IMG/VR virus record: IMGVR_UViG_3300025070_000149
Coordinates: 1-30,683 of that record
Length of the DNA: 30,683 bases
Direction: 5' to 3' (one strand)
From: a virus
Part shown: piece after piece, positions 1 to 30,683 of the stretch
Position numbering within the stretch: the stretch's first letter is position 1
Layout: each line of letters opens with the position of its first letter
The notes under the pieces: model-generated
The model's input: the letters and a program-made list of their open reading frames with translations, nothing else
What the model was told of the DNA's origin: nothing
The model's database searches: none
Program-made: the position numbers and the translations under genes

Positions 1-256
1 CTAAAAGGACTGCAGCAAGATACCCCCTAAAATCTCAGCAAATTAAACAGATCATGAAAATCTAGGCGTTAACTAGATCAAAATAACAGCTAGAAGCTTC
101 TTAGAGCTTCACTGTTAAACGATAGGGTATAGGGTGGCTAGGTAAGTACTAGAAAAATATTAGCGTTTAATACAGAGCCTCTCAGAGCTTCAGAGTTATT
201 TTTAATATTTGATACTTAAATTTATTGAAATTGATTAAATGGGGTTTATTTTGGAC
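1..256. other. Gene-free left end with imperfect repeats
   Basis: I see no convincing gene here. Two related segments lie about 80 bp apart (about 92-117 and 174-198). Both contain AGAGCTTCA followed by a TTA stretch, and the first holds the palindrome GAAGCTTC. The tetranucleotide CTAG occurs several times. ATACCC near 20 could pair with GGGTAT near 124. The role is unknown; it could be regulatory or near a genome end. Confidence 0.4.
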
Positions 257-285
257 AAAAAAAAGGGACTCCGTAGAATCCCTTT
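257..285 (-). terminator. Rho-independent terminator of the left leftward gene
   Basis: On the minus strand, AAAGGGA (285-279) and TCCCTTT (268-262) form a 7-bp stem with a 10-nt loop, followed by a run of eight T. It lies just past the stop codon at 304-306. A second inverted repeat, AATCTAG-N3-CTAGATT (294-310), overlaps that stop and also runs into T residues, so termination may be double. Confidence 0.8.
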
Positions 286-303
286 AATTTAAAAATCTAG
301 TTG

Positions 304-649
304 CTAGATTCTTTTAGTTTTTGCAGTGCTAGGTTGAAACGCCTTAGGCATTCTTTTCACTGTTAGATATTTATCAAGGACTGCAATATCTTTATTCAGT
401 CTAGCTAGTTTAGTTTCTCGATCATAAGTTAAAAATTCAGCTCTGATTAGCCGTCTTAATTCAGCAAATTTTTGTTTTTTTGCTGAAGTTTCCTTGGGTG
501 CATCTTAATTCAGCAAATTTTTGTTTTTTTGCTGAAGTTTCCTTGGGTGCATCTGAAACATCATTAGCTAGATGCCAACAGACCTTATTGATTAACTTGT
601 AAACATCGCTAGTTTCTACTGCGTTTAGTTGTGAGTTAGATTTTTTCAT
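304..649 (-). pseudogene. Small leftward gene broken by a 49-bp tandem duplication
   Basis: As it stands, the frame from ATG 649 gives 62 residues. A 49-bp segment (454-502) is repeated exactly at 503-551, and 49 is not a multiple of three. With one copy removed, the frame runs on cleanly to a TAG at 304-306, giving a 98-residue lysine- and arginine-rich protein that reads through ...AELRRLIRAEFLTYDRE... and ends ...AKTKRI. A T-rich RBS region (TAGGAAAATATAAT), its own promoter, operator-like palindromes and a terminator surround it, so it was built as an independent unit. Its position divergent from the early genes suits a regulator, but I see no helix-turn-helix and do not recognise the family. 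The duplication could be a real slippage event or an assembly error. Confidence 0.65.
454..551. repeat. 49-bp exact tandem duplication with internal hairpin
   Basis: Two adjacent identical 49-bp copies (454-502 and 503-551). Each holds a perfect 9-bp inverted repeat, TTCAGCAAA and TTTGCTGAA, around a 10-nt T-rich loop. Such a hairpin could favour replication slippage. The duplication shifts the frame of the leftward gene. Confidence 0.95.
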
Positions 650-669
650 ATTATATTTTCCTATAAAAT

Positions 670-705
670 ACTGTATATATATACAGTGTTAAAAAATGAT
701 CATTT
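670..705. promoter_or_regulatory. Two operator-like palindromes
   Basis: ACTGTATATATATACAGT (670-687) is a perfect 18-bp palindrome and AAATGATCATTT (694-705) a perfect 12-bp palindrome. They lie between the leftward promoter (721-750) and the leftward ATG (649), where a bound repressor would block transcription or its start. Which protein binds is unknown. Confidence 0.55.
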
Positions 706-720
706 CTGATCGGTTGACCC

Positions 721-750
721 ATTCTAGCAAAAAAAAATTTCAGATGTCAA
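721..750 (-). promoter_or_regulatory. Sigma70-type promoter for the leftward gene
   Basis: On the minus strand TTGACA (750-745) and TAGAAT (726-721) are separated by 18 bp. The -35 box is consensus and the -10 box matches 5 of 6. Transcription would start near 714 and read the gene starting at 649. Confidence 0.65.
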
Positions 751-838
751 ATAATTTTTTTTCAATCTTTTTTTCAGCCCCTTTTAGTAAAATTACTTAA
801 ATATTCAAAGGATTGCAACGACCATTATAAATCAGACT

Positions 839-864
839 TATAATACTATAGTTACTATAGTAAC
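839..864 (+). promoter_or_regulatory. Possible -10 box with overlapping operator palindrome
   Basis: TATAAT (839-844) is followed by the perfect 14-bp palindrome GTTACTATAGTAAC (851-864), where the transcription start would be. I see no good -35 box at 17 bp; TTGCAA is 20 bp upstream. The word ATTGCAAC occurs twice nearby (812 and 873), flanking this site. Confidence 0.4.
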
Positions 865-911
865 CACAAGATTGCAACAAAGCCCACAACCACGCAGGTT
901 TCAGAGGGGTA

Positions 912-940
912 TTGACAAAGTTTTTTTGTCGTGCCAAAAT
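912..940 (+). promoter_or_regulatory. Sigma70-type promoter upstream of the early genes
   Basis: TTGACA (912-917), 17-bp spacer, CAAAAT (935-940, 4 of 6). It lies about 50 bp upstream of the ATG at 993. GACAAA and TTTGTC form a 6-bp inverted repeat around the -35 end. Confidence 0.5.
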
Positions 941-992
941 AGAAAAACATCGAGGAACAATGTTGTTGCCGATATTTAAATAGGAAAATCAC

Positions 993-1313
993 ATGATACA
1001 AATCAAGTATATATTTAAAGAACGAAATCAAAATGGCTCACGCCAAGTTGAGAGTATTCAAACAGTAAAGTCTAATAATTACAAGGATTACATCAACAAA
1101 GCCAAAGATTACAACAAGCAAACTTCAAATGATCTTTATATTTCTGAAGTTACTCATTGTAATGTATCCCCTAGACAAACAACTTGTTTAGGCTTCACAA
1201 GAATTGAAACACCTTTGAATGATTTTAATATCAAAGCTAGAGATTTAAAGTATTCTCAATTAGGTAACAATCCTTTCAATTGTGTTTACAATATTCCAAC
1301 ATTAGAATTTTAA
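993..1313 (+). CDS. Hypothetical early protein, 106 aa
   Basis: First rightward gene after the control region, with AGGAAA ten bases before the ATG as its RBS. The product is soluble and polar, rich in Asn, Lys and Tyr, with three Cys (two in the Thr/Cys-rich stretch around residues 56-65), and has no signal or membrane segment. I do not recognise the family. Its place behind the promoter at 912-940 marks it as an early gene, which in phages often encodes host-takeover factors; that role is inference only. Confidence 0.7.
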   Translation: MIQIKYIFKERNQNGSRQVESIQTVKSNNYKDYINKAKDYNKQTSNDLYISEVTHCNVSPRQTTCLGFTRIETPLNDFNIKARDLKYSQLGNNPFNCVYNIPTLEF

Positions 1314-1328
1314 TTATAGGAGAAACTT

Positions 1329-1469
1329 ATGGAAAACGATGATTGGGAAGTTTTTAAAGATTTTATGGAACAAGAAGTATTAAAACTTAAAACCATAGAA
1401 GAATTTAGAAATGAATATCAAGAATTTGATAGTATTGATCAAGACTTGACAAACTTTGACAAGAAATGA
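1329..1469 (+). CDS. Small acidic protein, 46 aa
   Basis: ATG at 1329 follows a strong RBS (AGGAGA) inside the 16-base string ATAGGAGAAACTTATG, which recurs exactly at the start of the gene at 3054. The product is highly acidic (many Asp and Glu, e.g. MENDDWEVFKDF at the start) and probably helical. Such short acidic proteins are common in phage early regions and can act as DNA mimics or inhibitors, but nothing here proves that. The family is not recognised. Confidence 0.6.
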   Translation: MENDDWEVFKDFMEQEVLKLKTIEEFRNEYQEFDSIDQDLTNFDKK

Positions 1470-1484
1470 TAAGCTATATAGACT
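1446..1484 (+). promoter_or_regulatory. Possible sigma70 promoter
   Basis: Two TTGACA boxes (1446-1451 and 1456-1461) lie at the 3' end of the preceding small gene. The second is 17 bp from TAGACT (1479-1484, 4 of 6). It would drive the gene at 1605, leaving a leader of about 115 nt. Confidence 0.4.
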
Positions 1485-1604
1485 AAGCAGTATTGAGCAA
1501 CTGTTTAACAATCTTTATTGTTATCTTTACTGTTCTTTACTGTTTAGCTTTATAAAACTTTATAGAGATTATATCACAACTAATGTTAAATTACAAGGAA
1601 AATT

Positions 1605-1865
1605 ATGAAACAAGGACATTTAATTAATAAAATAAACCGTTTAATACCAAAAGCTAATGCTGTTCCATTATCAGAGTTTTATGATAATGATACTTACAAA
1701 GGTATTTGGTTTAAAGGTAGTGGAAATATTTATAAAGATCAGCTTATATTTGAAAGCTGTGGCTATAATGATTATATTCATCCTGAATTAGAAAAAATAT
1801 TAGATGATGCAGGGTGGTATTGGGAACCTTATGATATGGGAACCTTATTAGCTTATGAAAATTAA
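1605..1865 (+). CDS. Hypothetical early protein, 86 aa
   Basis: Preceded by AAGGAAAAT as RBS. The product is acidic and rich in Tyr and Trp (e.g. DDAGWYWEPYD near residues 67-77), with no membrane segment, and looks like a compact alpha/beta domain. No family recognised. A strong promoter begins 11 bases after its stop, so it ends a transcription unit or is read through into the small RNA region. Confidence 0.65.
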   Translation: MKQGHLINKINRLIPKANAVPLSEFYDNDTYKGIWFKGSGNIYKDQLIFESCGYNDYIHPELEKILDDAGWYWEPYDMGTLLAYEN

Positions 1866-1876
1866 GTGTGGGTGGC

Positions 1877-1906
1877 TTGACAGATTGTTTTTTGCCATGC
1901 TATACT
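1877..1906 (+). promoter_or_regulatory. Strong sigma70 promoter for a non-coding unit
   Basis: Consensus TTGACA (1877-1882), 18-bp spacer, TATACT (1901-1906, 5 of 6). Transcription would start near 1912-1914. Confidence 0.75.
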
Positions 1907-1912
1907 GTTTTA

Positions 1913-2135
1913 GCAAACGAAGACAACAACAATTTATTTGGATAAGCATTAAAAGAGCCGATAATAAACTCGGATATAATGATTAACTTGCTTATCAAGG
2001 GATAATGAGAAACTCCAGCATACAATAATTTAAAGACAATCTGCAAGAAACTCACCCGATCTATATAGACATCATTGCGATTATATAGAAAATTCCCAGT
2101 TGCTAGTTGATGGGTACAAATAACTAGCATTTTTA
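1913..2135 (+). ncRNA. Candidate small structured RNA, about 220 nt
   Basis: A strong sigma70 promoter (1877-1906) and a clear intrinsic terminator (2101-2134) bound about 220 bases without a credible ORF; the longest ATG frames are only 7-8 codons. The transcript can fold. GATAAGCA (1941-1948) pairs with TGCTTATC (1989-1996) and encloses a CCGA/TCGG hairpin. TCTATATA (2060-2067) pairs perfectly with TATATAGA (2082-2089) around a 14-nt loop. The 3' end is the terminator stem. No known RNA family was recognised. A short leader upstream of the 2185 gene is less likely, because the terminator precedes that gene. Possible roles are regulation of host or phage mRNA; this is inference. Confidence 0.6.
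2101..2134 (+). terminator. Rho-independent terminator of the small RNA unit
   Basis: TGCTAGTT (2101-2108) and AACTAGCA (2122-2129) form a perfect 8-bp stem with a 13-nt loop, followed directly by five T. Confidence 0.8.
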
Positions 2136-2143
2136 TTAATATT

Positions 2144-2159
2144 TAGTTCTTTGGAACTA
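2144..2159. promoter_or_regulatory. Inverted repeat upstream of the 2185 gene
   Basis: TAGTTC-TTTG-GAACTA is a perfect 6-bp inverted repeat, followed by TATACT (2159-2164). It could be an operator or a short hairpin in the leader; the function is unproven. Confidence 0.35.
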
Positions 2160-2184
2160 TACTAAACTATGAGGATAGTACATT

Positions 2185-2610
2185 ATGTCAAAAACAACTT
2201 ACAGTCGAAATGGTAGTAAAACTACTCAAGCTATTAAAACTGCATCGCCTGTTCCACAATGGTTGTGGGACTTTTCACATAAACAACTAAATGCAAATAT
2301 TGTAAGAATAAGAGCAATTGAAGATAGATTTGGTTATGAGCAAGGCGAGACTTTTGATTCATTTCATTATGGAAAAGTTTCAGTTTATCGTCAAAGATCA
2401 AATCCTCAAAGAGCTTTATATTTTTCAAGAAAAATTCCATTAACTAAACAAAATAAAGGAATGCAAATACTTGAAATGAATCGTGTAAAAATGAATGTTG
2501 ACAATACACTAAGTTCTTTACAACATATTAAATATGTAACTGAAACAGGGTATCTTAAAAGACTATTCAATAGAATAGTATTTGGAGTTCCTATGACTTT
2601 AAATTCCTAG
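2185..2610 (+). CDS. Hypothetical early protein, 141 aa
   Basis: The RBS GAGGA lies about nine bases before the ATG. The product is basic, with a Ser/Thr-rich N-terminus, a Trp-containing stretch (VPQWLWDFSHKQLN, about residues 23-36) and many Arg and Lys. It has no signal peptide or membrane segment. The basic charge would suit a nucleic-acid-binding early protein, but I recognise no domain. Next comes a 440-bp stretch without a solid gene, so it sits alone between the small RNA unit and that region. Confidence 0.65.
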   Translation: MSKTTYSRNGSKTTQAIKTASPVPQWLWDFSHKQLNANIVRIRAIEDRFGYEQGETFDSFHYGKVSVYRQRSNPQRALYFSRKIPLTKQNKGMQILEMNRVKMNVDNTLSSLQHIKYVTETGYLKRLFNRIVFGVPMTLNS

Positions 2611-2791
2611 TCGTAATAATCTAGGTAGTGCATGGATTAAAATACCTGTCCATGTATCTCAAGAACAAGGTGCAGAATTTGGTAGTTTACTGTGGAGAAA
2701 AAACTACCACTACACTTTGTAGTTAGGAGTGAGCCTTTGTAAAATCCCACTGGTCTTATATGTCTGAAGTGCGAGTTAAGGATAAAAGTAA

Positions 2792-2908
2792 ATGAGAACT
2801 AAACCACCATGCACTAACTACAAATTTGTCCGAGTAAGGAATGGACGCACTAACTACAAATTTGTCCGAGTAAGGAATGGACAAGACTCATCAGTCCCTA
2901 GAGTGTGA
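2792..2908 (+). CDS. Doubtful small basic ORF, 38 aa, with internal duplication
   Basis: ATG 2792 overlaps the stop of an 11-codon ORF (ATGA), and AAGGA lies nine bases upstream. The 36-bp tandem repeat is in frame and doubles the 12-residue unit TNYKFVRVRNGR/Q. The peptide is very basic. Coding is uncertain, because the same bases also take part in potential RNA stems. Confidence 0.3.
   Translation: MRTKPPCTNYKFVRVRNGRTNYKFVRVRNGQDSSVPRV
2811..2882. repeat. 36-bp exact tandem duplication
   Basis: Identical copies at 2811-2846 and 2847-2882. The second copy ends in a TTGTCC/GGACAA hairpin. The length is a multiple of three, unlike the 49-bp duplication at 454-551. Confidence 0.95.
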
Positions 2909-3053
2909 GTATAAATCTAAAATAGGGAGTTTGGTTTACTGAAAAACCAGTGTTGACAGGCACTATAAAAACCGATAGTTATGTTGCTGTTGGAGGAGTT
3001 GGTAGTCATCTTCGGAACTAAAAAACTACCACTTAATTTTATAGGAGAAACTT

Positions 3054-3278
3054 ATGAGTAACGAGATTAACAGCACTATCATGGACAACATGAGAGATAA
3101 TGTACATGAGCTATGGGTACTTGACAGTCGACCAGACTTAGAAGCTGATTGCCTAGAGTATTGTTATGAAAATATTCATACACCTGTACCCTATGCAATG
3201 ATTGAGTTTTTATCTCAGCATTGTAGTCAAGCAATATCAACTCAAGATTTAGAACACATGGAGAAAGACAATGCCTAA
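3054..3278 (+). CDS. Hypothetical protein, 74 aa
   Basis: It opens a long run of overlapping rightward genes. It uses the same 16-base start region as the gene at 1329 (AGGAGA, then ATG). The product is acidic and probably helical, with three Cys (about residues 33, 37 and 57), and has no membrane segment. It overlaps the next gene by 8 bp, implying coupled translation. Family not recognised. Confidence 0.7.
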   Translation: MSNEINSTIMDNMRDNVHELWVLDSRPDLEADCLEYCYENIHTPVPYAMIEFLSQHCSQAISTQDLEHMEKDNA

Positions 3279-3996
3279 ATATAATTTGCTATCTAGTGGT
3301 AGCACCAAGATTGAAAAAAGCAACAAGCTATCTGACAAATACTTTAGTCGTATAATCTATCTAGCTTCTGATGATGAAGCAGATGGTAAGAGAACTGTAT
3401 GTCCTTATGCTAAGATTGCCAAGTGCAGTGAGCCATGTTTAGACACAGCAGGTATGGGTAAATTCTCTAATGTTCGCAAGGCTAGAGTCAGGAAAACTCT
3501 ACTGTTTTTAAATGACCAGCAGGAGTTCATGAGACAGCTTGTACAAGATGTAAATAAATTCTTGAAGGAATGTGATAGGCTTGATAAAAAACCTGCCCTA
3601 CGTCTTAATGGTACAAGTGATATTCAATGGGAAACTATCGAGGTTGATGGCTATGAAAATATCTTTGCTATGTTTCCACAGATTCAGTTCTATGACTACA
3701 CAAAAATTCCAACACGCAAGGTAGAGCACATACCTAATTATCATTTGACTTGGAGTTATTCCGAGGCTGATGATAAGTATGCTTCTCTAATTGATAAAGT
3801 ATCAAACAACATAGCAGTAGTCTTTCGTGATGCTCTACCTAAAGTGTTCAAAGGATTTAAAGTAATTGATGGGGACAAACATGACATGAGATTCTTGGAT
3901 GAAACTCAAGTGGTGGTAGGTCTTATCGAAAAAGGTGAAGCCAAGAAGGATACTTCAGGCTTTGTAATTGATTTAATAAATGCGAGGGCAATATAA
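3271..3996 (+). CDS. GP88-family phage protein
   Basis: The protein fits the phage GP88 family (named after a mycobacteriophage gene) in several places: an early SSGSTKIEKSNK stretch, a Cys cluster CPYAKIAKCSEPCLDTAG (about residues 44-61), then KARVRKTLLFL, and RLNGTSDIQWE (about residues 111-121). Length (241 aa) fits. The biochemical role of the family is not established as far as I know. The conserved Cys triplet suggests a bound metal or cluster, and the RLNGTSD motif a conserved active or binding site; both are inference. It overlaps its neighbours at both ends (8 bp upstream, TAATG downstream), so it is translated within the early operon. Related genes occur in many unrelated phages, which suggests a widely useful function. 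Confidence 0.75.
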   Translation: MPKYNLLSSGSTKIEKSNKLSDKYFSRIIYLASDDEADGKRTVCPYAKIAKCSEPCLDTAGMGKFSNVRKARVRKTLLFLNDQQEFMRQLVQDVNKFLKECDRLDKKPALRLNGTSDIQWETIEVDGYENIFAMFPQIQFYDYTKIPTRKVEHIPNYHLTWSYSEADDKYASLIDKVSNNIAVVFRDALPKVFKGFKVIDGDKHDMRFLDETQVVVGLIEKGEAKKDTSGFVIDLINARAI

Positions 3997-4232
3997 TGTA
4001 TGCAGTAAACGAAACAACACTAACAGACTTAGAAAAATTAGATAAAAAAATACATGATAGGATTGGAGACTTAACCTTTAGACAAGAAGATGTAGAGTCT
4101 TGCATTGATAATGCACAAGACGACATCATAGATTTAAACAATGAGGTTGTTGAGTTAAGACAAACTGTTGAAGACTTACAAGATATTATTCAAGAACTAC
4201 AAGATAAATTGGAGGAACTAACTGATGGATAA
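3996..4232 (+). CDS. Small coiled-coil protein, 78 aa
   Basis: The stop of the preceding gene and this ATG share bases (TAATG). Residues about 10-76 form heptads with Leu, Ile and Val at core positions and many Glu and Asp, so a long acidic coiled coil is likely. There is no membrane segment. It probably forms dimers and may hold a partner, but the partner is unknown. It overlaps the next gene by 8 bp. Confidence 0.75.
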   Translation: MYAVNETTLTDLEKLDKKIHDRIGDLTFRQEDVESCIDNAQDDIIDLNNEVVELRQTVEDLQDIIQELQDKLEELTDG

Positions 4233-4482
4233 AGAATACACAATAATAGAAAAAGCAGTAGCAAAAGCATTCTTTAATGGCTATGGTTTGATGTTTAAGT
4301 ATCACAAAATTGAAACAGGTGAGCATGAACAACGAATGCTGTTGACTGTATCAGATATTAAATACAACTCTGATGATGATATATTAGTAGGTGGTTGTAT
4401 CAATACTGATGGTGATTACAGACAATTCTTTTTAGAAAACATGATGTCTGTTAAACCTTTTAAGTATGTGTCTATTGACTAG
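4225..4482 (+). CDS. Hypothetical small beta-rich protein, 85 aa
   Basis: A strong GGAGG lies upstream of the ATG. After a short helix, the sequence alternates strand-like stretches (LMFKYHKIETG..., RMLLTVSDIKY, ILVGGCIN) and ends DGDYRQFFLENMMSV. The pattern of a Tyr/Arg-rich strand then a YRxFxLxxM end resembles the small barrel of WYL-type ligand-binding domains. That likeness is weak and based on pattern only. Confidence 0.65.
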   Translation: MDKEYTIIEKAVAKAFFNGYGLMFKYHKIETGEHEQRMLLTVSDIKYNSDDDILVGGCINTDGDYRQFFLENMMSVKPFKYVSID

Positions 4483-4494
4483 GTAAAATATTTT

Positions 4495-4749
4495 ATGATA
4501 CAATATAAAGAAATTAAAGTAACAGCAAAAGTAAAAGCTAAACATATAATATCAGATGAGCTTATGAAAGTGTTTGATACTTTAAAGATAGACCCTAAAT
4601 CTATAGTAGATGATTGGGATGTAATGACAACAAAAGAACAAGAAGCAGTTAAAGATCATGTCAGTTTGTTTGAAGACAGGATACATAAACTACTTGGTGT
4701 TAAATTTAAGGAGATAATAAGTGCGAGTAATTTTAGTAAATCCATTTGA
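4495..4749 (+). CDS. Hypothetical protein, 84 aa
   Basis: The RBS is weak (AGG 15 bases before the ATG), though the frame is clean and fits the gene chain. The product begins with a strand-like Lys/Val-rich segment and continues with helices containing many Asp and Lys. No membrane segment or known motif. Its end overlaps the next gene by 29 bp, so downstream translation may depend on it. Confidence 0.6.
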   Translation: MIQYKEIKVTAKVKAKHIISDELMKVFDTLKIDPKSIVDDWDVMTTKEQEAVKDHVSLFEDRIHKLLGVKFKEIISASNFSKSI

Positions 4750-5071
4750 CGAGACAGTCAAAGAAGTCGTATATGGTGGGGACTATAAAGAAATCTATGA
4801 TCTAATAGAATGCAGTACCTTTGATGTAGTAAGTCTATCTGATGCAGATGATTTGTATGTAGATGATGAAGGACTATTGGTTGAAGGTAATCAAAGATAC
4901 TTTAGTTGGTCGGGTAGAAACTTTGCAGGTAAAGGCTTGATTATGGGGCATGATGATGAAGGCGAAACAACTGCAACAACATATGACTTACAAGAAGTTG
5001 TTGACAGAGTAGAGTTTTTATCAGAAGGACACAGAGAAGAACCATACATGGGTTTTATAGAATGGAAATAA
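4721..5071 (+). CDS. DUF3846-like protein, 116 aa
   Basis: It starts with GTG at 4721, placed behind AAGGAG. The sequence fits the DUF3846 pattern: an N-terminal strand MRVILVNPF, then a helix and FDVVSLSDADDLYVDDEG (about residues 33-51), then NFAGKGLIMGHDDEGE (about 67-82) and a closing helix. Proteins with this domain occur in phages and mobile elements, and their function is unsettled; small acidic members have been compared with antirestriction proteins, which is not shown here. It lies in the early operon, overlapping both neighbours. Confidence 0.7.
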   Translation: MRVILVNPFDETVKEVVYGGDYKEIYDLIECSTFDVVSLSDADDLYVDDEGLLVEGNQRYFSWSGRNFAGKGLIMGHDDEGETTATTYDLQEVVDRVEFLSEGHREEPYMGFIEWK

Positions 5072-5268
5072 TATTAGTAGTCATAGCAGGTGTATTACTT
5101 GTTGCAATGACAGGGCTGTATATGTACTTGGTTGACAAGAATAAAATAGAACCTTATGTACCACCAAGAGTACAGCGTGGAAACTTTTGGGATGCAGAGA
5201 CTAAAAAGTTTTACAAGTGGAATGAGTTGATGGAACTTAAAAAACAAAGGGAGATAAACAATGACTGA
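5062..5268 (+). CDS. Small single-pass membrane protein, 68 aa
   Basis: Residues about 3-24 (IILVVIAGVLLVAMTGLYMYL) form a hydrophobic membrane helix. The rest is hydrophilic, with a PYVPPRVQRGNFWD stretch and a Lys-rich end that probably lies in the cytoplasm. It overlaps the preceding gene by 10 bp and the next by 8 bp. Possible jobs are superinfection exclusion or membrane anchoring of a partner; neither is shown. Confidence 0.65.
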   Translation: MEIILVVIAGVLLVAMTGLYMYLVDKNKIEPYVPPRVQRGNFWDAETKKFYKWNELMELKKQREINND

Positions 5269-5470
5269 GTTTTATGAAGCTGTTGAAAAGCAAAAAGAAA
5301 TATTAAAAAAAGAAGCTGAAGATAACCAAGTAAAATATATTGACATAAGAATCAATGATGGTAAATGGACAGAGAGCACAACTGATTATGTTTCGGGTAG
5401 AAGAGTTACAGAGTTTAACGATAAGCGTAAGAAAAATATAGAGGAGTATTATGGCGAAGACGTGGACTAA
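5261..5470 (+). CDS. Hypothetical protein, 69 aa
   Basis: A good RBS (GGGAG) precedes the ATG. The N-terminal 30 residues look like a charged helix (Lys/Glu-rich). The remainder has strand-like and Arg-rich stretches (SGRRVTEFNDKRKKN). No membrane segment and no recognised family. It overlaps the small basic protein gene at 5451. Confidence 0.65.
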   Translation: MTEFYEAVEKQKEILKKEAEDNQVKYIDIRINDGKWTESTTDYVSGRRVTEFNDKRKKNIEEYYGEDVD

Positions 5471-5600
5471 GAGTACATATACTTCTGCTACACAAGGCAG
5501 AGGTAAAAAGACAAGTCAAGGTAGAGGTAATGTTGCTTTCTCTACTATGAACAAGAACAAGAAAAGCAACTTCAAAAAATATCGAGGGCAAGGTAAATGA
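5451..5600 (+). CDS. Small basic Gly/Lys/Ser-rich protein, 49 aa
   Basis: GAGGAG precedes ATG 5451. The product starts MAKTWTKSTYTSATQGRGKK and ends in KKYRGQGK, with two QGRG repeats. It is strongly basic with almost no hydrophobic residues, so it is probably disordered and binds nucleic acid or ribosomes. I recall very similar short proteins as common in marine cyanophages and pelagiphages, where their role is unknown. The stop overlaps the next ATG (ATGA). Confidence 0.75.
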   Translation: MAKTWTKSTYTSATQGRGKKTSQGRGNVAFSTMNKNKKSNFKKYRGQGK

Positions 5601-5788
5601 ACGAGAAAAAAATAACAATTAAAATTCCAGCAAGACATTTGGAATGGATTAAAAAGAACTATCGTAAATCTAGAAGTGGTGTGACTAGTTTGTTTGAGTA
5701 TGGGGGTATAGATATCCAAGAGGTACATGCCATAGCAGACTTACTGTATCATCTTAATGAAGCATTTGAAATTGAGGGTGGTAAGTGA
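5597..5788 (+). CDS. Hypothetical protein, 63 aa
   Basis: Translation is coupled to the preceding gene by an ATGA overlap. It has a strand-like start (KKITIKIPARHLEWIKKNY), a basic middle and an acidic helical end (HAIADLLYHLNEAFEIE). It may be a small DNA-binding fold, but no motif supports this strongly. The TGA stop overlaps the GTG start of the next gene. Confidence 0.6.
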   Translation: MNEKKITIKIPARHLEWIKKNYRKSRSGVTSLFEYGGIDIQEVHAIADLLYHLNEAFEIEGGK

Positions 5789-6282
5789 ACATATTTTATT
5801 TTGATGAATGTCCAACCATATCAGCAGAAGCACAGCCTGATAAGATGCTAGTCAAGATGCCATTGGAAACAGCACAGATGTTGTGTACAGCACACAGAGT
5901 TTTAGATGGTGATGAGTATGCAGATGCTAATGGTTTGTACAAAGAAGCATATAAGAATCACCCATGTACTATATGGGCTAGAGAATCTAGCTCTAACTAC
6001 TCATGGTTGTATCGACACTTCCTAGCACTAGGCTTGGAGTATGAGTATAGGTATGGTAGGAAACATGCAAGTGTTGTCAAGCTAGAAGAACCATTGAGTA
6101 AGATGCCCGACAACATTACACATACAAGCATGACACCATTAGCACAGGCTATGCCTGAGGAGTACAAAGATGAAGACCCTATTGTTGCTTATCGTGATTA
6201 CTGCATTAACGAAAAACACTATGCCAAATGGGAACGCAATAGAACTAAGCCTACTTGGTGGACAGCACAGGAGGTTGCATAA
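5785..6282 (+). CDS. Pyrimidine-dimer DNA glycosylase-like protein
   Basis: The start is GTG 5785, overlapping the previous stop and behind GAGGGTGG. The sequence fits the phage and bacterial family annotated as pyrimidine dimer excision proteins (T4 endonuclease V relatives, Pyr_excise): an FDEC start, DKMLVKMPLETAQMLCTAHRV (about residues 20-39), HPCTIWARES-N-W (about 59-73), YRYGRKH, and a C-terminal AMPEEYK...AYRDYCI then PTWW. These proteins are expected to cut DNA beside UV lesions or act as related glycosylases. For a surface-ocean phage, UV repair would make sense. Substrate and activity are inferred from the family; the distant relation to T4 enzyme V makes this moderate. It ends the first early block. 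Confidence 0.6.
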   Translation: MNIFYFDECPTISAEAQPDKMLVKMPLETAQMLCTAHRVLDGDEYADANGLYKEAYKNHPCTIWARESSSNYSWLYRHFLALGLEYEYRYGRKHASVVKLEEPLSKMPDNITHTSMTPLAQAMPEEYKDEDPIVAYRDYCINEKHYAKWERNRTKPTWWTAQEVA

Positions 6283-6291
6283 AGTTACTAT

Positions 6292-6330
6292 TAAATCTTG
6301 ACATAAGTAGTTTTTTTATGTTAAGATTTA
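6292..6330 (+). promoter_or_regulatory. Sigma70 promoter inside a 15-bp inverted repeat
   Basis: TTGACA (6298-6303), 18-bp spacer, TAAGAT (6322-6327, 4 of 6). Both boxes lie in the arms of a 15-bp inverted repeat, 6292-6306 and 6316-6330, perfect but for one G-T pair, with a 9-nt loop. It may be a promoter under operator control, or a hairpin ending the upstream operon. Confidence 0.6.
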
Positions 6331-6360
6331 TTTATTATTAATTAAATAAACAGGAGACAA

Positions 6361-7086
6361 ATGAAAAAAAATATTATATTTAAAATTTTATTATTTATTT
6401 TATTTATTGGAGCAACCACCACATCTTGGACTGTTGGCTCAAAAATAAGTGATAACTCAGAAGACGTAAAAGGTATGCGTAAAGCTTTAAAAACTTTACA
6501 AATTCAACTAGATGCTAAGACGGATATTTATGATAATGTTTTAGCTAGACAAAATGTTATTTTAAATTCTATAAATAATTTAGAAGATAGAATAAATAGT
6601 TTAGAGTATGAAACTTCACAAGACATTCTTAATGTTTTATCTTTGCTTGATGAATTAAGACAAGAGGTTGAAAATTTTGAAAATACTTTTGAAACTTCTG
6701 AAGAAATAGTCAATACGACAGGAGCCACAGGAGGTTTCGGAGTGTTGACTGGTACCCAAGCATTGGGACAGAGCAAAGAGGTTTATACAGAGACTCTCAG
6801 TGAGCCTCAGACCCCTTCTAAAATTGTTAAAGAATCTTTATCAAAGGCTTCATGTCCTAGACCTAAATCAAATAGAAAATTTGTAACTTATATTAAAAAT
6901 ATTACAATAAAAAATACTGAAAAATTTAATGCTAAGTTTGATCTCGAAGTAGGAACACCTATCAATATTAATATTATAGGTACTAATAATTCAAGATTAA
7001 AAAGAGCTGTTAAACGATACGTTTTAGATTTAAATTTTGAAAGTGTTACAACAACAAATTGTTCAATACCATTTACAATTAATTAA
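6361..7086 (+). CDS. Membrane-anchored coiled-coil protein with a TonB-like C-terminus
   Basis: AGGAGA precedes the ATG. Residues about 5-25 form a single membrane helix after a KKN start, giving an inner-membrane protein whose bulk faces the periplasm. Residues about 30-115 are heptad-rich and predicted coiled coil. A Gly/Thr-rich linker follows, with two Cys at about 164 and 236. The last 80 residues (strand-helix-strand with NNSRLKRAVKRYVLDLNFES near the end) resemble the shape of a TonB C-terminal domain, a match by pattern only. Candidates are a spanin-like lysis factor, a superinfection-exclusion protein, or a factor touching the host TonB system. It has its own promoter and lies apart from the late lysis genes. 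Confidence 0.6.
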   Translation: MKKNIIFKILLFILFIGATTTSWTVGSKISDNSEDVKGMRKALKTLQIQLDAKTDIYDNVLARQNVILNSINNLEDRINSLEYETSQDILNVLSLLDELRQEVENFENTFETSEEIVNTTGATGGFGVLTGTQALGQSKEVYTETLSEPQTPSKIVKESLSKASCPRPKSNRKFVTYIKNITIKNTEKFNAKFDLEVGTPININIIGTNNSRLKRAVKRYVLDLNFESVTTTNCSIPFTIN

Positions 7087-7097
7087 TAAGGAGCTTT

Positions 7098-7319
7098 ATG
7101 AATTATTTATATCAGAGAATGTTAGAAGAAGAAACCACAGCTATTTTTGACAAGAAACAATTAAGAAAGTTTGATGAATATATTACAAAAAATTATAAAG
7201 AATTTTATGAGAATAAAATACCTTACGAGATTAAAAAAGAAGGTGAAAAATTTATTGTAACTTTATTTGATACAACACACATAACAATGAAAGACATATT
7301 GCTTGACATCCTCAAGTGA
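7098..7319 (+). CDS. Hypothetical protein, 73 aa
   Basis: AAGGAG lies upstream of the ATG. The product starts with a charged helix (LYQRMLEEETTAIFDKKQLRK) followed by an alternating strand-like end (KFIVTLFDTTHITMKDILLDIL). No membrane helix or known motif. The consensus promoter of the SSB gene overlaps its last codons. Confidence 0.65.
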   Translation: MNYLYQRMLEEETTAIFDKKQLRKFDEYITKNYKEFYENKIPYEIKKEGEKFIVTLFDTTHITMKDILLDILK

Positions 7320-7331
7320 TTAGTGTATAAT
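7303..7331 (+). promoter_or_regulatory. Full-consensus sigma70 promoter for the SSB gene
   Basis: TTGACA (7303-7308), 17-bp spacer, TATAAT (7326-7331): both boxes and the spacing are consensus. Transcription would start near 7338, about 30 bases before the SSB ATG. Confidence 0.9.
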
Positions 7332-7367
7332 TGTTTTCACAAAACGCCAAACCAAGGAGGTATTTAT

Positions 7368-7805
7368 ATGGCAATACAAGAAGGAGTAGCCTATTGGGCT
7401 AGTGTAACAACCCCAAACACTAAGTTTGAGCCTGTGTATACAGTAGATTTAGTGCTTGAGGATTCAGTGGCTGATGACTTTGAAAGACGTGGATTTAAAG
7501 TAAAAAATCTAACGATTCAAGACGAAGTTGTTGGTCGATCTATAAACTTTAAACGTAAAGTGAATGGTCCCAACGGGATGGTTCGCAAAGCACCCACGCT
7601 TGTAGATGCTAACAAAGTCCCAATGGATGAGTTAGTAGGCAATGGTTCTAGAGTTAAAGTTCAATATAATGAATGGGAAGTTTCGAATAAATATGGAAAC
7701 TTTAAAGGGCTTGATTTTCAAGCTATGCAAGTGCTTGACTTAGTACAGTATAAGTCAGGGGATGGTGCAGAGTTTGAAGCTATTGATGGTGGAGAAGAAT
7801 TTTAA
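7368..7805 (+). CDS. Single-stranded DNA-binding protein, T7 gp2.5-like
   Basis: I chose ATG 7368, directly behind AAGGAGG; an ATG 45 bp upstream lies before the likely transcript start. The 145-residue product has an OB-fold-like run of strands (AYWASVTTPNTKF, YTVDLVLED, KVQYNEWEV) and a short acidic tail ending EAIDGGEEF. An acidic tail with terminal Phe is a hallmark of T7 gp2.5, where it contacts polymerase and helicase; the neighbouring helicase also ends acidic with Phe. It should coat single-stranded DNA at the phage fork. It is smaller than T7 gp2.5 (232 aa). It has its own consensus promoter and a terminator after the next gene, so it is probably made in large amount. Confidence 0.8.
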   Translation: MAIQEGVAYWASVTTPNTKFEPVYTVDLVLEDSVADDFERRGFKVKNLTIQDEVVGRSINFKRKVNGPNGMVRKAPTLVDANKVPMDELVGNGSRVKVQYNEWEVSNKYGNFKGLDFQAMQVLDLVQYKSGDGAEFEAIDGGEEF

Positions 7806-7806
7806 A

Positions 7807-8058
7807 ATGATTATCACTATTAGAAATGAAGATGGTGAAAACTTATTCGACATCAATAACATTGACGATGAGCAAAAGAAGCAGGAAGCTACTGTAACTG
7901 TACAAAAAGTAGGTACTTTGCAAGTCGTTATTGAAGCTTTAGACTTTGCTTCACGAACACATAGAGCTAACTTGGAACAGTTACTTTTAGAGTGTGATGA
8001 AGCTAAGATAGAGCAGACAGAGACTACTGAGAAAGAAGATACAACTGAATCTCAATAG
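7807..8058 (+). CDS. Small acidic protein following SSB, 83 aa
   Basis: I chose ATG 7807, one base after the SSB stop, with GGAG upstream. The product has a strand-rich start (MIITIRNEDGENLFDI), then helices, and a very acidic Thr/Glu-rich tail (EQTETTEKEDTTE). It is cotranscribed with the SSB and ends just before the terminator at 8071. A role as an SSB or replication partner is suggested only by position. Family not recognised. Confidence 0.65.
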   Translation: MIITIRNEDGENLFDINNIDDEQKKQEATVTVQKVGTLQVVIEALDFASRTHRANLEQLLLECDEAKIEQTETTEKEDTTESQ

Positions 8059-8070
8059 TTATTTTTAACC

Positions 8071-8099
8071 AAGGCACTCTGCAATATGGGTGCCTTTTT
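8071..8099 (+). terminator. Rho-independent terminator after the SSB module
   Basis: AAGGCAC (8071-8077) and GTGCCTT (8090-8096) form a 7-bp stem with a 12-nt loop and a T run to 8099. It ends 17 bases before the helicase ATG, so read-through must feed the replication operon unless there is another promoter. Confidence 0.8.
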
Positions 8100-8115
8100 A
8101 TTTCAAGGGTCAAAC

Positions 8116-9786
8116 ATGGAAAATCAATTAAAATTTATTAAGTATCATCAGCCTTGCCCTGCTTGTAAAAGCAGCGATGCCTTGTCTGTTAATGAAGATG
8201 GTTCTGCAAAGTGCTTTAGTTGCGATGAGTTCTTTCCAACTTTTAAAAGCAAGAATACAGTAGAATCATTACAAAAATCACCAGTTGTAAGAGAAACGGT
8301 AAGAGAATTAAATCACCATGGGGGTGTTTTTGCCAAACTTTCTGATAGAAATATTTCAAAAGAAACTGCCGAAAAATATGGTGTTAAAGTTGTTTATGAT
8401 CAAGCAGGACAATTAGCACAACACATTTATCCACTGTATATTAACAATGAAATTACTGCTAACAAAGTTAGATATGTTCGTGATAAAAAGTTCTCATTTG
8501 ATGTGTCACCTTCAGGTGTTGGACTGTTCGGACAACAATTATTTAAAGAAGGAGGAAAATATCTAACGATTACTGAGGGAGAGTGTGATGCTATGGCTGC
8601 CTATGAACTACTCGGTAGTAAGTGGGCAGTCGTGTCGATTATTAGAGGAGCAGCTTCAGCAGTCAAAGACATTAAAGAAAATTTAGAATATGTAGAAAGT
8701 TTTGATAATATTGTTATTTGTTTTGATAAAGATAAACAAGGTAGAGAAGCAGCTCAAAAGGTTGCTACTATAATTAAGCCGGGAAAAGCTAAAATTGTAA
8801 CTCTTCCTAATGGTTACAAAGATGCTAACGACATGCTTATCAAATCAAAATATAAAGAATTTACTAATTCTTGGTGGGATGCAAAGACCTATACTCCAAG
8901 TGGTATCATACGTGTTTCTGAAAAACAAAAAGCCTTTTTAAATCGTGAGAAAAAGGAAAGTGTTCCCTACCCTTGGAAGGGTTTAAATGAAAAGCTGTAT
9001 GGCTTGAGACAAGGTGAGCTTGTAACTCTTACAGGTGGAACAGGACTTGGTAAGTCTAGTATCACGAGGGAACTAGAACATTGGCTTGTAAAAAATACTA
9101 ATGATAATGTAGGAATCATAGCACTTGAAGAGGACTGGAGAAGAACAGTGGATGGTGTCCTTTCTATTGAAGCAAATGCTAGATTATATGTTGATCAAGA
9201 AAGAGAAAAGTTTAATGAAGATACATTGATTGCTATGTTTGATAAAGTTTTTGCAGATGATAAAGTATTTATACATGCTCATTTTGGAACAAATGAAATA
9301 GATGATATCTTTGCAAAGTTAAGATATTTAATTGTTGGTTGTGATTGTAAGTGGGTGGTCGTAGATCATTTACATATGCTGGTGAGTGCCCTTGCCGAAG
9401 GTGATGAGAGACGAGCCATTGATAATATTATGACTAGACTTAGAAGTTTAGTTGAAGAGACGGGTGCAGGTTTAATTCTTGTATCCCACCTCAGACGAGT
9501 CGATGGTAACAAAGGACATGAGAATGGAATTGAAGTTAGTCTCTCTCACCTCCGTGGCTCTAACAGCATTGGACAGCTATCAGATTGTGTGATTGCATTG
9601 GAACGTAATCAACAATCAGACGATCAAGAAGAAGCAAGGACTACAAGACTTCGTGTACTTAAATCAAGATACACAGGTGACGTAGGCATGGCAACTTCTT
9701 TAATTTACGATAAAGATACAGGAAGATTATCTGAAATATTTGATAATGAATTTAATATTGAAGATGATATTATAAACTCTTTTTAG
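8116..9786 (+). CDS. Primase-helicase, T7 gp4-like
   Basis: I chose ATG 8116: the earlier in-frame ATG lies in the terminator hairpin. The 556-residue protein has a zinc finger (C14, C17, C33, C36) for template recognition, a TOPRIM primase core (E154, with EGECD; D204 and D206 in FDKDKQG), and a hexameric RecA-type helicase with Walker A GGTGLGKSS (G307-S315, K313), Walker B VVVDHLHML (D417) and the SLSHLRGSNSIGQLSD motif. The acidic tail ends IEDDIINSF, as in T7 gp4, where the terminal Phe binds polymerase. It should unwind DNA 5' to 3' and make RNA primers. Length is close to T7 gp4A (566 aa). It heads the replication operon and is followed by the polymerase after 9 bp. Confidence 0.93.
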   Translation: MENQLKFIKYHQPCPACKSSDALSVNEDGSAKCFSCDEFFPTFKSKNTVESLQKSPVVRETVRELNHHGGVFAKLSDRNISKETAEKYGVKVVYDQAGQLAQHIYPLYINNEITANKVRYVRDKKFSFDVSPSGVGLFGQQLFKEGGKYLTITEGECDAMAAYELLGSKWAVVSIIRGAASAVKDIKENLEYVESFDNIVICFDKDKQGREAAQKVATIIKPGKAKIVTLPNGYKDANDMLIKSKYKEFTNSWWDAKTYTPSGIIRVSEKQKAFLNREKKESVPYPWKGLNEKLYGLRQGELVTLTGGTGLGKSSITRELEHWLVKNTNDNVGIIALEEDWRRTVDGVLSIEANARLYVDQEREKFNEDTLIAMFDKVFADDKVFIHAHFGTNEIDDIFAKLRYLIVGCDCKWVVVDHLHMLVSALAEGDERRAIDNIMTRLRSLVEETGAGLILVSHLRRVDGNKGHENGIEVSLSHLRGSNSIGQLSDCVIALERNQQSDDQEEARTTRLRVLKSRYTGDVGMATSLIYDKDTGRLSEIFDNEFNIEDDIINSF

Positions 9787-9795
9787 GATAACATT

Positions 9796-11580
9796 ATGGA
9801 ATTAGTATTTGATATTGAAACGAATGGATTGCTTTGGGAATTTGAATCAAAAAATAAAGAAACAGGGGAACTGGAAAGAGTTCCGGCTGCTGATAGTATT
9901 TGGTGTATTGTTGCTATTGATGAAAATAATAAAGTATATTCATTTGATCCTACACAAATTGACGAGGGCATTGAGTTTCTAAAGTCAGCCGATATTCTAG
10001 TTGGTCACAACATCATTGGCTTTGATCTCCCCATAATTAAAAAACTAAAGCATGTTGATTTATATAAACATGCTAAAGTTCTTGATACCTTGACCCTATC
10101 AAGACTGTTACACCCGACAAGAGAAGGTGGACACAGCCTAGAAAAATGGGGATGGAAACTCAACTGCCCTAAGTCAGACTCGCCTGATTTTAAATCTTAC
10201 AGTAAAGAAATGATGGACTATTGTATTCAAGATGTAAAAGTAAATAAATTAGTTTTAGAAAAACTTAGATCAGACAGTTCAGGATTTAGTAAAGATTCTG
10301 TAGAAATTGAACATGAAACAAGTAAGATATTATCAGATCAGGAACAACAAGGATTTTTATTTGATGAAAAAAATGCTACACTTTTATTAAGTTCTTTAAA
10401 TAAAAGAAAAAAAGAAGTCGAAACAGAAGTTCATCATACTTTTAAACCTAAACTTGTGGATGTTAAACGTGTGTTTCCAAAACTTAAAAAAGATGGAACA
10501 CTGTCTAAGTCAGGTTTAACTGAAGAGGAATATTTAGAAAGGAAAGAGACTAATGATATGAACTCTTTCATGAGGCAAGAGCTACAAGAATTTAATCTTG
10601 GAAGTAGAAAACAAATAGGTGAGTACTTAATTGATTTTGGTTGGAAGCCTAAAAGATTTACCCCAACAGGACAACCTATTGTTGATGAAGGAACACTAAA
10701 AAAAATATCTCATATTAAAGAAGCTCAATTAATTGCAGAGTTTTTACTCTTACAAAAAAGAGCTGCTCAAGTTGAGTCATGGTTAGATGCTGTTAAAAAC
10801 GATGGCAGAGTTCATGGTTCTGTTATTTGTACTGGTACTATTACAGGTCGAATGGCACACAGAAGCCCAAACATGGCTCAAGTACCTGCTGTATATAGTC
10901 CTTTTGGTAAAGAGTGCAGGTCTTGTTGGACAGTACCTGATGGATATAAACTTGTAGGTGTAGATGCAAGTGGATTAGAATTAAGAATGTTAGCACACTA
11001 CATGGCTGACGAGGAGTATGTAAATGAAATTATCAATGGAGACATTCACACAACTAACCAAAAGTTTGCTGGACTTGAATCAAGAGATCAGGCAAAAACT
11101 TTCATCTATGCACTCATATACGGAGCAGGAGACGAAAAACTTGGAAGCATTGTTAATGGAAGCAGAGCAGACGGTAAGAAGTTGCGAGAACGCTTTTTTA
11201 GTAGTCTCCCAACACTTAGAACTCTTAAAGAACGAGTTGATAGAGCAGCAAAGAAAAAATTTTTAAAAGGTTTAGATGGTAGAAAGATATTTGTTAGACA
11301 TGAACACGCTGCTTTAAATACCTTATTACAAGGAGGAGGAGCAGTAGCAATGAAAAAGGGGTTGATACTACTGAATACTCGTTTGTCTCTTGCAAATCTT
11401 GATTATAAATTTGTAGGTAATATTCATGATGAATGGCAAATAGAAGTAAAAGAATGTCAAGCTAATAGAGTTGGTCAACTTGCTGTTGAAAGTATTATAG
11501 ATGCAGGAACATATTTTAACATGCGTTGTCCGTTAGATGGTGAATATAAAATAGGAGGAAACTGGAGTGACACACATTAA
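9796..11580 (+). CDS. Family A DNA polymerase, T7-like
   Basis: The protein copies the phage genome. The N-terminal 3'-5' exonuclease shows DIETNGL (D6, E8) and a YCIQDV motif near residue 145. The polymerase palm and fingers show motif A VGVDASGLELRMLAHY (D390), motif B RDQAKTFIYALIYGAG (R430, K434, Tyr438 at the place of T7 Tyr526), and motif C HDEW (D545). With 594 residues it is about 110 shorter than T7 gp5 (704), so the thioredoxin-binding loop is probably missing or shorter; processivity may then come from the helicase and SSB tails. The last 14 bases overlap the GIY-YIG gene. Confidence 0.95.
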   Translation: MELVFDIETNGLLWEFESKNKETGELERVPAADSIWCIVAIDENNKVYSFDPTQIDEGIEFLKSADILVGHNIIGFDLPIIKKLKHVDLYKHAKVLDTLTLSRLLHPTREGGHSLEKWGWKLNCPKSDSPDFKSYSKEMMDYCIQDVKVNKLVLEKLRSDSSGFSKDSVEIEHETSKILSDQEQQGFLFDEKNATLLLSSLNKRKKEVETEVHHTFKPKLVDVKRVFPKLKKDGTLSKSGLTEEEYLERKETNDMNSFMRQELQEFNLGSRKQIGEYLIDFGWKPKRFTPTGQPIVDEGTLKKISHIKEAQLIAEFLLLQKRAAQVESWLDAVKNDGRVHGSVICTGTITGRMAHRSPNMAQVPAVYSPFGKECRSCWTVPDGYKLVGVDASGLELRMLAHYMADEEYVNEIINGDIHTTNQKFAGLESRDQAKTFIYALIYGAGDEKLGSIVNGSRADGKKLRERFFSSLPTLRTLKERVDRAAKKKFLKGLDGRKIFVRHEHAALNTLLQGGGAVAMKKGLILLNTRLSLANLDYKFVGNIHDEWQIEVKECQANRVGQLAVESIIDAGTYFNMRCPLDGEYKIGGNWSDTH

Positions 11581-12118
11581 TTGTAACGAGTGTGGGGTTA
11601 AATTAACTGATGATAATTGGCAACCCTCACGTAAAGAAAGAAAAGAAAAAGTATGTATTCCATGCTATGCGACTTTAGAAAAATATACTAAAAGAAACAC
11701 AGAACGAATGTTTGTTAACGGTAAGTACATAAGTAAAACTCATCCGTTGTATAAACCCGGACATTACAAAACATTTGAAGATGCTGCGTTTCAATCTTTA
11801 TCTAGCTATTCTAGTAGTAAAGAAGGTCAAGTATATATTATTACAAACCCTGCTTGGAAAGGCTGGATTAAAGTTGGTATGGCTATAGAAGCAATTGACA
11901 GATGTAACCAATATCAAACATCTTCGCCTATGCGGGATTATAAACTTGAATATTATAAAGACTTTAAAAACAGAAGACTTGCTGAATCAAACGCACACAA
12001 GCTTTGTAGCAAACAAGCTATAGAAAGAAATGGTGAATGGTTTAAACTGTCTATTAAAAAAGCTATCAGTTTAATTGATAGTATAACTGAGGAAGAATAT
12101 GAAAAAGAAACAGCTTGA
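11567..12118 (+). CDS. GIY-YIG (T5orf172-like) nuclease-domain protein with zinc ribbon
   Basis: The start is GTG 11567, inside the end of the polymerase gene, behind TAGGAGGAA. The 183-residue product has an N-terminal zinc ribbon (C6, C9, C30, C33) and a GIY-YIG-type domain from about residue 86: VYIITNP (Y90), a WIKVGMA strand (K102-G104), R112, E140, and a closing NGEWF. This matches the T5orf172/MUG113 branch. Such domains nick or cut DNA, and act as homing endonucleases, resolvases or repair nucleases. The position inside the replication operon, with overlaps on both sides, suggests a regular replication or recombination role. A homing role cannot be excluded, but no intron is seen in the polymerase. 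Confidence 0.75.
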   Translation: MTHINCNECGVKLTDDNWQPSRKERKEKVCIPCYATLEKYTKRNTERMFVNGKYISKTHPLYKPGHYKTFEDAAFQSLSSYSSSKEGQVYIITNPAWKGWIKVGMAIEAIDRCNQYQTSSPMRDYKLEYYKDFKNRRLAESNAHKLCSKQAIERNGEWFKLSIKKAISLIDSITEEEYEKETA

Positions 12119-12971
12119 CAATTTAGTACCTGATATATATAATACAATATCATCCCTTTCAAAGGGTGAGCCTATTGTTATTCCTCCAAAACTTTTAGAA
12201 AAGTTTAGCGAAGATATGACTCAAGCATTAGTCGACTGGGCTACTCCTGTTGGAGCTAACAGGGCTACGTCTAATAATCTTCGTATGTCTAATATTGGAA
12301 AACCTGATAGGCAGTTATGGTTTGATATGCATGAAGAAAAAGATGCCGACACTGAACTACAACCAAGCACTTTTATTAAATTTTTGTATGGACATCTACT
12401 AGAGGTTCTACTTTTATTTTTTGTTAGACTTGCAGGACACAGTGTTGATTCAGAACAAAAAGAAGTAACTGTTAGTGGAATTAAAGGACACATGGATTGT
12501 AAAATTGATGGTGAAGTTGTCGATGTTAAGTCAGCGTCTGGATATGCATTTAAAAAATTTAATGATGGAACACTAGCAGAACAAGATACGTTTGGTTATC
12601 TAGCACAACTTGCCGGATATGAAGCAGCAGAACAAACCAGTGCTGGTGGTTTCTTAGTAATTAATAAAGAAACTGGAGAACTAACTCTTTTTAGACCTGA
12701 AGATTTAGATAAGCCGAATATTAAAGATAGAATTAAAACTATAAAAAAAGCTATCAAGAAAAAAACACCTCCTGATTTTTGCTATCCTTCAATAGCCGAA
12801 GGTAAAGCAGGAAACATGAAGCTTCCAAAAGAATGTACCTATTGTCCTTATAAATATAAGTGCCATTCTGACAGTAATAATGGTAAAGGTTTAAGAGTTT
12901 TTAAGTATGCCAAAGGACCAGTTTATTTTACAAATATTGTTAAAGTTCCAAACGTGGAGGAGATATTATGA
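12099..12971 (+). CDS. PD-(D/E)XK exonuclease, Cas4/RecB-like
   Basis: ATG 12099 is behind GAGGAAG and overlaps the preceding gene by 20 bp. The 290-residue protein has the nuclease core: an early conserved helix, D133 in GHMDCKID, then D142-V-K144 in VVDVKSAS, and a downstream Q-rich helix (LAQLAGYEA). A C-terminal Cys cluster (C246, C249, C255) could hold an iron-sulphur cluster or zinc, as in Cas4/AddB-type nucleases; a fourth ligand is not obvious. It fills the slot of T7 gp6 exonuclease between polymerase and endonuclease I, and should degrade DNA ends for host DNA breakdown or recombination. Confidence 0.8.
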   Translation: MKKKQLDNLVPDIYNTISSLSKGEPIVIPPKLLEKFSEDMTQALVDWATPVGANRATSNNLRMSNIGKPDRQLWFDMHEEKDADTELQPSTFIKFLYGHLLEVLLLFFVRLAGHSVDSEQKEVTVSGIKGHMDCKIDGEVVDVKSASGYAFKKFNDGTLAEQDTFGYLAQLAGYEAAEQTSAGGFLVINKETGELTLFRPEDLDKPNIKDRIKTIKKAIKKKTPPDFCYPSIAEGKAGNMKLPKECTYCPYKYKCHSDSNNGKGLRVFKYAKGPVYFTNIVKVPNVEEIL

Positions 12972-13237
12972 ATGCACAAAGAGCTAAAAAAATTAGAAAA
13001 AAATCACTAGAACTCTTGGTTGATTGGGTTAAAAATTTGGTGTCTGATTCAGAAAAAGAAAAGATAGATAAACAAAATGCATTTGATTTACTACCTACAG
13101 ACACTCATATTTATGCTAATAATCAGATTCGGCTTTCTTCTTTTTCATTAAAGTGGATAGTTAAAAAAATTAAAAAGGTTTCAAAAACTAAACCAATAAA
13201 TGAGATAACTCTCGAGGATATTATACATGAAAAATAA
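12968..13237 (+). CDS. Hypothetical basic protein, 89 aa
   Basis: GGAGG upstream and a 4-bp overlap with the exonuclease gene indicate coupled translation. The product has a Lys/Arg-rich first helix (MNAQRAKKIRKKSLELLVDW), a long middle and another Lys-rich stretch (WIVKKIKKVSKTK). It may bind DNA. No known domain. Confidence 0.65.
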   Translation: MNAQRAKKIRKKSLELLVDWVKNLVSDSEKEKIDKQNAFDLLPTDTHIYANNQIRLSSFSLKWIVKKIKKVSKTKPINEITLEDIIHEK

Positions 13238-13385
13238 TGATAGATTAGAAAAAATTTTATTACTACTTGCACACGAGTTAGCCAGTGGTGAACCAATTGA
13301 TGCTATACCCAGTGATATTTTAACAGACTTATCAACAATTCTTAAAATAGAAGTAGACTCAAGAGAAGCTCGGAGCATTCATTAA
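13227..13385 (+). CDS. Small acidic-leaning protein, 52 aa
   Basis: ATG 13227 has GAGGA twelve bases upstream and overlaps the end of the preceding gene by 11 bp; its TAA overlaps the next ATG (TAATG). The product is a short helical protein (KILLLLAHELASGEPIDAIP...). It fits the packed operon, which supports expression. No family recognised. Confidence 0.6.
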   Translation: MKNNDRLEKILLLLAHELASGEPIDAIPSDILTDLSTILKIEVDSREARSIH

Positions 13386-13822
13386 TGCCTAGAAGAGTAC
13401 CTAGAAAACCTAGACCTAAAAAGATTAACGTACCTAAAGGGTATGACAGTCGATGGGAGTATGACATTCATTTGGGAATACTTCAAGACTGGAAACATCA
13501 TTGGGATGTCATACAATATGTTGTTGAACATAAATACGAAGCTGATTTTGTTCGAGAGATAGAGGGTAAGACAATACTCTTAGAAGCAAAGGGTAGGTTT
13601 TGGGACCACGCTGAGTACAGTAAATATATTCATATTAGAAAAGCACTTCCAAAAAATACTGAGTTAATATTTTTATTTCAAAAGCCTTTCTCTCCTATGC
13701 CGGGAGCCAAGGTTAGGAAAGATGGAACAAAAAGAACACATGCTGAATGGGCTGAAACAAATAACTTTACATGGTATAGCGAAGAGACTTTACCTAAGGA
13801 ATGGAAACATGAAGAAAACTAA
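13385..13822 (+). CDS. Endonuclease I (Holliday junction resolvase), T7 gp3-like
   Basis: The 145-residue product matches T7 endonuclease I (149 aa). The catalytic set is visible: E25 in YDSRWEYDIH, D54 in YEADFV, E67 and K69 in LLEAKGRF, close to T7's E20, D55, E65 and K67. The N-terminus is very basic (RRVPRKPRPKK). It should cut branched DNA, resolve replication and recombination junctions before packaging, and help break host DNA. TAATG couples it to the gene before. Its end overlaps the DUF3310 gene by 14 bp. Confidence 0.9.
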   Translation: MPRRVPRKPRPKKINVPKGYDSRWEYDIHLGILQDWKHHWDVIQYVVEHKYEADFVREIEGKTILLEAKGRFWDHAEYSKYIHIRKALPKNTELIFLFQKPFSPMPGAKVRKDGTKRTHAEWAETNNFTWYSEETLPKEWKHEEN

Positions 13823-14084
13823 TTACAAATTTAATGAAGACAAACTATTACAAGAGCTTAAAGGATACATTGATGCTACATACAGTCAGCATTATGCATC
13901 CGATAAATATCAGGCTACCGATGTTATTATTGATTCGGGACATGGTGAGGGCTTTAGTCTTGGTAATATTATGAAGTATGCTAAACGCTACGGTAATAAA
14001 GAAGGAAAGAACAGAAAAGACTTGCTTAAAATATTACACTATGCTATAATAATGCTTTATGTACACGACAAAGAGAACATATAA
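13809..14084 (+). CDS. DUF3310 protein, T7 gp1.7 relative (possible nucleotide kinase)
   Basis: I chose ATG 13809, behind AAGGA; upstream in-frame ATGs lie inside the endonuclease gene without RBS. The 91-residue product has the DUF3310 pattern: SQHYASDKYQATDVI (about residues 26-40), then GFSLGNIMKYAKRYGNKEGK (about 48-67) and a helical KDLLKILHYAIIML. T7 gp1.7 is reported to be a nucleotide kinase, and the flanking endonuclease and reductase genes fit nucleotide supply. Activity here is inferred. Its stop overlaps the NrdA ATG (TAATG). Confidence 0.75.
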   Translation: MKKTNYKFNEDKLLQELKGYIDATYSQHYASDKYQATDVIIDSGHGEGFSLGNIMKYAKRYGNKEGKNRKDLLKILHYAIIMLYVHDKENI

Positions 14085-16009
14085 TGATAGAAGATAAAGT
14101 AGGTATCAAGGAATATCTTGGTATAAAAATAAATTATAGTAACGAAAAAAATTTAGATAAGTTTAGCCTTGACACACTCAAGGATAGATACTTATGGGAG
14201 AAACGTAATAAAGATGGGGAAATCGAAGTTAAAGAAACACACGCACAGGAAGCATTTGCCAGAGCCTCAGTCTTCGGAGCTACCTACAAAGGTCACACAG
14301 ATTTTGACTTGGCTCAAAGGCTTTATCACTACAGTTCCAACTGTTGGTTCATGTTTAGCACTCCTATACTTAGTAACGGAGGAACAAGTCGTGGGCTTCC
14401 TATTAGCTGTTTCCTCAATTATGTACCTGACAGCAGGGATGGTTTATCTGCTCACTATAACGAGAATATATGGTTGGCGAGTTCAGGCGGAGGTATTGGT
14501 GGATATTGGGGAGATATTAGGAGTAACGGTATTTCTACTACTCATGGCAGTCGTTCTACTGGTTCAATTCCTTTCATCCATGTCGTAGATTCTCAGATGT
14601 TAGCCTTTAATCAAGGCACAACAAGACGTGGTTCTTATGCAGCTTACATGGATATATCTCATCCGGAGATTGAAGAGTTCATTAACATGCGTAAAGAATC
14701 AGGTGGAGATATTAATCGTAAGAATCTTAATCTTCATAATGGTATTAACATTACCAATGAGTTCTTGAAAGCTGTTGAAGAAGATGCAGACTTTAGATTG
14801 ATTGACCCTAAGACTAACGAGCCTACTAAGATTGTAAATGCTAGAGACTTGTGGTGGCAGATCATTAATGCTAGAGCAGAGACAGGTGAGCCTTACATGG
14901 TCAACATAGATAGATGTAACGAAGCTTTACCTAAAGAACAAAAAGATTTAGGATTAGAAATCAAACAGAGCAATCTTTGTTCTGAGATTACGTTACCTAC
15001 TAACGAAGAAAGAACAGCAGTATGTTGTTTATCTTCTGTCAACTTAGAATACTTTGATGAATGGTCAGAAAACCCTATGTTCATTGAAGATTTAATAACC
15101 ATGCTAGACAACGTGCTTCAACATTATATTGATAACGCTGTCGATACAGATAACTTAGGAGAGTACAATGCAAACTTTAAAAGGTTTCAAAAACATATTA
15201 AGCAGGGCAAAGAAGGCTTTACTAAGTCTGCCTACTCGGCTTATAGAGAAAGGTCGTTGGGTCTTGGTGCGATGGGATTCCATTCGTATCTCCAATCACG
15301 CAACTTACCTTTTGAAGGTATCTATGCTACGGGCTTCAATCATAAAGCGTTTAAATATCTTAAAACACAAGCAACCAGAGCTTCTGAAAGACTTGCAGAG
15401 GACAGGGGTGAAGCTCCTGATGTCAGTGGTAGTGGGAGGCGTAATGCTCATCTACTCGCTGTTGCTCCTAACGCTAGTTCTAGTATCATATGTGGCGGTA
15501 CTTCTCCTTCGATTGAGCCATATCGTGCTAACGTTTATACGCACAAGACTCTCTCAGGTTCGTTCCAAGTTAAAAACAAATACTTAGACGAGATACTACA
15601 AGATAAAGGTTTAAAGAAAGATGAGTTGACTGCATTGTGGAAAGACATTGCAGGTAACGATGGTTCAGTACAGCACCTTGATATCTTAACAGATGATGAA
15701 AAAGAAATATTTAAAACTGCTAATGAGATAGATCAGATATGGATTATAGAACATGCTTCTAAAAGACAAGAGTTTATCTGTCAAGCACAATCAGTTAATC
15801 TTTTCTTTACACTTCCAAAGGCTACAGAGTCACAGGAAGTACACGATGAGTACATGCAGTACGTTAATGATGTACACTGGTATGGGATGAACAAACTTAA
15901 ATCTCTATACTACTTCAGGTCTAATGCTGCTCGTAGTGTAGAAAATGTAAACTTAAAAGTTCAGCGTATTAAATTAGATGATGCTGAATGTATAGCTTGT
16001 GAGGGATAG
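14084..16009 (+). CDS. nrdA: Class I ribonucleotide reductase, large subunit
   Basis: It reduces ribonucleotides to deoxyribonucleotides with NrdB. Visible catalytic residues are C109 (ISCFLNY), N297, C299 and E301 in SNLCSEI, and C314 or C315 in AVCCLSSVNL; the redox pair C636 and C639 lies in the C-terminal CIACEG. Glycine-rich SSGGGIGGYWG and APNASSS stretches fit the family. At 641 residues it is about 120 shorter than E. coli NrdA, and the sequence reaches the catalytic domain within about 30 residues, so the N-terminal ATP cone that gives dATP inhibition is missing. That would keep dNTP synthesis on. It starts by TAATG overlap with the DUF3310 gene. Confidence 0.95.
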   Translation: MIEDKVGIKEYLGIKINYSNEKNLDKFSLDTLKDRYLWEKRNKDGEIEVKETHAQEAFARASVFGATYKGHTDFDLAQRLYHYSSNCWFMFSTPILSNGGTSRGLPISCFLNYVPDSRDGLSAHYNENIWLASSGGGIGGYWGDIRSNGISTTHGSRSTGSIPFIHVVDSQMLAFNQGTTRRGSYAAYMDISHPEIEEFINMRKESGGDINRKNLNLHNGINITNEFLKAVEEDADFRLIDPKTNEPTKIVNARDLWWQIINARAETGEPYMVNIDRCNEALPKEQKDLGLEIKQSNLCSEITLPTNEERTAVCCLSSVNLEYFDEWSENPMFIEDLITMLDNVLQHYIDNAVDTDNLGEYNANFKRFQKHIKQGKEGFTKSAYSAYRERSLGLGAMGFHSYLQSRNLPFEGIYATGFNHKAFKYLKTQATRASERLAEDRGEAPDVSGSGRRNAHLLAVAPNASSSIICGGTSPSIEPYRANVYTHKTLSGSFQVKNKYLDEILQDKGLKKDELTALWKDIAGNDGSVQHLDILTDDEKEIFKTANEIDQIWIIEHASKRQEFICQAQSVNLFFTLPKATESQEVHDEYMQYVNDVHWYGMNKLKSLYYFRSNAARSVENVNLKVQRIKLDDAECIACEG

Positions 16010-16010
16010 T

Positions 16011-16154
16011 ATGGGTTGTTGGCATTGTGGAACAGAACTAATATGGGGTGGAGATCACGACATAGAAGATGAGAACGATGAGTATATTATGGAAACTAAT
16101 TTAACTTGTCCTAAATGTAACTCTGCTGTTATAGTTTATTTACCAAAGGATTAA
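16011..16154 (+). CDS. Small zinc-ribbon protein, 47 aa
   Basis: GAGGGA lies just before ATG 16011, one base after the NrdA stop. The product begins MGCWHCGTELIWGGDHD and has a second pair in TCPKCN, so four Cys can bind one zinc. I recall near-identical small proteins in marine phages, often near reductase or replication genes. Function is unknown; the middle is acidic. Confidence 0.75.
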   Translation: MGCWHCGTELIWGGDHDIEDENDEYIMETNLTCPKCNSAVIVYLPKD

Positions 16155-16155
16155 T

Positions 16156-16335
16156 ATGAAACAATCAGACTTTGACAAGGTGTTTAGTCAGAAGTTTTCT
16201 GGCTTTACAAGTAGGATGTGGTTAGATTATTGTGATGAACATAAAGACCCATTCTCAAAAACAAAAGATTACGCAGGATACGTAATTGAAAATTTAAAAT
16301 ATTTAGTTAAGAAATTTAACAAGGAGAACAGATGA
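16156..16335 (+). CDS. Small hypothetical protein between nrdA and nrdB, 59 aa
   Basis: AAGGA precedes ATG 16156, and the TGA overlaps the NrdB ATG (ATGA). The product has a short helical, charged sequence with a WLDYCDEHKDP stretch and a Lys-rich end. No recognised domain. Its place between the two reductase genes suggests shared expression, not necessarily shared function. Confidence 0.65.
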   Translation: MKQSDFDKVFSQKFSGFTSRMWLDYCDEHKDPFSKTKDYAGYVIENLKYLVKKFNKENR

Positions 16336-17315
16336 GCTTATTAGACACGAGAGATTACTACAAACCATTCGATAACCCGTGGATGTTTGACTACTATGTC
16401 TTACAAAACCAAATGCATTGGATGCCGGAGTCAGTACCACTACACACTGATGTAAAAGATTGGCAGGAGTTAGATTCAAAAGAAAAGAATTTACTTACCC
16501 AAATCTTTAGGTTGTTTACTCAATCCGATGTAGACGTTGGTGCAGGTTATGTCGATAGATACATGCGTATATTTAGAAAGCCTGAAGCACGTATGATGAT
16601 GGGTTCGTTTGCAAACATGGAGTCTATCCATCAACATGCTTACAGCTTACTCCTTGATACAGTGGGTATGCCTGAGATAGAGTACAAAGCTTTTGCAGAG
16701 TACGAAGAAATGGCTGATAAACACGAGTATGTTCATAACATCAAGACCATCAAGAAAGATAAGAAAAGTATTGCAAAAACTTTAGCAGTCTATTCAGCTT
16801 TTACAGAAGGACTACAGTTGTTTAGTAGCTTTGCAATCTTGTTAAACTTTCCAAGGTTCGGCAAGATGAAAGGTATGGGACAGATAGTTACTTACTCTAT
16901 CCGTGATGAGTCTATGCATGTTGAAGCTATGACTAAATTGTTTAGAGAGTTTATTCAAGAGAACATAGAGATATGGACAGATGATTTTAAAGCAGAACTC
17001 TACGAGATTTGTAGACAGATGGTAACACTAGAAGATAAATTCTTAGACCTAGTGTTTGATATGGGAGACTTACAGGGTCTTACCAAGAAAGATATGTATG
17101 CTTACAATAGATACATAGCCGATAGAAGATTGTTACAGCTTGGTCTTAAAACCAACTATGACCAACGTGAGAATCCTCTAGGTTGGTTGGATGAAGTGAT
17201 GGGTGTTGAACATCAGAACTTCTTTGAAGGTCGTGCTACTTCTTACATGAAAGCAGGACTACGTGGTAGACAGGATAAGATAACCTTTGCAAATTTGGAG
17301 AGTGATAATGGTTAA
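16332..17315 (+). CDS. nrdB: Class I ribonucleotide reductase, small subunit
   Basis: It holds the diiron centre that makes the radical for NrdA. Likely ligands are D66 (or D68) in FTQSDVDVG, E97 and H100 in MESIHQHAY, E159 in TEGLQLFSS, and E193 and H196 in DESMHVEAM. Y104, seven residues after E97, is placed like the radical Tyr122 of E. coli. Length (327 aa) is slightly under E. coli's 376. The C-terminus reads ...ANLESDNG instead of the usual acidic or aromatic tail that docks on the large subunit, so docking may differ. AAGGAG precedes the ATG. Together with NrdA it supplies dNTPs for phage DNA. Confidence 0.95.
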   Translation: MSLLDTRDYYKPFDNPWMFDYYVLQNQMHWMPESVPLHTDVKDWQELDSKEKNLLTQIFRLFTQSDVDVGAGYVDRYMRIFRKPEARMMMGSFANMESIHQHAYSLLLDTVGMPEIEYKAFAEYEEMADKHEYVHNIKTIKKDKKSIAKTLAVYSAFTEGLQLFSSFAILLNFPRFGKMKGMGQIVTYSIRDESMHVEAMTKLFREFIQENIEIWTDDFKAELYEICRQMVTLEDKFLDLVFDMGDLQGLTKKDMYAYNRYIADRRLLQLGLKTNYDQRENPLGWLDEVMGVEHQNFFEGRATSYMKAGLRGRQDKITFANLESDNG

Positions 17316-17526
17316 TAAAAGTGAAGCTAACTTAGTAAGTTTTAAAGTGCTTCTTACAAGAGATAATAAAATTGTTACAGAGTTTAGTATGCTTCCTGAA
17401 AACAAAGTAGACGAAATATTTCCTGTAGATGAACGAGATATAATAAAAGCTATTTTAAAGAAAGGAAAAAATAAAATGGGGGATTTACATAACTATTTAC
17501 AAAGAGAGTTAAACGTTTTAAAGTAA
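17308..17526 (+). CDS. Hypothetical protein, 72 aa, last rightward gene
   Basis: I chose ATG 17308, behind TTGGAGAG and overlapping the NrdB stop by 8 bp. The product has a strand-rich start (LVSFKVLLTRDNKIVTEF) and a Lys-rich helical end. No family recognised. Its stop lies 2 bp from the stop of the leftward operon, with no terminator hairpin visible between. Confidence 0.65.
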   Translation: MVNKSEANLVSFKVLLTRDNKIVTEFSMLPENKVDEIFPVDERDIIKAILKKGKNKMGDLHNYLQRELNVLK

Positions 17527-17528
17527 CT

Positions 17529-17810
17529 CTAATCTTTTCTTACGTCTTTCTTACCATCAGCCCGAGCTATTCTAGCAACGTCTGGTGGTAACTTTAATGC
17601 AGTACGAACCAATGTGTCGATACGTATCATATCATTATCCATTTGCCTTATCCTATCAATCAAGGAAACAATCATCGTGTGTTGCGTATCTAGTTTTTTG
17701 TGGATGTCTGAAATTAAACTTTTAAATAGTGTCCATACTAAGTAACCCAAGCCTATTGCAGCAGCAGCCGGAATCCCTATAGTCTCTATGGCACTTATAA
17801 ACTCTTTCAT
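17529..17810 (-). CDS. Small membrane protein with coiled coil, possible lysis protein
   Basis: The last gene of the leftward operon. Residues about 12-32 (GIPAAAAIGLGYLVWTLFKSL) form one membrane helix; about 33-65 look coiled coil (KKLDTQHTMIVSLIDRIRQM); the tail is basic. The ATGA overlap couples it to the holin-like gene upstream. One helix followed by a coil is the layout of some small holins and of inner-membrane spanins, so a lysis role is plausible but unproven. Confidence 0.65.
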   Translation of the reverse strand: MKEFISAIETIGIPAAAAIGLGYLVWTLFKSLISDIHKKLDTQHTMIVSLIDRIRQMDNDMIRIDTLVRTALKLPPDVARIARADGKKDVRKD

Positions 17811-18241
17811 TTCTTGACAAGACTGCCACCAAAATACATACCAATAATAGCTGATACTAAATTAGTATCTAGTTGAGTGATAACTAATCCATTAAATGAA
17901 ATCCATTCAAATATTTCTTTTCCATCTGTAAAAAATAAAAATCCGGGCTTCCAATTGGTATAGCCAACTGTAACTAAAACTTCAGGATAGAATAACGGTA
18001 CAAGCTTTGGAAGTAATACAATAGAAAAAATTGCTGTCAATGCTATAATTCTTCTTGTCCATTGAAATCCTTTGTTCTCATAAGTTCTAGCATCTGAGAT
18101 AGCAGCATTTTGAACTTCAGTTCTAGCAATTAACATCTTCTGTTCTTCTTGTTTAGCCTTCATACGTTGAGACCATAGACTAAGTAATCCACTTAATAAC
18201 GTTGAACCAAGCATTGTAATTATTTCAAAAGGAAAACCCAT
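17807..18241 (-). CDS. Holin-like membrane protein, 144 aa
   Basis: Three hydrophobic stretches are visible: about residues 7-24, 62-86 (RRIIALTAIFSIVLLPKLVPL) and 121-140 (LVSAIIGMYFGGSL). Between the first two lies a charged, probably coiled segment (QRMKAKQEEQKML). This layout matches holin candidates that are common in marine podoviruses at the end of the virion operon. It would open the inner membrane at lysis. The location between the ejection-protein gene and another small membrane protein supports it. Holin identity is based on topology and context, not on a proven motif. Confidence 0.6.
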   Translation of the reverse strand: MGFPFEIITMLGSTLLSGLLSLWSQRMKAKQEEQKMLIARTEVQNAAISDARTYENKGFQWTRRIIALTAIFSIVLLPKLVPLFYPEVLVTVGYTNWKPGFLFFTDGKEIFEWISFNGLVITQLDTNLVSAIIGMYFGGSLVKK

Positions 18242-18242
18242 A

Positions 18243-18479
18243 CTAATTTTCTGTAGTTAAAGTTAAAGAAAGTAAATCATTTACTGAATCTACTAAATAC
18301 TCAGGTATAGTTGTAGAAAAAATATCATCTTCTTTGTATGCAATCATGTAAGATTCTATCAAATCTTCATACAAAGGTCTAAAGTCTTCACGAGTTATCC
18401 AAGGCTCATCTGATTGACTACGAGCTTTACAGTCTATTCTGTATGCCACGTCTAATTGCTTTTCTGTATATAGTAACAT
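18243..18479 (-). CDS. Hypothetical protein, 78 aa
   Basis: I chose ATG 18479, whose A lies in the TAA stop of the giant upstream gene (TAATG); a longer frame starting at 18557 would lie inside that gene. The product begins MLLYTEKQLDVAYRIDC and has a PWITREDFRPLYEDLIE stretch, mostly helical and acidic. I recall similar short proteins next to internal virion or lysis genes in marine phages. Function unknown. Confidence 0.7.
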   Translation of the reverse strand: MLLYTEKQLDVAYRIDCKARSQSDEPWITREDFRPLYEDLIESYMIAYKEDDIFSTTIPEYLVDSVNDLLSLTLTTEN

Positions 18480-21400
18480 TATTTTAAATATTTTAAATCT
18501 GTTAAATATTTCTCTACAGTACCTGCCCCTTCTTCCGTGTTCCAGTCTTTTTTCCACTGCTTTGCTCTTATTTCTTTTGTTTCTCCGATTGGTTCCGGTA
18601 CTCTTTTTAATAAAGCCCTTGTGACTAGGGTAGCTATTTCAGGATTGTTGAGGTCATCATATGCGATGTCTTGATAATTTGCTCCATATTTTTTTTCCAT
18701 CTTTGAAACATATCTTCTTAATCCAGCACCTACTTCAGAATCTTCTTTTAAAGAATCTGTATAGTCTTGAAATCTAATAGGTGTTATTTGATAGGCACTT
18801 CTGTTATCTTTTCTAAAAGTTTCTTTATCAGTTGCAAACTTTGACTCAACCCACGCAAACTCACGGAGTAATTGAGCATCTAAATCTGATTCAGCAAACT
18901 TTAAAATAGCTGATTCATATGCATCTTTACCAATGTACTCAGGTCTAACTGGACCACCTTCATTATAAGGCTTCCTTACTTTTCTAATAATAACACCGAC
19001 ACCAGACATTTTATATTTGTTAGGTAAGTCCATTACATCATAGTCTTCACCTAAAGTTTTATTTAAATATTCTTTTAATTCTTTACGGGTAAAACCTTTT
19101 TGATAAGTTCCTTTTGCTGTGATAAGCTCTGAATCAGAAAGTTTGCTTTTTGCTTTTGGTGATGCTTTTAAAACATCATCTTTTGATCTAACTGTAATAA
19201 TAGCCATACCGTTATCATCTAATAACCTTCCAATATTTTTTACAGCTTTATCTCGATCTGCTTTTTGTAAAACATTTAGAACTGAAAAGTTTGTAATAAA
19301 ATCATATTTTTTATTTATATCTTCTGCTCTTACAAAATCAGGCATCCCATATTTTTCTGCTTTATCTAGTTGAGGGAACGGTTCAAAAGTGTCTGCATTT
19401 AAAGCTTGTTTAGCTTGATTCACTTGCATTCCGGAACCATAATCTAGTGAGTTAAATTTCTGATAGTCTTCCATAATTTTTGCAGCTTTTGAATATGTAC
19501 CACCTGTTGTAGCTATTTGAGTTTTCTGAGCCAATGATTTATCATAAGCTTTTGAAATAAATTTAGAAGCAATTTTACCTCCAATATTTTTCTTTACTCT
19601 ACTAACTTCTATCACTTTTTCAAAAGGTGATTTTAAAACTGCAGCAGTTTTACTAGGATTCCATCCCTCTTTTTTTAAATTTAATTCATTTTGTAATTTA
19701 AAATTAATAACTTTTAATAATTTATTTTTACCCTGCTCTGCAATTCTTTTTTCAACATCTGATTGAAATGATAGTTTAGGCTCGTCTTTATAAACATAAT
19801 TTACAAGTTCTCTTTTTAATAAATTAAATGAATTTGGAAAACTTATTTTATGATAAGGACTTAATACGTTATTTAATTTAGAAACATATTCATTTTTATT
19901 TTCGTATGAACCAATCATAGAATCAATAGTTTTTTTAAGACTATCTATTTCTTTCTTTTCAGGAGGAACCATGACTATTTGACCTTTACTAAAACCTAGT
20001 CTATCCATTTGTTCTTGATAAGGTTCTCCAGTAAAAGGATTAACTCTTTCAGCAGCGTTATCTTTTGTAAAAGGAACTTCCGGACCTTCTATTACTTCTT
20101 CGCCTACTACACCACCTACGGAAAACTGATCTCTATAATCTATTTCTTGCATAGTGTATGGGTCTATTTGAGATACAGGACCACCTTGAAACTTTAATAA
20201 TCTGTTTCTTGTAAGTAAACTAGCCTCTTCTGTTTCTCTGGCTGTTACGACATCAGCTCCTTCTCTAAATCCTTTCAGAATCTTTTTATCTATTTCTTTT
20301 GCAGCTTTTTGTAAAGGAGTATAAGGGTCTCTAAATCCTGTATACTCTTCCATAATATCTCCGACAGCTCTGTCAAAAATATTTTTAGTTCCTGTTAAAG
20401 GAATTTTTCTAGCTGCTGTTTCTAAAAATCCTCGGTTATATAAAGTTAACCCAATGATATCATTAATGACTGGACCACCAACACCAGTTGTAGCCACTAG
20501 TGGATTCTGACCATATGAAATACCTTCAGTAATTCTAACCGGATATTCCAATGGACCAAGAAGTCCAACACGTTGATAGGCTTTTAAAGTATCTCTCCAA
20601 TCAGTACCATCGTCTTTTATTCTTTCTCTTTCTTCAGGAGAACTTCTCCAGTAATTAGTAGCCTTAGCAACGTTTGTAGACATTAAAACAAAGGCTGCAA
20701 GTTTAGGTGCGTTAACTGTAGTATCAGTTATTGTATCTCTAGCAAAGTTTCGTAATACAGTATTACCAAAAACTGTGGGATATCTTAAAAACTGTGTAAA
20801 TATATCTACTTTTGGATTTGTCATAAAAGTAGGAACAGTTGCATATTCTCTAGATGTCTGTAAGATAACTCCATTTGTAAATCTTCCAGCACCTCTAATA
20901 ATATCATTACGGTAAAACTCATCAGACTTCGCTTGGTCTGTTACTTCATCCCCATACTTTTTAGTCCACGTCAGACCCTTATCAATATCTATACCTAGAT
21001 CATTTAATTCACCTGTTAATCTTTCTATTTTAGATTTACTAAGTCCTTTAGGGTCTGCTAATTGTTTTAAGTTTGTTTGAATTAAATCTTTACCTGTTGA
21101 AAACGAAGCAAGTTGAACTGTTTTTGTCCAAGGTATAAGTAAATTAAATCTATAAAAACGTCTAGCTTGTTTTTGTAAAAACTCATTTTGTAATCCTTCT
21201 CCAGATAAACGATTTGTTACATCAGACATTGCTTCATCTACGGCAAGAAATACACTATTCATTTCTTTTAATACTTCATCATCTGTCAAGTTATGTTTTT
21301 CTTTTAATAGTTGAGATATTTCAGAGGTAAATAATTTATGACCTCGTGTAATACCATCTTGTGCTCCTTTGATAGCAGAACTTGTTGGAGCTTTACCAAG

Positions 21401-23155
21401 TGTAATGAATGCTTCTGACAATGAAGATACAGTAGCTAGTGGCAGATAAGCCATAGCATTAGCAAGTTTAGTACCATCATAGATACCTTGGATTAAGCCA
21501 CTGTCAAAGTAATCAACCTGACCAGTAACAGATTTATACACATCAATAATTCTTTGTTTTTCTTTAGCTGATAATCCTTTACCTTTTCTTGCTGCCCTTA
21601 ATTCAGCATCAATAGGATTAATAAATCTTTCAACAAACTGAGATTGATTATCTTGTTTAAATAATATAAGGTTTTCGTCTTCAGTTTTTCCTATTACTCT
21701 AACGTCTCGACCAGCATTTAAAAAATGTTTTTTATGCTCAATAGTCTTAGCAGCATTCATAAAATAATTTGTAGTAACAGGAACTAAATCATTTGTAAGA
21801 AATTCTGCAAATTCATTATCATCTAAATTTTCAAACTTACGGGCTTGAGTTAAAAGATTTGAATGAGAACTATAAAGTTCGTTTTGTTTATTTAACATTC
21901 CCTCAACAACACTATCAGCTTTATCAGCTTCGACAATATTATTATCAATTAATTTTTGTTTAAATACTTCAGGATTACTTTTAATGGCGTCTCTGTTCCA
22001 AGAACGAGGAAAATAATTTTCTATATACTTAGGGTCCAGACCAACTTCTTCTGCATCTTTTTTAATTTGATCAAAAAATAATCTTAAATTTTCTGCAGTT
22101 TGTCTTACAGCCTGACTTGCTCCAGCAACTTCACCGCCTCGCATTAAAGTTATAACAGCTTGTTCATCTTCTGGTAAAACTTCTCCAACCTGTCTAATTG
22201 GAGCAACAGCTTCATCAAATCCTAGTTTATAATTACCTCTTCTAAAGTTAATATCTTCAGCATATGAATAACCTACTCTACGTTTAGTTTTAGCTACTAA
22301 ACTTTTATCAAACTCTGAAGTAAATTTTTGACCCAGTAATCTTGCAGTGGGTGAAAACTCTGCATCAGTTTTTAAAATCCAAGCAGGACTTGCAAGTGTT
22401 TTAGCTAGTAAAGTATCTTTTGCTTTTCTTAAATTATATAATAAATCACTACCGGCTTCTTTTCTATAGCCATCATCAGTATAAAGTTTTTCTAGTCTGT
22501 CTTGGAAGAACTCGTTTTTTCTTGCAAGTCCTCCAAAAATACCACCTGTCAAAGCTCCAATAGCTGTACTGCCTACTAATTCAGGCTTAGAATAAAGCTT
22601 TCTCATATTGGTATTTATTTCGGTGTTTTGTCTAAAATGATTATCTAGACCTGTCCATGCACCAACTTCTGCTGCAGCAATTCCAACTGTTTGAGCAGGA
22701 GTAATTTTACTTTTTGCTATATTTTTTAAACCTTGATTTACACCAGTTGCTACCGCCTGTCTCGCACCAAAAGAAGTTCCTCCAGTAACAGGAGTTAATA
22801 AAGCAGCAGCAATAGCAGTTGGGTCTGTCGAAATATCAACAGCAGCATCTTTAACAAGCTCAATATATTGTTTCAAGCTGCCCATGTCTGCTCTGTCAAA
22901 ACGAGAACGTAGATATTTATAGTCGTCTTTTTGCTGTTGAGTGAATTTTTCACTATTTATGGCACGTTGCATACCATTAAATAAGTTAAAATCAGAGTCT
23001 CTTAAATACTCAAATATATCATCAGACTGTTCTCCTACAGAACTTAAAAACCTTTCTGATATTTCTTGAAAGTCTTCGTTTTTTTCTAAATCATCTAATG
23101 TATAATTACGACCTAAACGAGATTTTTTATTTCCCTTGGTAGAAAGTAGTGTCAT
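18479..23155 (-). CDS. Giant internal virion (ejection) protein with methyltransferase and transglycosylase-like domains
   Basis: At 1558 residues it is the largest gene and stands where T7 has gp16 (1318 aa). Residues 1 to about 1000 are helical, with hydrophobic stretches near 105-130 and 190-210, and probably form the virion core or ejection channel. Then comes a low-complexity part with GGPV and GGVV motifs. Around 1215-1390 lies a class I SAM methyltransferase: SLDYGSGMQ (about 1236-1244) and NFSVLNVLQ. Around 1415-1540 is a lysozyme-like fold: E1437 in REFAWVESKF, then AYQITPIRF, as in lytic transglycosylases that open peptidoglycan during entry. T7 gp16 carries its transglycosylase at the N-terminus; here it is at the C-terminus. 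The methyltransferase in a virion protein is unusual. Active-site assignments are by motif only. Confidence 0.75.
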   Translation of the reverse strand: MTLLSTKGNKKSRLGRNYTLDDLEKNEDFQEISERFLSSVGEQSDDIFEYLRDSDFNLFNGMQRAINSEKFTQQQKDDYKYLRSRFDRADMGSLKQYIELVKDAAVDISTDPTAIAAALLTPVTGGTSFGARQAVATGVNQGLKNIAKSKITPAQTVGIAAAEVGAWTGLDNHFRQNTEINTNMRKLYSKPELVGSTAIGALTGGIFGGLARKNEFFQDRLEKLYTDDGYRKEAGSDLLYNLRKAKDTLLAKTLASPAWILKTDAEFSPTARLLGQKFTSEFDKSLVAKTKRRVGYSYAEDINFRRGNYKLGFDEAVAPIRQVGEVLPEDEQAVITLMRGGEVAGASQAVRQTAENLRLFFDQIKKDAEEVGLDPKYIENYFPRSWNRDAIKSNPEVFKQKLIDNNIVEADKADSVVEGMLNKQNELYSSHSNLLTQARKFENLDDNEFAEFLTNDLVPVTTNYFMNAAKTIEHKKHFLNAGRDVRVIGKTEDENLILFKQDNQSQFVERFINPIDAELRAARKGKGLSAKEKQRIIDVYKSVTGQVDYFDSGLIQGIYDGTKLANAMAYLPLATVSSLSEAFITLGKAPTSSAIKGAQDGITRGHKLFTSEISQLLKEKHNLTDDEVLKEMNSVFLAVDEAMSDVTNRLSGEGLQNEFLQKQARRFYRFNLLIPWTKTVQLASFSTGKDLIQTNLKQLADPKGLSKSKIERLTGELNDLGIDIDKGLTWTKKYGDEVTDQAKSDEFYRNDIIRGAGRFTNGVILQTSREYATVPTFMTNPKVDIFTQFLRYPTVFGNTVLRNFARDTITDTTVNAPKLAAFVLMSTNVAKATNYWRSSPEERERIKDDGTDWRDTLKAYQRVGLLGPLEYPVRITEGISYGQNPLVATTGVGGPVINDIIGLTLYNRGFLETAARKIPLTGTKNIFDRAVGDIMEEYTGFRDPYTPLQKAAKEIDKKILKGFREGADVVTARETEEASLLTRNRLLKFQGGPVSQIDPYTMQEIDYRDQFSVGGVVGEEVIEGPEVPFTKDNAAERVNPFTGEPYQEQMDRLGFSKGQIVMVPPEKKEIDSLKKTIDSMIGSYENKNEYVSKLNNVLSPYHKISFPNSFNLLKRELVNYVYKDEPKLSFQSDVEKRIAEQGKNKLLKVINFKLQNELNLKKEGWNPSKTAAVLKSPFEKVIEVSRVKKNIGGKIASKFISKAYDKSLAQKTQIATTGGTYSKAAKIMEDYQKFNSLDYGSGMQVNQAKQALNADTFEPFPQLDKAEKYGMPDFVRAEDINKKYDFITNFSVLNVLQKADRDKAVKNIGRLLDDNGMAIITVRSKDDVLKASPKAKSKLSDSELITAKGTYQKGFTRKELKEYLNKTLGEDYDVMDLPNKYKMSGVGVIIRKVRKPYNEGGPVRPEYIGKDAYESAILKFAESDLDAQLLREFAWVESKFATDKETFRKDNRSAYQITPIRFQDYTDSLKEDSEVGAGLRRYVSKMEKKYGANYQDIAYDDLNNPEIATLVTRALLKRVPEPIGETKEIRAKQWKKDWNTEEGAGTVEKYLTDLKYLK

Positions 23156-23157
23156 AG

Positions 23158-25122
23158 TTAATCTTCAATTTCTTTTTTTTCAGGTAAAGTGGCTTTACTA
23201 TAGAATCCATACGCAGATAAACCACCAAATAAACCCCAGCCAACTGTTTGTTTTAAACTAGGAAGATAGGCTTTAAGATATAAACCCGGCATTTCCGCAA
23301 GCTCTTTTCTAAAAATTTGTAACATAGGAGTACTTACATTTTTTTCTGATTTAGACATAGCTCTAAAAATTGCTTTTTCTACAATGGTAAGTCCTTTTAA
23401 AAAATTATCTTTATCTGCTGTATTGCTAAAGCCTTCCATCATTCTTGTTCTAATTTTATTTATCGAGGCTTGTCCTTTTTTAGATTTTATTATGTTATCT
23501 GCTAATTTAGGAATTAAAGTTTTACTAGCAACTTTACCCCCAATTTTATAAAGTCCATAACCGGGAGCTAACCATGCTGCATCATACAGATCAAGCTCCT
23601 CCCCTACTAAAAATTCTGATACTCTACCAGCATAAGGTATTTCATTTAATTCTTGCAACCACGTTTTTACTTCTGGAGATTCATTACCTCCATTTATAAC
23701 AAGGTTATTATATTCCTCGGCTGGAATAATACCAGCATTTTTCATAATACTATTAAGAGCTAGTTCTTCATCTATTTTTTGTTGGTCATCCAACTCTGAC
23801 TCTTTAATAGCTAATAAAAATTGATCTCTCATTCCTCTAAGTTCTTGCTCAACTCCATATTCAGGCTTTACTTGTTTAATACTTTCAATATATTGAGGTA
23901 ATTTTTCAGTGTTAACTGTACCCTGCATATTATCTAAATCAAACAAGCTCATATTAGTATCAACAATAATAGAGTCTTGTCCCGATACATATTCAGTAGC
24001 TGCTGCTATAGCTTGAGTTTTTGATAAGCCTTGTGTACTTATCAGGTTTTCTGCAGTATCTAAAATATTATTAGTATAAGATACTGGATTATCTTTAAAT
24101 TCATTTTTGTAAAAATCTTCTAAGTCTACATCTTTTGCCCTATTTATGTAAGCAATTATATCATCTTGCCCTGTTTTTAACTCTGTAGGATTACGAGTTT
24201 TTCGTTCACCTGTAAGAGTATAGGAACCCATAGGTATAGCATCACCGATTTGTACTGGCGAACCATCGGGAGCTTGTGCAATTGTTGTTGCAAATGTAAC
24301 TTTAGATTTTCCTCCATATTTATCCTCGACAACGTTTTCAAATGTATTAACATTGGAGTCTTTGTAAACTGTAATTTTTTTACCTTCTTCACTTTTCATA
24401 AACTCTACAAGCTGTTCGACAGGATTGCCTAGTTTACCATAAGCTTCAAGAGCAGAAGTAGCATTTTTAAATTGATCTCCAATTAAACCACTGAGTAATT
24501 TTTCTTTAGCTAATTTATCTTCTTCTGTTAAAGTTTCCTTATCATGTGATTTAGCCATTTTTAATATTTTGTTACCGAACCACGAACCAATAGTTTTTGG
24601 AGCTTCTCCCTCTGCCCTAATAAGTTCAATCATATCTTCATGAGATAAGTTTGGTATAGCTAATTGAGCATCTACAGTTTTATTCCAAGATGCTAAATTG
24701 TCAGGATTCTTAGAATAATTTTTAGAAATTTCATTGATAGCATCACTAAAGCCATCAACATTAAACTCTTCACCATAAATACCAAGTAAATGATTTCTAA
24801 GTTTTTTTCTTGTTTCAGCTTCGAGCATTTGATCTCTGGAATAACCTAGCTTTTCATATTCTTTATGCATAGTATTCCATTCTTTAGCAGTTTCATTTTT
24901 AGCTAAATAATGTGATCGTGCGACAGCTCCGTTTCTTTCTGCTTCTTCAGCATTTCTATTAATTAACCAATTGGCTCCTGCTGCTGTAAGATTAATAGCA
25001 TATAAACTTTCTTGTATTCGCTGTTGTTTTTTTTGTTCCTTTTCTTCTCTTTTTCTTTTTGCTTCAAACTGTTCTTGACCAAAAGAAACTCCACCATCAC
25101 CTTCATATAAACCGTTAGCCAT
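23158..25122 (-). CDS. Internal virion protein candidate, 654 aa
   Basis: AGGAG precedes the ATG. It begins with a Gly-rich start, then a Lys/Glu/Gln-rich helical stretch (residues about 18-40), long helical regions, and a C-terminal hydrophobic segment (about 625-648, VGWGLFGGLSAYGFYSKATL). No enzyme motif was seen. Its place directly before the giant ejection protein matches T7 gp15, an internal core protein of 747 aa. The C-terminal hydrophobic stretch could insert in the host membrane after ejection. Identity is by context, size and composition. Confidence 0.6.
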   Translation of the reverse strand: MANGLYEGDGGVSFGQEQFEAKRKREEKEQKKQQRIQESLYAINLTAAGANWLINRNAEEAERNGAVARSHYLAKNETAKEWNTMHKEYEKLGYSRDQMLEAETRKKLRNHLLGIYGEEFNVDGFSDAINEISKNYSKNPDNLASWNKTVDAQLAIPNLSHEDMIELIRAEGEAPKTIGSWFGNKILKMAKSHDKETLTEEDKLAKEKLLSGLIGDQFKNATSALEAYGKLGNPVEQLVEFMKSEEGKKITVYKDSNVNTFENVVEDKYGGKSKVTFATTIAQAPDGSPVQIGDAIPMGSYTLTGERKTRNPTELKTGQDDIIAYINRAKDVDLEDFYKNEFKDNPVSYTNNILDTAENLISTQGLSKTQAIAAATEYVSGQDSIIVDTNMSLFDLDNMQGTVNTEKLPQYIESIKQVKPEYGVEQELRGMRDQFLLAIKESELDDQQKIDEELALNSIMKNAGIIPAEEYNNLVINGGNESPEVKTWLQELNEIPYAGRVSEFLVGEELDLYDAAWLAPGYGLYKIGGKVASKTLIPKLADNIIKSKKGQASINKIRTRMMEGFSNTADKDNFLKGLTIVEKAIFRAMSKSEKNVSTPMLQIFRKELAEMPGLYLKAYLPSLKQTVGWGLFGGLSAYGFYSKATLPEKKEIED

Positions 25123-25125
25123 TCT

Positions 25126-25719
25126 TTACTCCTGCTGTCCTAATAAACTTGGTTGAGCTTGTTGAGGTCTACTAAGTAATCCTTCAGGTATTTCAAGCTC
25201 TTCAATATCTTCTACAATTTCTTTTGGTAAAACTCCCTCAGGAACTTTCCTATTTTTATCAATTTTACTATCAGCATATTTTTTTAAATTATTAGCTCTC
25301 ATTTCAGCTATTTCATTTTCATCTTCGGGTTCAAGATCATCTTCTTCATCCCCTGTTAAACGATAGTCATTAATCCCTGCTTTCTCACATAACGCCATTA
25401 GTAAATACATTACAGGCTCTAACAATAATAACAATAAATCTGGGTTCCATTTACCCTCTTGAAAACCTCTTTGTAATACTTGTAAAGCTACATCAGAAAC
25501 AGGAACTCCCTGCCCAATACCAACCATAAGAGGAACATAAATATCTTCTACTAAAAGCTCTTCAGCAATAAAATTTAAAGCTTCTCTAAAGTTAGTAAAT
25601 TCAGGGGGTCCTTCCCAAGGATAACCTTGATCAGGGCTATTTGTTAAAGACTGTCCCGGAATAGGTTTTCCTGCATTAACAAGAGCATCTATCCCTTCTT
25701 GGTTAAACTCTTCTCTCAT
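25126..25719 (-). CDS. Virion-operon protein, 197 aa
   Basis: It is coupled to the preceding gene by TAATG. The N-terminal part contains AGKPIPGQSLTNSPDQ and PWEGPPEF (about residues 16-42), a signature I recall from structural-operon proteins of unrelated marine phages. A Leu-rich stretch (about 92-110, NPDLLLLLLEPVMYLLMAL) is hydrophobic enough to be buried or membrane-inserted; the last third is acidic with an EDDLEPEDENE run. It could be a chaperone or a minor virion protein. Function is not known. Confidence 0.6.
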   Translation of the reverse strand: MREEFNQEGIDALVNAGKPIPGQSLTNSPDQGYPWEGPPEFTNFREALNFIAEELLVEDIYVPLMVGIGQGVPVSDVALQVLQRGFQEGKWNPDLLLLLLEPVMYLLMALCEKAGINDYRLTGDEEDDLEPEDENEIAEMRANNLKKYADSKIDKNRKVPEGVLPKEIVEDIEELEIPEGLLSRPQQAQPSLLGQQE

Positions 25720-26693
25720 TAATTATTTCCTCCATATCCTTGAAGTCTTCTCATATCATTAATATAGTTTGTACTTCCCATACTTGCTTGTTCCATAAGA
25801 TAAGACTGTCCAAGTTGATTTGTTGCTCCCCAAGAACTTCCTTGTGCTTGATAAGCATTATTCATACTTGTAAAGTCTGCTTGATTAAATATACCTTGAG
25901 TATTAAATGCATCAATAGTTCCAATATCTAAAGGTCTAACAATATTAAGCGTTTGTTGTGGCATTGCCGGAGCTAATGCTGTTTGTAAATGTGCAAAAGC
26001 AGTTTGAGCTGCTTTCTTACCATACTTTGAAGGATCAGTTAAATCTTTTACCATAGAATCATAAGATTGTGAAGCAAAATCTTTTCCTCTTTCAAGTAAG
26101 CTTTTCTTTTCTGCAATAACATCTGTGATTGCTTTATCTTCGATTCCTAAAATTTTTCCAGTATCTAATTCTTTGCCTACTTCATTTAAAGATACTCCTT
26201 CTCTTTTTGCATATTCTTCTAAAGCAGTTTGTTCTACTGCACTTTCTTTAATAATATCTTCAGCTTTACTGCCGAATACAGGTGTCCTTCCTTCACTTAA
26301 ATTAAAACCTTTGCCTTGTAAAAAATTACCAGCTCTATCAAAGCCATTAGATATTGCTGTGCTAAGAGAATTATAAGCAGTTCCTATTGCAGAACCAGCA
26401 CTATGAATAGCTCCCATAGCTTGTCCAACAGCTCCTTTTAATCCTCCTTCAGCTACTAATCTAGATGCAAAAGTTGTTGTACCTTGAGACAACCCTTGTG
26501 TTGCAAATTGACCGAAGGCTTTACCAACGGTACTGCTCCATAAGTGACTTAGCCCGGACATAGCATAAGGCATTAAAAACATCATTCCCAGTTGACCAAC
26601 AATTCCTAGTTTTCCAAAAGCTCGACCAACTTTATTGACAACTTTTTTTATACCTTTGCCAATTTTTTTAGCAATTTTTCTTAGTTTTCCCAA
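25719..26693 (-). CDS. Internal virion protein candidate with cationic amphipathic N-terminus, 324 aa
   Basis: The start codon is TTG (26693), chosen because AGGAG lies seven bases upstream and the frame begins there. Residues 1-30 (GKLRKIAKKIGKGIKKVVNK...) form a strongly basic amphipathic helix, followed by a hydrophobic stretch (about 31-52). Next comes an Ala/Gly/Ser-rich helical region and a Gln/Asn-rich end. The layout suits an internal or ejection protein that interacts with membranes or DNA, comparable in place to T7 gp14 (196 aa). No known motif confirms this. Confidence 0.6.
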   Translation of the reverse strand: MGKLRKIAKKIGKGIKKVVNKVGRAFGKLGIVGQLGMMFLMPYAMSGLSHLWSSTVGKAFGQFATQGLSQGTTTFASRLVAEGGLKGAVGQAMGAIHSAGSAIGTAYNSLSTAISNGFDRAGNFLQGKGFNLSEGRTPVFGSKAEDIIKESAVEQTALEEYAKREGVSLNEVGKELDTGKILGIEDKAITDVIAEKKSLLERGKDFASQSYDSMVKDLTDPSKYGKKAAQTAFAHLQTALAPAMPQQTLNIVRPLDIGTIDAFNTQGIFNQADFTSMNNAYQAQGSSWGATNQLGQSYLMEQASMGSTNYINDMRRLQGYGGNN

Positions 26694-26702
26694 TTTAATC
26701 TC

Positions 26703-28982
26703 CTATACTATACCAAACATTCTATCAATGGTTGATGAAACATTATTAAAATTAGTCTGCCAATTTTTAGCAGCATCACCTTCTGCACTTGAAGCAGCTA
26801 CCATGGCTTGTACTTTTCTTGTAGCTGTATCATTAGCCCATCTAAAATCATAGTCGGCTTGGTCTCTTAACTCTTGCCATAAAAATGCTTGAGCTTGAGA
26901 AGATATATTAAATGCCATTTTAGTGTTTTCTTGATTAATAGCATTTTGTGCAGCAGTGTCAGCTAAGTTAGCTTTCCTTCTCCATTCTACATTTGACTGC
27001 TCAATTGCTTGTGCGTTTTGCACATTAAACTGTTCTCTGTTAAAATCTATTTGTTCATTAAATTGTTTTACTTGATTAACAATAGCAGCATTAGCCTTAT
27101 TAACTTCTAATTCATTTTGAACTCGTCTGGCTTCAGCAGCATTAGCCTGTTGTACGTTAAATTGCTTTACTGCGTTTTCTTGTTGAGAATTAAACTGACT
27201 AACTTGTGTATTCAAACTTGCCATAAATTGTTGTGTTTGATTTTCACTTGCAGCATTAAACTGTCTTGCAGCATTTGTTGCAGCTTGATTAGATAGCATT
27301 CTTTGCTGTTCTTGTTGAGCTTGTAATACATTTGCTTGTTGTTGGATATTTAAATTTGCCATATCCATAGATAAAAAAGCTTGAGCATTTTGTATTTGTG
27401 CTTTTTGATAAAAGTCTGCTTCAGCTAAATTAGCTTGTGACATTAACACTGCGTTTTGTAGAGCTGATTGTTGCTCCATACTTGCTTCAGTTAAACCTAC
27501 TGTTTGTAAAAATTTACTGTTAGCTAAGTTGGTTTGTTGATCAGCACTGAACTGAGCCATGTCCATTGCAAAAACATTTTGTGCATTTTGCATGGCAGTT
27601 TGTTGTCTAAACTGTGTATTTTGTAAGTCAGCTTGTGCTTCAATTGTTTTTTGTTGTGAAACACTTTGTTGTATTGCTTGAGCATTAGACTGAGCTAACG
27701 GTATCGCTGAAGTAATAATTGCATTGAGCAAGGCGTCTCTACCAACTGTTGAGGCTGACATACCTCTTTGAGCTAACATTTGTTCTACTGATGCAACAGC
27801 AGGTCTAGCCCACGAGGGTATTTCACCTTCTTCAATGCCACTTAATAAACTGTCTAACTGATTAGATACTAAAGCTTCTTGAGGTAACCCTTCAATAATC
27901 CCTCTTTGTTCTTCAGTAAACTCAGTAAGCCTTGCTTCAAGTGCTTCAGGGTCATTACCAAGCTCTGTAATATCTTCTTCACTAAGACCAGCATTACGTA
28001 ATTGTTTTTTAGCTCGTGTAACTCTTGCTAAAGATGTTCCAGCATTTTGAGCTGCTTGAGCTTTAGAGTCTTGACTAAGAGTACCAATAACTCTTTCAGC
28101 TAATGCACCTTCAGGTATATCAACTGTAACCGCTTGAATAGGGTCTACTCTCTCTACTCCTGCAGCTTTTGCTAAAGCTTCTTGTTTAATTTCACCTTGA
28201 GCTACAGCAACTTCAGGAGCTGTTGTAATTTGTTCAGCTTCAATTTTAGCAGCAGTAACAGGCTCAGGAGTTTTAACTGTCGAAATATCTTCTATTTGTT
28301 GTACAGCTTCAGTACCAACTTCTTTAACTAATTCAGGACTAACTCCTTTTCTTTCAGCAAGTTGCATAGCCTCTGATTCATATGCAGGTCCTGTAGGGAC
28401 AGAAACTATTTCTTGTTGTGGAATAATTCCCTCTGGTATCTCTCCTCTAGCAATTTTCTCAGCTTCTCTACCAGCTTCAATCATTCTTTCTCTACGTTCT
28501 TTTTCAAATGTTTCTTTTGTTAAAGGTGCAGGAGTCGGTGCAGGAGTCGGTGCAGGAGTCGGTGCAGGAGAACCGCCCAGAGGTCCACCAAACGGACCAG
28601 TAGGTGCTTTTGTAGGAAGATTAGGATTATATCCGGGAGTACCGGGAATATTAAAATCATAGCTTTGGTCAAACTCTAATTGACCTCTATTTTGTCTAAT
28701 AGCATCTGCTCTAGCATTTCTAGTTTCTAATACAGGGGCTGGTTTTTCAGGGGCTATTCCATCTGAATATAATAGTTTACTTGCTTTTCTAGGTGCCGGA
28801 ATAGGTGCAGGTTCAGCTTCTCCAGCTTGTTGATTTTGTAATGCTTGACCAGTTGCAGGGTCTATACGAATTTCATCACCTTCACGATAACCAACTCGAC
28901 CACCTTGACTCATGTCGACACGACCATCTGTTTTATAAGTAGCTTTATACTTTTTAGTTCTTTTTTTTCTATCTTTTGCCAT
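26703..28982 (-). CDS. Gln/Ala-rich repetitive virion protein, 759 aa
   Basis: TAGGAAAA precedes the ATG. Three regions are visible: a basic N-terminus with SQGGRVGYREGDE (about residues 25-37); a Pro-rich linker with PAPT repeats (about 138-153); and, from about 400, long Gln/Asn/Ala-rich helices with recurring QFN-Q-NA units (e.g. KQFNVQQANAAEARR). The end (about 695-759) is denser and more conserved-looking, with a WQELRDQADYDFRWAND stretch. Repetitive Gln-rich helices suggest a fibrous or core-forming assembly protein. An internal sigma70 promoter lies just upstream. Similar proteins are common in marine podovirus contigs, role unproven. Confidence 0.6.
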   Translation of the reverse strand: MAKDRKKRTKKYKATYKTDGRVDMSQGGRVGYREGDEIRIDPATGQALQNQQAGEAEPAPIPAPRKASKLLYSDGIAPEKPAPVLETRNARADAIRQNRGQLEFDQSYDFNIPGTPGYNPNLPTKAPTGPFGGPLGGSPAPTPAPTPAPTPAPLTKETFEKERRERMIEAGREAEKIARGEIPEGIIPQQEIVSVPTGPAYESEAMQLAERKGVSPELVKEVGTEAVQQIEDISTVKTPEPVTAAKIEAEQITTAPEVAVAQGEIKQEALAKAAGVERVDPIQAVTVDIPEGALAERVIGTLSQDSKAQAAQNAGTSLARVTRAKKQLRNAGLSEEDITELGNDPEALEARLTEFTEEQRGIIEGLPQEALVSNQLDSLLSGIEEGEIPSWARPAVASVEQMLAQRGMSASTVGRDALLNAIITSAIPLAQSNAQAIQQSVSQQKTIEAQADLQNTQFRQQTAMQNAQNVFAMDMAQFSADQQTNLANSKFLQTVGLTEASMEQQSALQNAVLMSQANLAEADFYQKAQIQNAQAFLSMDMANLNIQQQANVLQAQQEQQRMLSNQAATNAARQFNAASENQTQQFMASLNTQVSQFNSQQENAVKQFNVQQANAAEARRVQNELEVNKANAAIVNQVKQFNEQIDFNREQFNVQNAQAIEQSNVEWRRKANLADTAAQNAINQENTKMAFNISSQAQAFLWQELRDQADYDFRWANDTATRKVQAMVAASSAEGDAAKNWQTNFNNVSSTIDRMFGIV
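28525..28570. repeat. 12-bp tandem repeat encoding the PAPT linker
   Basis: The unit GGTGCAGGAGTC is repeated about 3.8 times in perfect copies, encoding the Pro-Ala-Pro-Thr linker of the 759-residue virion protein on the minus strand. Such repeats change length readily by slippage. Confidence 0.9.
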
Positions 28983-29091
28983 TGTTTTTCCTACGTGTTA
29001 ATTTCTTCAACATCTTTGAAGGTACAGTAGTAATTGAAATAACTAAGGTCGAAGCAGGAAGCTTCTTAGTTTTTTTCTTCTTTACTACCAT
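28969..29091 (-). CDS. Small basic ORF, 40 aa, doubtful
   Basis: ATG 29091 lies one base after the stop of the upstream gene, and the frame overlaps the 759-residue gene start by 14 bp. The product begins MVVKKKKTKKLPASTLVIS and ends in basic residues. There is no clear RBS, and a promoter -10 box (29090-29095) sits on the start codon. Coding would depend on translation carried over from upstream. Confidence 0.4.
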   Translation of the reverse strand: MVVKKKKTKKLPASTLVISITTVPSKMLKKLTRRKNNGKR

Positions 29092-29118
29092 TTTACTTAA
29101 CTTCAAAGAGTTTGTCAA
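29090..29118 (-). promoter_or_regulatory. Sigma70 promoter before the internal virion genes
   Basis: On the minus strand TTGACA (29118-29113), 17-bp spacer, TAAAAT (29095-29090, 5 of 6). The transcript would start near 29083 and lead to the 759-residue gene, raising its expression over the fibre genes upstream. Confidence 0.6.
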
Positions 29119-29335
29119 GCTTTTCACTGATTTTATCCATTCTTTCCATTATGATTGTCATATCGTTTCTTAGCTCATCTTTGGTTACATAATCTTTCGC
29201 AATACCTTCACGTGTTTTGTTCAGCAATATATCTTGTCTTCTAAGCTCTGAAGTGTTCTGCCTAATCTGAAACCATATAGGGGCTAAGACTAAAGTTATA
29301 AAGATGTTCCAAATAATATATGCTGATAGTTCCAT
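29093..29335 (-). CDS. Small membrane protein with coiled coil, 80 aa
   Basis: GGAG precedes the ATG. Residues about 5-24 (AYIIWNIFITLVLAPIWFQI) form a membrane helix; the rest is charged and coiled-coil-like, ending RMDKISEKLDKLFEVK. Its layout is like that of the 93-residue protein at the far end of the operon. Next to the fibre gene, it resembles in position T7 gp17.5, a holin, so lysis is one possibility and a virion-membrane role another. Confidence 0.6.
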   Translation of the reverse strand: MELSAYIIWNIFITLVLAPIWFQIRQNTSELRRQDILLNKTREGIAKDYVTKDELRNDMTIIMERMDKISEKLDKLFEVK

Positions 29336-29336
29336 G

Positions 29337-29954
29337 TTATGCTCCTAGTTCTGGAAACTCACCTAAAGGTCTTGTGTAAACAGGACTTTCTTCAGTACCT
29401 GTATTTGTATAAGTGTATAAAGCTGCTAAAGCATCTACGTCTGTAGCACCGTCAATAGCTGTACACATGTCATTAGACTTTGTACGCACTGCAGCTCTCC
29501 AAGTTGCTATATCGCTTGGTACGGCTGTACCGCCTTCTGCAGCTCTAACAACCATCCAGTCAGTGTCTTGTAAGATACCACCGGCTTGAGAGTTGATAGT
29601 ATCTTTATAGCCTTGACGGATACCTACTTGCTTTACATCACCTTCTGTACCAAGCCCATCTGTTTCTTCTTGAGCTGTAAAGAGTACATCGTCTAAAGGT
29701 TTAGCAGTTGCCACACCGTATGAAGCTGTTACAACGCCGTCTGCAAAGTCAAAGCTTTGATTGGTGTTGATGTAATACTCTTTATCTTTTAAGTTTGTGT
29801 TGTCGATAACGACTTCATAAATCCCTATAGCTTCTAATTCAGAAGCTGTCCAAAGCATAAAGATATTGCTAGGGTAATTAACTTCTCCTATAGTCATACC
29901 TTTAGGTCTTGTAAAGACTTGTGTTACGTTATCTGATTCTACTAAAGCCCACAT
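29337..29954 (-). CDS. DUF4376-like protein, probably fibre-associated, 205 aa
   Basis: GAGG precedes the ATG. The N-terminal part is beta-rich (MWALVESDNVTQVFTRPKG...). The C-terminal part has the pattern of DUF4376-type tail-fibre-associated proteins: GGILQDTDWMVVRAAEGG (about residues 125-142), VPSDIATWRAAVRTKSND (about 144-161), then a helix. Such proteins often lie directly after the fibre gene and are thought to help fibre assembly or adhesion. The gene starts 3 bp after the fibre stop. Identification is by pattern. Confidence 0.6.
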   Translation of the reverse strand: MWALVESDNVTQVFTRPKGMTIGEVNYPSNIFMLWTASELEAIGIYEVVIDNTNLKDKEYYINTNQSFDFADGVVTASYGVATAKPLDDVLFTAQEETDGLGTEGDVKQVGIRQGYKDTINSQAGGILQDTDWMVVRAAEGGTAVPSDIATWRAAVRTKSNDMCTAIDGATDVDALAALYTYTNTGTEESPVYTRPLGEFPELGA

Positions 29955-29957
29955 AAT

Positions 29958-30683
29958 TTACCTCGCTGTTGTTGGGATTCCTGTTGATGTTACGAATGGA
30001 TTTTCTGCAAATGCCATGTAGATGTATGTTCCACCGTTTTGATTTGCTCCTGTTTGACTTGTTCTAATTTTAAAACCATTGCTTACAAAATCCATACTAG
30101 CTCCAGAACTTGCAGCTTCTGGTGAATCGTTATCTGCTTGTAATCTCGGCATATAGTCTTTGTTATATCCGTCTCTTTTATTATCAAATATTTGCCAATT
30201 TCTAGCTGTATTACTTTGTTTCACCATTACCCAAGCAGGTTTGAAGCCTGTATAAACAAAAGCACCATTTGTGTTTCCGTTACCTTTATACGAACCAAAC
30301 TTGCTGTAGCCTTGTTTTTCTGCGAAGCAGTAACTTACATAGTTGTAATTACCATTAACTGAAAAATCTGTTCCTACTCCAAAAGTTGAAGAAGTAACTC
30401 CAGTAAATAAAACTGTACTAGAATTGTATGCAGAACTATCATTAAGTTTTAAAGAGCCTGTTGAACCTGCTGAACTGTGAAATACTCTCCAACTTTCTAC
30501 TCGAGTTCTTGCTCGTCTAATAACAACTTGAGGTGCAACGCCTAATCCGTGACCTATGCTTCTAGCTGTATTATTGGATGGTGAATCTGTAACAATACTA
30601 AACCCAGCATCTTGATTAACTTGTACAGTTGAAGTTATATCTCCATCCGTATTGCTTGAGGTCGTACCACCATTGGCTTTCCA
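29958..30683 (-). CDS. Tail fibre or adhesin, C-terminal part (cut by window edge)
   Basis: The reading frame is open from the stop at 29958 to the window end (241 codons), so the gene continues to the right; an internal ATG at 30227 is not its start. The sequence fits the repeats often found in marine phage fibres (Pfam DUF7483-like): SIGHGLGVAPQVVIRRA, YVSYCFAEKQGYSKFGSYKG, GNGNTNGAFVYTGFKPAWVM, and a final NWQIFDNKRDGYN with FVSNGFKIR and GTYIYMAFAENP. It is rich in beta structure. It probably forms the receptor-binding end of the virion. The DUF number is from memory. Confidence 0.75.
   Translation of the reverse strand, partial: WKANGGTTSSNTDGDITSTVQVNQDAGFSIVTDSPSNNTARSIGHGLGVAPQVVIRRARTRVESWRVFHSSAGSTGSLKLNDSSAYNSSTVLFTGVTSSTFGVGTDFSVNGNYNYVSYCFAEKQGYSKFGSYKGNGNTNGAFVYTGFKPAWVMVKQSNTARNWQIFDNKRDGYNKDYMPRLQADNDSPEAASSGASMDFVSNGFKIRTSQTGANQNGGTYIYMAFAENPFVTSTGIPTTAR

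Follow-up and report, generated by a model that had tools for sequence, protein, structure and literature searches.

HTVC103P-like marine phages carry an accessory gene for a membrane-anchored protein with a predicted TonB-like C-terminal domain

Described relatives and anatomy of the phage protein

The described proteins that most resemble the phage protein analysed here are TonB (E. coli NP_415768; Pfam TonB_C, PF03544), TolA (E. coli NP_415267 and the TolA proteins of SAR11) and the Rz-like i-spanins (phrog_739, phrog_89). TonB combines an N-terminal membrane anchor with a long extended periplasmic part and a C-terminal domain, TolA has a membrane anchor, a long helical middle and a C-terminal domain of related fold, and i-spanins consist of an N-terminal helix and a periplasmic coiled coil. 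The membrane helices of E. coli TonB and TolA contain the motif SxxxH, the histidine of which couples these proteins to ExbB-ExbD or TolQ-TolR for energy. Unimolecular spanins are recognised by an N-terminal lipobox cysteine and a C-terminal membrane helix. By outcome only, namely a proposed block of an outer-membrane receptor, the phage protein may also be likened to the superinfection exclusion protein Cor of the phages phi80 and N15. A passage in the source states that Cor inactivates FhuA, a TonB-dependent receptor (PMC11436027).

The window, i.e. the whole stretch of DNA that was analysed (30,683 nucleotides), corresponds to a virus record of 30.7 kb in IMG/VR. The protein encoded at positions 6361 to 7086 shares the N-terminal membrane anchor, the long extended periplasmic part and the predicted C-terminal fold with TonB. 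The features of this region are the following:

5785..6282, plus strand: upstream neighbour, a Pyr_excise / phrog_624 protein (profile matches, gene order)
6292..6330, plus strand: 16-bp inverted repeat (hairpin) enclosing promoter-like hexamers (z -6.1)
6298..6327, plus strand: promoter-like TTGACA-18-TAAGAT (10/12 consensus match)
6352..6357, plus strand: AGGAGA, likely ribosome-binding site (read from the sequence)
6361..7086, plus strand: coding sequence of the TonB-like protein, 241 aa, ATG at 6361, TAA ending at 7086 (ORF call, homologues)
6367..6429, plus strand: N-terminal membrane helix, residues 3-23, without His and without SxxxH (hydropathy, AlphaFold2, family sequences)
6460..6693, plus strand: predicted coiled coil, residues 34-111 (78 residues; AlphaFold2 helix, heptad pattern)
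6694..6843, plus strand: predicted disordered linker, residues 112-161 (AlphaFold2 model); Pro/Glu-rich in several relatives, as in TonB
6739..6753, plus strand: GVLTG motif in the linker, residues 127-131 (sequence comparison)
6844..7083, plus strand: predicted TonB-like C-terminal domain, residues 162-241 (AlphaFold2, structural searches, profile comparison)
6853..6855, plus strand: Cys165, first of a conserved pair (family alignment)
7060..7062, plus strand: Cys234, second of the pair, in the last strand (family alignment, AlphaFold2)
7098..7319, plus strand: downstream neighbour, 73 aa, kept with or without the TonB-like gene (gene order)
7323..7805, plus strand: SSB (Gp2.5-like, phrog_112), ATG probably at 7369 (profile match, gene order)

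An initial annotation of this DNA had described a protein with one N-terminal membrane helix and a long coiled coil, and both elements were recovered. The hydrophobic N-terminal helix is preceded by a basic start; the top 19-residue hydropathy window (1.89) lies at residue 5, and the AlphaFold2 model contains a helix at residues 3-18. Within the modelled helix 34-111, 73% of the heptad a/d positions are hydrophobic versus 27% elsewhere, a pattern that was reached by 5 of 2000 shuffles. Judged by its length, the arm is probably long enough to cross the periplasm. Cys165 and Cys234 are the sole cysteines, and in the model the chain ends in a folded alpha/beta domain; the features of unimolecular spanins are thus absent. 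In contrast to TonB, the phage protein has a coiled coil and a conserved cysteine pair, possesses neither the histidine of the membrane helix nor the YP of TonB domains, which is absent from the phage domain in the alignments, and is not recognised by TonB_C. It differs from TolA in the missing histidine anchor motif and in the lack of profile similarity (see below); the TolA domains of SAR11 also contain two cysteines, but at other places than the phage family.

Fold of the C-terminal domain and its relation to TonB

An AlphaFold2 model of the window protein was built on the family alignment. It shows domain 162-241 as a helix-strand-strand-helix-strand arrangement with a pLDDT of about 90-95. 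In a Foldseek search of the PDB, the best 13 matches of this model were all TonB-type C-terminal domains (TonB, FusB), with a best E-value of 2.6e-3 and a probability of 1.00. Among the structural matches listed by the VIA aligner, E. coli TonB reached a Z of 8.6 (rmsd 2.1 Å, 76 residues), TolA came next (best rows Z 5.9-5.5) and the first unrelated chain had a Z of 3.8. A second model, of a family domain that is 29% identical to that of the window (L046), had a mean pLDDT of 90.4; 13 TonB-type chains again stood on top in Foldseek (six best rows with E-values of 0.17-0.25 and probabilities of 0.60-0.96), and VIA gave a Z of 7.3, where values of 7 to 8 can reflect a common arrangement. The Foldseek E-values are moderate, as none is 1e-3 or lower, and they are weaker for the second model. 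We give weight to the fold because the top of the list is uniform, a gap lies beneath it and two family members agree. On the basis of these models, the C-terminal domain very probably adopts a TonB-like fold.

A comparison of profiles pointed in the same direction. The profile of 13 phage domains matched that of five TonB domains with a P of 2.1e-5 and a score of 30.8 over 51 columns, which begin in the first core strand and end in the last strand, and the best score in 400 column shuffles was 17.2. Against E. coli TonB alone, the phage profile gave a P of 0.0016, whereas P was 0.27 for E. coli TolA and 0.55 for ten SAR11 TolA domains. As the match to the TonB profile contrasts with both TolA comparisons, we take the phage domain to be distantly related to TonB rather than to TolA, bearing in mind that the phage and TonB profiles are both small. 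The TonB-like shape proposed in the initial annotation is therefore upheld by two structure predictions, the structural searches with their TonB-type top matches and the profile comparison. The sole notable match of the full window protein to a lysis family was a weak one to the unspecific profile phrog_739 (E 0.032).

Conventional family models do not detect this relationship. In searches with 17 full-length and 13 domain sequences, neither Pfam TonB_C (PF03544) nor the NCBIfam TonB models appeared among the families listed (in one case the 25 most frequent of 51), and Pfam, PHROGs and NCBIfam returned only weak coiled-coil or chance matches for the family. One of these, a match to Bacillus_HBL with 18.3 bits at a cut-off of 29.1, was taken as coiled-coil noise. 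A structural search of BFVD and a profile search against PDB sequences gave no credible match, and no description of a phage-encoded TonB-like domain was found in the open-licence literature searched. The family may thus serve as an example of a TonB-type domain that is missed by Pfam and NCBIfam, yet can be detected via gene order and structure prediction.

Distribution, conservation and genomic context

Direct scans of IMG/VR yielded three loci and a further scan using one clade yielded 33, several of them already known. The other loci came from reading gene order, for which 80 loci were fetched from IMG/VR by their primase and the genes upstream were read. A first iterative HMM search had drifted into coiled coils and ORFs inside the polymerase gene and was discarded. 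The family was defined by a domain-only profile over 119 sequences (loci and window, duplicated loci dropped) and comprises 44 homologous ORFs in IMG/VR, 37 of them distinct. No match was obtained by tblastn of the window protein, one short form (L032) and a further member (L012) in 50,697 phage records, no relative appeared in a genome collection scanned solely by the clade-B alignment (A5), and a search for the phage domain in the host phylum, which covered 299 genomes and was run without a positive control, gave no match.

In the loci read by gene order, the family gene lies just upstream of the 73-aa gene, the SSB gene and the primase gene, with the exception of one locus with one extra gene in between and two loci without the 73-aa gene. 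The phages with this slot are HTVC103P-like marine phages. The region upstream of the SSB gene extends over 900 bases or more in 53 loci; of these, 16 have the long form, six a short form and 31 neither (near-identical loci kept). The TonB-like gene is accessory and prefers one place in the genome. In HTVC115P this place, directly upstream of the SSB gene, is taken by genes for a glucosaminidase, a hypothetical protein and a phage lysozyme (L005:6140-7515).

All 37 distinct family sequences contain exactly two cysteines at matching places. In an alignment of 17 members, Asp194, Tyr220 and Cys234 are invariant, and Cys165 and Asn202 nearly so. For seven pairs, dN/dS ranged from 0.14 to 0.55 over the whole gene and from 0.08 to 0.38 over the C-terminal domain, values which indicate that the family is under purifying selection. 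Two copies appear broken (L116:1455-1974 and L117:2444-2974); one is split over two reading frames and one is truncated before the domain. Furthermore, both ends of a 52.6-kb record (G002) carry a copy (L106, L115), one of them full, the other partial and not identical to it; the record may be a circular genome whose assembly combined two strains.

The short relatives (L013, L024, L025, L026, L031 and L032), which occur in the same slot, have 78-113 aa and consist of the membrane helix and the coiled coil only. Five of the six end soon after a GVLTG motif, which five distinct long forms, that of the window among them, also have in their linker. The GVLTG amino acids are constant while the codons vary among relatives, and the motif is therefore selected as protein. 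For the same reason we rejected an internal translation start at this position, where GGAGG precedes a GTG in the window. Viewed by eye, the GVLTG and EVVTA-like linker stretches gave rise to the idea of a pseudo TonB box.

The closest matches of the window DNA polymerase are those of the Pelagibacter phages HTVC115P (51%), HTVC103P and HTVC104P (50%). These three phages also match first for a 759-aa minus-strand protein, with HMO-2011-type phages lower down. By the polymerase match, the host of the nearest cultured phages is SAR11, which is one candidate host of the window phage. A passage in PMC8528129 describes metagenomic relatives of the HTVC103P type ('group IV') as having a G+C content of 31.9-44.4% and hosts that are not known. 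The G+C content of the window is 34.3%, and that of the TonB-like gene is 27.8% versus about 35% in its flanks. Three further elements of the window were recorded, all on the plus strand: a 49-aa very basic protein at 5451-5597 (RGKKTSQGRGNV ... KKYRGQGK) that is conserved in 19 loci of the phage group, a perfect sigma-70 consensus (TTGACA-17-TATAAT) at 7303-7331 immediately 5' of the SSB gene, and a T5orf172 / MUG113-domain ORF at 11567-12118 between the DNA polymerase and a Cas4-type exonuclease.

The initial annotation had also placed the gene under its own regulated promoter and far from the late lysis genes; the first statement is plausible, and the second holds in part. A promoter-like site with 10 of 12 consensus positions does lie inside the hairpin upstream of the gene, and this 16-bp hairpin is retained with a changed loop in a relative (L003, z -3.7). 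However, promoter-like sites in the region occur at chance level (10 observed versus 10.6 in shuffles), and in several relatives the TonB-like gene begins inside or straight after the preceding gene without a gap. The hairpin-bearing gap is consequently not a family trait, and with the site count at chance a promoter of its own is only plausible. The hairpin at 6292-6330 may act as an operator, a terminator or both. With regard to lysis genes, the replication genes of the window are on the plus strand, while the minus strand carries the long structural-region ORFs and, at 17529-18241, two small membrane ORFs of holin-like type, as the statement implies. The two lysozyme-type genes in the equivalent slot of HTVC115P speak against it.

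Possible action at the host envelope

Since the membrane helix lacks the coupling histidine, which is not found within the first 45 residues of any of the 32 family sequences with an intact N-terminus, the phage protein is probably not energised. It probably represents a passive, non-energised periplasmic tether. The N-terminal helix would anchor it in the inner membrane with the C-terminus in the periplasm, and the coiled coil together with the flexible linker would bring the TonB-type domain, in which a disulfide between Cys165 and Cys234 probably acts as a lock, towards the outer membrane. There, the edge strand of the domain could pair, as this type of domain does in TonB, with a periplasmic strand peptide (the TonB box or an equivalent) of an outer-membrane partner. 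Occupation of this partner would then stop energised traffic through it, including phage entry. Such a TonB-type decoy, leading to superinfection exclusion or receptor occlusion, is the reading that we tentatively prefer, although we stop short of calling it probable. The initial annotation had likewise suggested that the protein may prevent superinfection or interfere with TonB uptake of the host. The decoy reading fits the anatomy of the protein, the accessory distribution of the gene and its location among the plus-strand replication genes, where in the window it follows a promoter-like palindrome. The broader hypothesis that HTVC103P-like marine podophages encode a non-energised TonB mimic which closes the gate of a transporter or Tol partner to rival phages is more doubtful and may be regarded as speculative. 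Phages are able to silence the TonB-dependent receptors that they use, and a TonB-like domain of their own would, if true, offer a new means to this end. As a test object the family is concrete: its domain is small, has a conserved cysteine pair and a predicted edge strand, and comes from marine phages about whose interactions with hosts little is known.

On the host side, TonB_C was found above the cut-off in none of 35 SAR11 genomes, of which 30 contained TolB and one the Plug domain. Among 197 genomes of the Pelagibacterales, the order to which the hosts of the nearest cultured phages belong, 179 contained TolB and 60 the Plug domain of TonB-dependent receptors, and none matched Pfam TonB_C. 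In view of these 60 genomes we do not claim that SAR11 lacks TonB-dependent receptors; for P. ubique, a passage in PMC3400609 reports no TonB-dependent transporter. In seven stretches read around Pelagibacterales receptors (L265-L271), each receptor has behind it a membrane ORF of about 160-180 aa, and no ORF in these stretches matched a TonB profile at an E-value of 1 or better. If it belongs to the Pelagibacterales, the host may have one such receptor and a Tol system with no TonB that Pfam recognises. These counts weaken a simple competition with host TonB and leave a direct occlusion of the receptor possible.

The main rival of the decoy reading is a role in lysis, in which the protein would link inner and outer membrane like a spanin and the TonB-like domain would take over the part of an o-spanin by binding a partner in the outer membrane or cell wall. 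One N-terminal helix followed by a periplasmic coiled coil is the anatomy of an i-spanin, and the short forms match phrog_739 ('Rz-like spanin') with E-values of 3.5e-5 and 1.1e-4. However, the same profile matches every one of 14 control genomes, among them archaea, so that the match is at least partly coiled-coil noise, and the long forms differ from i-spanins by their TonB-like domain. A cell wall hydrolase of CRP-1 is located in the same early block, and the glucosaminidase and lysozyme of HTVC115P in the equivalent slot would be in line with lysis; the opposite strand of the holin-like ORFs and the absence of the family from 31 of the 53 informative loci are not. Moreover, no plausible o-spanin lipoprotein was seen in the window, where a crude lipobox scan of ORFs of at least 40 aa returned only two minus-strand ORFs that overlap plus-strand genes. 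Taken together, we regard a lysis tether as unlikely.

Alternatively, the domain could mimic TolA and compete for its partners TolB and Pal, which would loosen the outer membrane or block Tol-dependent entry. TolA domains do follow TonB in the structural matches, the succession of membrane helix, long helix and domain resembles TolA, and TolB is widespread in the Pelagibacterales genomes, but the profile comparisons, which separate the phage domain from both E. coli and SAR11 TolA and not from TonB, make this improbable. An adaptor in the envelope that blocks nothing, either a tether with a structural role or a protein that assists uptake or secretion in the course of infection, is equally improbable in our view. 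It would be in line with the outer-membrane pore CsgG, which is encoded in four family-bearing records (G001, G003, G007 and G053, the latter with a truncated copy). However, the window and most of the family-bearing records searched lack CsgG, CsgG is present in one record where the family was not found (G011), and the protein has no histidine for energy coupling.

CsgG occurred in five of the 19 phage records searched. In one of them (G001, L119:13756-18529), the genes for CsgF, CsgG, a FecR-domain protein and a CHASE2-cyclase protein are consecutive.

Follow-up and report, generated by a model that had tools for sequence, protein, structure and literature searches.

The window analysed here, the whole stretch of 30,683 nucleotides from an IMG/VR virus record, encodes a marine phage protein of 1558 amino acids (18479–23155, minus strand) of the giant virion or ejection type, which carries its cargo at the C-terminus. 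The ORF has a late-gene setting in the minus-strand gene block of the window, and the 759-aa ORF of the same block is related to proteins of HTVC103P, HTVC115P and HMO-2011. The large and small chains of ribonucleotide reductase (14084–16009 and 16332–17315, plus strand) are encoded in the opposite orientation to the late genes, and an ORF with a T5orf172/MUG113 domain (11567–12118, plus strand) is located immediately 3′ of the DNA polymerase gene. The 1558-aa protein begins with a constant front (residues 1–1010; 20126–23155, minus strand, as for all features below), with 62–80% identity in the 13 relatives that cover most of it. The front is followed by an adaptor, or hinge (residues ~1011–1060; 19976–20125), with the sequence FSVGGVV...VPFTKDNAAERVNPFTGEPYQEQMDRLGF, which is kept both in relatives of the front and in proteins with unrelated fronts. 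Downstream of an AT-rich linker (residues 1061–1189; 19589–19975; GC content of 24%) lies a predicted class I methyltransferase (MTase) domain (residues 1190–1396, the domain proper being about 1206–1396; 18968–19588), recognized from sequence alignment A1, an AlphaFold2 model, fold searches, and Pfam and NCBIfam scans. The protein ends with a putative cell-wall-enzyme-like domain (residues 1397–1558; 18482–18967), which starts with YNEGGPV. A second IMG/VR contig, from a different sample, encodes a protein 100% identical to the 1558-aa ORF, making an assembly error unlikely as the source of the MTase fusion.

The AlphaFold2 model, the fold search and the matches to Pfam family Methyltransf_23 all indicate that residues ~1206–1396 adopt the fold of a class I SAM-dependent MTase. 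The model, built from alignment A1, has a pLDDT of 86.7 and a pTM of 0.84, and 993 of the 1000 PDB chains aligned with it reach Z≥8. An earlier note, made from the sequence alone, had placed an MTase domain at 18950–19530 (residues 1209–1402) and proposed a profile and structure search of residues 1200–1395, and the assignment held in both kinds of search. The Methyltransf_23 match of the window domain alone has an E-value of 1.4e-5, which is under the gathering score; the same profile matches all 18 relatives in alignment A1, with 8e-10 as the best value. A sequence search of solved structures with the MTase returned generic MTases and chance matches, all at E≥0.002. The closest solved folds are those of small-molecule, peptide and tRNA MTases. 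METTL6 is the top match (Z of 15.9 over 188 residues, 2.9 Å); we rejected a reading of tRNA methylation from this likeness, since sugar N-, glycine N- and other small-molecule MTases follow within 1–2 Z units. As far as the model goes, the substrate cannot be read off the fold.

Both sequence hallmarks of class I MTases, a glycine-rich motif I and an acidic motif II, are found in the domain. Motif I, LDYGSGMQ (residues 1237–1244; 19424–19447), contains D1238-x-G1240-x-G1242 followed by Q1244, and the acidic residue of motif II is E1258 (19382–19384), where strand 2 ends in the model. The second motif pointed out in the earlier note together with LDYGSGMQ, NFSVLNVL (residues 1289–1296; 19268–19291), is likewise present and lies after strand 4. 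Two pattern searches confirmed ~370 relatives of the MTase on IMG/VR viral contigs, of which the best 80 were kept and 74 nonredundant domains compared. All 74 keep the Asp and second Gly of motif I and the Glu of motif II, and 99% keep the first Gly, so that a loss of SAM-binding residues in relatives, which would have spoken against the assignment, is not seen. The residues invariant across the 74 domains are D1238, G1242, E1258, L1293-N1294, R1301, R1323, the QKGF signature (residues 1352–1355; 19091–19102) and E1359. The window sequence forms a clade with L003, L004, L031 and L032 (99% SH-aLRT support), in which Gln replaces the third motif-I Gly (DYGSGMQ versus DYGAGxG in most relatives). 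We regard this as a substitution rather than the loss of the predicted SAM site. The dN/dS values of ~0.15–0.24 in three pairs, each of the window domain and a relative, with synonymous sites near saturation, indicate that the domain evolves under purifying selection.

Twelve records of cultured phages carry members of the MTase family, namely those of the pelagiphages HTVC103P and HTVC104P, the roseophages CRP-3 and CRP-738, mycobacteriophages of the Myrna group, a Rhodobacteraceae phage and Microcystis phage MJing1. Among named families, NCBIfam TIGR04096 (dnd_rel_methyl), a putative MTase associated with DNA phosphorothioation, comes nearest; it is the most frequent NCBIfam match of the MTase family, with 16 of the 18 members of alignment A1 matching at E≤1 (best 1.1e-8). 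However, the window domain reaches 17.7 bits where the cut-off is 150, and its match, on the GTYQKGF stretch that includes the QKGF signature, covers only ~33 of 478 profile positions; we do not assign it to TIGR04096. No dnd phosphorothioation genes were seen among the window ORFs scanned, and our literature search on the function of TIGR04096 found no paper. Positions ~482–668 of phrog_2774, a PHROG without a function label, span the MTase in eight of the nine MTase-bearing ORFs scanned, whereas for the window ORF no match was reported at the threshold used. When 84,980 species genomes were scanned with a strict pattern, the single match was on an 8.1-kb contig from an Opitutae MAG (L122), which is possibly a phage sequence binned into the MAG; across 96 genomes of the same phylum, the TIGR04096 profile gave short partial matches only, none above the cut-off. 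A plasmid search with the window MTase domain gave no match, and one with another family member gave marginal matches only. Vibrio plasmid pVb1182-tet encodes a distant relative (L134:2857–3495) with a degenerate motif I, LNYGKGR, and a kept TFQKG. In PADLOC, the MTase part had no match and the front had one weak match to capH.

The front matches PHROGs annotated as virion structural protein and endolysin (phrog_7348, E=3.4e-80; phrog_6958, E=8.6e-20). It is also ~21–25% identical to virion or particle proteins of Pseudomonas podophages of the PaP4, TL and tf type (phrog_684, phrog_6958), a weak homology which spans front residues ~507–863 but stops short of any MTase. A search of solved structures by sequence with the front gave nothing. 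The 1558-aa protein is thus probably carried in the virus particle, and it is this homology to virion structural proteins that underlies the label of a giant ejection protein. A virion link is also seen in relatives. The 1495-aa MTase ORF of L010 (4972–9456) has a match to an internal virion protein (phrog_6651, E=1.9e-37) after the MTase, and the MTase-bearing ORF of L045 has endolysin matches. In L010, a DNA-binding SAP domain is found directly ahead of the MTase. Other MTase-bearing ORFs contain the polyvalent domains ART-PolyVal, LPD23, LPD38 and Kinase-PolyVal. The C-terminal domain of the window protein matches phrog_3108 (E=6.6e-14), a PHROG without a function label; it also has a weak match (E=2e-3) to a putative lytic transglycosylase. 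A single-sequence structure model of these 162 residues has a pLDDT of 40, too low to be of use, and a short-pattern search for relatives of the domain found only the identical contig. Thus, the earlier description of an MTase between a structural part and a lysozyme-like end is borne out for the position and for the homology of the front to virion proteins, while the lysozyme-like nature of the end is plausible.

Residues 310–1010 of the front were used as a query. This gave 17 loci, one of which is the identical contig, leaving 16 others. Thirteen of these cover most of residues 1–1000 at 62–80% identity, and three (L118, L120, L121) are without the start. The MTase is absent from all 16, as judged by tblastn and by HMM search with filters off. 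The ORFs of 14 run to a stop codon; those of L112 and L118 are cut, and their C-termini cannot be judged. At the C-terminus, L107 and L121 carry a T4-type Phage_lysozyme domain, L109 carries Phage_lysozyme2, and L113, L114 and L119 carry domains without family assignment. The cargo of L115 (7981–11601) is a ~700-aa region with a sub-threshold match to ART-PolyVal (E=1.7e-4). L106, L116 and L117 have nothing past the adaptor, L117 having a ~700-aa region ahead of it. This ~700-aa region, which starts near KLKPIYSRVDDEMGGG, is found between front and adaptor in L108, L109, L110, L111, L115 and L117, with no confident Pfam match in the four scanned (L108, L109, L111, L115). Since close relatives of the front hold other enzymes or nothing at the same spot, the MTase looks like an exchangeable cargo. 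The converse is seen in L032: no similarity to the window protein is detectable over its first 1306 residues, after which adaptor, linker and MTase align with the window protein unbroken, at 44% identity overall and 76% in the MTase alone. In L003, the MTase is 62% identical to that of the window and the front ~30% identical. By these comparisons, the MTase module has evidently moved between virion proteins.

The boundary between front and cargo is occupied by the ~45-aa adaptor, with the consensus FxxGGxVxGxxVPFTKEDPADRxNPFTGxPYxEQMxRLGF. A pattern search confirmed the adaptor in 224 IMG/VR loci, counted without deduplication, of which 80 were kept, and 93 ORFs were analysed. The consensus query found none at E≤1 in 50,697 records of cultured phages. 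Each of the 93 ORFs has one adaptor. Single-linkage clustering groups their upstream parts into five clusters and their downstream parts into at least 13, counts that vary with BLAST sensitivity and in which some upstream clusters are cargo regions themselves (L108–L117). Of the 91 ORFs that are complete at the 3′ end, 13 terminate at the end of the adaptor; three of the 93 carry the MTase, namely, the twin of the window protein, L031 and L032. LysM is also among the cargo linked to the adaptor, as is another ART-PolyVal match below threshold (L179:3127–5079). Thus, fronts of several apparently unrelated kinds are joined by the adaptor to cargo that falls into at least 13 clusters. This pattern marks it as the boundary of cargo exchange between phages, which would proceed by recombination. 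We also considered whether the GG motif might be a general tag and dismissed this: of 278 ORFs in the tested loci, 56 contain LGFxxGG (1 expected), the matches listed are adaptor-bearing proteins, and no other window ORF has the motif.

The protein resembles phage polyvalent proteins, large multidomain late-gene proteins thought to enter the cell with the DNA (Iyer et al. 2017, PMC5512222). As in these, unrelated enzymatic domains, among them lysozyme and ART domains, are found in large late-gene proteins. The window ORF combines several unrelated domains in one polypeptide (structural front, MTase and phrog_3108 domain) and is encoded among late or virion genes, both through its minus-strand block and through relatives located beside terminase, portal and capsid genes. 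Polyvalent proteins as such are already known; what appears to be new is the MTase type and the adaptor, neither of which we found described in the polyvalent-protein literature.

We therefore lean, with slightly better than even confidence, towards the MTase being an interchangeable C-terminal cargo of an internal, ejection-type virion protein of the polyvalent kind, an injected effector with a target other than DNA. Computation shows the fold, the conserved SAM site, purifying selection, the fusion, cargo swapping and the late-gene context of relatives. Judging from homology, the front would pack the protein into the particle and help to build the ejection conduit. The path would be opened by the terminal cell-wall-enzyme-like domain, and the MTase would enter with or just ahead of the DNA and modify a host molecule before phage gene expression. 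Rather than a DNA base, the target is most likely a protein, RNA or small molecule of the host, such as a component of the machinery for translation, tRNA or immune signalling. The identity of only ~21–25% between the front and virion proteins of cultured phages weighs against an injected cargo, as does the location of stand-alone copies next to terminase and portal genes, which would also suit head assembly.

The latter copies make a role in assembly the main rival. According to this explanation, which we consider unlikely, the enzyme acts while particles are being built, its substrate is a protein of the head, portal or ejection apparatus or the enzyme's own protein, and its carriage in a virion protein is incidental. 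Stand-alone copies in L006 (1666–2400), L008 (2164–2895) and L069 overlap or abut the genes for the terminase large subunit and portal, and the copies of CRP-3/CRP-738 and Myrna are located in the head cluster: CRP-3 gp36 between the portal and coat genes and Myrna gp97 directly upstream of gp98, which has been treated as a minor capsid protein (PMC7150772). However, the module of the window family is freely swapped for lysozymes, an ART-like domain or nothing, unlike what would be expected of a needed assembly step. The earlier note had given action against restriction as an example of what an injected MTase could do. In this role, which has been proposed for DarB of phage P1, an injected DNA MTase would mark the phage DNA as it enters. 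The class I fold would suit such an enzyme, DNA MTases are a known theme among polyvalent proteins, and the nearest named family is linked by name to DNA phosphorothioation loci. However, polyvalent MTases are mostly EcoKI/TaqI-like N6-adenine enzymes with NPP(Y/F), LPD36 and a SWI2/SNF2 helicase (PMC5512222), and the window MTase, from another MTase group, has none of these. A [DNS]PP[YFWH] (NPPY-like) or PC motif is found in none of the 74 MTase domains, and neither the helicase nor LPD36 was detected in the window ORF (Pfam, E≤1) or in 30 MTase-bearing ORFs (E≤0.001), so that DNA-base methylation against restriction is disfavoured. The ~190-aa domain also lacks an evident target-recognition domain, and its nearest folds are those of small-molecule, peptide and tRNA MTases. 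Hence, this role seems to us still less probable than one in assembly. That the domain of the window clade has degenerated or serves structure alone, with no catalysis, as the Gln in its motif I might suggest, is very improbable given that the remaining SAM-site and signature residues are kept and that the clade is under purifying selection.

Returning to the injected cargo, a broader proposal, which we put forward tentatively, is that in marine phages a portable adaptor joins unrelated virion fronts to interchangeable injected cargo (MTase, ADP-ribosyltransferase, lysozymes and others), as a counterpart of polymorphic toxin delivery. The adaptor could then be a recombination, processing or delivery signal, and the MTase a new class of injected effector with a non-DNA target. 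Because injected proteins are active before any phage gene expression, they are leading candidates for a role in shutting down the defences of the host. The MTase family, which is found on hundreds of environmental phage contigs and reaches phages of Mycobacterium, provides a concrete candidate for such an effector, and carriers exist in culture (HTVC103P, HTVC104P, CRP-3, CRP-738, Myrna and MJing1). The adaptor, in turn, would provide a sequence handle by which many more cargo domains could be found in environmental phages.
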